A stretch of DNA of 64,000 nt from an uncultured Porphyromonadaceae bacterium. GTDB lineage: Bacteria; Bacteroidota; Bacteroidia; Bacteroidales; Muribaculaceae. The translations under genes and the position numbers were made by a program. Below the pieces are notes generated by a model that saw only the letters and a program-made list of their open reading frames with translations, did no database searches and had not been told where the DNA came from. Shown here piece by piece: positions 1 through 64,000 of this stretch. How positions within the stretch are numbered: the first letter of the stretch is position 1; every line of letters starts with the position of its first letter. The stretch spans positions 1 through 64,000 of the forward strand of contig CANRVB010000012.1 in assembly GCA_947643165.1 (NCBI GenBank), written 5' to 3'.

Positions 1-825
1 CACAAATTTAACACTTTTCTCAAAATTCATGCACCGGGTTTTCGGCTTGAGCCGCTATCACCCAAATCGCCAATCACGATTGACGATTTGGAATTATTTG
101 GCAATTTAAGTTTTACTCATCATGTCAGAATCTTGAATGGCGAAAAGAACGTTGCCAAACGCTGGAAATATATTAAACTGGCTCTTGAAAACAAGTGGGA
201 CACACGTTTCCTCCAGCAGCAGATCAAAGAAAATGTCGCCGACCATTACGGTGTGATGCCGTCCAATTTCGGAGTGACCATCAAGGACAGCCGCGATGCT
301 GTCAAGGCCCTCAGTATGTTCAAGGACGAATATCTCCTCGACTTCATCAATACCGAAGAAATCGGCATCCGCGACTATCAGGATATCGACGAGCGGGTAG
401 TCGAGAAAGAAATTGTCCACAACATCAAGAAATTCATCATGACCTTCGGGCGCGATTTTGCTTTCGTCGGCAATCAATATCATCTTGAGGTTTTCTCTCA
501 CGACTTCTTCCCCGACCTTCTCTTCTTCAACCGCGAGTTGAACTGTCTCGTGGTCGTGGAACTGAAAACCGGCGACTTCAAGACCAGCTATCTCGCCCAG
601 CTGATGACCTACCTCCGCATTCTCGATGATAAGGTAAAGAAACCGCATGAAAATCCGTCAATCGGCATCGTGTTGTGCAAGACCGCCGACAAAGACTTCG
701 TGGAATACGTAATTCAGGACTATGCCAAGCCTATGGGCGTAGCCACCTACCGCATGAACTCCGATATGCCTGAGAAACTACGCGAGGCATTGCCGGATGT
801 GGAAGACCTGAAAAAATTGCTGTAA
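1..825 (+). CDS. YhcG/DUF1016-family PDDEXK nuclease domain protein, 5' partial
   Basis: Frame 1 is open from base 1 through the listed ORF (TTG 88) to the stop at 825. C-terminal 'HDFFPDLLFFNRELNCLVVVELKTGDF' fits a PDDEXK-type core (PDLLFF...VVELK). N-terminus lies outside the window. Confidence 0.8.
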   Translation, partial: HKFNTFLKIHAPGFRLEPLSPKSPITIDDLELFGNLSFTHHVRILNGEKNVAKRWKYIKLALENKWDTRFLQQQIKENVADHYGVMPSNFGVTIKDSRDAVKALSMFKDEYLLDFINTEEIGIRDYQDIDERVVEKEIVHNIKKFIMTFGRDFAFVGNQYHLEVFSHDFFPDLLFFNRELNCLVVVELKTGDFKTSYLAQLMTYLRILDDKVKKPHENPSIGIVLCKTADKDFVEYVIQDYAKPMGVATYRMNSDMPEKLREALPDVEDLKKLL

Positions 826-1263
826 CCAAGCCACAGCAACAGAATCTGATAGAAATTTCAACGCCGTTTCAACATGCTGTCTCAGCCTTCAGCGGAACGG
901 GAAATGGGGTGTGCGACTTCGGAGTACTCCCTTTACATTGCAAGGTTGTTTTATGGGGCTCGGTTCCCCAAAACCTTTTGAGTCCCTCAAAAGACATTAT
1001 CTTATGAAGGGGAAAGGATGTCCAAAATGTGGAAAATAGGATCAATTCTTTAACATTTTTCCGTATTTTTTCCTTTAATCGATGTCTGATTACTTGCCAT
1101 TCACATCGCTTCCGAGTTAGCCAGACCGGGATAGCGCTTGCTCAAACGACTGAACGACCCTTTGCCAAAGTACACCCTCCCCTATTCTTCCAAAATCCTG
1201 TCTCTTCCAGCCAATCACGCAACTTTTTACCCCCGCCCCGACTTTTTTTACGAAAATATCGGC

Positions 1264-1271
1264 TATCTTTG
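1264..1271 (+). promoter_or_regulatory. Bacteroidetes -7 element TATCTTTG upstream of the acetyl-CoA hydrolase family gene
   Basis: Matches TAnnTTTG; no strong -33 seen. Confidence 0.45.
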
Positions 1272-1316
1272 CACAAAAGATGCACAAATGTGCCAACACA
1301 ATAACACTTGCAGCGT

Positions 1317-2615
1317 ATGGAAGGTAATTACATGTCGGCCGACCAGGCCGTCAAACTTGTGAAAAGCGGTGACCACGTCTTCGTTCAGGGTAGCTCATCC
1401 ATCCCCGAAGCACTGATAGCCGCATTGGCACGACGAGGCGACGAACTCCGCGACGTCGTCCTTTACAACGCCTTCGCGCTTGGCCGACGCGTTTCACCAC
1501 TCTGCGATCCAAAGCTCAAAGACTCGTTCCTCATCGACTCATTCTTCGTCTCGAATGCCGTCAGAGGTTGGGTCAATCAAGGCTACGCAACCACAACTCC
1601 ACGGTTCTTCGGACAAGTCCCGCAGCTGTTCCGCGACGGCACAATCCACCTCGACGTAGCATTCATCAACTGCTCACTCCCCGACAAAGACGGATACGTC
1701 TCATTCGGCGTCTCCTCCGACCTCACACCCTCCGCCGTCGAATGCGCCAAGATCATCGTCGCACAGATCAACCCCCTCATGCCGTTCACCTACGGCGACT
1801 CCGTCATCCACCAGTCACGCCTCGACGCCATGGTCCGCGTCAACGACCCCCTCGCCGAGACCCCCGACGTCATCCCCGACGAAAAAGAAATGTGCATCGG
1901 ACGCTACATCGCCCAGCAGATACCCGACGGAGCAACCCTTCAGGTCGGAATTGGAGCCATACCTAACGCAGTCCTCCACTCACTCGGCTCACACAAACAC
2001 CTCGGCATACACACCGAAGCCCTGACCGACCAAATGGTACCACTCATCACATCAGGAGTAGTCGACAACTCCCGCAAAGCCGTCGAACCCGGCCGATCTG
2101 TTGCCTCCCTCGCACTCGGCACCCGGCGCCTCTACGACTTCTTGGACCACAACCCCGACATCCTCTTCCGCGACATCGCATGGGTCAACGACCCGTTCAT
2201 CATCGCTCAAAACCCCAACATGGCCGCCATCAACTCATGCCTCGAGATCGACCTCTCAGGCCAAGTCTGCGCCGATTCAATAGGCACACGCATCTACTCC
2301 GGAGTCGGCGGACAGCACGACTTCGTCTACGGATCCTCACGTAGCCACGGCGGACAATCATTCATAGCCATGCTGTCCACCACCTCAAAAGGCGAGAACA
2401 AGATCAAACCCGTCCTCACACCAGGCGCCGGAGTCGTCACGACCCGATTTCAGACCAACTGGGTGGTCACCGAATACGGAGCCGTCAACCTCCGCGGCAA
2501 AAACATGCTCGAACGCGCACGACTCCTCATATCGATCGCCGCCCCACAGTTCCGCGAACAGCTCGACCGGGCCGCATTCGACATGCTCGGCTACGCATAC
2601 CGCCGCTGGCGATAA
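1317..2615 (+). CDS. acetyl-CoA hydrolase/transferase family protein (4-hydroxybutyrate CoA-transferase-like)
   Basis: 432-aa frame from ATG 1317 (track starts at TTG 1308); family motifs 'QVGIGAIPNAVL', 'HTEALTDQMVPLITSGVV', 'VVTEYGAVNLRGK'. Confidence 0.88.
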   Translation: MEGNYMSADQAVKLVKSGDHVFVQGSSSIPEALIAALARRGDELRDVVLYNAFALGRRVSPLCDPKLKDSFLIDSFFVSNAVRGWVNQGYATTTPRFFGQVPQLFRDGTIHLDVAFINCSLPDKDGYVSFGVSSDLTPSAVECAKIIVAQINPLMPFTYGDSVIHQSRLDAMVRVNDPLAETPDVIPDEKEMCIGRYIAQQIPDGATLQVGIGAIPNAVLHSLGSHKHLGIHTEALTDQMVPLITSGVVDNSRKAVEPGRSVASLALGTRRLYDFLDHNPDILFRDIAWVNDPFIIAQNPNMAAINSCLEIDLSGQVCADSIGTRIYSGVGGQHDFVYGSSRSHGGQSFIAMLSTTSKGENKIKPVLTPGAGVVTTRFQTNWVVTEYGAVNLRGKNMLERARLLISIAAPQFREQLDRAAFDMLGYAYRRWR

Positions 2616-2643
2616 CACACCAACCCACCTTCCCCTCCAAGCA

Positions 2644-4191
2644 ATGACTATACTCTGGGCCGACGACGAGATCGAACTCCTCAAGCCGCACATCATGTTC
2701 CTCAACTCCAAGGGATATGACATCGCTACCACCCGCAGCGGAAACGACGCCGTCAACATGGTAGCCGAGCGCAATTACGACCTCATCATACTCGATGAAC
2801 ACATGCCCGGCATCACCGGACTCGAAGCCCTCGAGCGGATCAAACGGATCAAACCGCAGATCCCCGTCATAATGATCACAAAAAGCGAGGAAGAAGACAT
2901 AATGGACCGGGCCGTAGGAAGCAAAATCGCCGACTACCTCATCAAACCCGTCAACCCACGCCAGATACTCCTCTCCATCAAGAAAAACCTCCACGGCGAC
3001 GAACTCACAAGCGAGAACCTCACCGAACGCTACCGCCGCGAATTCCCTCAGCTCACCCAAGCCATCACCTCCGCCGCCACACTCGACGACTGGAAAGACC
3101 TCTACCGGCGCCTCGTCTACTGGGACATCGAGCTGACCGATGCCCGCGACAGCAGCATCGAGGAAATGCTCCAGAGCCAGATCACCGAAGCCGACTACTC
3201 ATTCTCCCGCTTCGTCAAGCAGAACTACCACCACTGGATCGACCCCGACCGGAACGACCGCCCCCTCATGAGCCACGACATCTTCCGCTCATCCATCCTG
3301 CCCGCGCTCGACCGCGGCGAAAAAATATCACTCATCCTCATCGACAACTTCCGGCTCGACCAGTGGACAGCCGTCCGCCCGATGCTCGCCGAATTTTTCA
3401 CAATCACCGACGACAGCCTCTACTGCTCGATCCTCCCCACCGCCACACAATACGCCCGCAACGCCATCTTTTCAGGCCTCATGCCCGACCAGATCAGCAA
3501 GCTTTTTCCCGACCTTTGGATCGACGAACTCAGCGACGAAGGGAAGAACCTCTCCGAAGCACCCTTAATCGCCTCATTCTTCGACCGTTACAGACGAAAA
3601 TACCGGTTCAGTTACACCAAAATCAACGACTCCGCTTCAGCCGAGAAACTCGAACGTGACTTCAACTCACTCAAAGACAACGACTTGAACGTCATTGTCA
3701 TCAACGTAATCGACATGTTGAGCCACGCACGAACCGAATCCCGAATGATACGCGAGCTCGCCTCAACCAACGCCGCATACCGCTCGATCACACAATCCTG
3801 GTTCCGCCATTCCTCTGTCCTTGGCCTGTTTAGGCGCATCTCCCAAGCCGGAACCAAAGTCATCCTCACCACCGACCACGGCACAATCCGCGTCGACACC
3901 CCCGTCAAAGTAATCGGCGACCGGAACACCAACACCTCCCTCCGCTACAAAGTAGGTAAAACCCTGGAATACAACCCACGACAGGTCTACGAGATCAAAC
4001 GGCCGGCCCAATTCGGACTCCCCGCCCCAAACGTCAGCTCAGCCTACATCTTCGCCACCGCCCGCCAGTTTTTCGCCTACCCCAACAACTACAACTACTA
4101 CGTCCAGTACTACAACGGAACCTTCCAGCACGGCGGAATTTCCCTCGAAGAAATGCTCGTGCCGATCGTGACACTCACCCCAAAACATTGA
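2644..4191 (+). CDS. porX: PorX-like response regulator with PglZ/alkaline-phosphatase-like domain
   Basis: N-terminal receiver domain ('ILWADDEIELLKPHIMFLNSKGYD...LIILDEHMPG') followed by a PglZ-type region. Confidence 0.85.
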   Translation: MTILWADDEIELLKPHIMFLNSKGYDIATTRSGNDAVNMVAERNYDLIILDEHMPGITGLEALERIKRIKPQIPVIMITKSEEEDIMDRAVGSKIADYLIKPVNPRQILLSIKKNLHGDELTSENLTERYRREFPQLTQAITSAATLDDWKDLYRRLVYWDIELTDARDSSIEEMLQSQITEADYSFSRFVKQNYHHWIDPDRNDRPLMSHDIFRSSILPALDRGEKISLILIDNFRLDQWTAVRPMLAEFFTITDDSLYCSILPTATQYARNAIFSGLMPDQISKLFPDLWIDELSDEGKNLSEAPLIASFFDRYRRKYRFSYTKINDSASAEKLERDFNSLKDNDLNVIVINVIDMLSHARTESRMIRELASTNAAYRSITQSWFRHSSVLGLFRRISQAGTKVILTTDHGTIRVDTPVKVIGDRNTNTSLRYKVGKTLEYNPRQVYEIKRPAQFGLPAPNVSSAYIFATARQFFAYPNNYNYYVQYYNGTFQHGGISLEEMLVPIVTLTPKH

Positions 4192-4193
4192 CA

Positions 4194-4631
4194 ATGAACC
4201 AGATATTCTCCATCACAGCCGACACCCTCGACCAGCTCCCCGCTGCCGCCCAGGCAATGGCCCGCGCAATGCAAGGCCACTCCGTTTTCGCCCTCCAAGG
4301 TGAAATGGGAGCCGGAAAAACCACCTTCGTCAACGCCCTCATGAACCACCTCGGCGTCACCAAAGACGCCACCGGATCACCCTCATTCGCCATCGTCAAC
4401 CAGTACACCCTCCCCTCCGGCGACCCCGTCTATCACTTTGACCTATACCGGCTTCAGACACCCGAAGAAGTCTACGAAACCGGATTCCTCGACTACACCG
4501 ACTCCGGACACCTCTGCCTCATCGAATGGCCCGACCGCGCCGGATCGCTCATGCCCGACGATGCCCTCACCATCACCATCACCGTCGACCCCATAACCGA
4601 CGCACGCACCATAACCCTCTGTCGCCCATGA
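4194..4631 (+). CDS. tsaE: tRNA threonylcarbamoyladenosine biosynthesis ATPase TsaE
   Basis: Walker A 'GEMGAGKTTFVNALMNHLG', 'SPSFAIVNQY', 'HFDLYRL'. ATG at 4194 just after the porX stop. Confidence 0.92.
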   Translation: MNQIFSITADTLDQLPAAAQAMARAMQGHSVFALQGEMGAGKTTFVNALMNHLGVTKDATGSPSFAIVNQYTLPSGDPVYHFDLYRLQTPEEVYETGFLDYTDSGHLCLIEWPDRAGSLMPDDALTITITVDPITDARTITLCRP

Positions 4632-4840
4632 CAGTAGCCATCTATATCGTAGTCACATTCTTTGCCATAGGAGGCATCCTCTCGCTCTATGCCGCCGTCA
4701 CCGGCGCATCCTGGTTCTTCTCCACCCGGAGCGCCCGGTCCGTCACAGGACAGATGCCACGCACAGCCGCACGGCTTTTCTACGGCCTCATAGGCGCCGC
4801 AATCATCGCCATGGCCGTTTATATCGCCGCAACCGCCTGA
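4628..4840 (+). CDS. small two-TM membrane protein, Imm17-like
   Basis: ATG 4628 overlaps the tsaE stop (ATGA). 70 aa MTVAIYIVVTFFAIGGILSLYAAVTGASWFFSTRSARSVTGQMPRTAARLFYGLIGAAIIAMAVYIAATA, two hydrophobic segments; Imm17 resemblance is from memory. Confidence 0.65.
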   Translation: MTVAIYIVVTFFAIGGILSLYAAVTGASWFFSTRSARSVTGQMPRTAARLFYGLIGAAIIAMAVYIAATA

Positions 4841-4943
4841 TATCCACGCATATTCCACACCATCCATCACCTTCACGCCACCTTTATCCCGATTTACGTT
4901 CACATTCTGCCGGTCACGTGCCGCTGGTTTGCGATTATTTTAG

Positions 4944-4951
4944 TAATTTTG
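4944..4951 (+). promoter_or_regulatory. -7 element TAATTTTG upstream of pyrG
   Basis: Exact TAnnTTTG match 34 nt before GTG 4986. Confidence 0.5.
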
Positions 4952-4985
4952 CGGTTTGAAAACAATCAATTCACTCTCAGATAGC

Positions 4986-6608
4986 GTGGAAACTAAATAC
5001 ATTTTCGTAACAGGAGGAGTTGTGTCCTCTCTGGGCAAAGGAATTATTTCCGCCTCACTTGCCAACTTACTGAAAACCCGTGGTTATCGCGTGACTATTC
5101 AGAAATACGACCCGTATATCAACATCGACCCGGGCACTCTGAATCCTTACGAACATGGCGAATGCTATGTCACTGTCGACGGTCATGAGGCCGACCTCGA
5201 CCTCGGACACTACGAACGGTTCACCGACATCCGCACCACTCGCGCCAACAATGTTACCACCGGACGCATCTACCAGAGTGTGATTGACAAAGAGCGTCGC
5301 GGCGACTATCTCGGCAAGACCGTACAGATCATACCCCACATCACCGACGAGATCAAGCGAAACATAATGCTCCTCGGCAAAACCGGCAACTACGACTACA
5401 TCATCACCGAGATCGGAGGAACTGTCGGTGACATCGAGTCACTCCCCTTCCTCGAAGCCGTACGCCAGCTCCGCTGGGAGCTCGGACGCGACAGCCTCTC
5501 CATACACCTCACCTACGTACCCTATCTCGCCGCCGCCAAAGAGCTCAAGACCAAGCCCACACAACATTCCGTCAAAGAGCTCCAGCAGCTCGGAATACAG
5601 CCCGACATACTCGTCCTGCGGACTGAGCACGAAGTTCCCCTGGCAATGCGGCGCAAGATCGCTCAATTCTGCAACGTCAGCCCCGAAGCTGTCATCCAGT
5701 CCATCGACCGCCCGAGCATATATCAGGTGCCCGTAATGCTCCACGAGCAGCATCTCGACGAGATTGTGCTCCTCAAGACCGGCGTCACCCCTGTCGACCA
5801 GCCTCATATGGGTCCCTGGCTCGACTTCCTCGAAAAAATGGACAGCGCCGAGAAGGTTGTCAACATCGGACTCGTCGGCAAATACGTCGAGCTCCAGGAC
5901 GCCTACAAGTCGATCAGCGAATCCCTGTTCCACGCCGCCACCTACAACGACCGCAAGCTAAACCTCGTCTACATTCACAGCGAGAAGCTCACTACCGACA
6001 ATGTCGACGCCACTCTACACGACCTCGACGGCGTCATCATAGCCCCCGGATTCGGCCAGCGCGGCATCGACGGCAAATTCGTAGCCCTGAAGTGGTGCCG
6101 CGAGAACGACATACCAACATTCGGCATCTGCCTCGGCATGCAGTGCATGGTCATCGAGTTCGCACGCAATGTCCTCGGACTGCAGGCGGCCAACTCCACC
6201 GAGATGAACCCCTCAACCCCCGACAACGTCATCGACCTCATGGAAGACCAGAAGAGCGTCTCTAACATGGGCGGGACAATGCGTCTCGGAGCCTACGACT
6301 GCAACCTCACCCCAGGATCGAAAGCCGCATGCGCCTACGGCACCACCACCGTCAGCGAGCGCCACAGACACCGTTTCGAGTTCAACAACGAATACCGCGC
6401 CCGATTCGAGGACGCCGGAATGAAATGCGTGGGACAAAACCCCGACACACATCTTGTCGAAGTGGTAGAAATCCCCGGAAAACGCTGGTTCATAGGTACA
6501 CAGTACCATCCCGAATACTCAAGTACAGTTCTATCACCCAATCCCCTGTTCATCGATTTCGTCCGCGCGGCCATCGCCTACGGCGAGGAGCGCGACACAA
6601 GGAAATAA
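4986..6608 (+). CDS. pyrG: CTP synthase
   Basis: 'KYIFVTGGVVSSLGKGIISASL', glutaminase motifs 'FGICLGMQCMVIEFARN' and 'GTQYHPEYSS'. GTG 4986 preferred over TTG 4956. Confidence 0.97.
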   Translation: METKYIFVTGGVVSSLGKGIISASLANLLKTRGYRVTIQKYDPYINIDPGTLNPYEHGECYVTVDGHEADLDLGHYERFTDIRTTRANNVTTGRIYQSVIDKERRGDYLGKTVQIIPHITDEIKRNIMLLGKTGNYDYIITEIGGTVGDIESLPFLEAVRQLRWELGRDSLSIHLTYVPYLAAAKELKTKPTQHSVKELQQLGIQPDILVLRTEHEVPLAMRRKIAQFCNVSPEAVIQSIDRPSIYQVPVMLHEQHLDEIVLLKTGVTPVDQPHMGPWLDFLEKMDSAEKVVNIGLVGKYVELQDAYKSISESLFHAATYNDRKLNLVYIHSEKLTTDNVDATLHDLDGVIIAPGFGQRGIDGKFVALKWCRENDIPTFGICLGMQCMVIEFARNVLGLQAANSTEMNPSTPDNVIDLMEDQKSVSNMGGTMRLGAYDCNLTPGSKAACAYGTTTVSERHRHRFEFNNEYRARFEDAGMKCVGQNPDTHLVEVVEIPGKRWFIGTQYHPEYSSTVLSPNPLFIDFVRAAIAYGEERDTRK

Positions 6609-6636
6609 CATCTAAACCCATTACCCATTCAGACTG

Positions 6637-8745
6637 ATGGATAAAAACACCCTTACCGGACTTCTGCTCATGGCAGCCGTGGTTTTCGGCTTCATGTGGC
6701 TCAACAAGCCCTCGGAAGAGGAGCTGGCCAGACAGCGCGAAGAGGCTGAAATGCTCGCTCAGGCCGAATCTAAAAAATCAGACAACGGAGCCGTCCTTAC
6801 CGTCGACTCTGTCTCAGACGCCGAAATCGCCGATATCAAGGCCACCGTCGCCCGATACGGCTCTACCAACTCCCTGACCGGAATCACCACCCTCACCGTC
6901 CCCAATGCCGAAATCATCCTCGATGCCTACGGCTCGCTTGGCGGCGACGTATCGACCTCTGCCGGGCCGGTAAGCGTCTTCGACATAATCACCTCCGACT
7001 TCGGCGCCATACCCCGCGCCCAGGCCTCGGAAGCCGTCGCAAACCTCCGCTCGGCCCTTGCCGATGTGGCCCGCTTCAAAGGCTTCTCACGCTACCTCAG
7101 CGGCGACTCGTCGACAGTCACTCTCGCCAACGAGCTCCTTACTCTCGAGATCTCAAACAAGGGCGGTGCCATAGCGCGTGCCACCCTCAACGATTACAAG
7201 CGCTACGACTCCGCTCAGGTCGAACTCATCGCCCCCGGACTTGACCTGATGAACTTCACCCTCACATCAACCTCACAGCGGTTCGACACTCAGCGGTTCT
7301 ACTTCACGCCCAGACAGCTCAACGACTCAACGGTCCTCATGGCTCTCGACCTTGGCGACGGAGCCAACTTCGGCATACGCTACACACTGCGTCCCGGCAG
7401 CTATCTGGTAGATATCGACATCATACAGAGCGGCATGCAGGCCATCATTCCTTCGAGCGTAGCGACAATCGACTTCGACTGGAAGTCCACAATGGAGCGT
7501 AACGAAGCCGGACGCATGTTCGAGGAACGCAACAGTGCCCTCTACTACATGTATGCCAACGGCGACATCGACAACCTCAAAGAGAACAAATCCGACGACA
7601 AGGATATCACCGAACGCCTCAAATGGATCGGCTTCAAGAACCAGTTCTTCTCATCGGTCATGATAGCGCGCACCAACTTTGCAAGCGCGAGCCTCAAGTC
7701 CGACGTTCTCGAAGACAGCCGCTCATATCTCAAGGCAATGAGTGCCAGCACACAGCTCGACTACTCCGCCTCGCTTGAAAACCCAGTCTCGTTCACCCTT
7801 TTCATGGGTCCGAACTCATATCCCCTCCTCGACGACCTTGAGGAGACAATACTCCCCGACGAGAACCTCCACCTCACCAAACTCATACCCCTCGGTTGGT
7901 CGCTGTTCCGCTGGATCAACACTTGGATCATTATCCCCGTCTTCGATATCCTCGGACAGTGGATCAGCAATTATGGCATAATCATCCTGCTGCTCACTAT
8001 CTTCATCAAGATAATTCTCTTCCCCTTCACCTACAAGAGCTACATGTCGCAGGCAAAGATGCGCGTGCTCGCACCCGAGATCAAGGAGATCAACGAGAAG
8101 TATCCCGGCAGCGAGAACGCCATGCGACGCCAGCAGGAGACTATGGCGCTCTACTCACGCGCCGGCGCCAGCCCGTTCTCGGGTTGTCTGCCCATGCTTC
8201 TCCAGCTCCCCATCCTTATCGCCATGTTCAACTTCTTCCCCTCGGCCATTGAGCTGCGCGGACAGTCGTTCCTCTGGGTTAAGGACCTTTCTGCTCCCGA
8301 TGCCATCGTTTCGTGGACAACCAACATACCCCTCATATCCTCGACATTCGGTAACCACATCAGCCTGTTCTGTCTGCTCATGACGGCCGTCAACATCATC
8401 TACACCAAGATCAACATGCAGAGCCAGCCCGGAGGCGACTCCATGCCCGGCATGAAGATGATGATGTACCTCATGCCGCTCATGTTCCTCGTGTTCTTCA
8501 ACAACTACGCCGCCGGTCTGAGCTACTACTACTTCCTGTCGCTCCTCATCACCATCATCCAGACCTACATCTTCCGCAAGGTGGTCAACGAAGACAAGGT
8601 GCGTGCCCAGATGGCTGCCAACGCAAAGAAGCCCCGTAAGAAGAGCGGATTCATGGCTCGCCTCGAAGAGGCTCAGCGCCAGCAGCAGGCAATGATGCGC
8701 GAACAGCAGCGCAAACAGCAGAAAGCCGGCAAAGGCAAGCGCTAA
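6637..8745 (+). CDS. yidC: membrane protein insertase YidC
   Basis: N-terminal TM 'GLLLMAAVVFGFMWLN', periplasmic domain, C-terminal Oxa1-type region 'YKSYMSQAKMRVLAPEIKEINEKY'. Confidence 0.96.
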   Translation: MDKNTLTGLLLMAAVVFGFMWLNKPSEEELARQREEAEMLAQAESKKSDNGAVLTVDSVSDAEIADIKATVARYGSTNSLTGITTLTVPNAEIILDAYGSLGGDVSTSAGPVSVFDIITSDFGAIPRAQASEAVANLRSALADVARFKGFSRYLSGDSSTVTLANELLTLEISNKGGAIARATLNDYKRYDSAQVELIAPGLDLMNFTLTSTSQRFDTQRFYFTPRQLNDSTVLMALDLGDGANFGIRYTLRPGSYLVDIDIIQSGMQAIIPSSVATIDFDWKSTMERNEAGRMFEERNSALYYMYANGDIDNLKENKSDDKDITERLKWIGFKNQFFSSVMIARTNFASASLKSDVLEDSRSYLKAMSASTQLDYSASLENPVSFTLFMGPNSYPLLDDLEETILPDENLHLTKLIPLGWSLFRWINTWIIIPVFDILGQWISNYGIIILLLTIFIKIILFPFTYKSYMSQAKMRVLAPEIKEINEKYPGSENAMRRQQETMALYSRAGASPFSGCLPMLLQLPILIAMFNFFPSAIELRGQSFLWVKDLSAPDAIVSWTTNIPLISSTFGNHISLFCLLMTAVNIIYTKINMQSQPGGDSMPGMKMMMYLMPLMFLVFFNNYAAGLSYYYFLSLLITIIQTYIFRKVVNEDKVRAQMAANAKKPRKKSGFMARLEEAQRQQQAMMREQQRKQQKAGKGKR

Positions 8746-8785
8746 GCTAACCTTATCAACCTCCCGCGCGTTATAGATACAGAGC

Positions 8786-8809
8786 CGGCCGGGTCATTCA
8801 GCCCGGCCG
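8786..8809. terminator. GC-rich hairpin between yidC and rbfA
   Basis: CGGCCGGG-tcattcag-CCCGGCCG, 8-bp perfect stem; no U-tract. Confidence 0.35.
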
Positions 8810-8846
8810 CGCTCCAACTATAACACCAACCAAAATTCAACAATAT

Positions 8847-9230
8847 ATGGAAACTACCCGTCAAGCCAAAATAGCACGCCTGCTCCAGAAAGAGCTTAGC
8901 GAAATATTCCGTCAGCAGACAGCGAAGACTCATGGCGTACTCGTCTCGGTAAGCGCCGTACGCGTATCTCCCGACCTGAGCATCGCACGGGCCTATCTGT
9001 CGGTATTCCCGTCGGCAAAGGCCCCCGAGATGATCGAGAGCATCAACAAGAGCGCCAAGACCATCCGCTACGAACTGGCTCAGAAAGTCCGCTACCAGTT
9101 GCGCAAGACTCCCGAGCTCGCTTTCTATCTCGACGACTCCCTCGACTATATCGAGAACATCGACAACCTCCTTGCCGCCGACTCGCCGTCAAAAACCGGT
9201 GATTCCGGCGATACACCCGCCGACGCCTGA
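8847..9230 (+). CDS. rbfA: ribosome-binding factor A
   Basis: 'TRQAKIARLLQKELSEIFRQQ' and 'VRVSPDLSIARAYLSVFP'. Confidence 0.93.
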   Translation: METTRQAKIARLLQKELSEIFRQQTAKTHGVLVSVSAVRVSPDLSIARAYLSVFPSAKAPEMIESINKSAKTIRYELAQKVRYQLRKTPELAFYLDDSLDYIENIDNLLAADSPSKTGDSGDTPADA

Positions 9231-9260
9231 CGTGCGGCGACGTTATCATTTCCGACAAGC

Positions 9261-10472
9261 ATGCTCTCACTGCGAATAGCTCTGCGCTACCTCTTCAGCC
9301 GCAAAAGCCATAACTCTGTCAACATCATAAGCATCATATCGATAGCCGGTGTGGCCGTGGCCACTATGGCTATCGTTTGTGTTCTGTCCGTATTCAACGG
9401 ATTCTCAGGTCTTGCCGCCGGACGGCTCTCGGCTATCAGCCCCGACATCCGGATCCTCCCGGCCAAGGGCAAGGTTATGACCGGTGCCGACTCCCTGGCC
9501 TCGCGGCTTGATACGCTCGGTTGCGTCAGCCTTGCAGTCCCCACCCTTTCAGAGCAGGCGCTCGCTATATTCCGCAACGCCCAGCTCCCCGTCAGAGTCA
9601 CCGGAGTGACCGACGGCTACAGCAAAGTCGTCAGCATCGACTCCGCCGTGATCGACGGCAGCTTCATGCTCCACGAGCCATACGGATACCCCACAGCGGC
9701 TGTCAGCATCGGCGCCGCAATGTCGCTGGCCACTCGCCCCAACGCCTACGAGCCACTCGCGCTCTATGCGCCAAAGCGCGTCGGCCGCATCAACCCTGCC
9801 GCTCCTATGAGCGCGTTTTCAGCCGACAGCGTGCTCGTGAGCGCCGTCTGGCAGACCGAAGAGGCCGATATCGATGCCGCCTCCATCATTGTACCGATGG
9901 AAATAGCCCGCAATCTGTTCGACTACACCGGCTCCGAAGCCTCGTCTATCGAAGTGGCCCTGACTCCCGGAGCCGACCCTGTCGCAGCTAAAAAACAGAT
10001 AGCCGCCCTGGCGCCCGACACCATCGTGCTGACCCGCCCCGAACAGTACGATTCATCCTTCAAGATGATATCCGTCGAAAAATGGATCACATTCCTCATG
10101 CTGGCATTCATTCTGCTCATAGCGGCATTCAATGTCGTCAGCACACTGTCGATGATGATAATCGAGAAACGCAACGATATGCGGACCCTCATGAAACTCG
10201 GAGCCCGCCGCTCCATGATCGGCAGAATTTTCTTATGGGAGGGGTGGCTCATCAGCGTCACCGGCGGTGCGGCCGGAATTATCATAGGCCTCGCGCTTTG
10301 CGCCGCACAGCAGTACGGCGGATTCATCAAACTCAACGGCGACCCCACTCAGCTCACCATATCATCATATCCCGTCGTCGTCCAGGCTTCCGACATCCTG
10401 GTCGTGGCAGCCCTTGTCATGGCAGTGGGACTGATTGTGGGAAGCATAGCCTCCGCCCTTTCCCGACGATAG
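9261..10472 (+). CDS. ABC transporter permease, FtsX/LolC-E type
   Basis: 'ALRYLFSRKSHNSVNIISIISIAGVAVATMAIVCVLSVFNGF', FtsX-like C-terminal TMs. Confidence 0.9.
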   Translation: MLSLRIALRYLFSRKSHNSVNIISIISIAGVAVATMAIVCVLSVFNGFSGLAAGRLSAISPDIRILPAKGKVMTGADSLASRLDTLGCVSLAVPTLSEQALAIFRNAQLPVRVTGVTDGYSKVVSIDSAVIDGSFMLHEPYGYPTAAVSIGAAMSLATRPNAYEPLALYAPKRVGRINPAAPMSAFSADSVLVSAVWQTEEADIDAASIIVPMEIARNLFDYTGSEASSIEVALTPGADPVAAKKQIAALAPDTIVLTRPEQYDSSFKMISVEKWITFLMLAFILLIAAFNVVSTLSMMIIEKRNDMRTLMKLGARRSMIGRIFLWEGWLISVTGGAAGIIIGLALCAAQQYGGFIKLNGDPTQLTISSYPVVVQASDILVVAALVMAVGLIVGSIASALSRR

Positions 10473-10485
10473 GCCGGCCGCTGTC

Positions 10486-11304
10486 TCAGCGTCTGCCGTT
10501 GCACAGCACCCAGAATGCCACAGCCGATGCCGCCGCTACATTGAGCGAGTCAACGCCATGGGCCATCGGTATCTTGGCCGTATAGTCGGCCGATTTTATC
10601 ACATCGGTAGCCAGTCCGTCGCCCTCGGTGCCAAGAATCAGTGCAAGCCTGTCCTCCTCGATCAGACGGTTGTCATCTATGGCTACCGAATCGTCAGTGA
10701 GCGCGAGTGCCACACTTTTGAAACCAAGCCTGCGGGCAGCCTCGGTCGCGCTTTCACCCTTTGGCAGACGGGCCCACGGCACAAGAAACACCGACCCCAT
10801 CGACACTCTCACGGCTCTCCGGTTCAGCGGATCGCAGGTAGTCGATGTGAGCAGCACACCATCCACCCCGAGCGCTGCCGCGCTCCTGAATATCGCTCCG
10901 ATGTTGGTGGTATCCGTCACATCGTCGATTATCACAATCCGTCGCGCCCCTGCGCAGATAGAGACAGGATCATCAGGCGCCGGACGATCCATGGCACACA
11001 GTACACCACGCGTCAGCGTATACCCCGTCAGCGACGCAAGCACCTCACGCGCCCCCGTATAGACCGGCATATCCTCCGGGCAACGGGCCAGTATTCCGGC
11101 TGCATCGCCCTCTATATGCCTCATCTCGGTCATCATTGCACGGGGATGCATACCGGCATTAAGAGCCACATCTATCACTTTGGGACTCTCCGCTATGAAA
11201 AGTCCATGCTCCGAATCGGCCGAACTGCGCAGCTGACGGTCGGTTAGCGACGCAAACAGCCGGGCTTCGTCGCAGGCGGGATCTGTTATATGCTTCAGTT
11301 TCAT
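10486..11304 (-). CDS. TrmH/SpoU-family RNA methyltransferase
   Basis: 'IIDDVTDTTNIGAIFRSAAALGVDGVLLT', 'LALILGTEGDGL', 'IPMAHGVDSLNVAAASAVAFW'. Start set to MKLKHITDP. Confidence 0.92.
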   Translation of the reverse strand: MKLKHITDPACDEARLFASLTDRQLRSSADSEHGLFIAESPKVIDVALNAGMHPRAMMTEMRHIEGDAAGILARCPEDMPVYTGAREVLASLTGYTLTRGVLCAMDRPAPDDPVSICAGARRIVIIDDVTDTTNIGAIFRSAAALGVDGVLLTSTTCDPLNRRAVRVSMGSVFLVPWARLPKGESATEAARRLGFKSVALALTDDSVAIDDNRLIEEDRLALILGTEGDGLATDVIKSADYTAKIPMAHGVDSLNVAAASAVAFWVLCNGRR

Positions 11305-11471
11305 TGGCAGGTAGCTCGCAGCGGTCTGTTCTGAACCGCTACTCTTCACAAAAATAGCTAATCTTTCCCGAAAATCACAACTCTGTTTGGTTTGTCGTTG
11401 CAAATTACCTAAATTTGTAACCTATCCGATCATACATCTCTCACAAGATACCAATCATTCCCTATCATACC

Positions 11472-12986
11472 ATGACCAAAGGTTTCTTCAATATGCCGAT
11501 CCGGGCAGCTGTATCATCAGTCCTGCTCCTCTCATGCACCTGCGGGCTGTCGGCCCAGAGCATATCGCTTGAAAAGCAGACCCTTGCGAACCCCGACAAC
11601 GAACCCGCGCCGGTGTTCCCCGTTCCAAGCCAACGCCAGATTCTGTGGAACGAGACAGAGTTCTATGCGTTCTTCCATTATGGCATGAACACATACACCG
11701 ACCTCGAATGGGGCAACGGCGATGAAGATGAAAGCCTTTTCCAGCCTACCGAAGTGCCCGATCCACGCCAATGGCTCGAGGCCGTCAAGGCCGCCGGAAT
11801 GAAAGGCGGAATAGCCGTGGTGAAGCATCACGACGGTTTCTGCCTGTGGCCTACAGCCACCACGACCCACAATATCACCAAAGCCGGAAACGAACCCGGC
11901 CGTGCGACAAATATTCCCCGCGATTTCGCCGCTGCCGCCCGCGATCTCGGCCTGAAGTACGGTTTCTACGTATCGCCCTGGGACAGAAACAGCGCATATT
12001 ACGGCGACGGTACCAACCGCTATGTCAACGATGTCTTCCTGAAACAATGTCAGGAACTGGCCGAATACGGTTCCGACCAGTTCGAAATGTGGTTTGACGG
12101 AGCGAACGGAGGTTCAGGATACTACGGAGGCGCAAACGAGCCCCGCGTGGTAGACCACGACACTTACTACAACATACCCAACCTGCGCGACAAGATCCAC
12201 GGCATAGCTCCCGACTGCGTCATGTGGGGCGTCGGCGATGAGGCCCGGTGGATAGGCAACGAAGCCGGATGGGCCGGCGAAACATGCTGGAGCTACGGAT
12301 CAGGCACAAGCGGCGATGAAAACGCCTGGAAATGGAAAGCCGGCGAGAGCGATGCAAAGGCCACACTCTCAGGTTGGTTCTGGCACAGAGACGACGATAT
12401 GCGCTCGCTTGACCAACTCTGGAAATTCTATCTCGAGACGGTAGGCCGCAACGCCACGCTGATACTCAACATCCCGCCCAACCGCACCGGCAAGCTCCCC
12501 GAGACATACGTCACCCGACTGCGCGAGTTCGGCGAACGCCTCAACCAACGGCTCGGGACCGACCTCGCTCCCGCGGCCCGCATTTCCGCTTCAGCCACCC
12601 GCAAAGCCGGTCTCAACCGCAACTACGAGGCTTCAAACATGACCGACGGCGACAAGGACAGCTATTGGGCTACCGACGACGGCGACAAGGACGCCTCGAT
12701 AATCCTTGAGTGGGACGATCCGGTCAACCTGCACTACATCGCCCTCCAGGAATATATACGCAAAGGACAGCGCGTCAAGGACTTCACCGTCGAGACATCT
12801 GAAAATGGCATAGACTGGACACCACGTGCCACAAACGTACAGACTACCACCGTGGGCTACAAACGTATCATCCCCCTCAACGGATCGACCGAGGAATACG
12901 GCCCCGGATACAATGTCAAGGCCGTCCGCATCACCATCAACGATGCCAAAGATTCACCACTTATCCACACCGTATCGGCTTATTGA
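11472..12986 (+). CDS. secreted GH29 alpha-L-fucosidase with C-terminal F5/8-type C (discoidin) domain
   Basis: Signal peptide; 'YAFFHYGMNTYTDLEWG', 'VVKHHDGFCLWPT', nucleophile region 'QFEMWFDGANG'; discoidin-like C-terminus. Confidence 0.9.
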   Translation: MTKGFFNMPIRAAVSSVLLLSCTCGLSAQSISLEKQTLANPDNEPAPVFPVPSQRQILWNETEFYAFFHYGMNTYTDLEWGNGDEDESLFQPTEVPDPRQWLEAVKAAGMKGGIAVVKHHDGFCLWPTATTTHNITKAGNEPGRATNIPRDFAAAARDLGLKYGFYVSPWDRNSAYYGDGTNRYVNDVFLKQCQELAEYGSDQFEMWFDGANGGSGYYGGANEPRVVDHDTYYNIPNLRDKIHGIAPDCVMWGVGDEARWIGNEAGWAGETCWSYGSGTSGDENAWKWKAGESDAKATLSGWFWHRDDDMRSLDQLWKFYLETVGRNATLILNIPPNRTGKLPETYVTRLREFGERLNQRLGTDLAPAARISASATRKAGLNRNYEASNMTDGDKDSYWATDDGDKDASIILEWDDPVNLHYIALQEYIRKGQRVKDFTVETSENGIDWTPRATNVQTTTVGYKRIIPLNGSTEEYGPGYNVKAVRITINDAKDSPLIHTVSAY

Positions 12987-13014
12987 CCGTTAACCGCCAA
13001 ATTTTGAACAAGTC

Positions 13015-14460
13015 ATGAAACATCATCTGCATATACCCCTGTTAGCCGCTGCAATGATCGGCACCATACCCTGTGGCCTAGCACGCACTATCGACTTCGA
13101 GACAACCGGCGGATTCAAAGCCCTCGGAGTTTATGACTGCTGGGAGGAATCACCGTTCCGCGACGGACGCCTCAACCCCAATGTCAGGATTGTCGACAAC
13201 CCCGACACATCGGTTGACCCACGTACCGGAAAAGCCGCTAACCCATCGGCAAAGGTTCTCGGGGCGCAACGCTCACGCTTCGGCTCTAACACATTCGGCG
13301 TGCGCGTCGACCTGGAGCAACCCTTCGAGCTTACACCCGGCACCAAATATGTGCATGTGCTTGTCAATCGACCGGTATCCGGACGCGTCATGCTCGTAGG
13401 CCTCGGCCATTTCCGCGACTTCGCCGACCAAGGCCAGTTTGTAGAGCAATTCTGGCAGCTGAGTTCAATGGAGATACCTGCCGGACAATGGTGCGATGCC
13501 GTATTTCCCGTCAAGGGATCAGGCGACATAGATATCAACGCCCTTGTCCTTGTGCCCGACTGCGAGTCGCCACACAGACTCACTGACGACTTCCTGTTCT
13601 ACATCGACGACATCGAGATCAGCGACTCGGCGGTGCCGCGCACCATCGCCGATGACTACCCCATGTGGGCTGGCGACAAAGCCACCACCACTGTCAGCCG
13701 TGCCGACAGGATAACCGATGCCGTAGGCATAAAGACCCAAGATGGAACATCTCAGATGATGCACGTAAGCCAGGAGCGCGACAAACTCGTCTACCACCTC
13801 ATTGCCGGCAAGCGCCTCAAGGCAACCCCCGGACAGACCCTGCAGCCAGTGATACGCTTCCACGGACCGGCTCTCAAAGGCTACGTATATCTTGACAAAG
13901 GCAACGACGGCTCCTTCGATCCTTCCGACATGCTCGTCACTGCCGATCTTGCCGGCGATGCCGACCACTTCTGCACACTCCCCGCTTTCACCATCCCCGC
14001 CGATATGAAACCCGGCGTCTACCGCATGCGCTTCAAAGTCGACAGCAACACCGAAGATCCCGGCGGAAGTGCATCCTCCAACGACAATATCGCCGCAAAA
14101 GCCGGATCGATCACCGACGTGATGATCAATATTCATGATAATCTTGTCACCGTCAACGATCATCAGCTCAACGGTGAGGTGCTCGCCGCCGACGGCAGCA
14201 AGCTCAACGCGCTCAAGGTTCCCGCCGAAAAAGACTTTACCGTAAAAATGAATCCCGAGGCTGGATTTGTCCACAAGGGCATGACCATAACCTCAGGATA
14301 TCTTGACCGGCCGGCCGAAATACACGGCAATCCTCAGTTCATCACAATCGAGATCCCGGCCTTCGACGGAGACACATTCACCATTCCCGCCGAATACATG
14401 GACGCCAACATCCTTATCAACGGAAATATGGTGGAACAGAAGAAAACCGTCCGGAAATAA
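13015..14460 (+). CDS. secreted protein with probable carbohydrate-binding N-terminus and GEVED-like domain
   Basis: Signal peptide; 'GYVYLDKGNDGSFDPSDMLVT...FTIPADMKPGVYRMRFKVD' resembles GEVED-type domains. Confidence 0.55.
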   Translation: MKHHLHIPLLAAAMIGTIPCGLARTIDFETTGGFKALGVYDCWEESPFRDGRLNPNVRIVDNPDTSVDPRTGKAANPSAKVLGAQRSRFGSNTFGVRVDLEQPFELTPGTKYVHVLVNRPVSGRVMLVGLGHFRDFADQGQFVEQFWQLSSMEIPAGQWCDAVFPVKGSGDIDINALVLVPDCESPHRLTDDFLFYIDDIEISDSAVPRTIADDYPMWAGDKATTTVSRADRITDAVGIKTQDGTSQMMHVSQERDKLVYHLIAGKRLKATPGQTLQPVIRFHGPALKGYVYLDKGNDGSFDPSDMLVTADLAGDADHFCTLPAFTIPADMKPGVYRMRFKVDSNTEDPGGSASSNDNIAAKAGSITDVMINIHDNLVTVNDHQLNGEVLAADGSKLNALKVPAEKDFTVKMNPEAGFVHKGMTITSGYLDRPAEIHGNPQFITIEIPAFDGDTFTIPAEYMDANILINGNMVEQKKTVRK

Positions 14461-14461
14461 T

Positions 14462-14734
14462 TCAGAACAGCGGGAATGTCGACGGGCTGTAGACAAACTT
14501 CTGCTCGAACTGGTCCTGCGGCATCGCTATCATCAGGATTCCCTGGATGAACCACAGCACCGACGCCGAACCACACGACACAAGACTTATCAGTATGGCC
14601 AGAAGGCCTGCTGATGTCTTGCCGCAGTAAAAATACTGTATTCCGACGCAGCCGAGCAATATGGCCAACAGACCGGCCACGCCTCGCGATTTTCCACTCG
14701 GGCCCACGTTGAAAGCATTCATTTCTTCCGACAT
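14462..14734 (-). CDS. TM2 domain-containing membrane protein
   Basis: 'KSRGVAGLLAILLGCVGIQYFYCGKTSAGLLAILISL' TM2 pattern; start MSEEMNAF; upstream -7 TATATTTG (minus, 14757-14764). Confidence 0.85.
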   Translation of the reverse strand: MSEEMNAFNVGPSGKSRGVAGLLAILLGCVGIQYFYCGKTSAGLLAILISLVSCGSASVLWFIQGILMIAMPQDQFEQKFVYSPSTFPLF

Positions 14735-14848
14735 AATGATATTTATTTGATTTGTGCAAATATAATCATTTTTCATACCCCTGCAAAATATCACATCTTG
14801 CTTTCCATGCTACTTATTCGTACCTTTGCAGGCCCCGACAGATAGACA

Positions 14849-17233
14849 ATGAACCCGTTGAGTAATCTTAAAGCCCGCATACTGCCCGTCATTTTCGCCG
14901 TCGCCGCCATCGTCATGGCAGGATGCAGCGCGACCCGGCATGTTGCAGACAACCAGTACCTACTCGATAAAGTATCTATTCAGCTGACTGACAGGCCACA
15001 AGGTGTAAGTGCCATGGATCTCGAAGCATACCTGCGTCAGCAACCCAATCATAAAGTGCTCGGTTTCTGGAAGTTACAGCTCGGTTTTTACAATATGTCG
15101 GGCCATGATACCACAAAATGGTACAACCGGTGGGTACAGAAACTCGGTCAGCCGCCGGTCATCTATTCTCCCGAATTGACAGGCCTTTCCGAACGCCAAC
15201 TGCGTCAGGCTCTGGTAAATATGGGCTATATGGATGCCACTGTGACCACAGATACAGTCATCGATCCCGCCCGTAAACGCGCCAGCGTGACATACTCCGT
15301 CACCGCCGGCACCCCACACCGCGTCCGCTCCCTCACCTACAACATAACTGACTCAGCCATAGCGCGTTTGATCATGGCCGACTCCGCCCGTTTCACACTG
15401 AGACCCGGCAGTCTGCTCGACCGTAATCTGCTCGACGGCGAGCGCTCACTCATGTCCGAACGCCTCCGCAACCACGGCTACTACGATTTCACCAAAGAGT
15501 ATATCACCTTCATAGCCGACACCGCCAACGGCTCTACCGAAGTCGACCTCACACTGATCGTAAAACCGCCTCGTGTCCAGGCTGTTAACCAGGTGATGAA
15601 AGCTGACACCGCAGCAACCCATTCGCGCTACCGAATTGGCAAGGTACTCATGGTAACCGACTACTCACCAGGCTCGACACGATCGATCGAGCCACACGAC
15701 ACCGTAGACTACCGTGGTATTGACATTGTATACGGACACGATCATTACATCAAGCCCTCAGCACTTTACGAACAGTGCTTCCTGACACCCGGCGAAATTT
15801 ACCGGGCTGCCAATGTTGACCGCACCTACGAATCGCTGTCGCGCCTCGGAATACTCCGCAGCATAAACATTGATCTGCGCCCGCAGCAGTCCGACCCATC
15901 GCCGGTGAGCGCCGACAAGAACCGCGACAAGACTGTCGACGCCTATATCCTCCTCACCCGCAACAAGAAACAGGGCCTGACATTTGAGGTGGAAGGCACC
16001 AACAGCGAAGGTGACCTTGGCTTCGGTCTGGGAATGACCTACCGCTACCGCAACCTCGGCCATGCCTCCAATCTCCTCACTGCCAAGCTGAGAATGAACT
16101 ATGAGAGCCTGTCGGGCAATCTGTCGGGTCTCATCAACAAGCGCTATACGGAGTGGGCTTCGGAAGTCGGCATAACTTTCCCCAAGTTCATGTTCCCATT
16201 CCTGAGCAGCGACTACCGGCGGCGCGTCAAGGCATCCACCGAACTGGCGGTATCGTTCAACTATCAGGAACGCCCTGAATATACCCGCATCATAGCCGGT
16301 GCCGCGTGGAAGTATAACTGGACAAGCCTTGGCGGACGCGAACGGCGCACATTCGACCTTGTCGATATCAACTACGTACGCCTGCCTGAAAGCACCATCG
16401 ACTTCATCAACCAGATAGCCCCGAGCAATCCACTGCTGCGCTACAGCTATGAGGATCACTTTATCATGCGTCTGGGCTACACATATTACCGCACCAACCG
16501 GCGTATTGCCTCCGGAGCCATAAAGCTACCTGTACGTCAGCCAGTTGTCTATAGCATCCGCGCATCAGCCGAGACTGCCGGCAATCTTCTGCGAGCCCTG
16601 TCGGCCATTACAGGCCAGCATCGCAGCGACAGCGTATACAAAGTATTCGGCATACAGTATTCACAATATGCAAAAGCCGAGGTCGACTATACCCTCACCC
16701 GCAACTTCATAGGCAGCCGACATTCGCTGGCGTTTCACGTTGGGGCAGGATTGGGTGTGCCCTATGGTAACTCCCGCATGATTCCCTTCGAGAAGCGCTT
16801 CTATGCAGGCGGAGCCAACGGTGTCCGCGGTTGGAGTGTCCGCACCCTCGGTCCGGGAGCTTATCACAGCCGCAACAATGTGACCGATTTCATAAACCAA
16901 TGCGGCGATATCCGGCTTGACCTCAGTCTGGAATACCGCGCCAAGCTGTTCTGGGTATTCGAGGGAGCCTTGTTTGTTGATGCCGGAAATATATGGACCA
17001 TACACAACTATCCCAACCAACCGGGCGGTATGTTCCATTTCGACAGCTTCATCAAGCAGATGGCTCTTGCGTATGGCGCAGGCATCCGGCTTGATTTTGA
17101 TTATTTCCTTCTCCGCTTCGATCTTGGCCTCAAAGCCCACAACCCCGCGATGGGCGAGGAGCCGTGGCCACTTATCCACCCCAAATGGGGTCGGGATGCC
17201 ACATTCCATTTTGCCGTCGGCTACCCATTCTGA
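14849..17233 (+). CDS. tamL: BamA/TamA-family outer membrane lipoprotein TamL
   Basis: Lipobox 'VMAGCSATRHV', 'NQYLLDKVSI', POTRA-like region, C-terminal Omp85 barrel ('FYAGGANGVRGWSVRTLGPGAY'), terminal aromatic. Confidence 0.88.
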   Translation: MNPLSNLKARILPVIFAVAAIVMAGCSATRHVADNQYLLDKVSIQLTDRPQGVSAMDLEAYLRQQPNHKVLGFWKLQLGFYNMSGHDTTKWYNRWVQKLGQPPVIYSPELTGLSERQLRQALVNMGYMDATVTTDTVIDPARKRASVTYSVTAGTPHRVRSLTYNITDSAIARLIMADSARFTLRPGSLLDRNLLDGERSLMSERLRNHGYYDFTKEYITFIADTANGSTEVDLTLIVKPPRVQAVNQVMKADTAATHSRYRIGKVLMVTDYSPGSTRSIEPHDTVDYRGIDIVYGHDHYIKPSALYEQCFLTPGEIYRAANVDRTYESLSRLGILRSINIDLRPQQSDPSPVSADKNRDKTVDAYILLTRNKKQGLTFEVEGTNSEGDLGFGLGMTYRYRNLGHASNLLTAKLRMNYESLSGNLSGLINKRYTEWASEVGITFPKFMFPFLSSDYRRRVKASTELAVSFNYQERPEYTRIIAGAAWKYNWTSLGGRERRTFDLVDINYVRLPESTIDFINQIAPSNPLLRYSYEDHFIMRLGYTYYRTNRRIASGAIKLPVRQPVVYSIRASAETAGNLLRALSAITGQHRSDSVYKVFGIQYSQYAKAEVDYTLTRNFIGSRHSLAFHVGAGLGVPYGNSRMIPFEKRFYAGGANGVRGWSVRTLGPGAYHSRNNVTDFINQCGDIRLDLSLEYRAKLFWVFEGALFVDAGNIWTIHNYPNQPGGMFHFDSFIKQMALAYGAGIRLDFDYFLLRFDLGLKAHNPAMGEEPWPLIHPKWGRDATFHFAVGYPF

Positions 17234-17259
17234 TAGAAACACATGTCTTTATAACAAAC

Positions 17260-17297
17260 GAGTAGCGCACCTGTGCATGGTACGCTACTCAGTTGTT
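17260..17297. terminator. probable bidirectional terminator between tamL (+) and GH29 (-)
   Basis: GAGTAGCGcACC-tgtgcat-GGTaCGCTACTC, between convergent genes. Confidence 0.6.
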
Positions 17298-17330
17298 TCA
17301 ATCTCCCTGGCAGAGGGAAATGTCAGATTT

Positions 17331-18719
17331 TCAGATACATTCCACTTTCAGCACGTAGACCGGGGATGCATTCTTATCCGAACGACGGATATTATTGATA
17401 GACAATCCGTTATCACCAAGATCCCAGTCTACTTTCTTGCCTGTGTCAAGCAGGGTGACGCGCTTGATTCTATCGGTCTTGGCCGAGAATGAACGAAGAG
17501 TGTATGACGCATCGGCAAGATGGCGGGCTATGACGTAGACAGTCTTTCCCTTGGCCGTGAAACGTATATCAGGATGGATATCCTTAGGTGTGCCATCGTA
17601 TACAGCATCGTGAAAAGGCTTGTCAGCGGTCTCATCTGCGCCGGTTTCTATCATATCCTCACCAAACACGCGCCAGGGGGTAGTGCCATAGACCGCCTCA
17701 CCGTTCTTGTCCATCCACTGACGGAAACCGTCAAGCACCGGCTCTGTCTGCTCCGGGAAACGGCCTGTCTGATCAGGTCCGATGTTGAGAAGAAGGTTTC
17801 CACCCTTACTGACAATGTCAGTAAGGTGACGGATAAGCACATCAGGAGCCTTATATACAGTGTCATAACGGTTATATCCCCAGTTCTGACCCATAGTCAG
17901 GCAAGCCTCCCAGGGTTTGTGATTGATCTCGTTGGAGAGCTTCTGCTCAATGATTGCGTAGTCGCCCTGACCATTGCCTATCCGGTTGTTTATGATACAA
18001 TTGGGCTGCAATGACAGAATCAGTTCGCGCAGTTCGCGGCTCTGTTCTTTGGTCACAAGCTCTGGAGTGTCAAACCACATCACGGCTATATCGCCGTAGT
18101 TGGTCAGTAGCTCGCGCAATTGAGGTTTCACCTTGCGTTCTATGTAGAGCGGCAGCTGCTTGCTGTCTTCATCGGGATAGTCCCACGTATTGCTGCGGCC
18201 TGCCTTCTCGGGCCAGTTGGTAGGTACATCCGGGTCCTCCCAATCACGCCCCAGGGAGTAGTACAGCCCAAGTTTTATACCCTCTTTACGGCATGCCTCA
18301 GCCAATTCCTTCAGAGGATCCTTGGCATAGGGCGTACGGTTCACTATGTTGTAGTCGCTGCATGCGGAGTTATACATGGCGAATCCATCATGATGCTTGG
18401 TGGTATAGACTATATACTTCATGCCGGCACGCTTGGCCGCACGGACCCAACTACGGGCATCGAACTTGTCAGGGTTAAAATCGTCGGCTATCGCAGCATA
18501 CTCTTTCAGCGGAATGCGCTCATAGAGCATGAAATGTTCTCCACCCTGGGTGGGATGGCCTTTCCATTCGCCCGCGGTCTGGGCATAGAGGCCCCAATGT
18601 ACGAACAGCCCGAATTTTGCATCTCTGAACCAACGCAGATTGTCGGTCTCGGCAGAAGCGACAAACCGGCCCGCTATCAGAGCCATTAACAAAACACATG
18701 CAAAAAATCTTCTCATCAT
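17331..18719 (-). CDS. secreted GH29 alpha-L-fucosidase
   Basis: 'DAKFGLFVHWGLYAQTAGEWKG', 'TKHHDGFAMYNS', 'IAVMWFDTPEL', 'NGEAVYGTTPWRVFGE'. Confidence 0.92.
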   Translation of the reverse strand: MMRRFFACVLLMALIAGRFVASAETDNLRWFRDAKFGLFVHWGLYAQTAGEWKGHPTQGGEHFMLYERIPLKEYAAIADDFNPDKFDARSWVRAAKRAGMKYIVYTTKHHDGFAMYNSACSDYNIVNRTPYAKDPLKELAEACRKEGIKLGLYYSLGRDWEDPDVPTNWPEKAGRSNTWDYPDEDSKQLPLYIERKVKPQLRELLTNYGDIAVMWFDTPELVTKEQSRELRELILSLQPNCIINNRIGNGQGDYAIIEQKLSNEINHKPWEACLTMGQNWGYNRYDTVYKAPDVLIRHLTDIVSKGGNLLLNIGPDQTGRFPEQTEPVLDGFRQWMDKNGEAVYGTTPWRVFGEDMIETGADETADKPFHDAVYDGTPKDIHPDIRFTAKGKTVYVIARHLADASYTLRSFSAKTDRIKRVTLLDTGKKVDWDLGDNGLSINNIRRSDKNASPVYVLKVECI

Positions 18720-18827
18720 TTCCTGAATGATTATTATGTTTAGTTGTTTATTAGATAATTATCTATTGTCTGCGTCCTGACCGGAATGATCCGGTCAAAA
18801 CGCAGACGATAGTGTGTATATGGCCTG

Positions 18828-21374
18828 TCAGAGCTTCAGCGAGGCACGTAGCGGCAGGTTGTCGGACGATGGGCCTGCACTTATGGTGAAGGTACCCGGT
18901 TCAACCTTCCAATCGCCCGAATTGACATCGTAGAAGCGGAAGGCTTCAGGTCCAAGCTCAATACGCACGCGCTTGCTTTCGCCGGGCTCAAGCACGACGC
19001 GGTCAAACTGTTTCAGCTCTTTTTCGGGACGCTCCACCGAGGCCTTGTCGTCGGTGACATATACCTGCACGACTTCAGCACCGGCACGCTTGCCGGTATT
19101 GGTCACCGTGAGTTCGATCACGGCTGTCTTGGCTTTGCGGTCAACATCGACAACCTTCATATCGCTATAAGCGAAATCGGTATAGCTGAGACCGTGTCCG
19201 AAGGCAAACAGCGGTTTCACGCCTGAGCGGTCATAGCCACGGTAGCCTGTAAACAGGCCTTCCCGGTAATATATCTTGCGCTCTGAGCGGGTTTCGTCAT
19301 AATTGCCATACGAAGGTGAATCGGCGATATGGCGCTCGATTGTAAAGGGCAGTTTGGCCGAAGGATTCACCTTGCCGGCTATTATCTCGCCAAGTGCGGT
19401 ACCGCCTTCCTGTCCCGGATAGATGGCATGGAGAATAGCCGGGACTGTGTCAGCCCAACGGCTCATATCCATACCACCGCCACCATGAACCACGACGGCG
19501 GTCGCCTCCGGCTTGATCCGCATCATACGGGCTATAAGCTCATCCTGACCGTAGGGTAGCTCAAACGGGCGGTCACGGCCCTCAAACTCTATGGAGCCGT
19601 CCATACCGATGCAACATATCACGGCATCGGCCATCCTGGCTATCTTCTCGGCCTCCGAGAAGTCGACATCACCACGGTTGGCATAGCCTACCCTGATCTC
19701 GGCAGGAGCCGACCGGCGATTGGCATACTCAACCTTGATATCGACCGGCTTACCGCTCTCTACCGCAACCTCGGCCTGTCCGAAAAAGAACGAGCAGGAA
19801 TTGGATCCGTCGACCACGAGCTTTCCATCAAGCCACACTCGGCACGCACCCTGTGTATCGGCAAACAGAATGAGAGTATCGGTTGTCTCAGGCACTATTC
19901 TGCCTGTCCACTCCACACGATAGGTGTCGGTAAGCCCCTCCACATCGCGTGGATACTCGCCCCATTCGTTATCAATGCGGTTCTCCGTCCGCACCAGCAC
20001 CGGCTCATTATCCCCCTCCGAGGCATAGTAGGCAGCCCTCAGACCGTTCTTACCATCGGGAGTCATATATTTCGACGAGCTGAAAGCATTACGCTTGAAG
20101 CGCGACGGCACACCCTCGGCATAAAGCACACGGGCGCCGGGAAAAGCGGCGGCAATGCCCTCCAGATCGTTTACAACACGCCATGGATTGACCTTGGAGC
20201 TGCCTCCGCCACCATACACTATACCGTCATTCCTGTAAACACGGTCGCTTATTTCCGAGGGATTGGCTGTCGGACCTACCACAGCTATCGTCTTCACCTT
20301 GTCGGGATCGAGAGGAAGCATAGCCCCGCGGTTGGCCAGAAGTATTATACCCTCGCGGGCGCCGTCGAGAGCCGCCTCAAACCGTGCCGGATCGTATACC
20401 GTAAGCGACTCCAGCGTCTGCGGGCGATCGAAAAATCCCATTCTGAAGCAGGGCGTGAAGATATTTCTTACTTTTTCATCGATCATCGCCTCGCTGATCT
20501 CTCCCGACTCGAGCAGCGGCAACAGCTTGTCGGGCATGAGATAATAGTTGCTGCCCATCTCAAGATCGACACCATGGCGCATGGCTCCCAGAGTCGACTC
20601 CGTGGCTCCCCAGTCTGACATGTGCACGCCATCGAAGTGCCACACCTTGTGGAGCATACTGTCGAGCAGGGCGCTCTCCGAACAGTGCACGCCATTGATC
20701 AGGTTATAGCCCGACATGATGGCCATGACGCTGTCGCGGGTTATGAGCTGCTCGAACGGCAGCATGTAGATTTCGCGCAGAGTGCGTATATCGGCTTCGG
20801 TCGACACCCTGTAACGGTCAAACTCCTGGTCATTGCCCACGAAGTGCTTCACCACCGGCATAACGCCGCCGCTCTGCACCGACTTTGTGAAAGCTCCGGC
20901 TATCTGCCCCGTCAGATACGGATCCTCGCCGAAATACTCGAAGTTGCGGGCACCGCGCGAGGCGCGGTATATGTTGACTCCCGGCGCCAACATGATGTGT
21001 ATGCCACGCGAACGCCACTCATCGGCAAACGCCCGGCCGGTACGCCCGGCCAGATCACGGTCCCACGACGAGGCGAGCGACATGGTCGACGGAAAAGCCG
21101 TAGCTCGCCCGAACAGGCCCCAGGAGGCCACGCCCAGAGGGCCGTCGGCCATTTTGAAAGCCGGTATTCCCAGACGTTCAACCGGATGCAGGAAAAAGTC
21201 ATTGTAGCCCGACAGCATATCTATTTTTTCCTCAAGGGTCATGCGGTCGACAAGATCGGCGGCACGCACCTCTGCCGGCTGTGTCCTGTCGAGATAGACC
21301 GGCACATTACCTGCCGCCTGCAACGATAGCGCCACTGCCAGCAAGGATATGAGAACTGTTGCTTTTCTAAGCAT
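18828..21374 (-). CDS. secreted GH3 beta-glucosidase-like protein with inserted PA14 domain
   Basis: 'TLEEKIDMLSG', 'VKHFVGNDQEFDR', nucleophile 'MSDWGA', PA14-like 'GLRAAYYASEGDNEPVLVRTEN', C-terminal FnIII-like. Start at signal peptide MLRKATVLISLLAVALSLQA. Confidence 0.92.
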   Translation of the reverse strand: MLRKATVLISLLAVALSLQAAGNVPVYLDRTQPAEVRAADLVDRMTLEEKIDMLSGYNDFFLHPVERLGIPAFKMADGPLGVASWGLFGRATAFPSTMSLASSWDRDLAGRTGRAFADEWRSRGIHIMLAPGVNIYRASRGARNFEYFGEDPYLTGQIAGAFTKSVQSGGVMPVVKHFVGNDQEFDRYRVSTEADIRTLREIYMLPFEQLITRDSVMAIMSGYNLINGVHCSESALLDSMLHKVWHFDGVHMSDWGATESTLGAMRHGVDLEMGSNYYLMPDKLLPLLESGEISEAMIDEKVRNIFTPCFRMGFFDRPQTLESLTVYDPARFEAALDGAREGIILLANRGAMLPLDPDKVKTIAVVGPTANPSEISDRVYRNDGIVYGGGGSSKVNPWRVVNDLEGIAAAFPGARVLYAEGVPSRFKRNAFSSSKYMTPDGKNGLRAAYYASEGDNEPVLVRTENRIDNEWGEYPRDVEGLTDTYRVEWTGRIVPETTDTLILFADTQGACRVWLDGKLVVDGSNSCSFFFGQAEVAVESGKPVDIKVEYANRRSAPAEIRVGYANRGDVDFSEAEKIARMADAVICCIGMDGSIEFEGRDRPFELPYGQDELIARMMRIKPEATAVVVHGGGGMDMSRWADTVPAILHAIYPGQEGGTALGEIIAGKVNPSAKLPFTIERHIADSPSYGNYDETRSERKIYYREGLFTGYRGYDRSGVKPLFAFGHGLSYTDFAYSDMKVVDVDRKAKTAVIELTVTNTGKRAGAEVVQVYVTDDKASVERPEKELKQFDRVVLEPGESKRVRIELGPEAFRFYDVNSGDWKVEPGTFTISAGPSSDNLPLRASLKL

Positions 21375-21507
21375 AGATGATAGTGATGGATTTTGATATT
21401 GGAATGAAGTAAACGTGTGACAGCCGGTTATACTAAGCCGGCGTCGCGCGCTTTCCCGACAAGGAAGCAACACGGCGCCGGCTATATACTGTCTGTCGGT
21501 GCGACTA

Positions 21508-22032
21508 TCAGTCGGCACTGTTCTGGAGCGGCGACGGAGTAGTGTAGGTACGTGTTGCAAGCTCTTTGTCGAGCATATACAGACCGAACTTGTTGCCCTC
21601 GACGGCATCGAAAGCCTGGATCATATCGCGGGCATTCTCTTCCTCCTCTACCTGCTCATTCACAAACCATGTGAGCATGTTGGCCGAAGCAAAATCATTC
21701 TCCTTGTGGGCTATGCTGGCCAGATTGTGGATCATGGCTGTCACCTTGCGCTCATGCTCAAGAGTGTCGGTGAACATTTCGATAGGCGATGCCCATTCCG
21801 TGCGCACGGCATCGATAGCCTTGAGCTCTACCTTCGCATCACGGCTCGCCAGATAGTTCATGAAAATCGTGGCGTGATCCTGCTCCTCGCGGAACTGGAT
21901 GCGAAACCAATTGGCAACACCTTTCAGGCCCTTGGCCTCGGCATCCATTGCCATTGACAGATAAAGATATGCCGACCAGAATTCGGCGTTGATCTGGGCG
22001 TTGATAGCCTCGTGAAGTTCTTTGCTTAACAT
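21508..22032 (-). CDS. ftnA: non-heme ferritin
   Basis: 'INAQINAEFWSAYLYLSMAMDAEAKGLKGVANWFRIQFREEQDHA' ferritin di-iron motifs. Confidence 0.94.
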   Translation of the reverse strand: MLSKELHEAINAQINAEFWSAYLYLSMAMDAEAKGLKGVANWFRIQFREEQDHATIFMNYLASRDAKVELKAIDAVRTEWASPIEMFTDTLEHERKVTAMIHNLASIAHKENDFASANMLTWFVNEQVEEEENARDMIQAFDAVEGNKFGLYMLDKELATRTYTTPSPLQNSAD

Positions 22033-22061
22033 ATTTATTTGATTAGTGATTTGAATTCCGA

Positions 22062-22886
22062 TTATTTTTCAGCAGCCTTGAACACCCGGTCGAAAAACTC
22101 AACCTGACGCCATATCGACCTTGACCAGTACTCATTGTTGTGTGCGCCGGGCATAGTGAAGAACTCGTGCGGTATCTTGCGGCTGTTCATCTTGGCGTCG
22201 AGCTCGCAATTGACCGGATAGAAGAAATCCTCCGTACCGCAGTCAAAAACTATGTTCAGACGTCCGGGAGTAAGCGTATCGACTGCGGCCGAAACGGTAT
22301 GCGCCCGCCACAGTTCGGGATTATCATCGCGCCGGCCGAGCATCTCAGCCAGATTCCAGTTGTTAGGGAACGGGGTTATGTCGACACCGCCGCTCGTCGA
22401 GCCGGCCGATCCGAAAATTTCCGGATTGCGTATCGCCAGCCACAGCGCTCCGTGGCCGCCCATGCTCAGTCCGGTCACCGCTCTCATTTCGCGACGCGCC
22501 AGGGTAGGATAAGCCGAATCGACAGCAGCCACGAGCTCACCGGTTATGAACGATTCCATCTTCATGTCATCGCGTGCCGGAGCATCATAATACCATGAAT
22601 TCATGCCCGAAGGACACACCACCACCATGCCATAACGGTCGGCAATACTGTCTATATTGACTACCGACGGCCATTTGCGGTAATCTCCGCCATGTCCGTT
22701 GAGCAGATAGAGCGACGGATAACGCCCCTCGGCCGATGGCCGCACGACAGTCACCTTCATGGGCACAGGTATGAGGTCGGATACGAGAGTAATGGTATCT
22801 GACACTGCAGCAGCCGCATTAACCGACATAGCCATTATCAGGGCCACGGCAATCGCCACGCCCCGGTTGAAACATGATATTCGCAT
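22062..22886 (-). CDS. secreted alpha/beta-hydrolase esterase (esterase D/FrmB-like)
   Basis: Signal peptide, 'SLYLLNGHGGDYRKW', nucleophile elbow 'TGLSMGGHGALWLA', late His 'PGAHNNEYW'. Confidence 0.9.
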   Translation of the reverse strand: MRISCFNRGVAIAVALIMAMSVNAAAAVSDTITLVSDLIPVPMKVTVVRPSAEGRYPSLYLLNGHGGDYRKWPSVVNIDSIADRYGMVVVCPSGMNSWYYDAPARDDMKMESFITGELVAAVDSAYPTLARREMRAVTGLSMGGHGALWLAIRNPEIFGSAGSTSGGVDITPFPNNWNLAEMLGRRDDNPELWRAHTVSAAVDTLTPGRLNIVFDCGTEDFFYPVNCELDAKMNSRKIPHEFFTMPGAHNNEYWSRSIWRQVEFFDRVFKAAEK

Positions 22887-23011
22887 AGTGACGCAAAAAT
22901 AGCCAATTTCCCCGCAAAATACAACTAATCTGTCTTAAATTTCCGCACGCCACCCGTACCTGTATACATCCCGATAGTGGCTCGGATTATTGACAAATGG
23001 CAAGGAATGTG

Positions 23012-23019
23012 TAAATTTG
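23012..23019 (+). promoter_or_regulatory. -7 element TAAATTTG for the mtnN operon
   Basis: ATTG (22989-22992)-N19-TAAATTTG. Confidence 0.6.
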
Positions 23020-23051
23020 CACCCGTTATTCCCAAAACCGAGACTACAACA

Positions 23052-23756
23052 ATGAGACACCACCGTATAGCCGTGATGGCGGCAATGGACAAGGAACTTG
23101 CCCTTATACTGCCCTTGTTGGGCAAAAACGCAGTGAAGCAGACCGCTCCGAGCGACAGCTGCGTAGAGATATGGCGCGGCACTCACGGATCGCTCGAACT
23201 GGCCCTCCTGAAGAGCGGTATAGGCAAGGTGAACGCCGCTCTGGCGACACAGGCTGTCATCGAGAGCTTCAATCCCGACCTGGTGATAAGCACCGGTGTG
23301 GCCGGAGGCGTGGGCGCCGCCGGAGTGCTCGATGTGGTAGTTGCCGACAGGCTCACGTTTCACGACGTGTGGTGCGGACCGGGCACCGAACGCGGCGCGG
23401 CCGACGGCATGCCACGCTTCATCACTCCCCCGGCAGAATTGCTGGAGCTCGACGCCCTGGCAGAGAACGGTGTGGTGAGACATGGCCTGATATGCTCGGG
23501 CGATATCTTTGTCTCCACCCCCCAGGAAGTGGCCGCGATAAAGGCTGATTTCCCCGACGTCCAGGCTGTGGAGATGGAGAGCGGAGCAATAGCCCAGACA
23601 TGCCGCCGCCACAACATAGACATGATCTGCATACGTGTGGTGAGCGACACCCCCGGGGCCGAGGACAATCTGTCGCAGTATACCGATTTCTGGAGCAAGG
23701 CTCCGGAGCGCACCTTCGGCGTTGTGAAAGGTCTCATCGAAGCCCTCGACAAGTGA
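23052..23756 (+). CDS. mtnN: 5'-methylthioadenosine/S-adenosylhomocysteine nucleosidase
   Basis: 'IAVMAAMDKELALIL', 'LLKSGIGKVNAALATQ', 'VQAVEMESGAIAQTC', 'RVVSDTPG'. ATG 23052. Confidence 0.9.
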   Translation: MRHHRIAVMAAMDKELALILPLLGKNAVKQTAPSDSCVEIWRGTHGSLELALLKSGIGKVNAALATQAVIESFNPDLVISTGVAGGVGAAGVLDVVVADRLTFHDVWCGPGTERGAADGMPRFITPPAELLELDALAENGVVRHGLICSGDIFVSTPQEVAAIKADFPDVQAVEMESGAIAQTCRRHNIDMICIRVVSDTPGAEDNLSQYTDFWSKAPERTFGVVKGLIEALDK

Positions 23757-24415
23757 AAGATCTCAGGCCTATCAAGGGCAAATATTATATTGCCGGACTT
23801 ATAGCCGAAGGCGAGCACGAACATCAGGACTTCAAATACAGCATAAGCGACGCCCGCAAGATAGCCCGCTCCATTTCGGCCTTCGCCAACAACGACGGAG
23901 GCCGACTGCTCATAGGCGTAAAGGACAACGGCACCGTGGCCGGCGTACGCGATGAAGAGGACATCTTTGTGGTAGAGCAAGCCGCCTCGCTATATTGCCG
24001 TCCTGAGGTGGAGCTTCAGTTCACAGCCTTTCGCGCCGATATGGGCCTCACCGTGATCCGTGCCGAGATACCCCGCGTGGCCGACCGTCCGGTCCTGGCT
24101 TCCGAGCCCGACGGCCGATGGCGTGCATACTACCGCGTGGCCGACGAGAACATCCTCGCCCACCCGCTCATGGTCAGAATGTGGCAGCAGGAAAATGACG
24201 GCATACTCCTACGCCTCGACGACACCGGTCGCAATATCACGACCATCCTTGAGCAGCACAGCTCCGGCGGCCGCGGCCTCAGCGTGGCCGACATCGCCCG
24301 TCTTTCACACGTATCGGTCATGGCCGCGGAAGAAGCCATAATACGCCTGGCCGGCATGGGGCTCGTAACTTTTGTGTACGACGGCAGCAACTTCGTGATC
24401 CGTACCGTCGACTGA
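23753..24415 (+). CDS. AlbA_2/Schlafen-type ATP-binding domain protein with C-terminal HTH-like region
   Basis: GTG 23753 overlaps the mtnN stop (GTGA). 'EGEHEHQDFKYSISDARKIARSISAFANNDGGRLLIGVKDNGTVAGV'. Confidence 0.85.
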   Translation: MKDLRPIKGKYYIAGLIAEGEHEHQDFKYSISDARKIARSISAFANNDGGRLLIGVKDNGTVAGVRDEEDIFVVEQAASLYCRPEVELQFTAFRADMGLTVIRAEIPRVADRPVLASEPDGRWRAYYRVADENILAHPLMVRMWQQENDGILLRLDDTGRNITTILEQHSSGGRGLSVADIARLSHVSVMAAEEAIIRLAGMGLVTFVYDGSNFVIRTVD

Positions 24416-24537
24416 CCATTATCCGGCGTCATTTCACCCACGTTTTCGGCCCGCAATCACTGAAAATGATGAGCCGGGCGTTAGTTACGCACAATAATTA
24501 CTGATTTTTGGGTATTTCGGAGGCCGGAATATAGCAG

Positions 24538-24545
24538 TAATTTTG
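24538..24545 (+). promoter_or_regulatory. -7 element TAATTTTG inside the susC upstream region
   Basis: Exact TAnnTTTG match about 540 nt before the susC-like start. Confidence 0.4.
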
Positions 24546-24669
24546 TATCGGATAAAGAAATACGAATGTGACAGGCTGAAGATGCCTGAAATATGGCCTC
24601 AAGCCTAATCTATTTTGAACGCTATTGAACTGCCGCCCTGACGCGGCATAGCTAAAAGTGATGAATCGA

Positions 24670-24707
24670 CTGCCCGCTACCCGTTTGTGAAAACGGATAG
24701 CGGGCAG
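24670..24707. other. long near-perfect hairpin in intergenic region
   Basis: CTGCCCGCTAcCCGTTT-gtga-AAACGGaTAGCGGGCAG, 17-bp stem with one mismatch; no clear U-tract on either side. Confidence 0.7.
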
Positions 24708-24812
24708 ATTGCAAAAATCGCCCCCGGAGATACTTGTGGAGGGAATAAAGAGCGAAACCGGCAATTGTTAAAATGAGTGCCACAACCCTAATTTTAACCA
24801 TCTTTAACTATT

Positions 24813-24822
24813 GGGGGGGGGG
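24813..24822 (+). repeat. G10 homopolymer
   Basis: 'ctattGGGGGGGGGGtaattgg' read directly; 19 nt upstream of TAAATTTG. Confidence 0.9.
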
Positions 24823-24841
24823 TAATTGGTAAAAGACTGTT

Positions 24842-24849
24842 TAAATTTG
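24842..24849 (+). promoter_or_regulatory. -7 element TAAATTTG, candidate promoter of the SusC/SusD operon
   Basis: TAnnTTTG match; the -33 position falls in or next to the G10 tract. Confidence 0.55.
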
Positions 24850-25081
24850 CAACCTGAATCTAAATCAGGGATTGATTATTCTTATCGGATTAATCATTCT
24901 TGACCTTAAACATCATCTTTAATACCACAAAAACATCTCAACAAAACTATCTCTTGAACATTGCTACTTAAATTCCTTATTCTCGGGTACAGACACCTAT
25001 CCATATAGACGCCTGAACCGCCAAACGAGATAATCTGTGAATATCTATCCTAACAATTACCAATTCTTTATCAATCCATTC

Positions 25082-28000
25082 ATGAGACAAAAGTCAAGAA
25101 TGCCAGTCGCTACTGCCGCATTGTTATCTGCACTTTTGTTGCCATCGGCCCAGATCTTCGCATCGACAGTGCCAGGCAATGGAAGCTCGGACAACTCAGC
25201 AGCACAGCCAAGACCATCATGGGCGGCTCCTCAGTCAACAGCACCCGATCAGACCCGTACCATTACGGGTACGGTAGTCGATGCTAACGACGGCGAGCCT
25301 CTGATCCAGGCCACGGTAACCGTTGAAGGCGATCCTTCGAACGTTGTAGTAACCAATCTTGAGGGTGAATTCAGCATCAAGATCAAGGCCTCGACCAAAA
25401 AGCCTGTGCTCATAGTGACCTACATAGGCTATGAAAAGGCACAGGTCCCTGTTGAAGACATTGCAAACATCAAGATCTCCATGAAGCCGGAGACCAACGC
25501 CCTCAACGAGGTCGTTGTCGTTGGTGCAGGTTATCAGAAGAAAGTTTCGGTGACAGGCGCTATCTCGCAGCTCAAGGGTGACCAGCTCAAACTGTCGTCA
25601 TCGACCCTGACAAACAACCTCGCCGGTAAGTTTGCCGGTGTATACGCAAACAATACCTCCGGTCAGCCGGGCTCGGGTGCCGACTTCTACATCCGTGGTA
25701 TCTCAAACTTCTCAAACAAGAGCGCCACACCGCTTATCCTGCTCGACGATGTCGAGATCACCGCATCCGACCTCAACTATGTTCCGGCCGAAAATATCGA
25801 GAGCTTCTCGGTACTGAAAGACGCATCGGCAACCGCTATCTACGGTGCCCGCGGTGCTAACGGTGTTATGATCATCACCACAAAGGGCGGTGACTACAAT
25901 GCCAAGACAAACGTGAACGTGACATTCGAGAACGCGTTCAACATCCTCAACAGCATGCCCGAATTTGTAGACGGTGCCACATACATGGAACTCTACAACA
26001 AGGCTCAGGCCTACCGCACTCCGCTCGTAGCCCCACGCTACACCCAGGAGCAGATAGACCGTACACGCTCGGGCGAGAACCCCTATCTCTATCCGGACGT
26101 AGACTGGCAGGAGACCCTGTTCAAGAAGATGGCAATGCGCCAGCGCGCCAACATCAACGTTTCGGGCGGCGGTAGCAAGGTGAAATACTACATGTCGCTG
26201 GAGGCCAACCACGAGAACGGCCACTACCGCACCGAGAAGCTGTATTCATGGAACAACAACATCCAGAACTACAACTACACCTTCCAGAACAACATCTCCT
26301 ACAAGCTCACCTCGACCACTACCGTGTCGATGAACATGAACACGCAGATACGTCAGCAGGTGCAGCCTAACGTAAACTCGGAGTCACTGTTCAACTACAC
26401 ACTGCAGTACAACCCGACGCTGTTCCCGGTAACCTATCCCGCACGCGACGGATACAACCACATCCTCTACGGTACCTATGAGCTGGCCGGCGGTCAGTTC
26501 CTCACCAACCCGTATGCAGCGATGAACACCTCGTTCTGGCAGTACAACCAGAACACCCTCAACACCGTGATCAAGCTGAACCAGGATCTCGACTTCATCA
26601 CCAAGGGCCTCAAGCTCCAGGCATGGGTCAACTTCAAGAGCTGGGGCAGCAAGCTTTTCACCCGCTCAATCACTCCCTACACCTATGTAGCAGCCGACGG
26701 TGCAGGCAGCGGTGACAGCTGGCAGGATCCCATCTTCGACCTGCGCAGAGGTGCTACCGGTACAAACTACATATCGGACGGCAACCTGACCAACAATACA
26801 ACCAACACCTTCGAGATGCAGGCCAACCTGAACTGGACACGCTCATTCGGCAGCCACGATCTCAGCGCAATGGTTCTGTATCGCATGCGTGAGTACCGCG
26901 ACGAGTATTCAAGCCTCCTGCCTAACCGCAACCAGGGCTTCTCGGGTCGTGTGACTTACGACTACGACAGCCGCTACCTGGCCGAGTTCAACTTCGGTTA
27001 CAACGGTACGGAACGTCTCGCCAAGGGACACCGCTTCGGCTTCTTCCCCGCCGGTTCACTCGGCTGGGTTATCAGCAACGAAGAATTCTGGGAGCCCATC
27101 TCGCCCGTCGTTTCATATTTCAAGATCCGCGGATCATACGGTCTGGTAGGTTCTGACGATATCGTGAAGCCCAACGGCGCTTACTTCCTCTATTACGACC
27201 AGCTCACCAACGGCGTGATCAACGGCCTCACATGGCAGCCAGGTGCCGGCGGTAGCGCAGGCTGGGGCGCAAGCCTCGGCGGTCCTCAGATCATATACTA
27301 CGGTACTACGGATCTGGGATGGGAAAAGGTTAAGAAACTCGACATCGGTGTTGACTTCCGCCTGTGGAACTCGCTCAACGTTGCCCTCGACTACTTCGTC
27401 GACAAACGCTACGACATGTTCATGCAGCGTAACTCATGGCCCTCGATGCTCGGTTATGGCGACATGATGCCTTATGCTCCTGTAGGCCGCGCCGAGAACA
27501 AAGGTTTCGAAGGTAGCCTGACCTACAACGAGCGCATCACTAACGACCTGTCGTTCAGCCTTACCGCCAACTTCACCTACAACAAGAACAAGCTCATCAA
27601 CATGGACGAGCTGAACTACCGCTACCCCTGGCAGTATCAGACCGGCCTGCCCCTCAACCACACTCGTGGTTACATTGCCGAAGGCCTGTTCAAGTCGCAG
27701 GAAGAAATCGACAACAGTCCCGTACAGAACCTCGGTTCTACCGTAATGGTGGGCGATATCAAGTACCGCGACCTCAACGGCGACGGACAGATCAACCAGG
27801 ATGACCAGACCATGATCTCCGAGTACGGAACAGTACCCCGCCTGCAGTATGGTTTCGGTGCTACCATCAACTGGAAGAAGTTTGACTTCGGTTTCTTCTT
27901 CACCGGATCGGCCAAGCGCACTCTGCTTATCAGCGGTGCCATGATGAACGGCGTCGACAACGCTCCCTCGCCCTTCCAGCAGACACCTGGCAACGCTCCG

Positions 28001-28321
28001 CGTAACGTCCTCTCGTGGATCGCCGAGTCAGCATTCGATCCCGACAAGGGCAACTTCGACGCCGAATATCCTCTGATGGGTATCAACGTCACCGACGTAG
28101 CCAACAACACCGTGGCTTCTACCTTCTGGACCCGCAGCGGCGCATTCATGCGTCTCCGCAACGTAGAGCTCGGTTGGACATTCCCCCTCGGCCGCGTTTA
28201 CGTATCTGGCGTCAATCTTCTTAACTTCACATCGTTCAAACTCTGGGATCCCGAGCTGAAGAGCTGGAAGACCTATCCCATGCAGAAGACTGTGAATGTG
28301 GGTGTTCAATTCAACATCTAA
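25082..28321 (+). CDS. SusC/RagA-family TonB-linked outer membrane protein
   Basis: Carboxypeptidase-D-regulatory-like N-domain 'ITGTVVDANDGEPLIQATVTVEG', plug 'NALNEVVVVGAGYQKKVSVTGAIS', 'ATAIYGARGANGVMIITTKGG', C-terminal barrel. Start MRQKSRMPVATAALL. Confidence 0.97.
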   Translation: MRQKSRMPVATAALLSALLLPSAQIFASTVPGNGSSDNSAAQPRPSWAAPQSTAPDQTRTITGTVVDANDGEPLIQATVTVEGDPSNVVVTNLEGEFSIKIKASTKKPVLIVTYIGYEKAQVPVEDIANIKISMKPETNALNEVVVVGAGYQKKVSVTGAISQLKGDQLKLSSSTLTNNLAGKFAGVYANNTSGQPGSGADFYIRGISNFSNKSATPLILLDDVEITASDLNYVPAENIESFSVLKDASATAIYGARGANGVMIITTKGGDYNAKTNVNVTFENAFNILNSMPEFVDGATYMELYNKAQAYRTPLVAPRYTQEQIDRTRSGENPYLYPDVDWQETLFKKMAMRQRANINVSGGGSKVKYYMSLEANHENGHYRTEKLYSWNNNIQNYNYTFQNNISYKLTSTTTVSMNMNTQIRQQVQPNVNSESLFNYTLQYNPTLFPVTYPARDGYNHILYGTYELAGGQFLTNPYAAMNTSFWQYNQNTLNTVIKLNQDLDFITKGLKLQAWVNFKSWGSKLFTRSITPYTYVAADGAGSGDSWQDPIFDLRRGATGTNYISDGNLTNNTTNTFEMQANLNWTRSFGSHDLSAMVLYRMREYRDEYSSLLPNRNQGFSGRVTYDYDSRYLAEFNFGYNGTERLAKGHRFGFFPAGSLGWVISNEEFWEPISPVVSYFKIRGSYGLVGSDDIVKPNGAYFLYYDQLTNGVINGLTWQPGAGGSAGWGASLGGPQIIYYGTTDLGWEKVKKLDIGVDFRLWNSLNVALDYFVDKRYDMFMQRNSWPSMLGYGDMMPYAPVGRAENKGFEGSLTYNERITNDLSFSLTANFTYNKNKLINMDELNYRYPWQYQTGLPLNHTRGYIAEGLFKSQEEIDNSPVQNLGSTVMVGDIKYRDLNGDGQINQDDQTMISEYGTVPRLQYGFGATINWKKFDFGFFFTGSAKRTLLISGAMMNGVDNAPSPFQQTPGNAPRNVLSWIAESAFDPDKGNFDAEYPLMGINVTDVANNTVASTFWTRSGAFMRLRNVELGWTFPLGRVYVSGVNLLNFTSFKLWDPELKSWKTYPMQKTVNVGVQFNI

Positions 28322-28339
28322 TCCTATCATCCAATACTT

Positions 28340-30310
28340 ATGAAATTATTCAAATCATATAAAAAGCTGGGTCTCACCGCCCTTATGGCAGGCATGCTGA
28401 GCTTTTCATCCTGCAACTACCTCGACATCGTTCCACCGGAACAGGTGCAGGTGAACGACGCGATGGAAAACCACCAGAATGCTCTGGGATTCCTCTACAG
28501 CTGCTATGCGTTCTCTAAGAACGATAACGTTGGCGAACTGCCCTACGGCAACTATCTTTATGACATCAACACCACCGCCGACGATATCCTCAACCCACAC
28601 GCTTGGGCTGCCGACGGAAACGGTGGTCCCGCACTCATTCTGCTCAACACCCTCTCCGCTCAGAATGCACGCGACTACTGGGGTCACAACTACAACGGTA
28701 TCGGACAGTGCCTCCTGTTCCTCGAGAAGCTCGACGAGTGCGATCCTCTCGGACGCGGCATAATCACAGCCGAGGAAGACAGAGAGTGGCGCGCCGAAGC
28801 TAAAGCCCTCAGCGCTTACTACCACTTCGTGATCCTGCGCCGCTATGGCCCGATCGCTATCCTCGAGGAGCGTCTGCCCCTCGATGCTCCACAGTCCATA
28901 TTCCCCGGTCGCTACCACTTCGACTACTGCGTGGACTGGATCTGCCAGCAGCTTGATGAAGCCGCCAAAGACCTCCCCGCCATCCGCGACGTGGCATACA
29001 TGGGACGTATGACATCAACCATCTGTAAGGCCGTCAAGGCGCAGGCTCTCCTGCTCGCCGCATCGCCCCTCTGGAACGGTTCATTCCCCTACACTACATT
29101 CAAGAACGACACTTGGGAAACTCCCGGCTACGGCACCGAGCTCGTCAGCCGCAAATACGACGAAAGCAAATGGACCCGCGCCCTCGCTGCCGTAGAAGAA
29201 GCCATCACCTGGGCCGAAGGCCAGGGCCAGCGCTCACTCTACACCAACAACGAGTATCGTGACGCCAACATCAACCTGAACGACCTCTACATCCCCGGAA
29301 ACGTTTCCGACAAGTTCAAGGAAGATGTTCTCCGCATGCGCTACCTCCACTACGCCTGCGAGAACGAAGGAAACCGCGAGGGTATCATGGTAACCAACCC
29401 CGGCGGTCTCACCACCCAGTGGTTCGCTTCATTCCCGCGCAACATCATGCAGCTCAACAGCGGTACTGTACTCTCCGGTTTCTCCGGCTTCAACCCCACT
29501 CTCAACGCCGTGCAGCGCTTCCTCACCGCCGACGGCTACATGCCCGAGAACGACCCCAACTTCATCGACGAGTCTCAGTGGTATGAGAGCGCCGGAATGC
29601 CCGACAATGGCGTTGGCCGCAGCCGTATCATCAACCTCTGCGTAAACCGCGAGCCGCGCTTCTATGCCTGGATCGGATTCGACGGTGGTGACTACTCTAT
29701 GCGTATAGCCAACGGCGAGCCCAAGACCCTCAACATGCTCGACAAGACAATGCAGGGCTACAACTCCGCTACCCGCGACAACTCTGCCACCGGTTTCCTC
29801 TGCCAGAAGTTCATGCCGCCCGTAATGCAGATCTCCAAGGATAACGCCTATGTAGGCTACGTTTCACCCTCACGTATGGTAATCCGTCTCGCCGAGCTCT
29901 ACCTCGCGCGTGCCGAGTGTAACGCCGCCCTCGGAAACACCGAAGCCGCTATCCGCGACATCAACGTTATCCGCAACCGCGCCGGTGCAACTCCCCTCAC
30001 CTCTGCCATGGTCAACGCTTCCGGCATGAACATCATGGAGTGGGTCAAGACCGAATGGAACAACGAATTCTTCGCCGAAGGCAAGCGCTTCTTCAACGTA
30101 CGCCGCTGGGTTGAAGGTGAGAAATACTTCGGCCTCGGAAAGCGCCTTGGCCTCAACGCCCTCTCTAAGGAGAACCCAACCTTCGAGGAGTTCAACAAGC
30201 CTACTACTCTGCCCTACACCTACACCTGGGGCAACAAGCTCTACCTGTACCCCATACAGTATGGCGACGTTTACGCTAACCCACAGCTTGTACAGAACCC
30301 CGGCTTCTAA
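28340..30310 (+). CDS. SusD/RagB-family nutrient-binding lipoprotein
   Basis: Lipobox 'LSFSSCNYLDIVPPEQV', SusD signatures, 'LAELYLARAECNAALGNTEAAIRDINVIRNRAG'. Confidence 0.96.
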   Translation: MKLFKSYKKLGLTALMAGMLSFSSCNYLDIVPPEQVQVNDAMENHQNALGFLYSCYAFSKNDNVGELPYGNYLYDINTTADDILNPHAWAADGNGGPALILLNTLSAQNARDYWGHNYNGIGQCLLFLEKLDECDPLGRGIITAEEDREWRAEAKALSAYYHFVILRRYGPIAILEERLPLDAPQSIFPGRYHFDYCVDWICQQLDEAAKDLPAIRDVAYMGRMTSTICKAVKAQALLLAASPLWNGSFPYTTFKNDTWETPGYGTELVSRKYDESKWTRALAAVEEAITWAEGQGQRSLYTNNEYRDANINLNDLYIPGNVSDKFKEDVLRMRYLHYACENEGNREGIMVTNPGGLTTQWFASFPRNIMQLNSGTVLSGFSGFNPTLNAVQRFLTADGYMPENDPNFIDESQWYESAGMPDNGVGRSRIINLCVNREPRFYAWIGFDGGDYSMRIANGEPKTLNMLDKTMQGYNSATRDNSATGFLCQKFMPPVMQISKDNAYVGYVSPSRMVIRLAELYLARAECNAALGNTEAAIRDINVIRNRAGATPLTSAMVNASGMNIMEWVKTEWNNEFFAEGKRFFNVRRWVEGEKYFGLGKRLGLNALSKENPTFEEFNKPTTLPYTYTWGNKLYLYPIQYGDVYANPQLVQNPGF

Positions 30311-30332
30311 AATCACTTAACTTTAGCGATAA

Positions 30333-31670
30333 ATGAAAAAATTATATATAGCATCAACCATAGCGGGGCTGTTGCTCGCCGGTACTTCTTGCTCTGAGAC
30401 TTACGACATCTATCCCGAAGACTCCGCAAGTGTCGTAATGATCAAGGACGCCGGTGCGAAGGAGCTGACCGTTTACTCCACCGAGACCAAGGTGCCCGTT
30501 TCAGTGACTATACTGAAAGGTGGACACAGCGAGGGTCGCGACGCTGTCATCGAGCTGCGTGCGATGGACCAGGCCGAATTCGATGAATATCGTGCTGAAG
30601 CCGGTACTCCATACACCCTCCTCCCCTCCGACTGCTTCTCTTTCACTCAGGAGGGTCAGACCACTTCCACCCAGATCCAGATGAGCGCCGACGAGACCTA
30701 CAAGATCGTAGAAGTCTACATCAACGCTTCCGCTTTCGGACAGTACATGGAAAACTACGACGCTTCTCTCTACCGTCCCGTTCTTCCTATCGTCCTCCAG
30801 AGCTCCGACGCTTCGGTCAACACCGACAGCTACGAGACTTTCATCCTGCCCAGCTATGTTGAGCCGGGTCTCGAGTTCAAGCAGAACGGTCTCCGCAGCT
30901 ACGATCTCTCTAACGGAAAGATGACAGCCACTGTCACTCTCCCGATCGAGAACAAGTGGGACATCACATTCACTGTAGGTGTCGACAAAGACCTTCTCGA
31001 CAAGTACAACCGCGAGAATGAGACCGACTACACCCTCATTCCCGAAGCGGCTTACTCTGGCCTCCAGACAAGCTACTCAATGCCCGCCGGAACATCTTCG
31101 GTCGAGATCTCTCTCAATATCGACCCCTCTAAGATGGACCTCAACGACGCCCTCCCGCTCAAGATCACGAGCTGCAGCGTCAGCGGTATCGAGCCCGACG
31201 AGCAGACCGGCTGGTTCATTGCCGACGCATCGGTTCCCTTGACCGCCGACATGTTCTCGACAAACGCTCTCGAACCCTCCGAAGGTTCGCTGGCCAACCT
31301 GCTCGACAACGACCTGAGCACTTACTTCCACACCGCTTGGTCGGTTAGCGTTTCAGGTTATCACTGGATTCAGGTCACAACTCCCGACAAATACTCCAAG
31401 ATCCAGATATCCTACAGCAACCGCGTCAGCGCTACCACAAACGCCCTCGCATTCTTCAACTTCTACACCGGCACATCAAACAACGATCTGACCATGGTGA
31501 AGAAGTACGTCTGGGATGCCGACGGCCTCAACGGCGCAAGCGGTGGCTGGACTACCCTGGCTCCAATGTCGCTCTCGACTCCTCAGAACGTGTTCCGCAT
31601 CGAGAACACCAGAAGCTGGAACGGCAACCTGTTCTTCGTTATGACCGAATTCCGCATGAAGGCGATCTAA
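30333..31670 (+). CDS. DUF1735 (BT_3987-like) surface lipoprotein with C-terminal discoidin-like domain
   Basis: Lipobox 'LLLAGTSCSETYD'; DUF1735-like repeats 'YTLLPSDCFSF' and 'YTLIPEAAYS'; C-terminal 'NLLDNDLSTYFHTAWS...HWIQVTTP'. Confidence 0.8.
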   Translation: MKKLYIASTIAGLLLAGTSCSETYDIYPEDSASVVMIKDAGAKELTVYSTETKVPVSVTILKGGHSEGRDAVIELRAMDQAEFDEYRAEAGTPYTLLPSDCFSFTQEGQTTSTQIQMSADETYKIVEVYINASAFGQYMENYDASLYRPVLPIVLQSSDASVNTDSYETFILPSYVEPGLEFKQNGLRSYDLSNGKMTATVTLPIENKWDITFTVGVDKDLLDKYNRENETDYTLIPEAAYSGLQTSYSMPAGTSSVEISLNIDPSKMDLNDALPLKITSCSVSGIEPDEQTGWFIADASVPLTADMFSTNALEPSEGSLANLLDNDLSTYFHTAWSVSVSGYHWIQVTTPDKYSKIQISYSNRVSATTNALAFFNFYTGTSNNDLTMVKKYVWDADGLNGASGGWTTLAPMSLSTPQNVFRIENTRSWNGNLFFVMTEFRMKAI

Positions 31671-31691
31671 TCCCCACGGACTATTACACAC

Positions 31692-31735
31692 AAAGCGAAG
31701 GCGCGGCCTGCAACCGCCCTTCGCTTTTATTTTTG
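31692..31735 (+). terminator. rho-independent terminator of the SusC/SusD/DUF1735 operon
   Basis: AAAGCGAAGG...CCTTCGCTTT stem followed by TATTTTTG. Confidence 0.8.
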
Positions 31736-31774
31736 CCCGGCCATAACTGACCGGCACCATCCTCTCAGCTACCG

Positions 31775-32458
31775 TCAGCGACCCTCAGCGATCACCGACG
31801 CGATCTCCCAGTCAAGAGGACTGTCTATGTCCACGCTGTCACGCTCCGTCATCTCATACTTCACCCTGCGCTCGAACGAGCTCAGCGGCCCCCGCCTCAG
31901 CGACGCCGGATTGATTATGTATATCGCCCCGTTATACTCCCAGCAGTCCGGTGCATCCTGACGGCACAATATCGCCCCGCCGCCTTTGCTTATATGCAGC
32001 ATACCATCACCATCCTCCTCATAGCAGTTCAGATACGGATTCGTTCGCGCCGGCCTGACGCTCACCACCATGTCCAGACCATCATTATACATCGCCAGGG
32101 CCTCACGCACATGAGCCCCCGTCCTGAAGGGAGAAGTCGGCTGCAAAAGTATCACCACATCCGGCTCATACCCCCGGTCCCTGTAGAAATCAAGCGCGTG
32201 CAGCAGCACCGGATAAGTACCCGCATTGTCCGCCGCAAGCTCCGCCGGACGCATGAACGGCACATCTATACCCGCGGCCCGCGCGCAAGCCGCTATCTCG
32301 CTGTCATCCGTCGAGACACATATCTCACTGTCCGCTGCCACAGCCCGCGCTGCCTCTATCGTATAGTGGAGCAACGGCTTGCCCGCAAGCGGCTTTATAT
32401 TTTTTCCCGGCACGCCCTTGCTGCCGCCACGTGCGGGTATTATGACCAGTGGCTTCAT
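31775..32458 (-). CDS. acylneuraminate cytidylyltransferase family protein
   Basis: 'LVIIPARGGSKGVPGKNIKPLAGKPLLHYTIEAA', 'ILLQPTSPFRTGAHV'. Confidence 0.9.
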   Translation of the reverse strand: MKPLVIIPARGGSKGVPGKNIKPLAGKPLLHYTIEAARAVAADSEICVSTDDSEIAACARAAGIDVPFMRPAELAADNAGTYPVLLHALDFYRDRGYEPDVVILLQPTSPFRTGAHVREALAMYNDGLDMVVSVRPARTNPYLNCYEEDGDGMLHISKGGGAILCRQDAPDCWEYNGAIYIINPASLRRGPLSSFERRVKYEMTERDSVDIDSPLDWEIASVIAEGR

Positions 32459-32473
32459 TTCTTGCTATTATAA

Positions 32474-32514
32474 TAAAAAAAGCGCTACCGCTGTCCACAA
32501 GACATGATAGCGCC
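32474..32514 (-). terminator. probable terminator of the small lipoprotein gene
   Basis: On minus strand GCGCTA-N20-TAGCGC followed by a T-tract. Confidence 0.6.
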
Positions 32515-32563
32515 TGATGTATGGAAGCCGGAGTCTCGCTCCGGCCAACTTCAAATAGTTATA

Positions 32564-32785
32564 TTAGTTCTGAGCGGGAGCTTCAGCCTCTACAGCCTCT
32601 ACAACAACTGTGGTGTCGTTGGTCAGAGTGTCAACAGCTTCAACAGCCTCTACAGCCTCTACAACTTCTGTTTCTGCTACGATGCTATCGGTGGCGGTAG
32701 CTTCAGCCTCGCTCTTGTTACCGCAAGCGGTAAAAGCAACAGCTACGGCAACGGCTGCAGCTGCGCAAATGAAAGTCTTCTTCAT
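32564..32785 (-). CDS. small low-complexity lipoprotein with EAV-rich repeats
   Basis: 73 aa; lipoprotein signal 'MKKTFICAAAAVAVAVAFTACGNKS'; 'VVEAVEAVEAVDTLTNDTTVVVEAVEAEA'; own -7 TACTTTTG and terminator. Confidence 0.7.
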   Translation of the reverse strand: MKKTFICAAAAVAVAVAFTACGNKSEAEATATDSIVAETEVVEAVEAVEAVDTLTNDTTVVVEAVEAEAPAQN

Positions 32786-32975
32786 AATTTGATGTAGTAA
32801 GTTATATTAAGTTATAATTCGTTGTCAATAAGACTGCCATTGGTGAATGGCTCGGCAAAAGTACGATAAAAAATTATGCTGTACAACATATTTTTTAAAA
32901 ATTTTCAGAATTAACACTCCCGCTTCAATTATAAGTTGGAAATAACACATGTTTTTTTGTAATTTTGAGCATTAT

Positions 32976-33929
32976 ATGTCCACAAAACTCCAGATGAAGA
33001 AGCGTGTAAGACTGATACGCATATTGTTAAGCATCGGCGCCCTCGCCCTCTTGACGGGTGGGCTGACGCTCGGCGGCATGCAGATTCCTCTCTTCGCCGG
33101 ATGGATTGTCAAAGTTCAGCTCCTCCCCGCCGTCGCAAGCTTCTCTCTGCTCACATTCCTCCTCTGGCTCTGTGCAACTCTCCTGTTCGGACGCATCTAC
33201 TGCTCCACTGTCTGCCCTATGGGCACTGTCATGGATATCGCCGGACGACTGAGCCGCCTGCCCGTCCGCGACGGACTCCCCGCAAACGAAAAGCGGCGCT
33301 ACCGCTACACCCACCCACAGACATCCCTGCGCTACATCCTCCTCGTCGGTGTGCTCACCTGCCTTATCGGTGGATTCATGGCCATTCCATCGCTTATCGA
33401 CCCCTACACGGCCTACGAACGCCTCTGCACCACTATCCTCCACCCCCTCTGGTGCTCAATCTCGGGATCCGACACGACCGTCAACCCCACCGCCGCGACC
33501 CCCGGCACGATATATCCCCCGCTCATGATTGCCATGGCCACATCCGCGGGAGCTGCCGTCGCAGTCTCGACCATCCTCATCGTCGCTTGGTTTGCCTGCC
33601 GCAACGGACGGGTCCTCTGCAACACCATCTGCCCTGTCGGAACCACCCTCGGCATGGTCAGCCGGTACTCCGTCTTTCAGATGGACATCGACACCGACCT
33701 CTGCACACAATGCCGCCGTTGCGTCGACGGATGCAAGGGAGGATGCATCAACCTCGACGACCATACCGTCGACAGCTCACGTTGTGTGGTGTGTTTCGAC
33801 TGCACTGCGCTCTGCCGCGACAACGCTATCCGCTACACCGCCACCCGCAAGCAACTCTCCATACCAATGATGCAGCGCACCGAGTCAAAACGACCGCTCG
33901 GCAGGGCAACTGCCATGACAAAAAACTGA
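32976..33929 (+). CDS. NapH/NosR-like membrane 4Fe-4S ferredoxin-type protein
   Basis: '[16 protein letters not shown]', '[16 protein letters not shown]' and ferredoxin motifs '[15 protein letters not shown]', '[11 protein letters not shown]'. Start [10 protein letters not shown] or MKKRVRL (32994). Confidence 0.85.
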
Positions 33930-33949
33930 GAAAAAACAGAACAACCGCA

Positions 33950-34744
33950 ATGAAACAATACCTCGAACTGCTTCAACATATCAAGGACCACGGAACCGAC
34001 CGCATGGACCGCACAGGCACAGGCACACGCAGCGTCTTCGGCTACCAGATGCGTTTCAACCTCGACGATGGATTCCCCCTCCTCACCACCAAAAAGCTCC
34101 ATCTCAAGTCTATCATCCACGAGCTCCTCTGGTTCCTCAAAGGCGACACCAACGTCAGGTATCTTCAGGACAACGGTGTCCGGATATGGAACGAATGGGC
34201 CGACGCCGACGGCAATCTCGGGCCTATCTACGGAAAGCAGTGGCGGGCATGGCGCGACTACAACGGTGGCACGATCGACCAGATCGCCCAGGCCATCGAT
34301 ACCATACGCCACAACCCCGACTCACGGCGTATCATCGTCAGCGCATGGAACGTCGCCGACATCGACAGCATGCACCTCCCTCCATGCCACGCCTTCTTTC
34401 AGTACTATGTGGCCGGCGACCGTCTTAGCCTCCAGCTCTATCAGCGCTCTGCCGACTGCTTCCTTGGTGTACCTTTCAACATCGCCAGCTACGCCCTGCT
34501 CCTCATGATGACCGCACAGGTCACCGGACTCAAGCCCGGCGACTTCGTCCATACCCTCGGCGACGCACATATCTACACAAACCATCGCGAGCAGGTCGAT
34601 CTGCAGCTCAGCAGAACCCCCGGACCCCTGCCCCGCATCATTCTCAATCCCGACATCAAGGAAATTGGCGACTTCCATTACGACGATTTCACCCTCGAGG
34701 GCTATGACCCCCAGCCATCCATCAAAGCAGAAGTAGCCGTATGA
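33950..34744 (+). CDS. thyA: thymidylate synthase
   Basis: '[36 protein letters not shown]', '[12 protein letters not shown]', '[20 protein letters not shown]'. Confidence 0.97.
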
Positions 34745-35259
34745 CCAACCGACACACCATCACTATCATTGTGGCTTGCGCACAGGACGGAGCCATAGGA
34801 CGGGCCGGCGACATGCCGTTCCGCATCAGCGACGACCTCCGGCGGTTCAAGCAGATCACCCTCGGGCATCCCCTCATCATGGGCCGCAAGACCTTCGAGT
34901 CTCTGCCCGGAGTTCTCCCCGGACGCACCAACATCGTTGTCAGCCGCAACCCCGGCTATGCACCCGACGGTGTCAAGGTCTGCGAGTCCCTCGAACGTGC
35001 TGTCAAGATAGCCCGTGAATGCGAAGGCAACGACAACATCATGATTATTGGCGGTGGCGAGATCTACCGCCAGGCCATCACCCTGGCCGATATGATCGAA
35101 CTCACCGAAGTCGAGGCCCGCTACGACGACGCCGACACTTTCTTTCCCGACATTCAACCATCCATGTGGTCCCTCCGCGAGCTGAGCCAGTGGAAATCCG
35201 ACTCCAGGTCCGGACTGCGCTACCGCTACCTCACCCTCCGGCGGATCAGAAACAAATAA
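34741..35259 (+). CDS. folA: dihydrofolate reductase
   Basis: '[49 protein letters not shown]'; ATGA overlap with thyA. Confidence 0.95.
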
Positions 35260-35282
35260 ACACTAAGTAAATCCTGTAAACC

Positions 35283-36182
35283 ATGACACAGACCGAACAA
35301 TTCAACAAAGATCAGGCCTACCAGGGCGTTCTGATCAGCGGATTCAGCATGCTGGGCATCATTGTACTGCTGATTGCAGCAGCCGCGTGGGGATTTTACA
35401 CCGAGTCTCCCGTTCTCATTGGGCTGGGTGGACTCGCCATATTTGCCGCCGTATTCTGTATGTGCGGATTCATGACCCTCGAACCCAACGAGGCCATGGT
35501 CATGATATTTTTCGGAAAATACAAAGGCACTGTCCGCCGCGTCGGATACACATGGGCCAACCCGCTCATGACCAAGCGCAAGATGTCCCTCCGCATACGC
35601 AATCTCGATGTCGAGCCGATCAAGGTCAACGACCGCACCGGCAACCCCATTCTCATCGGACTCGTGCTCGTCTGGAAAGTCACCGACACCTATCGTGCCG
35701 TATTCGACGTTGACAACAGCGGCCGCAACGGATCAGTCCTCTCCAATTTCGTCGCCATACAGAGCGATGCCGCTCTGCGCGAGGTGGCCGGACGCTACGC
35801 CTACGACAACAACAGCATTCACACCGACGAGATCACCCTCCGCGACGGTGGCGAGCATGTCAACGACGAACTCGAGAAGAAACTCAACGAACGTCTCGCC
35901 ATGGCCGGAATCGAAGTCGTGGAAGCCCGTATCAACTATCTCGCCTACGCCCCCGAGATTGCTGCCGTCATGTTGCGCCGGCAGCAGGCAAGCGCTATCG
36001 TCAGCGCTCGCGAGCAGATAGTCGAAGGCGCTGTTGGAATGGTTCGTCTGGCCCTCGAGACCCTCGAACGTGATCAGGTGGTCCAACTCTCACCCGAGCG
36101 CAAGGCAGCTATGGTCAGCAACCTCTTGGTTGTCCTCTGCAGCGATGACTCGGCTACTCCGGTGGTAAATGCCGGCGAATGA
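35283..36182 (+). CDS. SPFH/band 7 domain membrane protein
   Basis: Two N-terminal TMs then 'MTLEPNEAMVMIFFGKYKGTVRRVGYTWANPL' and a SPFH coiled region. Confidence 0.9.
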   Translation: MTQTEQFNKDQAYQGVLISGFSMLGIIVLLIAAAAWGFYTESPVLIGLGGLAIFAAVFCMCGFMTLEPNEAMVMIFFGKYKGTVRRVGYTWANPLMTKRKMSLRIRNLDVEPIKVNDRTGNPILIGLVLVWKVTDTYRAVFDVDNSGRNGSVLSNFVAIQSDAALREVAGRYAYDNNSIHTDEITLRDGGEHVNDELEKKLNERLAMAGIEVVEARINYLAYAPEIAAVMLRRQQASAIVSAREQIVEGAVGMVRLALETLERDQVVQLSPERKAAMVSNLLVVLCSDDSATPVVNAGE

Positions 36183-36212
36183 CAAACCTCATAGACCATA
36201 GACCTCAATACC

Positions 36213-36875
36213 ATGAAACGATTAGTGATATTTGATCTCGACGGTACCCTCCTCGACACTATCGACGACCTCGGTACTGCTACCAACTACGCCCTCGCTC
36301 AATCCGGTTATGCGCAGCATTCTCTCGACAGCTACCGCGACATGGTTGGAAACGGTATTACAAAACTCATTGAACGCGCCCTCCCGGTCGATGCCCGTAC
36401 CGGCGACACTATTGAGCGCGTTCGTGAGAAATTCAAGGAATACTACGGCAATCACCTCACCGACTTCACAAAGCCATACCCCGCCATACCCGAACTGCTT
36501 GATGAGCTCCGGGCGCGCGACATAGCCATTGCCGTTGCCAGCAACAAGTATCAGGAGGCCGTCGACAAACTTATCGGCCACTTCTTCGGCAATCTCCAGT
36601 GGGCCGCTGTCGAAGGCCACAGGATCGGATACCCCACCAAGCCCGATCCATCCATTGTCTTCAGAGTCCTCTCCGAACATCCCGCCCGCAAGGACGAGGT
36701 TCTCTACGTCGGCGACTCGGGTGTCGATATGGAGACAGCTCGACGCGCTTGCGTCGAGAGCGTCGGCGTCACTTGGGGTTTCCGGCCCGTGAGTGAGCTC
36801 CGCGACTGTCATGCCGACCATATCATTTACAATCCCGACGACATACTCCCTCTGGTCGAAGCCGATGAGATCTGA
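36213..36875 (+). CDS. HAD-family hydrolase, phosphoglycolate phosphatase-like
   Basis: 'VIFDLDGTLLDTIDDLGTATNYAL', 'VASNKYQEAV', 'YVGDSGVDMETARRA'. Confidence 0.92.
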   Translation: MKRLVIFDLDGTLLDTIDDLGTATNYALAQSGYAQHSLDSYRDMVGNGITKLIERALPVDARTGDTIERVREKFKEYYGNHLTDFTKPYPAIPELLDELRARDIAIAVASNKYQEAVDKLIGHFFGNLQWAAVEGHRIGYPTKPDPSIVFRVLSEHPARKDEVLYVGDSGVDMETARRACVESVGVTWGFRPVSELRDCHADHIIYNPDDILPLVEADEI

Positions 36876-36923
36876 TCCGGCCGGACCTTACCCTGAGTTG
36901 ACATTATTCCGACACCCCATTTT

Positions 36924-37124
36924 ATGAACAAAATAGTCCGATTCTATGTAGAAGGCTTCAGACAGATGACCACAGGACGTGCGCTCTGGGCTCTCATCAT
37001 TGTGAAGCTGCTTATCATATTCGGTATCATGAAGCTGTTCTTCTTTCCCGATATACTTAGTCGCGACTACTCTAACGATAGCGAACGGGCGGCGGCTGTG
37101 AGGTCCACACTCACATCCCGCTGA
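36924..37124 (+). CDS. DUF4492 small membrane protein upstream of cydA
   Basis: 'MNKIVRFYVEGFRQMTTGRALWALIIVKLLIIFGIMKLFFFP'; location before cydA fits. Confidence 0.8.
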   Translation: MNKIVRFYVEGFRQMTTGRALWALIIVKLLIIFGIMKLFFFPDILSRDYSNDSERAAAVRSTLTSR

Positions 37125-37173
37125 CGCGCCGACTCCCGAATTTTATTACAAAACCCTCAAATACCAAAAAACA

Positions 37174-38739
37174 ATGGACGACTTGATGAGCGTAGTCGAC
37201 TGGTCTCGATGGCAGTTTGCGCTGACAGCGATGTATCATTGGCTATTCGTTCCCCTTACACTCGGACTCTCCATGATCGTAGCCATCATGGAAACCATCT
37301 ATTTCCGCACCCGCGACCGGCGTTGGCTTGCGATGACTAAATTCTGGATGATCCTCTTCGGAATCAACTTTGCCATGGGCGTGGCTACCGGAATTATTCT
37401 CGAATTTGAATTTGGAACCAACTGGTCCAACTACAGCTGGTTTGTCGGCGACATATTCGGTGCGCCCCTTGCCATCGAGGGTCTGCTGGCTTTCTTCATG
37501 GAATCGACATTCATCGCCGTGATGTTCTTCGGTTGGAACAAGGTCAGCCCGCGCTTCCATCTGGCTTCCACATGGCTCACAGGCATTGGTGCATCCATAT
37601 CCGCTGTCTGGATCCTCATAGCCAACTCCTGGATGCAATACCCCGTAGGCATGGAGTTCGACCCCGCTCAGATGCGCAATGTCATGTCATCGTTCAGCGA
37701 GGTTGTCCTCTCACCTGTCGCTATACACAAGATCATCCACTCTATTGCCAGCGGTTGGACACTCGCAGGCGTCTTTGTTATCGGAGTTAGCTGTTGGTTC
37801 CTCCTCAAAAAGCGCCACCACGACTTTGCTGTCTCAAGCATCAAGGTCGGCGGTTGGGTAGGTCTGGTAGGCCTCCTGGTCACTCTGTGGGCCGGCGACG
37901 GATCAGCTCTCGATGTCGCTAAATATCAGCCCATGAAGCTCGCCGCTATGGAGGGCCTCTACAAAGGTCAGCATGGACAGGCTATCACGGCCTTCGGCAT
38001 AATCAATCCTGCCAAAAACGCGCAGAACGATGAGGATGAATACCTCTTCGACATCTCCATACCCTATGGTCTCTCCTTCCTTGCCACTCACGATCCTCAC
38101 GCGTTTGTACCCGGTATCAACGACCTTATCGAAGGTCGTTACATCACTGCCGCCGGCGACACTGTCAATACCGTAAGCTATGCCGAGCGTATAGCCCTCG
38201 GAAAACAGGCGCACGAAGCGCTCAGAGCATTCGACAAAGCCTATGCCGCCGGCGACCAGGCCGCTATGGATGCCGCAAAGGCCGATCTCCGTACCAACTA
38301 CAAGTATTTCGGTTATGGATATCTCGACTCGCCTTACGATGCTGTTCCTCCCGTAGCAATGACCTTCTATACATTCCATATCATGGTCATTCTCGGAAGC
38401 TATCTCCTCCTCTTCTTCGTGGTTGTGCTGTTTGTTGTCTACCGCAAGCCCGCTTGGCTGGGCAAAAAGTGGCTCCTTTGGATTGGAATGCTCAGCATAG
38501 CGGCTGTATGGATCTGCTCCGAGGCCGGTTGGATCACTGCCGAAGTAGGTCGTCAGCCCTGGATCATTCAGGACATCATGCCTACCCGCGCAGCCATAAG
38601 CGACATCGCCACATCCACTGTCATAACCACATTCTGGATGTTTGCAGCTGTATTCACAGCTCTTCTGTGTGCTGAAATGTGCATAATGGGCCGGCGCATT
38701 GCCAAAGGTCCCGAAGATCCCGGAAGCACTGACAAATAA
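37174..38739 (+). CDS. cydA: cytochrome bd ubiquinol oxidase subunit I
   Basis: 'DWSRWQFALTAMYHWLFVPLTLGLSMIVAIMETIYFRT', 'GFGTNW'-like 'FGTNWSNYSWFVGDIFGAPLAIEGLLAFFMEST'. Confidence 0.97.
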   Translation: MDDLMSVVDWSRWQFALTAMYHWLFVPLTLGLSMIVAIMETIYFRTRDRRWLAMTKFWMILFGINFAMGVATGIILEFEFGTNWSNYSWFVGDIFGAPLAIEGLLAFFMESTFIAVMFFGWNKVSPRFHLASTWLTGIGASISAVWILIANSWMQYPVGMEFDPAQMRNVMSSFSEVVLSPVAIHKIIHSIASGWTLAGVFVIGVSCWFLLKKRHHDFAVSSIKVGGWVGLVGLLVTLWAGDGSALDVAKYQPMKLAAMEGLYKGQHGQAITAFGIINPAKNAQNDEDEYLFDISIPYGLSFLATHDPHAFVPGINDLIEGRYITAAGDTVNTVSYAERIALGKQAHEALRAFDKAYAAGDQAAMDAAKADLRTNYKYFGYGYLDSPYDAVPPVAMTFYTFHIMVILGSYLLLFFVVVLFVVYRKPAWLGKKWLLWIGMLSIAAVWICSEAGWITAEVGRQPWIIQDIMPTRAAISDIATSTVITTFWMFAAVFTALLCAEMCIMGRRIAKGPEDPGSTDK

Positions 38740-38763
38740 CCTCACTCCATCCATATTATAATC

Positions 38764-39906
38764 ATGATTCAGATAGAATTTCTACAGGCATACTGGTGGC
38801 TCCTCATATCCATTCTCGGGGCCGCACTGGTGTTTCTTCTGTTTGTTCAGGGCGGACAGACCATGTTCCTGACCCACAGCGACACCATCGAGCGATCAAT
38901 GCTCGTCAACTCGCTCGGACGCAAATGGGAGCTTACTTTCACCACTCTCGTGGTATTCGGAGGCGCATTTTTCGCCAGCTTCCCCTTGTTCTACTCTACC
39001 AGCTTCGGCGGTGCATACTGGCTCTGGATGCTGATTCTTTTCAGCTTCATCATCCAGGCCGTGAGCTATGAGTTCCGCCGCAAGCCCGGCAATCTGTATG
39101 GCACAAAATTCTACGACACGCTGCTTTTCATCAACGGATGCGTAGGCTGTATTCTGCTGGGTGTTGCCGTGGCTATGTTCTTCTTCGGTGCCCAGTTCAC
39201 TGTCGGAATGGGTAATATTCTTGATCCCGGATCGCCGGTCATCTCGCGATGGGCGCCCACACGCGGCATTGAAGCCATATTCTGCTGGAAGAACCTCCTT
39301 CTTGGTGTTGCCGTCCTCTTCCTCGCACGCACTCAGGCCGCTCTCTACTTCATGGACAATCTTGCCGGCGACGATCACTTGTTCGCCGTCAACAAGCGCC
39401 GCGTTCTTGTCAACGGCCTTATTTTCGCCGTTCTCTTCGTTGTCTTCCTGGTCGTGCTGCTTCTCAGCAGTGGACTGCAGACCACTGGACTCCACTCGTT
39501 CGAGGTTGTCGAATACAAGTATCTCATGAACTTCATCGATATGTGGTGGGTTGCCCTGATATTTCTGGTTGGCGTCGTACTCGTGCTCTTTGCAATCGGC
39601 AAGGCGGCTCTGAGCCGGCATTTCACCAAAGGTATCTGGATCTCAGGTGTCGGGACTATGCTCGTCGTGATGAGCCTGTTCTGGATCGCTGGATTCAACG
39701 ACACTCCTTACTATCCGTCTTTGCTCGATCCCGGCTCGTCGCTTACGATAAGCAACAGCTCCTCCACTGAGTTCACCCTCTGGGTGATGTCTTGTGTCTC
39801 ATTGATACTGCCGTTCGTCATTGCCTATATAGCATACGTATGGTACTCGATGGACCGTCAGCCCATCACACCCGCCGAGATGCGGTCGGATGGTCATAAA
39901 TATTGA
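38764..39906 (+). CDS. cydB: cytochrome bd ubiquinol oxidase subunit II
   Basis: Multi-TM protein directly downstream of cydA; 'YEFRRKPGN', 'GNILDPGSPVISRWAPTRGIEA'. Confidence 0.95.
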   Translation: MIQIEFLQAYWWLLISILGAALVFLLFVQGGQTMFLTHSDTIERSMLVNSLGRKWELTFTTLVVFGGAFFASFPLFYSTSFGGAYWLWMLILFSFIIQAVSYEFRRKPGNLYGTKFYDTLLFINGCVGCILLGVAVAMFFFGAQFTVGMGNILDPGSPVISRWAPTRGIEAIFCWKNLLLGVAVLFLARTQAALYFMDNLAGDDHLFAVNKRRVLVNGLIFAVLFVVFLVVLLLSSGLQTTGLHSFEVVEYKYLMNFIDMWWVALIFLVGVVLVLFAIGKAALSRHFTKGIWISGVGTMLVVMSLFWIAGFNDTPYYPSLLDPGSSLTISNSSSTEFTLWVMSCVSLILPFVIAYIAYVWYSMDRQPITPAEMRSDGHKY

Positions 39907-39927
39907 ACTGATGTCCTCCTCCTCGAT

Positions 39928-41208
39928 ATGGAAGGACTGATGCACTATATATGGGAGCACCGTCTGTGGCCTGCAGGACAACTGCGGACTACAGACGGTG
40001 CGGCCATTTCTGTCATCGATCCCGGACGTCATAACAACGACTCCGGGCCCGACTTCTTCAACGCGAAGATCAGGATTGACAACCGTACTTGGGTCGGGAA
40101 TGTCGAGATACACGTCCGGGCAAGCGACTGGCACCGCCACGGACACGATAGGGATGCCGCCTACGACACCGTCATCCTCCACGTGGTCGACAAGGATGAC
40201 GCGGCTGTATGCCGTAGCAACGGCGAGCTCATACCCCAGCTGCGTATGCCCTGCAACCCCGCTTTCGGAAAGGAATACGAACGCCTCACATGCCGTGCCG
40301 ACATCGACCTCCCTTGCGCCGATATGTTGAGGACTCTCCATCCCCTGCGCCTTACCGACTGGATTGGCGCGTTGGCCTATGAACGCCTTTACGGGAAAAG
40401 CGACCGTGTCCTGGATCTCCTCAAGCGTTTTTCCGGCGATTGGGAACAGACAACCTACGTCACCATTGCGCGCGCCCTTGGTTTCGGGACCAATGCCGAG
40501 CCCTTCGAACAGCTCGCCTTGTCAACACCCCTGCTCTTCATCGGCAAACACAGCGACAACAGTATCGCCATCGAAGCGATCCTGTTCGGACAGAGCGGAC
40601 TCCTCCGCGACTGCCACGATGGCTATGAAGAGGTCCTCAGGAAAGAATACAGGTTTCTCGCTGCCAAATTCGGACTCCGCCCTATCGACCGCGGCTCCTG
40701 GCGTATGGCCAGGATGCGTCCCGCCAATCTGCCGCATCGCCGCATTGCCACTTTGGCATCCATGCTCTCCGGAGGATTCCGTATGTTCAGGAGAGTCGCC
40801 GGATGCACGACGGTCGACGAAGCCCGCCGGCTCTTCAGTCCCGCCCTCAGCGCATACTGGCAGACCCACTACACCTTCGGACCCGAAAGCGCTAAAGTTC
40901 CGGTCAACATGAGCCGAAGCTCCACCGACCTCCTTGTTATCAATGCCATCATACCATTGCTCCACGCCTACGGCACAGCGCATGGTCAGGAAGAATACTG
41001 TACCCGCGCCATAGAGATGCTTGAGAATTTACCTGCCGAGCGCAACCGGATAACCGAAGCCTTTGGCCGGGCCGGAATCGAAGTGAAAGACGCTTTCGGC
41101 AGTCAGGCCCTCATTCAGCTGCGGCGCAACTACTGCGAACAGCGGAAATGCCTCTTTTGCCGCGTTGGCCACCGGATGCTCTCCGCAAGTGCCGTCCGCA
41201 GTCTGTAG
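39928..41208 (+). CDS. DUF2851 family protein
   Basis: 'MHYIWEHRLWPAGQLRTTDGAAISVIDPGRHNNDSGPDFFNAKIRI'. Confidence 0.85.
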   Translation: MEGLMHYIWEHRLWPAGQLRTTDGAAISVIDPGRHNNDSGPDFFNAKIRIDNRTWVGNVEIHVRASDWHRHGHDRDAAYDTVILHVVDKDDAAVCRSNGELIPQLRMPCNPAFGKEYERLTCRADIDLPCADMLRTLHPLRLTDWIGALAYERLYGKSDRVLDLLKRFSGDWEQTTYVTIARALGFGTNAEPFEQLALSTPLLFIGKHSDNSIAIEAILFGQSGLLRDCHDGYEEVLRKEYRFLAAKFGLRPIDRGSWRMARMRPANLPHRRIATLASMLSGGFRMFRRVAGCTTVDEARRLFSPALSAYWQTHYTFGPESAKVPVNMSRSSTDLLVINAIIPLLHAYGTAHGQEEYCTRAIEMLENLPAERNRITEAFGRAGIEVKDAFGSQALIQLRRNYCEQRKCLFCRVGHRMLSASAVRSL

Positions 41209-41229
41209 CTTAAGCTCCGTCACTCTGGA

Positions 41230-41261
41230 TTTGCGTTTGCGCTCGCTTAATCGTAACTTTG
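41230..41261 (+). promoter_or_regulatory. promoter TTTG-N20-TAACTTTG upstream of the phosphoesterase/beta-propeller gene
   Basis: TTTG 41230-41233, TAACTTTG 41254-41261. Confidence 0.7.
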
Positions 41262-41288
41262 CATCAGGCAAACACAAATTTCACTGCA

Positions 41289-43733
41289 ATGGTAAAAAAA
41301 TACACAATTTTAATGATGGCGCTTGGTGCGGCGGCTTTCAACATGTCGGCGCAGTATCAGGGCCGTGTTTTTGAGGATGTCAACGGGAACGGCATCTATG
41401 ATAAAGGCGACAAACCGCTCGCGCAAGTCGCTGTAAATGACGGACTTAACGTCGTGAAGACCGGAAAGGACGGTCGCTTCTCGATTTCCGGTAGTGGGAA
41501 CCCGTTCGTAACAATCACTGTACCAACAGGTTACATGGCAAATCGTGGTCATTACATACCCGCCGGAAGCACTCAGAACTACGATTTCCCCCTCAAACGC
41601 TACACCCCGAAGATAGGCAAGGACGGACGCCATAGCTTCATCCAAGTCACTGACTCCGAAATATTTAACACTACCGGAAACGACAAGTGGATCTCCGATG
41701 TCAAGCAGTTGGCCACCGACCAGGGCGCCGCCTTCGTGGTCCATACAGGCGACATCTGCTACATCAAAGGTTTGAAGGAGCATATCACCTTGATGAACAG
41801 CGACTTAATGGAGATTCCAGTTTACTATTGCGTCGGAAATCATGACCTTGTGGCAGGTAAATATGGCGAAGAACTCTTCGAAAGCATCTATGGTCCTGTG
41901 TATTACTCATTTGACGTAGCCGGCACCCACTATGTAGTGACCCCGATGCCGGGTGGCGACCACCGTCCTTCGTACACTACCGATCAGATTGCACGTTGGT
42001 TACGCAATGATCTTCAGGCAGTTAAGCCCGGCACACCCGTTATCATGCTCACACACGACCTGCTGACCAACGGAAATGAATTCCTGTATGGCACAACAGA
42101 GAAGCTAAACCTAAACGACGCCAACCTAAAAGCCTGGATATATGGACATTGGCACATCAACCACATGAAACAGCAAGGTGATGTCGTGACCATCTGCACC
42201 TCCACTCCCGACAAGGGTGGCATAGACCACTCGACAGGCTCTTACAGGCTGATACACACCGACATGCGTGGTAACATAGAGTCGACTCTGGTATATCCGT
42301 ACCTGCATGACCATGCTGTGATTGCGAGTCCGCAAGGAGAATCGTCAACCGGCACTGTGACGGTTAACGCATATTCATCCACATCGCCGGTAAAATCAGT
42401 CATAATCAGCTGTGAATCAGAAGGAAAGACGGTAATCAAGAATCTGAAACTGAAACAGCAGACCGACTGGAGCTGGACTGCGCGACTTCCGGAGGCAGCC
42501 TTGGCCGAAGGCAAGGATATGAAGCTGACAGCCAGAGTGATATACAACTCAGGAAAGGAAACCACAGCCGAATCAATGTACCGTCATACGGCTCCCAAGG
42601 CATATGAGAGCGGAAGCGACTGGACAAACCTCGTGAAGAACGCGGCGCACAACGGTGGCGTGGTCACTGACGCACACATCGACAGCACTGCCAGTCTCGC
42701 ATGGGTAATGAACGTAGGATCAAACCTTTACATGACATCGCCGCTGGTATATGACGGCATGGTATACACAGCGTCGGTCGATGAAAACATGAAGGGCGGG
42801 GCTGCTGTGTACGCACTCGACGCCGCTACAGGAGAACTGAAATGGAAAACTCCCGTCAAAAATTCCATAAAGAACACCATCGCGATAACCGACGGTAAAG
42901 TTTTCGCCCAAGACACTGAGGGTCAAATATATGCACTGAATGCCAAAGATGGCAGCATCGCATGGGAACACAAACTGCCAGCCCGCGGTCTCCCGGCCAT
43001 GATAGAGGGTCTGGCAGCCACTGATGGCAAGGTATTTGCCGGCACCGGCAAGGCTCTGTCGGCTTTCGATGCCAACAGCGGCAAACTGTTATGGCGCAAC
43101 GATGAATGGAATCAGGGAGAGGGTACAACCTCGACACTGGCTGTAGGTGCCGGAACAGTGATAGGCTCTGTGCAATGGAGCGCATTGTATGGCAACGATG
43201 AAAAGACCGGCAAGAAACTATGGTCGGAGAGCAAGGAGGGTCTGAGCAACCGAGGATCGACTCCGGCCATACATGGAAACCTGGCATATCTGGTGTCGAT
43301 GGAGAGCTTTTTCATAATCGATGCGACAAGCGGCCGGATAATAGCCCGCAAGAAACTGCCTATGAAGGTCGACGCTACATCAACTCCACTGCTGACTGAT
43401 AGCGAGATAGTGTTCGGGACATCGGAAAATGGCATAGCCGCTATTGACAATGAGACATTTGAGGTAAAATGGATATGTCCGACAGGTAAGTCGCTGATCT
43501 ACACCTCTCCATATACACGTCCGGATGCATGCACATCGGAAACCAGTCCGATAATGTGCGGCGATGTGATATATACCGGTGCTTCTGACGGCAAGCTGTA
43601 TGGCATTGACAGAAAGAGCGGTAAAACAGTGTGGCAGCATGATTGCGGGGCTCCGGTGTTCAGCTCGGTGGCCATAAGCGGTAATTCAATGTATGCCACA
43701 GACTTTGGTGGAAACGTATACTGTTTCAGATAA
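41289..43733 (+). CDS. secreted calcineurin-like metallophosphoesterase fused to C-terminal PQQ-like beta-propeller
   Basis: Signal peptide; 'FIQVTDSEI', 'VVHTGDICYI', 'YYCVGNHDLVAG', 'GHWHINH'; then PQQ-type repeats 'AVYALDAATGELKWKTPV', 'QIYALNAKDGSIAWEHKL', 'KLYGIDRKSGKTVWQHDCG'. Confidence 0.85.
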   Translation: MVKKYTILMMALGAAAFNMSAQYQGRVFEDVNGNGIYDKGDKPLAQVAVNDGLNVVKTGKDGRFSISGSGNPFVTITVPTGYMANRGHYIPAGSTQNYDFPLKRYTPKIGKDGRHSFIQVTDSEIFNTTGNDKWISDVKQLATDQGAAFVVHTGDICYIKGLKEHITLMNSDLMEIPVYYCVGNHDLVAGKYGEELFESIYGPVYYSFDVAGTHYVVTPMPGGDHRPSYTTDQIARWLRNDLQAVKPGTPVIMLTHDLLTNGNEFLYGTTEKLNLNDANLKAWIYGHWHINHMKQQGDVVTICTSTPDKGGIDHSTGSYRLIHTDMRGNIESTLVYPYLHDHAVIASPQGESSTGTVTVNAYSSTSPVKSVIISCESEGKTVIKNLKLKQQTDWSWTARLPEAALAEGKDMKLTARVIYNSGKETTAESMYRHTAPKAYESGSDWTNLVKNAAHNGGVVTDAHIDSTASLAWVMNVGSNLYMTSPLVYDGMVYTASVDENMKGGAAVYALDAATGELKWKTPVKNSIKNTIAITDGKVFAQDTEGQIYALNAKDGSIAWEHKLPARGLPAMIEGLAATDGKVFAGTGKALSAFDANSGKLLWRNDEWNQGEGTTSTLAVGAGTVIGSVQWSALYGNDEKTGKKLWSESKEGLSNRGSTPAIHGNLAYLVSMESFFIIDATSGRIIARKKLPMKVDATSTPLLTDSEIVFGTSENGIAAIDNETFEVKWICPTGKSLIYTSPYTRPDACTSETSPIMCGDVIYTGASDGKLYGIDRKSGKTVWQHDCGAPVFSSVAISGNSMYATDFGGNVYCFR

Positions 43734-44671
43734 TGTTTCTGATACTCGGGATACTTGCGGCAGGTGCGATTGCCGGCTATCTGGCGAGAAGATTATGTGA
43801 GCGGAAGATTCCTGATACGGGAGGTCTGCTGACATGGACTGTACGCGTCATGCTTCTGGCTTTCGGAGCGAGCATAGGGGTTAATGACGAGATAATGGAC
43901 AGTCTGCCAACCCTTGGATTGCGAGGTGCGGCATTAGGAATCTCGGCCATGACCGGCAGCGCTCTGTGCTGCATGTTGCTTGAGCGTCTGAGCGGGGGTA
44001 TAAAACCTGCTCAGGCGCCCGGCAGCCCCTCATCGGGGGCTAATGGACTACTACGGATGGCAAGCGGATCGGCAATGACCGTGCTGTTTTTCGGAACCGG
44101 AGTAGCGTGCGGTACATGCGGAACAGTGCCTGACTGGGCCAACATGGATTCCATATCGGAATGGCTTCTGCGCCTTCTGATAGCGCTGGTAGGTTTCGGA
44201 CTGGGGAGCAATCCGCACAGAGAAACTGGATTGACGGGCCGGAAGGCCAGTGTGCTTCTGGTAGCACCTGTATCGGTAGCCGGCACAGCGATAGCCGGCA
44301 TAGCGGCCGGTATAATACCGTGGGGATATGATGTAGGTGACAGCGTGTGTGCTGTATCAGGAATGGGATACTACAGCCTGTCGTCGCTGCTGATCGTAGA
44401 TCTGAAAGGTGCGGCAGGTCTACAGCTGGGTGCCGTAGCATTGCTCGGGAATATTTTCCGTGAGCTGACGGCTCTTGTATTCGCACCTGTAATAGGCCGG
44501 CGAATGGGAGCATACGCACTTACAGGGGCCGCAGGAGTGACATCGCTCGATGTACTGCTGCCGTCGATAAGGAACGCCTGTGGCGAAGGTGCTGTAGGTA
44601 TAGCACTGGTAAACGGAATCATGCTTGAGATAGCGTGTCCACTTATCATAACTGCGGCCTGCATGTTGTAG
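43733..44671 (+). CDS. LysO-family (DUF340) putative lysine exporter
   Basis: Multi-TM; 'VRVMLLAFGASIGVND' and 'YDVGDSVCAVSGMGYYSLSSLLI'. ATG overlaps the previous stop (TAATG). Confidence 0.75.
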   Translation: MFLILGILAAGAIAGYLARRLCERKIPDTGGLLTWTVRVMLLAFGASIGVNDEIMDSLPTLGLRGAALGISAMTGSALCCMLLERLSGGIKPAQAPGSPSSGANGLLRMASGSAMTVLFFGTGVACGTCGTVPDWANMDSISEWLLRLLIALVGFGLGSNPHRETGLTGRKASVLLVAPVSVAGTAIAGIAAGIIPWGYDVGDSVCAVSGMGYYSLSSLLIVDLKGAAGLQLGAVALLGNIFRELTALVFAPVIGRRMGAYALTGAAGVTSLDVLLPSIRNACGEGAVGIALVNGIMLEIACPLIITAACML

Positions 44672-44724
44672 ATCAAGCCGGAGAGTGGTGAGAAGCAGAG
44701 GAGAATGAACTGATAATGCAGGTA

Positions 44725-45237
44725 TCAGGCTGCTGTGGCGAGCTGTATCTGTCCCCACAGCCATGGGCCGAAGCCAAGAACAGAATCAATGAGCAGGCGT
44801 CCATAGGAGCGCTGTCCCATAATAACTTGGCTCGACGGTGACATGACAAGCCAAATATTGAGCACGATGCTGATGGCAAGAGTCCAGGCAAGAACGCGGA
44901 ACACGGCTCCGGCAAATGCATCGACAGGACCGAGCAGCACGGCGTGGATGATACGTCGAAGAAGACGGCAGACAATACGGACAGCCAACCATACGACAAT
45001 GAACAGGATGACATTTGCCACTATACCGGCGGTATACATGTTCCACCCGGACTGAGAGGGATCGTTAGCGCCGACCTCGCGGGCAAATGCTTCGGTACAT
45101 GCATCGCCTCCGAGACGACAGATGATCAGAGCGACCACAACGGCCAACACTGCCCCAAACTGGGATATAACGCCCCGCCGATAGCCAGTGACAGCTGCTG
45201 CGACAAGGATAATGAGTATGATGATGTCAAGAATCAT
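44725..45237 (-). CDS. CvpA family membrane protein
   Basis: 'ILDIIILIILVAAAVTGYRRGVISQFGAVLAVVVALII', 'RRIIHAVLLGPVDAFAGAVF'. Confidence 0.85.
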   Translation of the reverse strand: MILDIIILIILVAAAVTGYRRGVISQFGAVLAVVVALIICRLGGDACTEAFAREVGANDPSQSGWNMYTAGIVANVILFIVVWLAVRIVCRLLRRIIHAVLLGPVDAFAGAVFRVLAWTLAISIVLNIWLVMSPSSQVIMGQRSYGRLLIDSVLGFGPWLWGQIQLATAA

Positions 45238-45257
45238 GAACGTAAGAATTGCGATGA

Positions 45258-45300
45258 AAAAAACTATGGGAGAACACCATAAACCGGGTGTCTCCCATAG
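45258..45300 (-). terminator. rho-independent terminator of the S41 protease gene
   Basis: CTATGGGAGAaCACC...GGGTGTCTCCCATAG stem; on minus strand followed by TTTTTTT. Confidence 0.8.
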
Positions 45301-45320
45301 GATATTGTCATAGTAAGAAA

Positions 45321-48300
45321 TTACTTCTTGGCCTGGTCGGCTGCCTTAAGCATTTCCTGGACAGCGCGAACGAGCTGCGGATCGCGTCCGTTGAGCTGAT
45401 CTTCGGGAGAGTTGTAGATCTCGATGTCGGGCTGAAGCTCGAGGTTCTCGAGGTAGCGGCCCTGCATATCCTTCATACCAACCTGCGGAATACCAAATAC
45501 AAGACGCGGCTCTATCTGATTTTCCCACCAAACGGCAGTCATGGTTCCGGGTACAGGTGCTCCTATGAGTTTACCGAGACCGAGAGTCTTGTATGTCCAG
45601 GGGAAACCGTGAGCGTTGGAGTAGTTGTCTTCGCATACAAGCACGCAAGAGGGCTTGGTCCAACGATTGAATGGGTCATCGCCTACATACTGTCCACGCG
45701 GCTCGAAAGTAGCGAACTTGGTTCCTGACAGGAGGATAGCGAGATCCTCGTGCAACCATCCACCGCCATTATGACGGGTATCTATAATGACAGCATCGCA
45801 GTTGCGGAAGCGACCGAGCAGATCGCGGAAAGTCTTCCGGAACGAGGGGCTGTCCATGCCCTGAATGTGGATGTAACCGACGCGACCGTCAGAGAGGCTA
45901 TCGACCATAGCGGTCTTCTGCTCCACCCAACGATTGTAGAGCAGATTGCCGGCAGAGTAGATAGGCTTGACAGACTCCTCGAAGGTTTTTCCGTCGGCCG
46001 GGTTCTTAACCGTAAGGAGGGTTGACTTACCTGCCTTACCAGCAAGGAGATGATTGTAGTCGGCACCGGCGAGTATCGGCTGTCCGTCGATCTCAGTGAT
46101 GATGAATCCGGGCTTGACTTTTGAAGAGGCTTTGTCGAACGGACCACCCTTCAGGATCTCGGCGATACGGATACCGTCGCCATCGTAGTTGTGATCGACA
46201 AAGATACCGAGCGAGGCGTTGCTGCGGACGGTGACATTGCCTTCAGAGCCATAGAAACGTGCTCCGGTGTGAGAGCCATTAAGCTCGCCGAGGATCTCGG
46301 AGAGGAGTTCCTGGAAATCGTAGTAATTTGTGATGTGAGGCAGGAATCGCTCATACTGGTCGTGATAAGCCTTCCAGTCGATACCATGGATCTCGGGATC
46401 GTAGAACTTGTCCTGAACCTGACGCCAAGCGTGATTGAAGATGTATTCGCGCTCCAAAGCGGGACGCCAAGTGAACTCGGCTGCAAAGTCGACGGGCTTG
46501 TTCTGGCCTGAAGCAAGCTCAAGCTTACGTATATTGCCATTCGAGATGTAGATATTCTCTACCTTCTTATCGGGTACGAAGCCTGCTCCACCTATGCCCT
46601 TGATGAGAGTGCGGACGGTGCCTTCGACAAGATTCTTCTCCCAGAGATCATAACCACCCTCGAAAGCAGCGGCGTAGTACAGTTTGTCGCCCTTCGGTGT
46701 GATGACAGCATCGGCGAGGTGAGAAGAGTTGGGTGTGAGGCGAATGATACGGTCACGACGGTGTTCGAGATCAAAGACAAGATCTTTCGAAGCCTCATCT
46801 TTCTTAGCTTCGTCCTTTTTCTTGGATTTTTTCTTGTCTTTCTTATCTTTTTTGTCGTCGGACTTTTCTTTATCCTCATCTTTGTTGGCCTCATTTTTCT
46901 GAGCCTCGGCGAGTTCACGCTCTTCCTTGCTCAGGCGGAAATTATCGTAAGCCTCGCCATCGAAGAACATGATGTAGACATCGGACTCGGCGCCCCAGCT
47001 ACCGTGGCTACGGTAGCCAGCCATATCGCTGTCCCAGATCATAGCCTTACCATCAAGCACCCACTTAGCATTGCTATCGGTGTAGCCGCTCTGAGTAAGA
47101 TTTGTCATCTGGCCTGAACCATCTGCCTTTACAAGAACGATATCCTTATTGTTCCAGCCGCCCTTGTCGATAAAATCGGCGAGGAACCACTTGCTGTCGG
47201 GCGACCAGGTGTAGCTGACATCGCCATCGGAGTATGAGTAGTTGTACTGAGCCGGGAGAACGGTGCGGATCTTACGTGTGTCAAGATTAACCACACAGAG
47301 TTCGGTACGGTCCTTGAGGAATGCCACTTCCTTGCCATCCGGAGAAAATTCGGGCTGGAACGCATTGTACGATTCAAGAACGATGGGTTCTTCCTTAAGC
47401 TCCTTGGCATAAGTGAAACGTTTGTCGTCCTTGCGCGGGAGGGTAGTCATATATATACCCCACCGTCCATCGCGCTCGGCAGAGTAGACGAGTTTCGAGC
47501 CATCGGGGCTGAAACTTACGTTGCGCTCCTGCTCAGGAGTGTCGGTTATGCGCTTTGTAGTGGAATAATCGGTAGCAGTGACATATACATCGCCATGCAT
47601 CGTGAAAGCGATCTCCTTGCCGTTTTCGCTGAGGGCGATGTCGCGAGCACCAGAGTAGCGGGTCTGTTCAATGATATCGCTACCATTCTTATCGGAAATG
47701 ATGCTGACACTGAGCTTGACAGGCTGCTGGCCTTCGCGCATGGTGTATATCTCACCATTCCAGCCGAAACAGAGGGTGCCGTTGTCGGATGAGGTGAGGA
47801 AACGTACGGGATGATCCTTGAAAGATGTGAGCTGCTTCTCGGTCTTACCATCGAGCGAACGGCGGTATACATTGAAAGTGCTGTCCTGCTCGCTAAGATA
47901 GTAGAATTCGTTTTTACCGGGTATCCAGACAGGGTTGCGATCCTCGCCACGGAATGTGGTAAGCTTGGTGTAGGAGCGCTGAGGAGCGGGCTTGTCAACA
48001 TTGTCGGCCATCCAGATATCTCGCGTTATGGAGCTGACATGATGCTTACGCCAGGGATCCTCATAGCCTTTCTTATCGTGGTAAAGAATCCGTCCGGTAG
48101 AAGGATCGATTGAAATATCCTCCATAGCGAGAGAGCTGAAGAGCACGGGACGAGAACCGGGAACAGTGGCCACACTGTAGATCTGCGGGAACTGACCTGA
48201 CGGGAACTGGCTGTCGTTGACATCGGGCATCGAGTTAGCCGAGAAGAGCACATGATCGTTGTCGAGGAAGGCAACAGGTGTCTCGGCTCCGGTGTCTGTA

Positions 48301-48623
48301 GTAAGCAGCACGGGCTCGCCACCGGCGGGCGAGATGACATAGATGTCGAGATTGCCACGGCGGTCGCTCTGGAAAGCGATCTTGCTTCCGTCGGGACTCC
48401 AGACGGGCTTGGAATCGTAGGCAGGATTTGTGGTGAGCTGGCGTGCAGTACCACCGTTTGCGGAGACAGTGTATATGTCACCTTTGTAGCTGAAGGCAAT
48501 AGTCTTACCATCGGGCGACAGAGCCGGGTAGCGCATCCACAGGGGTGCCTGAGTATCGGCAGCCGCAAAAGCGGGTAGGGCAGACATACCTAACAGAACT
48601 GCAATAAGATTGTTAAATTTCAT
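45321..48623 (-). CDS. tricorn-like S41 family peptidase (WD40/TolB-like propeller, PDZ, S41)
   Basis: 'YPALSPDGKTIAFSYKGDIYTVSANGG', 'EIDGQPILAGADYNHLLAGKAG', 'DAVIIDTRHNGGGWLHEDLAILLSG'. Start MKFNNLIAVLLGMSALPAFAA (track start 48791). Confidence 0.93.
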   Translation of the reverse strand: MKFNNLIAVLLGMSALPAFAAADTQAPLWMRYPALSPDGKTIAFSYKGDIYTVSANGGTARQLTTNPAYDSKPVWSPDGSKIAFQSDRRGNLDIYVISPAGGEPVLLTTDTGAETPVAFLDNDHVLFSANSMPDVNDSQFPSGQFPQIYSVATVPGSRPVLFSSLAMEDISIDPSTGRILYHDKKGYEDPWRKHHVSSITRDIWMADNVDKPAPQRSYTKLTTFRGEDRNPVWIPGKNEFYYLSEQDSTFNVYRRSLDGKTEKQLTSFKDHPVRFLTSSDNGTLCFGWNGEIYTMREGQQPVKLSVSIISDKNGSDIIEQTRYSGARDIALSENGKEIAFTMHGDVYVTATDYSTTKRITDTPEQERNVSFSPDGSKLVYSAERDGRWGIYMTTLPRKDDKRFTYAKELKEEPIVLESYNAFQPEFSPDGKEVAFLKDRTELCVVNLDTRKIRTVLPAQYNYSYSDGDVSYTWSPDSKWFLADFIDKGGWNNKDIVLVKADGSGQMTNLTQSGYTDSNAKWVLDGKAMIWDSDMAGYRSHGSWGAESDVYIMFFDGEAYDNFRLSKEERELAEAQKNEANKDEDKEKSDDKKDKKDKKKSKKKDEAKKDEASKDLVFDLEHRRDRIIRLTPNSSHLADAVITPKGDKLYYAAAFEGGYDLWEKNLVEGTVRTLIKGIGGAGFVPDKKVENIYISNGNIRKLELASGQNKPVDFAAEFTWRPALEREYIFNHAWRQVQDKFYDPEIHGIDWKAYHDQYERFLPHITNYYDFQELLSEILGELNGSHTGARFYGSEGNVTVRSNASLGIFVDHNYDGDGIRIAEILKGGPFDKASSKVKPGFIITEIDGQPILAGADYNHLLAGKAGKSTLLTVKNPADGKTFEESVKPIYSAGNLLYNRWVEQKTAMVDSLSDGRVGYIHIQGMDSPSFRKTFRDLLGRFRNCDAVIIDTRHNGGGWLHEDLAILLSGTKFATFEPRGQYVGDDPFNRWTKPSCVLVCEDNYSNAHGFPWTYKTLGLGKLIGAPVPGTMTAVWWENQIEPRLVFGIPQVGMKDMQGRYLENLELQPDIEIYNSPEDQLNGRDPQLVRAVQEMLKAADQAKK

Positions 48624-49231
48624 TGTCCTGTGATGATAGATTGATGATTTAATATGCAAAGATAACTCTTTCTGAGGAAAGAATGTGTGTAAGAGAGCTT
48701 CTAAAATCGGGGAAATGTGTAAATTGCAGTTGTCTGTGATGCAAATACAAACGAACTGTGGCGGATCGCTATCCTGTGGCGTCGCAAACAAGAAGGTATG
48801 GAATCAGCATGCGGCAACAGCCGGCAGTCATGTGCAAGGTGTAAGGCTCCTGTTGTTTATCCGGAAGTAACAGAAACTGTCAAAAAATGAAAGTGCACTA
48901 CTTCACAGTAGCGCACCTCCCTCATAACCAAAATTCAAGTATATATTTTTTGCTTGTCTAACCGGCCGACTGACCAATAGGGCAATCGGTTTAGTGGTGC
49001 AAAATTACATCATAGGGAGGTGACTGTCAATAGTGTGAGAGTAAACAAAATCTAAATAACCTTAAGGCAGAGTATGTTTTGTGTTTCTATAACTACTATT
49101 TGAAAGTGTTTAGTTAATATTATGAGAGGGATGTGTGAATTGGTGTTGCGGGGCTATGTGGAGCATGGGTTGAAGCGGATATTTTGACTATTATCCAAAT
49201 TACTCTCGTTCGGCAATCCCCCCAAATAAAT

Positions 49232-49263
49232 TTTGGCATTGCGCTCACTTATTCGTAATTTTG
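49232..49263 (+). promoter_or_regulatory. tandem promoter 1: TTTG-N20-TAATTTTG
   Basis: TTTG 49232-49235, TAATTTTG 49256-49263. Confidence 0.7.
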
Positions 49264-49307
49264 GCTGACGCCCGAATTACTTCCGTTCGGCAATCCCCCC
49301 AAATAAA

Positions 49308-49340
49308 TTTGGGCATTGCGCTCACTTATTCGTAATTTTG
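49308..49340 (+). promoter_or_regulatory. tandem promoter 2: TTTG-N21-TAATTTTG
   Basis: TTTG 49308-49311, TAATTTTG 49333-49340. Confidence 0.7.
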
Positions 49341-49384
49341 ATTGTCTTCCAAATTACTCACGCTCGGCAATGCCCAAAATAAAT

Positions 49385-49416
49385 TTTGGCATTGCGCTCA
49401 CTTATTCGTAATTTTG
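49385..49416 (+). promoter_or_regulatory. tandem promoter 3: TTTG-N20-TAATTTTG, 5 nt before rlmN ATG
   Basis: TTTG 49385-49388, TAATTTTG 49409-49416; ATG 49422. Confidence 0.75.
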
Positions 49417-49421
49417 TATTC

Positions 49422-50459
49422 ATGAATGAGAAAGAACCCCTGTTGGGTCTTACGCCCGATCAATTGCGCGAGGTGGCAGCCACATGCGGTCTGCCACGTT
49501 TTGCCGCCGGCCAGATAGCTCGCTGGCTGTATCAGAAACGTGTGACTTCGATAGACTCGATGACCGATATATCGGTAGCAGGCCGTGAGCGTCTGAAAGA
49601 GCGCTACTGCGTGGGCCGCACGGCACCGTTGGCAGAAGCGCGAAGCAAGGACGGGACTGTAAAATATCTGTTTGAGGGTGTCGGCGGTCATGACGTTGAG
49701 GCGGTGTATATACCGGATCACGATCGTGCGACACTGTGCGTAAGCTCGCAGGCGGGTTGCAAAATGGCTTGTGCATTCTGTATGACTGGCCGTCAGGGAT
49801 GGCACGGCCAACTGACTACCTCCCAGATAATCAACCAGGTGCTGTCGATACCTGAAAGCGAGACGCTGACCAACATAGTGTTCATGGGTATGGGCGAGCC
49901 GATGGATAACATTGATGCCGTGATGGGCGCGATAGAGATATTGACTGCCAAATGGGGTATGGCATGGAGTCCGAAACGTATAACAGTGAGCTCGGTGGGT
50001 GTACTTCCGGCACTGAAACGTCTGCTTGATGAGACTCATGTGCATATAGCCATATCCTTGCATCTGCCCGATACGACAAAACGCGCAGAAATGATGCCGG
50101 CAGAACGTGCATGGCCTATCAACAAGGTGATAGACCTGTTGCGCGATTATGATTTCGCCCATCAAAGACGTCTGTCGTTTGAATACATAATGTGGAAGGG
50201 GGTGAACGATTCACCTCGTCAGGCTATGGCGCTGTCGCGTATGTTGCGCGGTGTGGACTGCCGTATAAATCTGATACGTTTCCACTCAATACCCGACTCT
50301 CCGCTGATGCCGGCAAGCATGGCTGACATGGAAGCTTTCCGTGACCGACTGAATGATCTCGGTATAATAGCAACAATAAGGGCATCGCGCGGTGAGGATA
50401 TAATGGCGGCGTGCGGTATGCTTGCGGGCAAGAAGCAGGAAAAGAGCAGCAAGGAGTGA
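49422..50459 (+). CDS. rlmN: 23S rRNA (A2503-C2)/tRNA (A37-C2) methyltransferase RlmN
   Basis: Radical SAM 'CKMACAFCMTG', 'TNIVFMGMGEPMDN', 'ISLHLPD'. ATG 49422 (track start 49386). Confidence 0.95.
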   Translation: MNEKEPLLGLTPDQLREVAATCGLPRFAAGQIARWLYQKRVTSIDSMTDISVAGRERLKERYCVGRTAPLAEARSKDGTVKYLFEGVGGHDVEAVYIPDHDRATLCVSSQAGCKMACAFCMTGRQGWHGQLTTSQIINQVLSIPESETLTNIVFMGMGEPMDNIDAVMGAIEILTAKWGMAWSPKRITVSSVGVLPALKRLLDETHVHIAISLHLPDTTKRAEMMPAERAWPINKVIDLLRDYDFAHQRRLSFEYIMWKGVNDSPRQAMALSRMLRGVDCRINLIRFHSIPDSPLMPASMADMEAFRDRLNDLGIIATIRASRGEDIMAACGMLAGKKQEKSSKE

Positions 50460-50499
50460 AAAAAAATGTATGACTTGATGCGTGGTTTATGAAATTTTG

Positions 50500-50507
50500 T
50501 AAATTTG
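50500..50507 (+). promoter_or_regulatory. -7 element TAAATTTG
   Basis: TTG 50475-50477-N22-TAAATTTG upstream of the Asn/Gly-rich protein. Confidence 0.5.
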
Positions 50508-50634
50508 CACGCTGAGTAGTTAAATTTGATCTACCGGACAAACCATAGCCAAAAATATCTGTCTCAGTTATATATAACCGCTATTGGTGATATGCCAATC
50601 GTATCATTTTATTAACGACTTTAAATTGACGGCT

Positions 50635-51756
50635 ATGAAAATCTTTCGCAACCTACTGATCGCCTCTCTGGTAACAGCCACGTTTGTGCTTGCATCAACA
50701 CCTGAAGCACAAGCCGAACCGCGCCGCGAAAACACACAGCGCGAGCAAAAAAGCAATGGCGGCGGGTCGTATCGCCGAAGTAACAATGGTAATAACAGCT
50801 CGCGTGCGAGCCAAAACAATAAGAAGCGTCCGGACAATGGTACGGTGAACAATGGCAACAAGTATCGTCCGGGGAGCAACTCCAACAAGCCGAACAACGG
50901 GAACCTGAACCAGGGTAACAACCGCCCGGGAAACGGTGGAAAGCCGAACAACGGGAACCTGAACCAGGGCAACAACCGCCCGGGTAACGGTGGAAAACCG
51001 GGCAACGGGAATCTGAATCAGGGCAACAACCGCCCGGGTAACGGCGGAAAACCGGACAACGGGAATAAGCCCGGCAACCAATATCGTCCCGGAGCCAACG
51101 GACAATATCCCGGTGGAAATGCCAACCGCCCAAACATAGGAAACAATCTGAACGGTAACAAACCCGGGAAATATCCTCCGGGGCACAATCCTGGCAAGCC
51201 TTCGACTGTACGTCCGGGCATGAACATGCACCGTCCGCCTGTGGCACCTCCGCCTCCACGTCCATATCATCCACAAAAGTGGCACTATGCAGGCCGTCCG
51301 GTTCCCCCTCCATCATGGCGTCCGGCCCGTCCGCGGGTTCTGTTCTCGACAGTACTCGGCCTGTCGTTCGGCACAGCAATCAACATCTCGATAGATTATC
51401 TGGCCAACAACGGATATACCGTTGACGGCTACAATAACAATACGGTATATCTGAATGATGTGAGACAGCTTGGCTTCCTGTGGCCATACGCCTCGCTGTA
51501 TTACAACGACTACGGAAGATTGTCGGCATCGGAATTTGTATTCTCGACTCCAGGCTATGATATGGGCCGCTATAACGCAGCGTATAACGCGCTTGTAAGA
51601 TCGTACGGTCCACCGGTGAGCACAAGCCGCTCGGGAGGTGATATAACCGCATCGTGGTGGGGAGCTGACAATCAGTTTGTGACCCTTCGTTTTGGCTATG
51701 GCGCACCACAGTCAGGACCTAACCGATACTTCACGACGCTCACGTTCGGACTCTGA
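50635..51756 (+). CDS. secreted Asn/Gly/Pro-rich repetitive protein
   Basis: Signal peptide 'MKIFRNLLIASLVTATFVLASTPEAQA'; three repeats (P)NNGNLNQGNNRPGNGGK; distinct C-terminal domain. Confidence 0.85.
   Translation: MKIFRNLLIASLVTATFVLASTPEAQAEPRRENTQREQKSNGGGSYRRSNNGNNSSRASQNNKKRPDNGTVNNGNKYRPGSNSNKPNNGNLNQGNNRPGNGGKPNNGNLNQGNNRPGNGGKPGNGNLNQGNNRPGNGGKPDNGNKPGNQYRPGANGQYPGGNANRPNIGNNLNGNKPGKYPPGHNPGKPSTVRPGMNMHRPPVAPPPPRPYHPQKWHYAGRPVPPPSWRPARPRVLFSTVLGLSFGTAINISIDYLANNGYTVDGYNNNTVYLNDVRQLGFLWPYASLYYNDYGRLSASEFVFSTPGYDMGRYNAAYNALVRSYGPPVSTSRSGGDITASWWGADNQFVTLRFGYGAPQSGPNRYFTTLTFGL
50890..51051 (+). repeat. 54-bp coding tandem repeat, 3 copies plus partial
   Basis: ccgaacaacgggaacctgaaccagggtaacaaccgcccgggaaacggtggaaag at 50890-50943, then 50944-50997 and 50998-51051. 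Confidence 0.9.
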
Positions 51757-51784
51757 GCGCCATTAAACAATATCATACTAAATA

Positions 51785-53716
51785 ATGATCAACGGTTTTA
51801 TCCGCGTGGCAGCAGCAGTTCCACGCGTCAATGTAGCAGATGTCTGGACAAATGTAGACAACATAATAGCAATGGCAGGCGATCTCGACTCCAAGGGGGT
51901 TGAGCTCGCTGTCATGCCAGAGATGTGCATAACCGGTTATACGTGTGGCGATCTTCTTGAAAGCCACACGCTTCTTGAGGCAGCCCGCGCCGGCCTACAG
52001 CGTATAATAGAGGCCTCAAGCCAGTGGAAACTTGACCTGGTGGTAGGACTTCCCATGAGTTTCGGCACGGATATACGCAACTGTGCCGTAGCTCTTGGAC
52101 AGGGACAGCTGAAACTGATAGTCGGCAAGGAGTACATGCCTACCTACGGTGAGTTTTATGAGCGAAGATGGTGGGCACCGGCACCATCGGGAATGCCGAG
52201 GGTATTTACCTGTGCGGCAGGCGTGAAGGTCGGCATAGAAATATGCGAGGAGCTATGGGTGCCCCAACCACCGTCGGGCCGTGCCGTGCTCGAGGGAGCG
52301 CAGGTGATATTGAACCTGAGCGCCTCGGATGACAGCGCGGGTAAATATGACTACCTGCGCAGACTTGTCCGCGGACAATCGGCACGATGCCACTGCGCGT
52401 ATGTATATGCGTCGGCAGGATATGGCGAAAGCACATCGGACGTGGTATTCGACTCCAAACTAATAGTTGCCGAAAGAGGCGATCTCCTGGCCTGCAACCG
52501 GCGCTGGGATGCATCGGAACGGATGGTGATAGCCGATGTTGACATAGCGGCCATAGATTATGACCGCCATCATACCGGAACCTTCGGCGATTCAGCCGCA
52601 CGGGCCAATCTAAGTCCGCGGGAACCATCGACGCTGTCGCTGGCGACAACCGACTTCGAACGAAGACTGAAGTACAGAGTGATAGAGCCAATGCCGTTTG
52701 TACCCTCGGATGCAGCGGAACTGGACGAACGCTGCTGGGAGGTAACATCGATACAGACAGCCGGACTATGCCGCCGTCTGGACTTCATCCACTGCAAGAA
52801 GATAGTAATAGGGATATCTGGCGGTCTCGACTCAACCCTGGCCCTTCTGATAGCAGTCAACGCATTTGACAAACTCGGCTATGACAGAAAGGGTATAATA
52901 GGCGTGACAATGCCCGGATTCGGCACATCGACGCGCACCCGCACGAACGCCCACGCTCTGATGGAACAGCTTGGTGTGACGATACTCGAGATTCCGATAG
53001 CCGATGCTGTGACACAACATTTCGAGGACATCGGTCATGATCCGGCAGTGCATGACACAACATACGAGAACTCGCAGGCACGCGAACGTACACAGATACT
53101 GATGGATCTGGCCAATAAGGAGAACGCGATAGTGCTCGGAACGGGTGATCTGTCGGAACTTGCGTTGGGCTGGGCTACCTACAACGGAGACCAAATGTCG
53201 ATGTATGGCATAAACGCCGGTGTTCCGAAAACGCTTGTGAGGTATATAGTGAGCTGGTTTGCCGACAAGGCTGAGGCCGCCGGACGCCCGGAGGAGGCGA
53301 ACACACTTCGTGATATAGTAGGGACACCTGTGAGCCCGGAACTGCTTCCGGCCGCAGAGGACGGCACCATCGCACAGAAGACCGAGGATCTGGTAGGTCC
53401 GTATGAACTGCATGACTTTTTCCTGTATTATACGCTCCGCTTCGGATTTTCACCGGCCCGCATATACTGGCTGGCAAAGCAGGCATTTGCCGATTCGCCT
53501 CTGGGTGAGGACAAGATGATAATAAAATGGCTCTATGTGTTTGTGAAGCGGTTCTTCTCGCAGCAGTTCAAACGCTCCTGCATGCCCGACGGTCCGAAAG
53601 TGGCCAACATAAGCCTGTCGCCCCGCGGTGACTGGCGAATGCCATCCGACGCGTCGTCGCGCCTATGGCGTGAGGGTGTAGAGCGTATAGCACGTCGGCG
53701 CGGAGTTGAACTTTAG
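51785..53716 (+). CDS. nadE: glutamine-dependent NAD+ synthase
   Basis: N-terminal nitrilase domain ('LAVMPEMCITGYTCGDL'), synthetase P-loop 'GISGGLDSTLALLI', 'GTGDLSELALGWATYNGDQMSMYGIN'. Confidence 0.96.
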   Translation: MINGFIRVAAAVPRVNVADVWTNVDNIIAMAGDLDSKGVELAVMPEMCITGYTCGDLLESHTLLEAARAGLQRIIEASSQWKLDLVVGLPMSFGTDIRNCAVALGQGQLKLIVGKEYMPTYGEFYERRWWAPAPSGMPRVFTCAAGVKVGIEICEELWVPQPPSGRAVLEGAQVILNLSASDDSAGKYDYLRRLVRGQSARCHCAYVYASAGYGESTSDVVFDSKLIVAERGDLLACNRRWDASERMVIADVDIAAIDYDRHHTGTFGDSAARANLSPREPSTLSLATTDFERRLKYRVIEPMPFVPSDAAELDERCWEVTSIQTAGLCRRLDFIHCKKIVIGISGGLDSTLALLIAVNAFDKLGYDRKGIIGVTMPGFGTSTRTRTNAHALMEQLGVTILEIPIADAVTQHFEDIGHDPAVHDTTYENSQARERTQILMDLANKENAIVLGTGDLSELALGWATYNGDQMSMYGINAGVPKTLVRYIVSWFADKAEAAGRPEEANTLRDIVGTPVSPELLPAAEDGTIAQKTEDLVGPYELHDFFLYYTLRFGFSPARIYWLAKQAFADSPLGEDKMIIKWLYVFVKRFFSQQFKRSCMPDGPKVANISLSPRGDWRMPSDASSRLWREGVERIARRRGVEL

Positions 53717-53773
53717 TCGAGCGGGGAGTGTTTCATAATTGCCACACGTCATAAAAGAGTGAGGTTCAATATT

Positions 53774-54316
53774 ATGAAACACATTCTCACAAAATCAGCC
53801 AGACGATTGATGGCTATAACGGCCATAGCCGCAGCCGCAATCGCAGGTTCAGCAACAATGAACGCCCAGACATCGGTAAAAACACCTGATGTACCTCTAT
53901 ATTTCCAGGGAGTGGGACCGGCAGTAGCCGGATCGGCAAGTGTGGACCACCTGCCGAAGAGCGCCCGCGACTTTTTGGCAAAGCACTTCAAAAACAGCGT
54001 GGTAACGCGCGTGATGGAGGAGTATGCCGACGACCGCGGCTATGAGGTGAGCCTGAATGACGGCACTGACATAGAGTTCGACCAGAATGGTGAATGGACT
54101 GAGGTAGACGCCGGAAACGGCCTTGTGATAGCACAGCATCTGGTGAAAGCCCTGCTGCCTGAACGCGCCCGCAAAGAGCTTGAGAAACGCGAGGTTGTGG
54201 CAAAGGTGGAGACATTGAAGCGAGGCAAAAGCGGATATAAAGTTGAGCTACGCGGCGTGCAGCTGGATGACTACCGATTTGCAACCGACGGCAAGCTACT
54301 GAAAATCAGCGACTGA
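53774..54316 (+). CDS. PepSY-like (BLIP-fold) secreted protein
   Basis: Signal peptide; 'LPKSARDFLAKHFKNSVVTRVMEEYADDRGYEVSLNDGTDIEFDQNGEWTEVD'. Confidence 0.8.
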   Translation: MKHILTKSARRLMAITAIAAAAIAGSATMNAQTSVKTPDVPLYFQGVGPAVAGSASVDHLPKSARDFLAKHFKNSVVTRVMEEYADDRGYEVSLNDGTDIEFDQNGEWTEVDAGNGLVIAQHLVKALLPERARKELEKREVVAKVETLKRGKSGYKVELRGVQLDDYRFATDGKLLKISD

Positions 54317-55631
54317 CCGCATGCCGGCGCCGACGAATGACGATAACCGACACTATCGTTGCAGCAGCAAGCATCCAGGGATAGTATAAGTATGGCCATG
54401 GGGCTGCAGGGGATATTCCTGCCAGTGCCGTGGCCATAAGTGTCTGCGCACCATAGGGAATTAGGCACTGCACTACGCATGATGCTGTATCAAGCAGACT
54501 GGCACTTTTGCGTGGATCGACACCGTAGCGGCGGCTTATCTCGGCAGAGAGGCTACCGACAGTGATGATGGCCACAGTGTTGTTTGCAGTGCAGAGATCT
54601 ACAATACCTACCAGAGCGGCTATGCAAGCCTGGGCACCGCGACTGCCTCGGATATGCCGCGTCATCGCGCGCAAGAGGAATGCGAAGCCACCGGCAGCAC
54701 GGATCACACCTACCATACCGGCTGAAAGGAGCGTGATTATTATGAGGTCGCCCATAGAGTCGATACCGTCGCCCATAAGCTTGCACATATCAAGCAGTCC
54801 GAGGCCGGAGATGACTCCACTGCACAATGCAGCGACAATGCCAGCTGTTAGCACAACAAGCACGTTGACCCCGCAAATAGCCAGCAGTATGATAAGGAGA
54901 TATGGAATTGTGAGCCATACAGATGGTGAGCCATCGAAACCCGCCAGAGGAAGATCGCGGCCTGTGCCAAGCAATATGTACAAGACAAGTGTGAGAACAG
55001 CAGCAGGTAGCACAATGAGGAGATTGGTGCGGAATTTGTCGGCCATGCGACAACCTTGAGTGCGTGTGGCGGCAATGGTAGTGTCGGATATAAAGCTAAG
55101 GTTGTCACCGAAAAAAGCACCACCGAGCACTACGGCCACCAACATAGGTACACTTCCGACAGCACCCGATGAGTGTGCGATCTCAACGGCGAGCGGTGTG
55201 ACAGCGACAACGGTACCCACCGATGTACCGATGGCAAGCGAAACAAGACATGAGGCCGAGAAAAGAGCGGGAACTATAAGCCATGAAGGAAATGCGCTGA
55301 GAGTGAGGGCAACCGTGGCCTCGACAGCCCCTGTTCCCTTTGCTAAAGCAGCAAATGCTCCGGCAAGGACAAATATCCAGATCATGTAGAGGATATCGCT
55401 GTGACCGGCCGACCGTGAGAAAACCTCGACACGTGAGGCAAGCTTACCACCACGACGCCACACAAGAATGCTCCACACGGAAGCTACGGTGAGGGCCACG
55501 GCGATAGGCATAGAGTAGAAATCGTTGACAGCCACCGAGACTGCGACATACAAAGCCAGAAAAACAGCAACAGGCGAGAGCGCCAGTAACCCCTGCTTCA
55601 AAGAGACGGATTCATCATATTTCAATTCCAT
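54306..55631 (-). CDS. NhaC-family Na+/H+ antiporter
   Basis: Multi-TM; 'AIGTSVGTVVAVTPLAVEIA', 'GGAFFGDNLSFISDTTIAATRTQG', 'CIAALVGIVDLCTANNTVAI'. Confidence 0.88.
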   Translation of the reverse strand: MELKYDESVSLKQGLLALSPVAVFLALYVAVSVAVNDFYSMPIAVALTVASVWSILVWRRGGKLASRVEVFSRSAGHSDILYMIWIFVLAGAFAALAKGTGAVEATVALTLSAFPSWLIVPALFSASCLVSLAIGTSVGTVVAVTPLAVEIAHSSGAVGSVPMLVAVVLGGAFFGDNLSFISDTTIAATRTQGCRMADKFRTNLLIVLPAAVLTLVLYILLGTGRDLPLAGFDGSPSVWLTIPYLLIILLAICGVNVLVVLTAGIVAALCSGVISGLGLLDMCKLMGDGIDSMGDLIIITLLSAGMVGVIRAAGGFAFLLRAMTRHIRGSRGAQACIAALVGIVDLCTANNTVAIITVGSLSAEISRRYGVDPRKSASLLDTASCVVQCLIPYGAQTLMATALAGISPAAPWPYLYYPWMLAAATIVSVIVIRRRRHAVSR

Positions 55632-55635
55632 GCTA

Positions 55636-55643
55636 CAAAATTA
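55636..55643 (-). promoter_or_regulatory. -7 element TAATTTTG 4 nt before the nhaC-like start codon
   Basis: Minus strand reads TAATTTTG-TAGC-ATG. Confidence 0.6.
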
Positions 55644-55804
55644 CTAATTTTCCATACCCCGAAGCATAGGAATTGGCAGTTGTTAACGTTCTTTTCCTTT
55701 CATTCCGGCACAAAACGACAGCTATAGTTTGGGCAATTGTCAATTTTTATGTACTTTTGATGTACCTCAACCGATAAATATGCACCAACTCATACCTTTT
55801 GACC

Positions 55805-56470
55805 ATGGATACTGAAAAATTGCCGATAGTGATCACAGTAGGACGCCAATTTGGCAGCGGCGGCCGCGAGATAGGCAAACTCCTTGCCGACACGTTCGGA
55901 ATGAAATATTATGACAAAGAGCTGCTTGCCGACGCAGCCCGCAAGGCGGGCGTGGATCAGGAATTCTTCGAGCGCAATGACGAACGCGCCCCAAGCTTTC
56001 TGGATGGCCTGTTCTCGTTCAGCCACGGCATGAATCCGATAAGCCTGTACGCCGGCAGCTCGCTTATAAGCGATGACAATCTCTACAGGGCACAAAGCGA
56101 ATTCATAGAGGAACTTGCGCATAAAGATCACTGCGTGATAGTAGGGCGTACAGCCGACTACATACTGCGCGAACATCCGAGAATGGTGTCGGTATTTGTC
56201 CATGCTCCTGCCGATGTATGTGCGGAGCGCATAATGCGCCGTCAGCCGGAACTGACCAAAGAAAAGGCACGCGCCCGTTTTCATAAGATGAACAAGCTGC
56301 GTGCCAATTACTATAACTTCTATACTGACAAAACCTGGGGTATGGCATCGAGCTATGACCTGACCATAGATACTTCTAAAGTTTCTGCTGCCGACATAGT
56401 CGATATCATAGCGGCCTATTGCCGCAGCCGGTTTGGCGATGATATACCGGAAGGAATGAAGAAGAAATGA
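55805..56470 (+). CDS. cytidylate kinase-like family protein
   Basis: 'IVITVGRQFGSGGREIGKLLADTFGMKYYDKELL'. Confidence 0.88.
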   Translation: MDTEKLPIVITVGRQFGSGGREIGKLLADTFGMKYYDKELLADAARKAGVDQEFFERNDERAPSFLDGLFSFSHGMNPISLYAGSSLISDDNLYRAQSEFIEELAHKDHCVIVGRTADYILREHPRMVSVFVHAPADVCAERIMRRQPELTKEKARARFHKMNKLRANYYNFYTDKTWGMASSYDLTIDTSKVSAADIVDIIAAYCRSRFGDDIPEGMKKK

Positions 56471-57043
56471 TCAGTCGGTGATGCGTCGGCGGCTGTTGGT
56501 CCCGACAAACTCAAAGACAGAGTTGACGGCCGATGCCACAAGCGCGATTCCGGTGATAAGAACCACAATCTCGTTCATTGTGCGGACATCCGTGCAAAGA
56601 ATTATTATGCCACTTATGATCATCAGTACCGGAATGATATAGAACCACCACGGCATATAATATGCTTTTGAGGCCATAATAATGGTAACAATGTGGAATA
56701 TGCCGTAGAGTACGAGTATCGCTCCGAAGAAATAGGCAACCAACCCCACAAAGAAACCAGGCACACAGACCATCCATAAGCCAAGAGCAATGGCTCCGAC
56801 CGATGCCCACATGGTGGAACGGACAGCAGTGCGAACCTGCGGCTCGTCCTGAGCGAGAGTTTTTACTTCACGATGGTTTGACAGGGCCACACCGACACTA
56901 TAGAGCGACGGGACGATCAAAGCCACACCTACAGCCACCACAAGCCAGTTGAGGAGATCAATGCGATTGTGGCAGACTATCAAAACTATGCCCACGATAA
57001 GAACCACAATCATCGTGAGCCAATTGCTGGCTGAGTTCTTCAT
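56471..57043 (-). CDS. HdeD/DUF308-family membrane protein
   Basis: Paired TM repeats; start MKNSASNWLTMIVVLIVGIVLIV (track start 57157). Confidence 0.75.
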   Translation of the reverse strand: MKNSASNWLTMIVVLIVGIVLIVCHNRIDLLNWLVVAVGVALIVPSLYSVGVALSNHREVKTLAQDEPQVRTAVRSTMWASVGAIALGLWMVCVPGFFVGLVAYFFGAILVLYGIFHIVTIIMASKAYYMPWWFYIIPVLMIISGIIILCTDVRTMNEIVVLITGIALVASAVNSVFEFVGTNSRRRITD

Positions 57044-57076
57044 ATCTTCAGAAAAATTAAAACAACATGATGAGAC

Positions 57077-57113
57077 AAAATGCCGTGGGCAAATATATTG
57101 CCACGGCATTTTT
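57077..57113 (-). terminator. terminator downstream of the suf operon
   Basis: AAAATGCCGTGGgCAA-atata-TTGCCACGGCATTTT with flanking A/T tracts. Confidence 0.75.
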
Positions 57114-57149
57114 AGAACACGTTCAGACGGTTGAAAGTTCTGACAGATT

Positions 57150-58376
57150 TCAGACAAGCATCGGGGCTATACGCTTGAGCGCATCGACAAAACGGTCGGC
57201 CTCTTCCATCGTATTGTAAAGAGCGAATGAAGCCCTGACAGTCCCATCAATACCAAGCGACTGCATAAGCGGTTGGGCACAATGATGACCGGTCCGCACA
57301 GCTATACCGAGCTTGTCGAGCAACAGCCCGGTATCGTAATGATGCGCGCTACCGAGAAGGAATGAAATTATCCCGGCTTTGCCCGGCGCTGTGCCAAACA
57401 GACGTATGCCGGGGATCTCCGATACCATGCGTGCCTGCGCGTGCTGCATCAGAGCTTCCTCGTGAGCAGCTATAGCTTTGGTTCCTATACCGGCAAGATA
57501 GTCTATTGCAATGCGGAATGCTGCAATTCCGACATAGTCGGGAGTTCCCGCCTCAAACTTGAACGGGAGATCGGCCCATGTAGTATGCTCGAATGTGACA
57601 TGCGATATCATCTCTCCACCACCCTGATAAGGTGGCATCTTATCGAGCAACTCACGGCGCCCATAGAGTATGCCTACACCTGTGGGACCATACATTTTGT
57701 GACTGGAAAAAGCATAAAAATCAGCGCCGATATCATGAACATTGACCGCTGTATGAGCGATTGCCTGTGCGCCGTCGACCATCATCACCGCACCTGCCTG
57801 ATGAGCCAACCTTGCCATCTCGGCCACAGGATTGACCGTGCCGAGGACATTGCTGACGTGGGCTGCCGATACAACTTTGGTCCGCGGTCCGAGCATAGCC
57901 TTATATGCCTCCATGTCAAGCGATCCGTCGCTATGAAGTGGCACAACCTTGATGACAACACCCCTACGCTGACGCAATAGTTGCCAGGGTACAATATTGG
58001 CATGATGCTCCATAGTGGTGAGCACGATCTCATCGCCTTCATCAAGCAGCTGACCGTAGCTTGATGCCACAAGATTGATGGCCTCAGTGGCGCCGCGGGT
58101 AAATATCACCTCTTCCGTAGATTCAGCACCGATGAATTCACGTACACGCTCGCGTGTGCGTTCCATCAGTTCTGTTCCTTCCTGTGACAATGTATGCACT
58201 CCCCGATGCACATTGGCCTTGTGAGTATAGTACATCTCCTCGATCATATCGACCACACAGCGCGGAGTCTGTGTAGTTGCCGCATTATCAAGATAGACAA
58301 GCGGACGTCCGTAGACGGTACGTTTGAGCAACGGGAAATCCTGTCTCAGTTCATTGATTTCGGACGAGGTCATCAT
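57150..58376 (-). CDS. sufS: cysteine desulfurase SufS
   Basis: 'YLDNAATTQTPRCVVDMI', 'AHQAGAVMMVDGAQAIAHTAVNVHDIGADFYAFSSHKMYGPTGVGILYG', 'VRTGHHCAQPLM'. Confidence 0.97.
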   Translation of the reverse strand: MMTSSEINELRQDFPLLKRTVYGRPLVYLDNAATTQTPRCVVDMIEEMYYTHKANVHRGVHTLSQEGTELMERTRERVREFIGAESTEEVIFTRGATEAINLVASSYGQLLDEGDEIVLTTMEHHANIVPWQLLRQRRGVVIKVVPLHSDGSLDMEAYKAMLGPRTKVVSAAHVSNVLGTVNPVAEMARLAHQAGAVMMVDGAQAIAHTAVNVHDIGADFYAFSSHKMYGPTGVGILYGRRELLDKMPPYQGGGEMISHVTFEHTTWADLPFKFEAGTPDYVGIAAFRIAIDYLAGIGTKAIAAHEEALMQHAQARMVSEIPGIRLFGTAPGKAGIISFLLGSAHHYDTGLLLDKLGIAVRTGHHCAQPLMQSLGIDGTVRASFALYNTMEEADRFVDALKRIAPMLV

Positions 58377-58396
58377 AATATATCCAGGAAGAGTTG

Positions 58397-59776
58397 TTAA
58401 GATTGTTTTGATGCGTCATCCGCGCATGAATGACGGCAGTCTATGCAATGTGCAGCATCGCCCGACAGACGACGATCGACAAGCTGTCTAAGACGATCGT
58501 TGAGCCCCGGCATACGCACACTGTCTATAACATCGGACATAAACGCCTGCATGAGCATCCTGCGTGCGTCGGCCTCCGGTATACCACGTGTGCGCATATA
58601 AAACAGTGCTTCCTGATCAAGCTGGCCGGTTGCCGATCCGTGCGAGCACTTCACATCGTCGCAATAAATCTCAAGCTGTGGCTTTGAATGCATTCTGGCC
58701 CCTACAGAGGCAATGATATTACGATTGCTCTGATAAGATTCCGTATGAACAGCACCTGGCGCAACATATATTGATCCTTCGAATGCGCCATCGGCCTCAT
58801 CTGAAAGCACATACTTGAACAGTTGATGAGAGTGGCAACGCGGAGCGGCATGCACAATATTAGTGTGATTGTCGATCTTCTGATGCGCACTTCCGATGGC
58901 CATACCTCCTACAAAGGTATCACAATGTTCTCCCTCGAGCCGGATATCGAAGTCGTTACGTGTGCGACCGCAGTTCAATGTGATCTCATCAATGAGCAGA
59001 TGTGAACCTTCCTGCTGTGTCACATACATGGCGGAACAGCGCGAAGTGGCATCGCTCGCCTCCTCCATGTCATAAAGATCGAGACGTGCATTACGTTCGA
59101 GCACAATCTCTGATACAGATGAAGACATGCACTCCACCGCACCAAGTCCGGTATGGTCGCATATAAGAAGCTGAGCCTCCGAATCTTCCTCCATTACTAC
59201 CAGCAGACGTCGTACAGCCATAACCGGGTTTCCACCCGCCATGAGATTGACTATCTGCAGAGGCTTGGATAGATGCACGCCCTTATTGACTCTGACAAGC
59301 AATCCATCCTGGGCAAGAAGAGTGTTTAGCGCGACTTCCGGGCGCGACAAGCCTGCGATTTTTCCGTAGTACCCGGCAAGCCACTCATAATCGGTTTCAC
59401 TGAGATCGGAAAAACGACAGAACCTCACTCCCTCAGGAAGCCGACTGAGAGACTTGGACAAATGGATCGTATCGTTGACCACTACAGCCAGATACGTACT
59501 CATCGCCGGAACTCCGCAATGAAAAGCAGCCGCAACATCGGCTGTCACCTGGAGCCGTGAGATATTCAGACCATAGTCGGGCGCAAACATTTCGGCCAAC
59601 GATGTACGCTCGTAGTCCTCGCTTCCACGCGCTGGGAGCTGTTGTCCAACCACTACCTGAAGAGCTGACGCACGCAAGGCATTGAGCGGACTCAACGAAC
59701 AATTGTTGATAGTAGCGGAATGCTCATTGTAGAGATCCGCATACTGTAAAAGCGGATTGGCTGAGGCACTCATCAT
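58397..59776 (-). CDS. sufD: Fe-S cluster assembly protein SufD
   Basis: SufBD-family C-terminus 'QSNRNIIASVGARMHSKPQLEIYCDDVKCSHGSATGQLDQEALFYMRTRGI'. Confidence 0.95.
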   Translation of the reverse strand: MMSASANPLLQYADLYNEHSATINNCSLSPLNALRASALQVVVGQQLPARGSEDYERTSLAEMFAPDYGLNISRLQVTADVAAAFHCGVPAMSTYLAVVVNDTIHLSKSLSRLPEGVRFCRFSDLSETDYEWLAGYYGKIAGLSRPEVALNTLLAQDGLLVRVNKGVHLSKPLQIVNLMAGGNPVMAVRRLLVVMEEDSEAQLLICDHTGLGAVECMSSSVSEIVLERNARLDLYDMEEASDATSRCSAMYVTQQEGSHLLIDEITLNCGRTRNDFDIRLEGEHCDTFVGGMAIGSAHQKIDNHTNIVHAAPRCHSHQLFKYVLSDEADGAFEGSIYVAPGAVHTESYQSNRNIIASVGARMHSKPQLEIYCDDVKCSHGSATGQLDQEALFYMRTRGIPEADARRMLMQAFMSDVIDSVRMPGLNDRLRQLVDRRLSGDAAHCIDCRHSCADDASKQS

Positions 59777-60558
59777 TTGGCAGCCTCCCCTGCATTATTA
59801 TCAATTTCTTCCTTGATCCAGTCGTAACCTTTTTCCTCAAGTTCAAGAGCAAGCTCCGGACCACCAGTACGCACAATGCGTCCCTTGTAGAGCACATGCA
59901 CAAAATCTGGTTTGATATAGTCAAGCAGACGCTGATAGTGAGTTATAACTATGGTTGCATTGCGGTCGGTACGCAGTTTATTGACACCTCCGGCAACAAT
60001 ACGCAGCGCATCAATATCCAGACCGGAATCTGTCTCGTCAAGAATGGACAGACGCGGCTCGAGCATAGCCATCTGAAAAATTTCATTGCGCTTCTTCTCA
60101 CCGCCTGAGAATCCTTCGTTTACAGAACGTGATGCCAGCTTATTGTCAAGCTCTACGACAGCACGCTTCTGACGCATAAGTTTAAGAAAATCGGATGCAC
60201 CCAACGGCTCTTCCCCGAGATACTTTCGCTTGGCATTGACTGCTGCACGCATGAAATTGACCATAGATACACCTGGTATCTCCACCGGATACTGGAAGGA
60301 CAGGAACAGACCCTCGTGCGAACGATCCTCTGGAGAGAGATCGAGCAGCTCCACGCCAGCCAGACGTGCTGATCCTTCAGTGACGCTGAAGGCCGGATTA
60401 CCGGCAAGCACCTCGCTCAGAGTACTTTTACCCGATCCGTTAGGACCCATGATAGCGTGTACCTCTCCCGGTCCGACGGTGAGGTTGATACCTTTAAGAA
60501 TCTCTTTGCCTTCGATACCGGCGTGAAGATTGACAACTTCGAGAAGTTTCTCTTTCAT
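59773..60558 (-). CDS. sufC: Fe-S cluster assembly ATPase SufC
   Basis: 'IMGPNGSGKSTLSEVLAGNPAF', 'GFSGGEKKRNEIFQMAMLEPRLSILDETDSGLDIDALR'. Confidence 0.97.
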   Translation of the reverse strand: MKEKLLEVVNLHAGIEGKEILKGINLTVGPGEVHAIMGPNGSGKSTLSEVLAGNPAFSVTEGSARLAGVELLDLSPEDRSHEGLFLSFQYPVEIPGVSMVNFMRAAVNAKRKYLGEEPLGASDFLKLMRQKRAVVELDNKLASRSVNEGFSGGEKKRNEIFQMAMLEPRLSILDETDSGLDIDALRIVAGGVNKLRTDRNATIVITHYQRLLDYIKPDFVHVLYKGRIVRTGGPELALELEEKGYDWIKEEIDNNAGEAAK

Positions 60559-60594
60559 ATTTGGAGAAGTGGATTATTCGTTCATTTGATTTAC

Positions 60595-62076
60595 TTAGCC
60601 TACAGATCCTTCGAGGGATATCTGAAGCAGTTTCTGCGCCTCGACAGCAAACTCCATAGGGAGTTTGTTCATTACCTCCTTGGCATATCCGTTGACAATC
60701 AGGCCTACGGCTTCCTCAGTCGGAATGCCTCGTTGATTGCAATAGAACAGTTGATCTTCGGAGATCTTGGATGTGGTTGCTTCATGTTCGACTACAGCCG
60801 AATCGTTCTGCACATCGATGTATGGGAATGTATGCGCTCCGCAGTCAGGTCCGAGAAGCAGCGAATCGCACTGAGTGTAATTGCGCACGCCATCGGCTTT
60901 TGCAGCCACCTTGACCAAACCACGATAGGAATTCTGCGAGTGTCCCGCCGATATGCCTTTCGACACGATTGTGCTTCGTGTGTTGCGTCCGATGTGTATC
61001 ATCTTGGTACCTGTGTCGGCCTGTTGACGTCCACGTGTGACGGCTACAGAGTAAAACTCGCCCACCGAGTTGTCACCCGCAAGAACACAACTGGGATACT
61101 TCCATGTTATGGCAGAACCGGTCTCGACCTGCGTCCATGACAGCTTGCAGTTGTCACCACGGCACAGACCTCGTTTGGTGACAAAGTTGTATACACCGCC
61201 ACGGCCTTGAGCATCGCCTGCATACCAGTTCTGTACAGTAGAATACTTGACTTCAGCTCTATCCTCGACGATTATCTCGACAATAGCCGCATGAAGCTGA
61301 TTTTCATCGCGCATAGGAGCCGTACAGCCTTCAAGATAGCTTACATAGGCATCATCATCGGCCACTATTAGTGTGCGTTCGAACTGACCTGTACCGGAAG
61401 CATTGATTCGGAAATATGTGGAAAGCTCCATCGGACATCTGACACCCTTTGGGATATATACAAAAGAGCCATCTGAGAAAACAGCCGAGTTGAGCGCGGC
61501 AAAGAAGTTATCACGGTAGCTGACCACCGATCCCAGATATCGTTTCACCAGATCAGGATAGTCCTTGACAGCCTCGCTTATAGAGCAGAAGATTATTCCC
61601 ATCTCAGCGAGTTTCTCGCGATGTGTGGTCTTTACACTGACAGAGTCCATCACGGCATCGACAGCCATGCCTGCGAGCGCCTTCTGTTCTTGAAGCGGTA
61701 TGCCCAGACGGTTGAAGGTGTCAAGGAGTTCGGGATCTACCTCATCAAGCGACTTGGGGCCCTCTTTTTTCTTTGGGGCCGCCCAATAGCTTATTGCCTG
61801 GTAGTCTATTTCAGGGATGTCGAGATGAGCCCAACGGGGCATAGTCAGTGTCTTCCAGTATCTGAACGCCTTGAGGCGGAAATCAAGAAGCCATTCAGGT
61901 TCACCTTTTTTGGCCGATATAAACCTGACTACATCTTCATTGAGACTAGGTGGAAGTATATCTGTCTCTATGTCGGTTGTAAAACCGTATTTATAATCGC
62001 CGTTTGTCACCTCGCTCAACGTAGGGTCGAGCTGGCTGCGCGAAGTATCATTGTTTTCGGAAACTATCTTGGTCAT
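60595..62076 (-). CDS. sufB: Fe-S cluster assembly protein SufB
   Basis: '[48 protein letters not shown]'. Confidence 0.97.
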
Positions 62077-62174
62077 TTGCGAATCTTTGTTCGGACGGTT
62101 AAATTATAACAACCGTCGACGGAAGCAGGTTGAGGAGTGATACGTTTAAGTGAATGCAAAATTACAAAAAATAC

Positions 62175-62204
62175 TTGTACAGCGGTTTATTTATCGTACA
62201 TTTG
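62175..62204 (+). promoter_or_regulatory. promoter TTG-N19-TACATTTG, 8 nt before the glycosyltransferase ATG
   Basis: TTG 62175-62177, TACATTTG 62197-62204, ATG 62213. Confidence 0.6.
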
Positions 62205-62212
62205 CAACAGTT

Positions 62213-63394
62213 ATGGACTTCAGCAATCTTACTATAGGTTATGACGCCAAGCGCGCCGTGTGCAATAATACAGGTTTGGGCAATTACAGCCGGCTTGTGA
62301 TTGACGTTTTATCGGAAGAAGACCACCATCCGTATCTAAAACTGTACACGCCCGATCCGTCGCGCCGAAACAACCGGCTCGATCCGCTGCTGAAGCGGGA
62401 GGGTGTCGAACTTACAGGACCAAAAGGGATATTATGGAAACACTTGAACGCGCTGTGGAGAGTGAGCGGAGGAATAACATCGCAAATCAAGACTGATGGC
62501 GTGGCACTGTTCCACGGACTTAGCAACGAGCTCCCGCTTGATATACCTAAAGCCGGCATTCCATCGGTGGTTACCATACATGATGTGATATTCCATCGGC
62601 AGAAAGACAATTATAAACCGGTCGACCGCCTGATATATGACTTCAAATGGCGACACGCTATAGCCAATGCCACCCGCATCATAGCGATAAGCGAATGCAC
62701 CAAGCGCGACATTATAGAACTATACCATGCCGATCCTGACAAGATAGACGTGATATACCAAGGTTGCCATCCAGTGTTCTGCGAACCTGTGACACCCGCC
62801 GATATAGATCGCGTGTCAAGGACATACAATCTGCCCAAACGCTATATAGCTACAGTTGGGACTATAGAACCACGCAAAAACCAGTTGCAAGCAGTAAAAG
62901 CCCTCCCCTACCTTGACAATGATATCAAATTAGTGATAGTGGGCCGCGGTAGGGAACCATACGCAAGCCGGGTGATCACCGAAGCCCGTCGATCGGGAGT
63001 GGAAGACAGGATTATACGACTGGATGGCGTACCGCTCTCCGATCTTCCAGCTATATATGCCGGTGCGTTTGCAGCGTCTTATACATCGCGATATGAAGGA
63101 TTCGGACTACCTGTGATAGAAGCATTAAACACCCGTACACCAGTGATAGCAGCAAAAGGATCATGCCTGGAAGAGGCTGGCGGTACTGGCGCCATATATG
63201 TAGATCCCGACAATGTGGGTGAGTTTGTTGAAGCGGCAAAAACGATAGCCGCTCACGGAGACATTGCACTCCGCATGGCATCGGAAGGAAATGAATATGT
63301 AAGACGGTTCAGCCGCGCGAACTTAACCAGTGGGCTACTCAACTCCTACTCACGCGCCATAGAAGAATTTGGTCGCGTCGCACGCATAAAGTAA
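62213..63394 (+). CDS. GT4-like glycosyltransferase family 1 protein
   Basis: 'IGYDAKRAVCNNTGLGNYSRLVIDVL', 'YIATVGTIEPRKNQ', 'SRYEGFGLPVIEALNTRTPVIAAKGSCLEE'. Confidence 0.92.
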   Translation: MDFSNLTIGYDAKRAVCNNTGLGNYSRLVIDVLSEEDHHPYLKLYTPDPSRRNNRLDPLLKREGVELTGPKGILWKHLNALWRVSGGITSQIKTDGVALFHGLSNELPLDIPKAGIPSVVTIHDVIFHRQKDNYKPVDRLIYDFKWRHAIANATRIIAISECTKRDIIELYHADPDKIDVIYQGCHPVFCEPVTPADIDRVSRTYNLPKRYIATVGTIEPRKNQLQAVKALPYLDNDIKLVIVGRGREPYASRVITEARRSGVEDRIIRLDGVPLSDLPAIYAGAFAASYTSRYEGFGLPVIEALNTRTPVIAAKGSCLEEAGGTGAIYVDPDNVGEFVEAAKTIAAHGDIALRMASEGNEYVRRFSRANLTSGLLNSYSRAIEEFGRVARIK

Positions 63395-64000
63395 TAGTAG
63401 AACAAACCAGCTGCCAAAAACAACGATACCGAGAAACTGAATACTATTCCACGGATGCCCAGCCCCAAAGGGAAAGCCATGATATAAGTTGACGGCAGAC
63501 CGACCAGAATATAACTGACAAATGAGATCCAAAGCATCGGTAAGACCTTGGCTGTGCCACGCAGAGCGTTGGCATAATTAATCTGTGTGGCATCCCCAAG
63601 CTGATACATCACCATCGGCAGTATCAGAGTGATAGCCGTAGCCTCAACAAGCGGATCGTTTGTGAAGATCCCGACTACACGATCGGTGAAACATATGAAA
63701 AACGTAGACGACATTGCGGCAAGACACAATATGATGCGGTAACCGCGGTGTGCTATGCTACGCATCTCTACATGATCACAAGTACCGGCAGCATTGGCAA
63801 CAAGAACCGACACCGCTGATCCCATACTGTAGTATATACAGAAACCAAGAGTGCCAATGATCAGAAATATCTGAAATGATGCAAGCGATATAGCACCAAG
63901 CCATCCGGCCATTACGCTCGCCCCGGAAAAAGCGCCGGTCTCAAACGCCATCTGCAATGATATAGGCCAAGAAGTACGGCCTATCTGACCAAGCATCCGC
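63346..64000 (-). CDS. MATE-family efflux transporter, N-terminal part outside the window
   Basis: C-terminal MATE-like sequence 'PISLQMAFETGAFSGASVMAGWLG...AVSVLVANAAG...YQLGDATQINYANALRGTAK'; runs to the window edge. Confidence 0.85.
   Translation of the reverse strand, partial: RMLGQIGRTSWPISLQMAFETGAFSGASVMAGWLGAISLASFQIFLIIGTLGFCIYYSMGSAVSVLVANAAGTCDHVEMRSIAHRGYRIILCLAAMSSTFFICFTDRVVGIFTNDPLVEATAITLILPMVMYQLGDATQINYANALRGTAKVLPMLWISFVSYILVGLPSTYIMAFPLGLGIRGIVFSFSVSLFLAAGLFYYYFMRATRPNSSMARE

Follow-up and report, generated by a model that had tools for sequence, protein, structure and literature searches.

A dispersed family of palindromic, promoter-like units, with a triple array upstream of rlmN in an uncultured Porphyromonadaceae bacterium

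The array upstream of rlmN

The window analysed here, a 64,000-nucleotide stretch of the genome of an uncultured Porphyromonadaceae bacterium (G000), contains rlmN on the forward strand at 49422..50459, recognized by the Pfam domains Radical_SAM and RlmN_N. The region upstream of the gene consists of three direct repeats of a 67-bp unit with start-to-start spacings of 77 and 76-77 nt, an arrangement which the earlier note had pointed out, all on the forward strand; the repeats are evident in the sequence itself and in matches to a covariance model, with E from 6e-22 to 2.5e-18 within the window. Each unit is a long hairpin, in which a left arm, AAATTAC or GAATTAC, is followed by a conserved inner loop of the TCACGCTCGG type, a hairpin centred on a AAATAAATTT-type sequence, another inner loop, GCGCTCACTTATTC, and finally GTAATTTTG; the TTTG of the -33 box is part of the hairpin's 3' half, and the unit closes with the -7 box, TAATTTTG. 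Unit 1 (49197..49263; 74 bits, E 2.2e-19) has its left arm at 49197-49203, TTTG at 49232-49235 and TAATTTTG at 49256-49263; the same parts of unit 2 (49274..49340; 70.5 bits, E 2.5e-18) occupy 49274-49280, 49308-49311 and 49333-49340. The gene-proximal unit 3 (49351..49416; 82.4 bits, E 6e-22; DNA fold z = -2.87) starts with a left arm at 49351-49357 and has a core palindrome at 49367-49395, exactly as the earlier note had quoted it, with TTTG inside the palindrome at 49385..49388, a right arm at 49408-49414, and TAATTTTG at 49409..49416.

The boxes, which are separated by 20, 21 and 20 nt in units 1, 2 and 3, respectively, are of the sigma-ABfr type (TTTG-N20/21-TAATTTTG), like the Bacteroides promoter with TTTG at -33 and TAnnTTTG at -7 (PMC7366714), and all three predicted promoters are directed toward rlmN. 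The last box ends at 49416, 5 nt short of the ATG at 49422. Because the -7 box has been reported to occupy positions -12 to -5 (PMC9723704), the position of this box in unit 3 predicts a transcription start at 49421, one nucleotide before the ATG, and the rlmN message would be leaderless or nearly so. Unit 3, the predicted active promoter, is likely to be the promoter of rlmN, and the two upstream units are likely to be passengers or weak additional promoters. Among the non-unit promoters of the same genome, 17 of the 70 gene-upstream TAnnTTTG boxes end at most 9 nt from the ATG, suggesting that leaderless messages are numerous there; in B. thetaiotaomicron about 3.7% of leaders are under 10 nt (PMC7366714).

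The 8-nt linkers between the units, previously described as unrelated, are the turns of a second type of hairpin, whose stem is formed by the -7 box of one unit and the left arm of the next: GTAATTTTGGC-TGAC-GCCCGAATTAC at 49255..49280 between units 1 and 2, and GTAATTTTGA-TTGTCT-TCCAAATTAC at 49332..49357 between units 2 and 3. The same fold recurs at other arrays, with compensatory stems GGC/GCC and GAC/GTC. Ahead of unit 1, the sequence attttg ending at 49186 had been suggested to be the end of an older unit; since array starts elsewhere follow a native box, it reads at least as well as part of a decayed native -7 box of rlmN, GGATATTTTG (49178..49186, forward strand), although a remnant of an older unit would fit too. 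No empty rlmN site could be aligned with the array, relatives having 61-71% protein identity, and the rlmN genes of congeners carry no unit.

The right half of one more, degraded unit (TTTG-N20-TAACTTTG; 41230..41261, forward strand) is found in the window 27 nt before the ATG at 41289, within a weak covariance-model match (41212-41261, 16.3 bits, E 0.068); it is likely to form the promoter of the gene that starts there.

A dispersed family of units

The unit belongs to a dispersed family with about 33 copies in this genome. BLAST finds 25 matches, and copies 93-97% alike precede unrelated genes. A covariance model built on 52 aligned copies and applied at a threshold of E<=0.01 gives 35 matches in this genome, 15 in G030, 6 in G031, and a few weak ones elsewhere among the congeners; 27 of the 34 congeners have none. 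At the family level, 113 of 397 genomes match, in 17 of the 30 genera, and at the level of the order, presumably Bacteroidales judging by the promoter type, the units are carried by 28 of 247 genomes, in 20 genera.

Neither the plasmid nor the phage collection searched contains the unit, and an origin from either source was rejected on these grounds. No Rfam family matches it, which likewise removes the known RNA families from consideration. CRISPR was discarded too: spacers are lacking, and only hairpin turns lie between units. In the open-access literature searched there is no prior description of the family.

Placement at gene starts and promoter layout

The right ends of 107 out of 124 arrays face an ORF on the same strand, whereas 12 face one on the opposite strand and 5 were left unassigned, i.e., 107 of 119 have the same-strand arrangement; the left ends of arrays have no such preference (65 vs 51). 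The earlier note would have abandoned its reading had the repeats been scattered genome-wide with no relation to gene starts; they are indeed scattered, but tightly tied to gene starts. In this genome, the genes downstream of units encode RuvX, YbeY, a chromate transporter, Dxr, alkaline phosphatase, peptidase M64, ArgRS, GH2, GH20 and RlmN. These are unrelated and form no regulon, whether for rRNA/tRNA methylation or otherwise. Copies were also read by eye ahead of a tRNA-Ser gene and a cobalamin-riboswitch-like leader.

The promoter reading has good support at the sequence level. The TAnnTTTG box is intact in 110 of the 112 gene-proximal units, and in 108 of these 110 TTTG is found 19-21 nt upstream of it, which is the sigma-ABfr layout; the placement of units directly ahead of tRNA and riboswitch starts agrees with this. 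The -7 box is broken in 8 of 41 upstream units vs 2 of 112 proximal ones (p 4e-4), and the proximal unit therefore appears to do most of the work. Tuning by copy number, as envisaged in the earlier note, is possible, and copy number does differ between orthologous sites, with 0, 1 or 2 units at one (thrS-type) promoter. In promoters of the argS and thrS types, the hairpin core has been swapped for unrelated hairpins, and TTTG at the right spacing, as judged by eye, is usually kept. With a near-identical promoter placed before unrelated genes in one genome, the unit satisfies, as far as sequence goes, the definition of a putative mobile promoter.

A second motif, GGGATATTTCGCAAA, stands some 30 nt upstream of a native TAAnTTTG box ahead of six unit arrays of this genome (L003, L006, L007, L024, L031 and L036), and also elsewhere in it (L431, L432, L433 and L439); it is possibly a regulator site or another dispersed type of promoter.

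Insertion sites and target boxes

Comparison of orthologous sites reveals clean insertion. Within one genus, the region upstream of argS exists in an empty form, TTTTTTGTACCTTTGCAGTTTG (L223), and in a filled form, TTTTTTGTACCTTTGC[78 nt ending CTACCTTTGC]AGTTT (L221), so that the 78-nt insert lies between TACCTTTGC and AGTTT, exactly behind the native -7 box. In genome G262, a 65-nt unit has entered a holin-like, phage-type ORF at GGTTGCTTT|CTCCGTGG; the ORF is uninterrupted in 12 relatives, and, read by eye, the insert is in frame and the reading frame appears to stay open. At a second promoter, taken for that of thrS from the neighbouring translation, the orthologues with 0, 1 or 2 units have exchanged hairpin cores among close relatives. 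Direct repeats accompany the inserts: TACCTTTGC in the case of argS, TTT in that of the holin-like ORF.

The clearest view of the targets comes from G524, a genome of another family, where each of the ten units immediately follows a native TAnnTTTG-like box, the sequences upstream of these boxes being unrelated; at two of the sites an older, diverged unit comes first, and the box to its left was the one counted. The element itself, ACTTCGTCTTAGATACT...CGTATCTTTG, is nearly constant. The variable bases of the target box are TC, as in the element, in 8 of 10 cases, vs 16 of the 101 boxes upstream of genes in 790 kb of the genome (16% expected; p about 1e-5 by the binomial and 6e-5 by Fisher's test). 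The two differing targets are TACC and TATT; because the same TATC right end follows them, the right box must be the element's own and not a duplicate, and a simple target-site duplication was rejected for G524 as the source of the arm match.

Over pooled loci, the native box matches the unit arm in 23 of 28 cases vs 7.4 expected by permutation, a count that takes in some unit remnants and orthologous insertions and mixes genera favouring different boxes; for these reasons G524 is the cleaner test. Arm-matching boxes are also common in this genome, where the background is AT 16, AC 13, AA 11 and TC 10 of 70. Native box and arms differ at some sites (argS L206; L251), and some native boxes may be remnants of lost units. 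Homing to -7 boxes is not universal, since the copies in G553 and G547 sit off such boxes and have other arms.

Complementary arms and the nature of the unit

The left arm of the unit is the reverse complement of the -7 box at its own right end, and this complementarity is maintained while the bases change. In a set of 138 units, pairing between the left arm and the first variable base of the box is A-T in 65, T-A in 63 and C-G in 8, with 2 unpaired; for the second variable base, the counts are C-G 106, T-A 19 and A-T 7. The 18-pair structure has a covariation score of 0.266, vs 0.089 when shuffled and 0.02-0.07 when slid. At orthologous argS sites the pair has switched from C:G to T:A (L206) and to A:T (L203 and L204), and where copies in other families lie apart from promoters, the arms are different (AATCTGC/GCAGATT, AATTTGC/GCAAATT), with complementarity kept. 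An A stands opposite the third T of TTTG in just 4 of 138 units, and the left arm therefore almost never completes an antisense -7 box. An attC/integron site, considered for the GTTAGGC found in some left arms, was rejected, as the AAC/GTT triplets vary with the arms.

The unit is probably a mobile palindrome of a REP-like, non-autonomous kind, which seeks out -7 boxes for insertion and reconstitutes the promoter there with the -33 and -7 boxes that it carries. A different, unlikely origin of the same pattern would be purely mutational, with the arms covarying through correction of quasi-palindromes by template switching in replication and the units spreading by recombination or gene conversion between promoters, without any dedicated targeting. 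Template switching is known to act on long imperfect hairpins, short direct repeats beside the units permit gain and loss through slippage, and upstream regions of the thrS type turn over wholesale between species that are 99% identical in the gene. Template switching, however, would also be expected to restore pairing in the conserved inner loops and opposite the third T of TTTG, both of which stay mismatched, and conversion would hardly yield clean insertions with empty sites in unrelated flanks, or placement behind 10 different native boxes in G524.

Comparison with known systems

Small dispersed hairpin palindromes are typical of REPs and REPINs, which are moved by RAYT (TnpA_REP, a Y1 transposase), and Bacteroidetes have a RAYT subclass, 2.6, with atypical flanking structures (PMC6006769). 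The units resemble these elements in being short, non-coding, multicopy and dispersed, patchy between relatives, and often clustered. It is nevertheless quite unlikely that they are ordinary REPs of this kind. A Y1 gene was not found in this genome or in G030, G227, G094, G268, G396 and G402, some of these assemblies being incomplete; in another count, Y1_Tnp is missing here, in G030 and in 5 of the 25 genomes that carry units. None of the 25 Y1 loci examined is flanked by a unit, the nearest weak matches being hundreds of bases away. The GTAG tag is lacking, and the GTAG/CGTC foot with short stem and tail was not seen: the left foot of the unit is CGCTCGG or CGTTCGG, and CGTC, without the CCA tail, is confined to some g41 copies. 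Units occupy the 5' ends of genes, whereas REPs prefer 3' ends; their arms vary from site to site yet always pair, and promoter boxes lie inside them. Another palindrome, GGGACAAAAGAACCGTCCC, which apparently represents a REP family of its own, flanks one RAYT gene with the YIHQNP motif (L335 in G336).

Rickettsia palindromic elements (RPE), about 150 bp long (PMC10969869), and CGTC-tagged REPs, with 8-9 bp stems, a CGTC tag and a CCA tail (PMC3733652), are likewise palindromes without a known mobiliser, and can insert in frame into coding genes, as the unit did in L174; neither, however, has been described as homing to -7 boxes. An invertible promoter was considered and rejected, all 52 of 52 aligned copies having one internal orientation relative to the -7 box, although these copies were gathered by similarity to that orientation and a flipped copy could be missed. 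By its placement, arms and promoter content, the unit is not a REP/RAYT element, a CGTC-REP, an RPE or an inverton, though it is partly like each.

Promoter-carrying MITEs, such as Correia and the BrickBuilt elements of Porphyromonas, are larger and have conventional terminal repeats. Like these elements and the putative mobile promoters, the unit would be a non-autonomous element giving a promoter to downstream genes, but its end is itself a -7 box, its insertion point is a -7 box, and its arms vary per site. No autonomous IS that could be its parent was noticed. BrickBuilt_5 also precedes argS (PMC4596501). Ordinary sigma-ABfr promoters, with which the unit shares its boxes, have neither a conserved spacer nor an inverted arm.

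A role of the unit as RNA, in which read-through from the upstream native box would produce a leader hairpin that attenuates or stabilises the message, is very unlikely. The upstream native -7 box is intact at several sites, so that a hairpin-containing leader could be made, and in RNA a T that faces G at the mismatch would form a U-G pair; but T faces T or C at the mismatch in 84 of 138 units, upstream boxes are broken more often than proximal ones, Rfam gives no match, and placement follows the distance between the -7 box and the start, not the leader. The earlier note offered as one possibility a stacked operator for a repressor that controls rRNA/tRNA methylation. Such an operator, with a dimeric repressor bound to the palindrome and three copies tuning rlmN, is highly improbable: the palindrome does overlap the -33 box, and the central CAAATAAATTTG is conserved in A1, but the stem varies with compensation and cores are exchanged while the -33 and -7 boxes remain, unlike in an operator read by its sequence, and the unit also stands before unrelated genes of this genome and is missing from rlmN in congeners.

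A proposed mechanism

If the unit is a palindrome homing to -7 boxes, the following scheme may be envisaged. A palindrome of ~65-75 nt would insert directly 3' of a -7 box TAnnTTTG, bringing a -33 TTTG in its central hairpin and ending in its own -7 box, so that the gene would keep a complete promoter made by the element. The left arm may act as a base-pairing guide that recognises, in single-stranded DNA, the target box as well as the end of the element itself, by analogy with the pairing of guide and cleavage site in IS200/IS605 transposons, where element-internal guide sequences pair with the target, or left flank, and with the right end (PMC6006769). We propose such a guide because it is the simplest account of the arm pairing, the target match and the self-like right end. 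The left arm of the unit can pair with both ends, and targets are complementary to this internal sequence in the proportions given above for G524 and the pooled loci. The unit, however, encodes no transposase and would depend on a putative enzyme acting in trans; its arms are 7 nt long rather than tetranucleotides, and one arm would serve both ends, so that the equivalence in function is put forward by analogy. The right end of an inserted unit would again be a good target, and repeated insertion could build tandem arrays such as the three units of rlmN; unequal recombination is an alternative route of array growth.

In its strongest form, which we put forward only tentatively, the proposal is that the unit represents a new class of guided mini-transposon: a gene-less element of 65-75 nt, whose left arm pairs with a -7 box to choose the site and whose right end restores the box, and which spreads across a bacterial order by inserting into core promoters and rebuilding them, the arm deciding which. 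Should this be the case, core promoters of housekeeping genes (tRNA synthetases, ruvX, dxr, tRNA genes) would have been repeatedly replaced, order-wide, by a short mobile hairpin, and genes could gain entire promoters from a transposon-like element of ~70 bases. This would explain the spread and duplication of promoters in these genomes, provide a natural assay of the changes that the unusual -33/-7 promoter can tolerate, and implicate a putative enzyme that targets promoters via base pairing. It would also be a warning that repeats ahead of genes in these genomes should not be read as operators.

Several related structures were seen along the way. At positions ~1650-2040 of L177 (G266) there is a repeated array in which units with an unlike hairpin core are nested in other units, beside the host unit's AAATTTG. 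G553 contains many copies of a longer related element, GTTAACAAACATTCGTTTGTTGAATCTG...GATTTGTTAGTT, without -7 boxes (L340-L355). At four further loci (L179, L181, L185 and L187), a unit-like palindrome with the arms AAATCTTG/CAAAGATTT faces the 3' end of a gene, and the downstream DNA is >99% identical in the four genomes.
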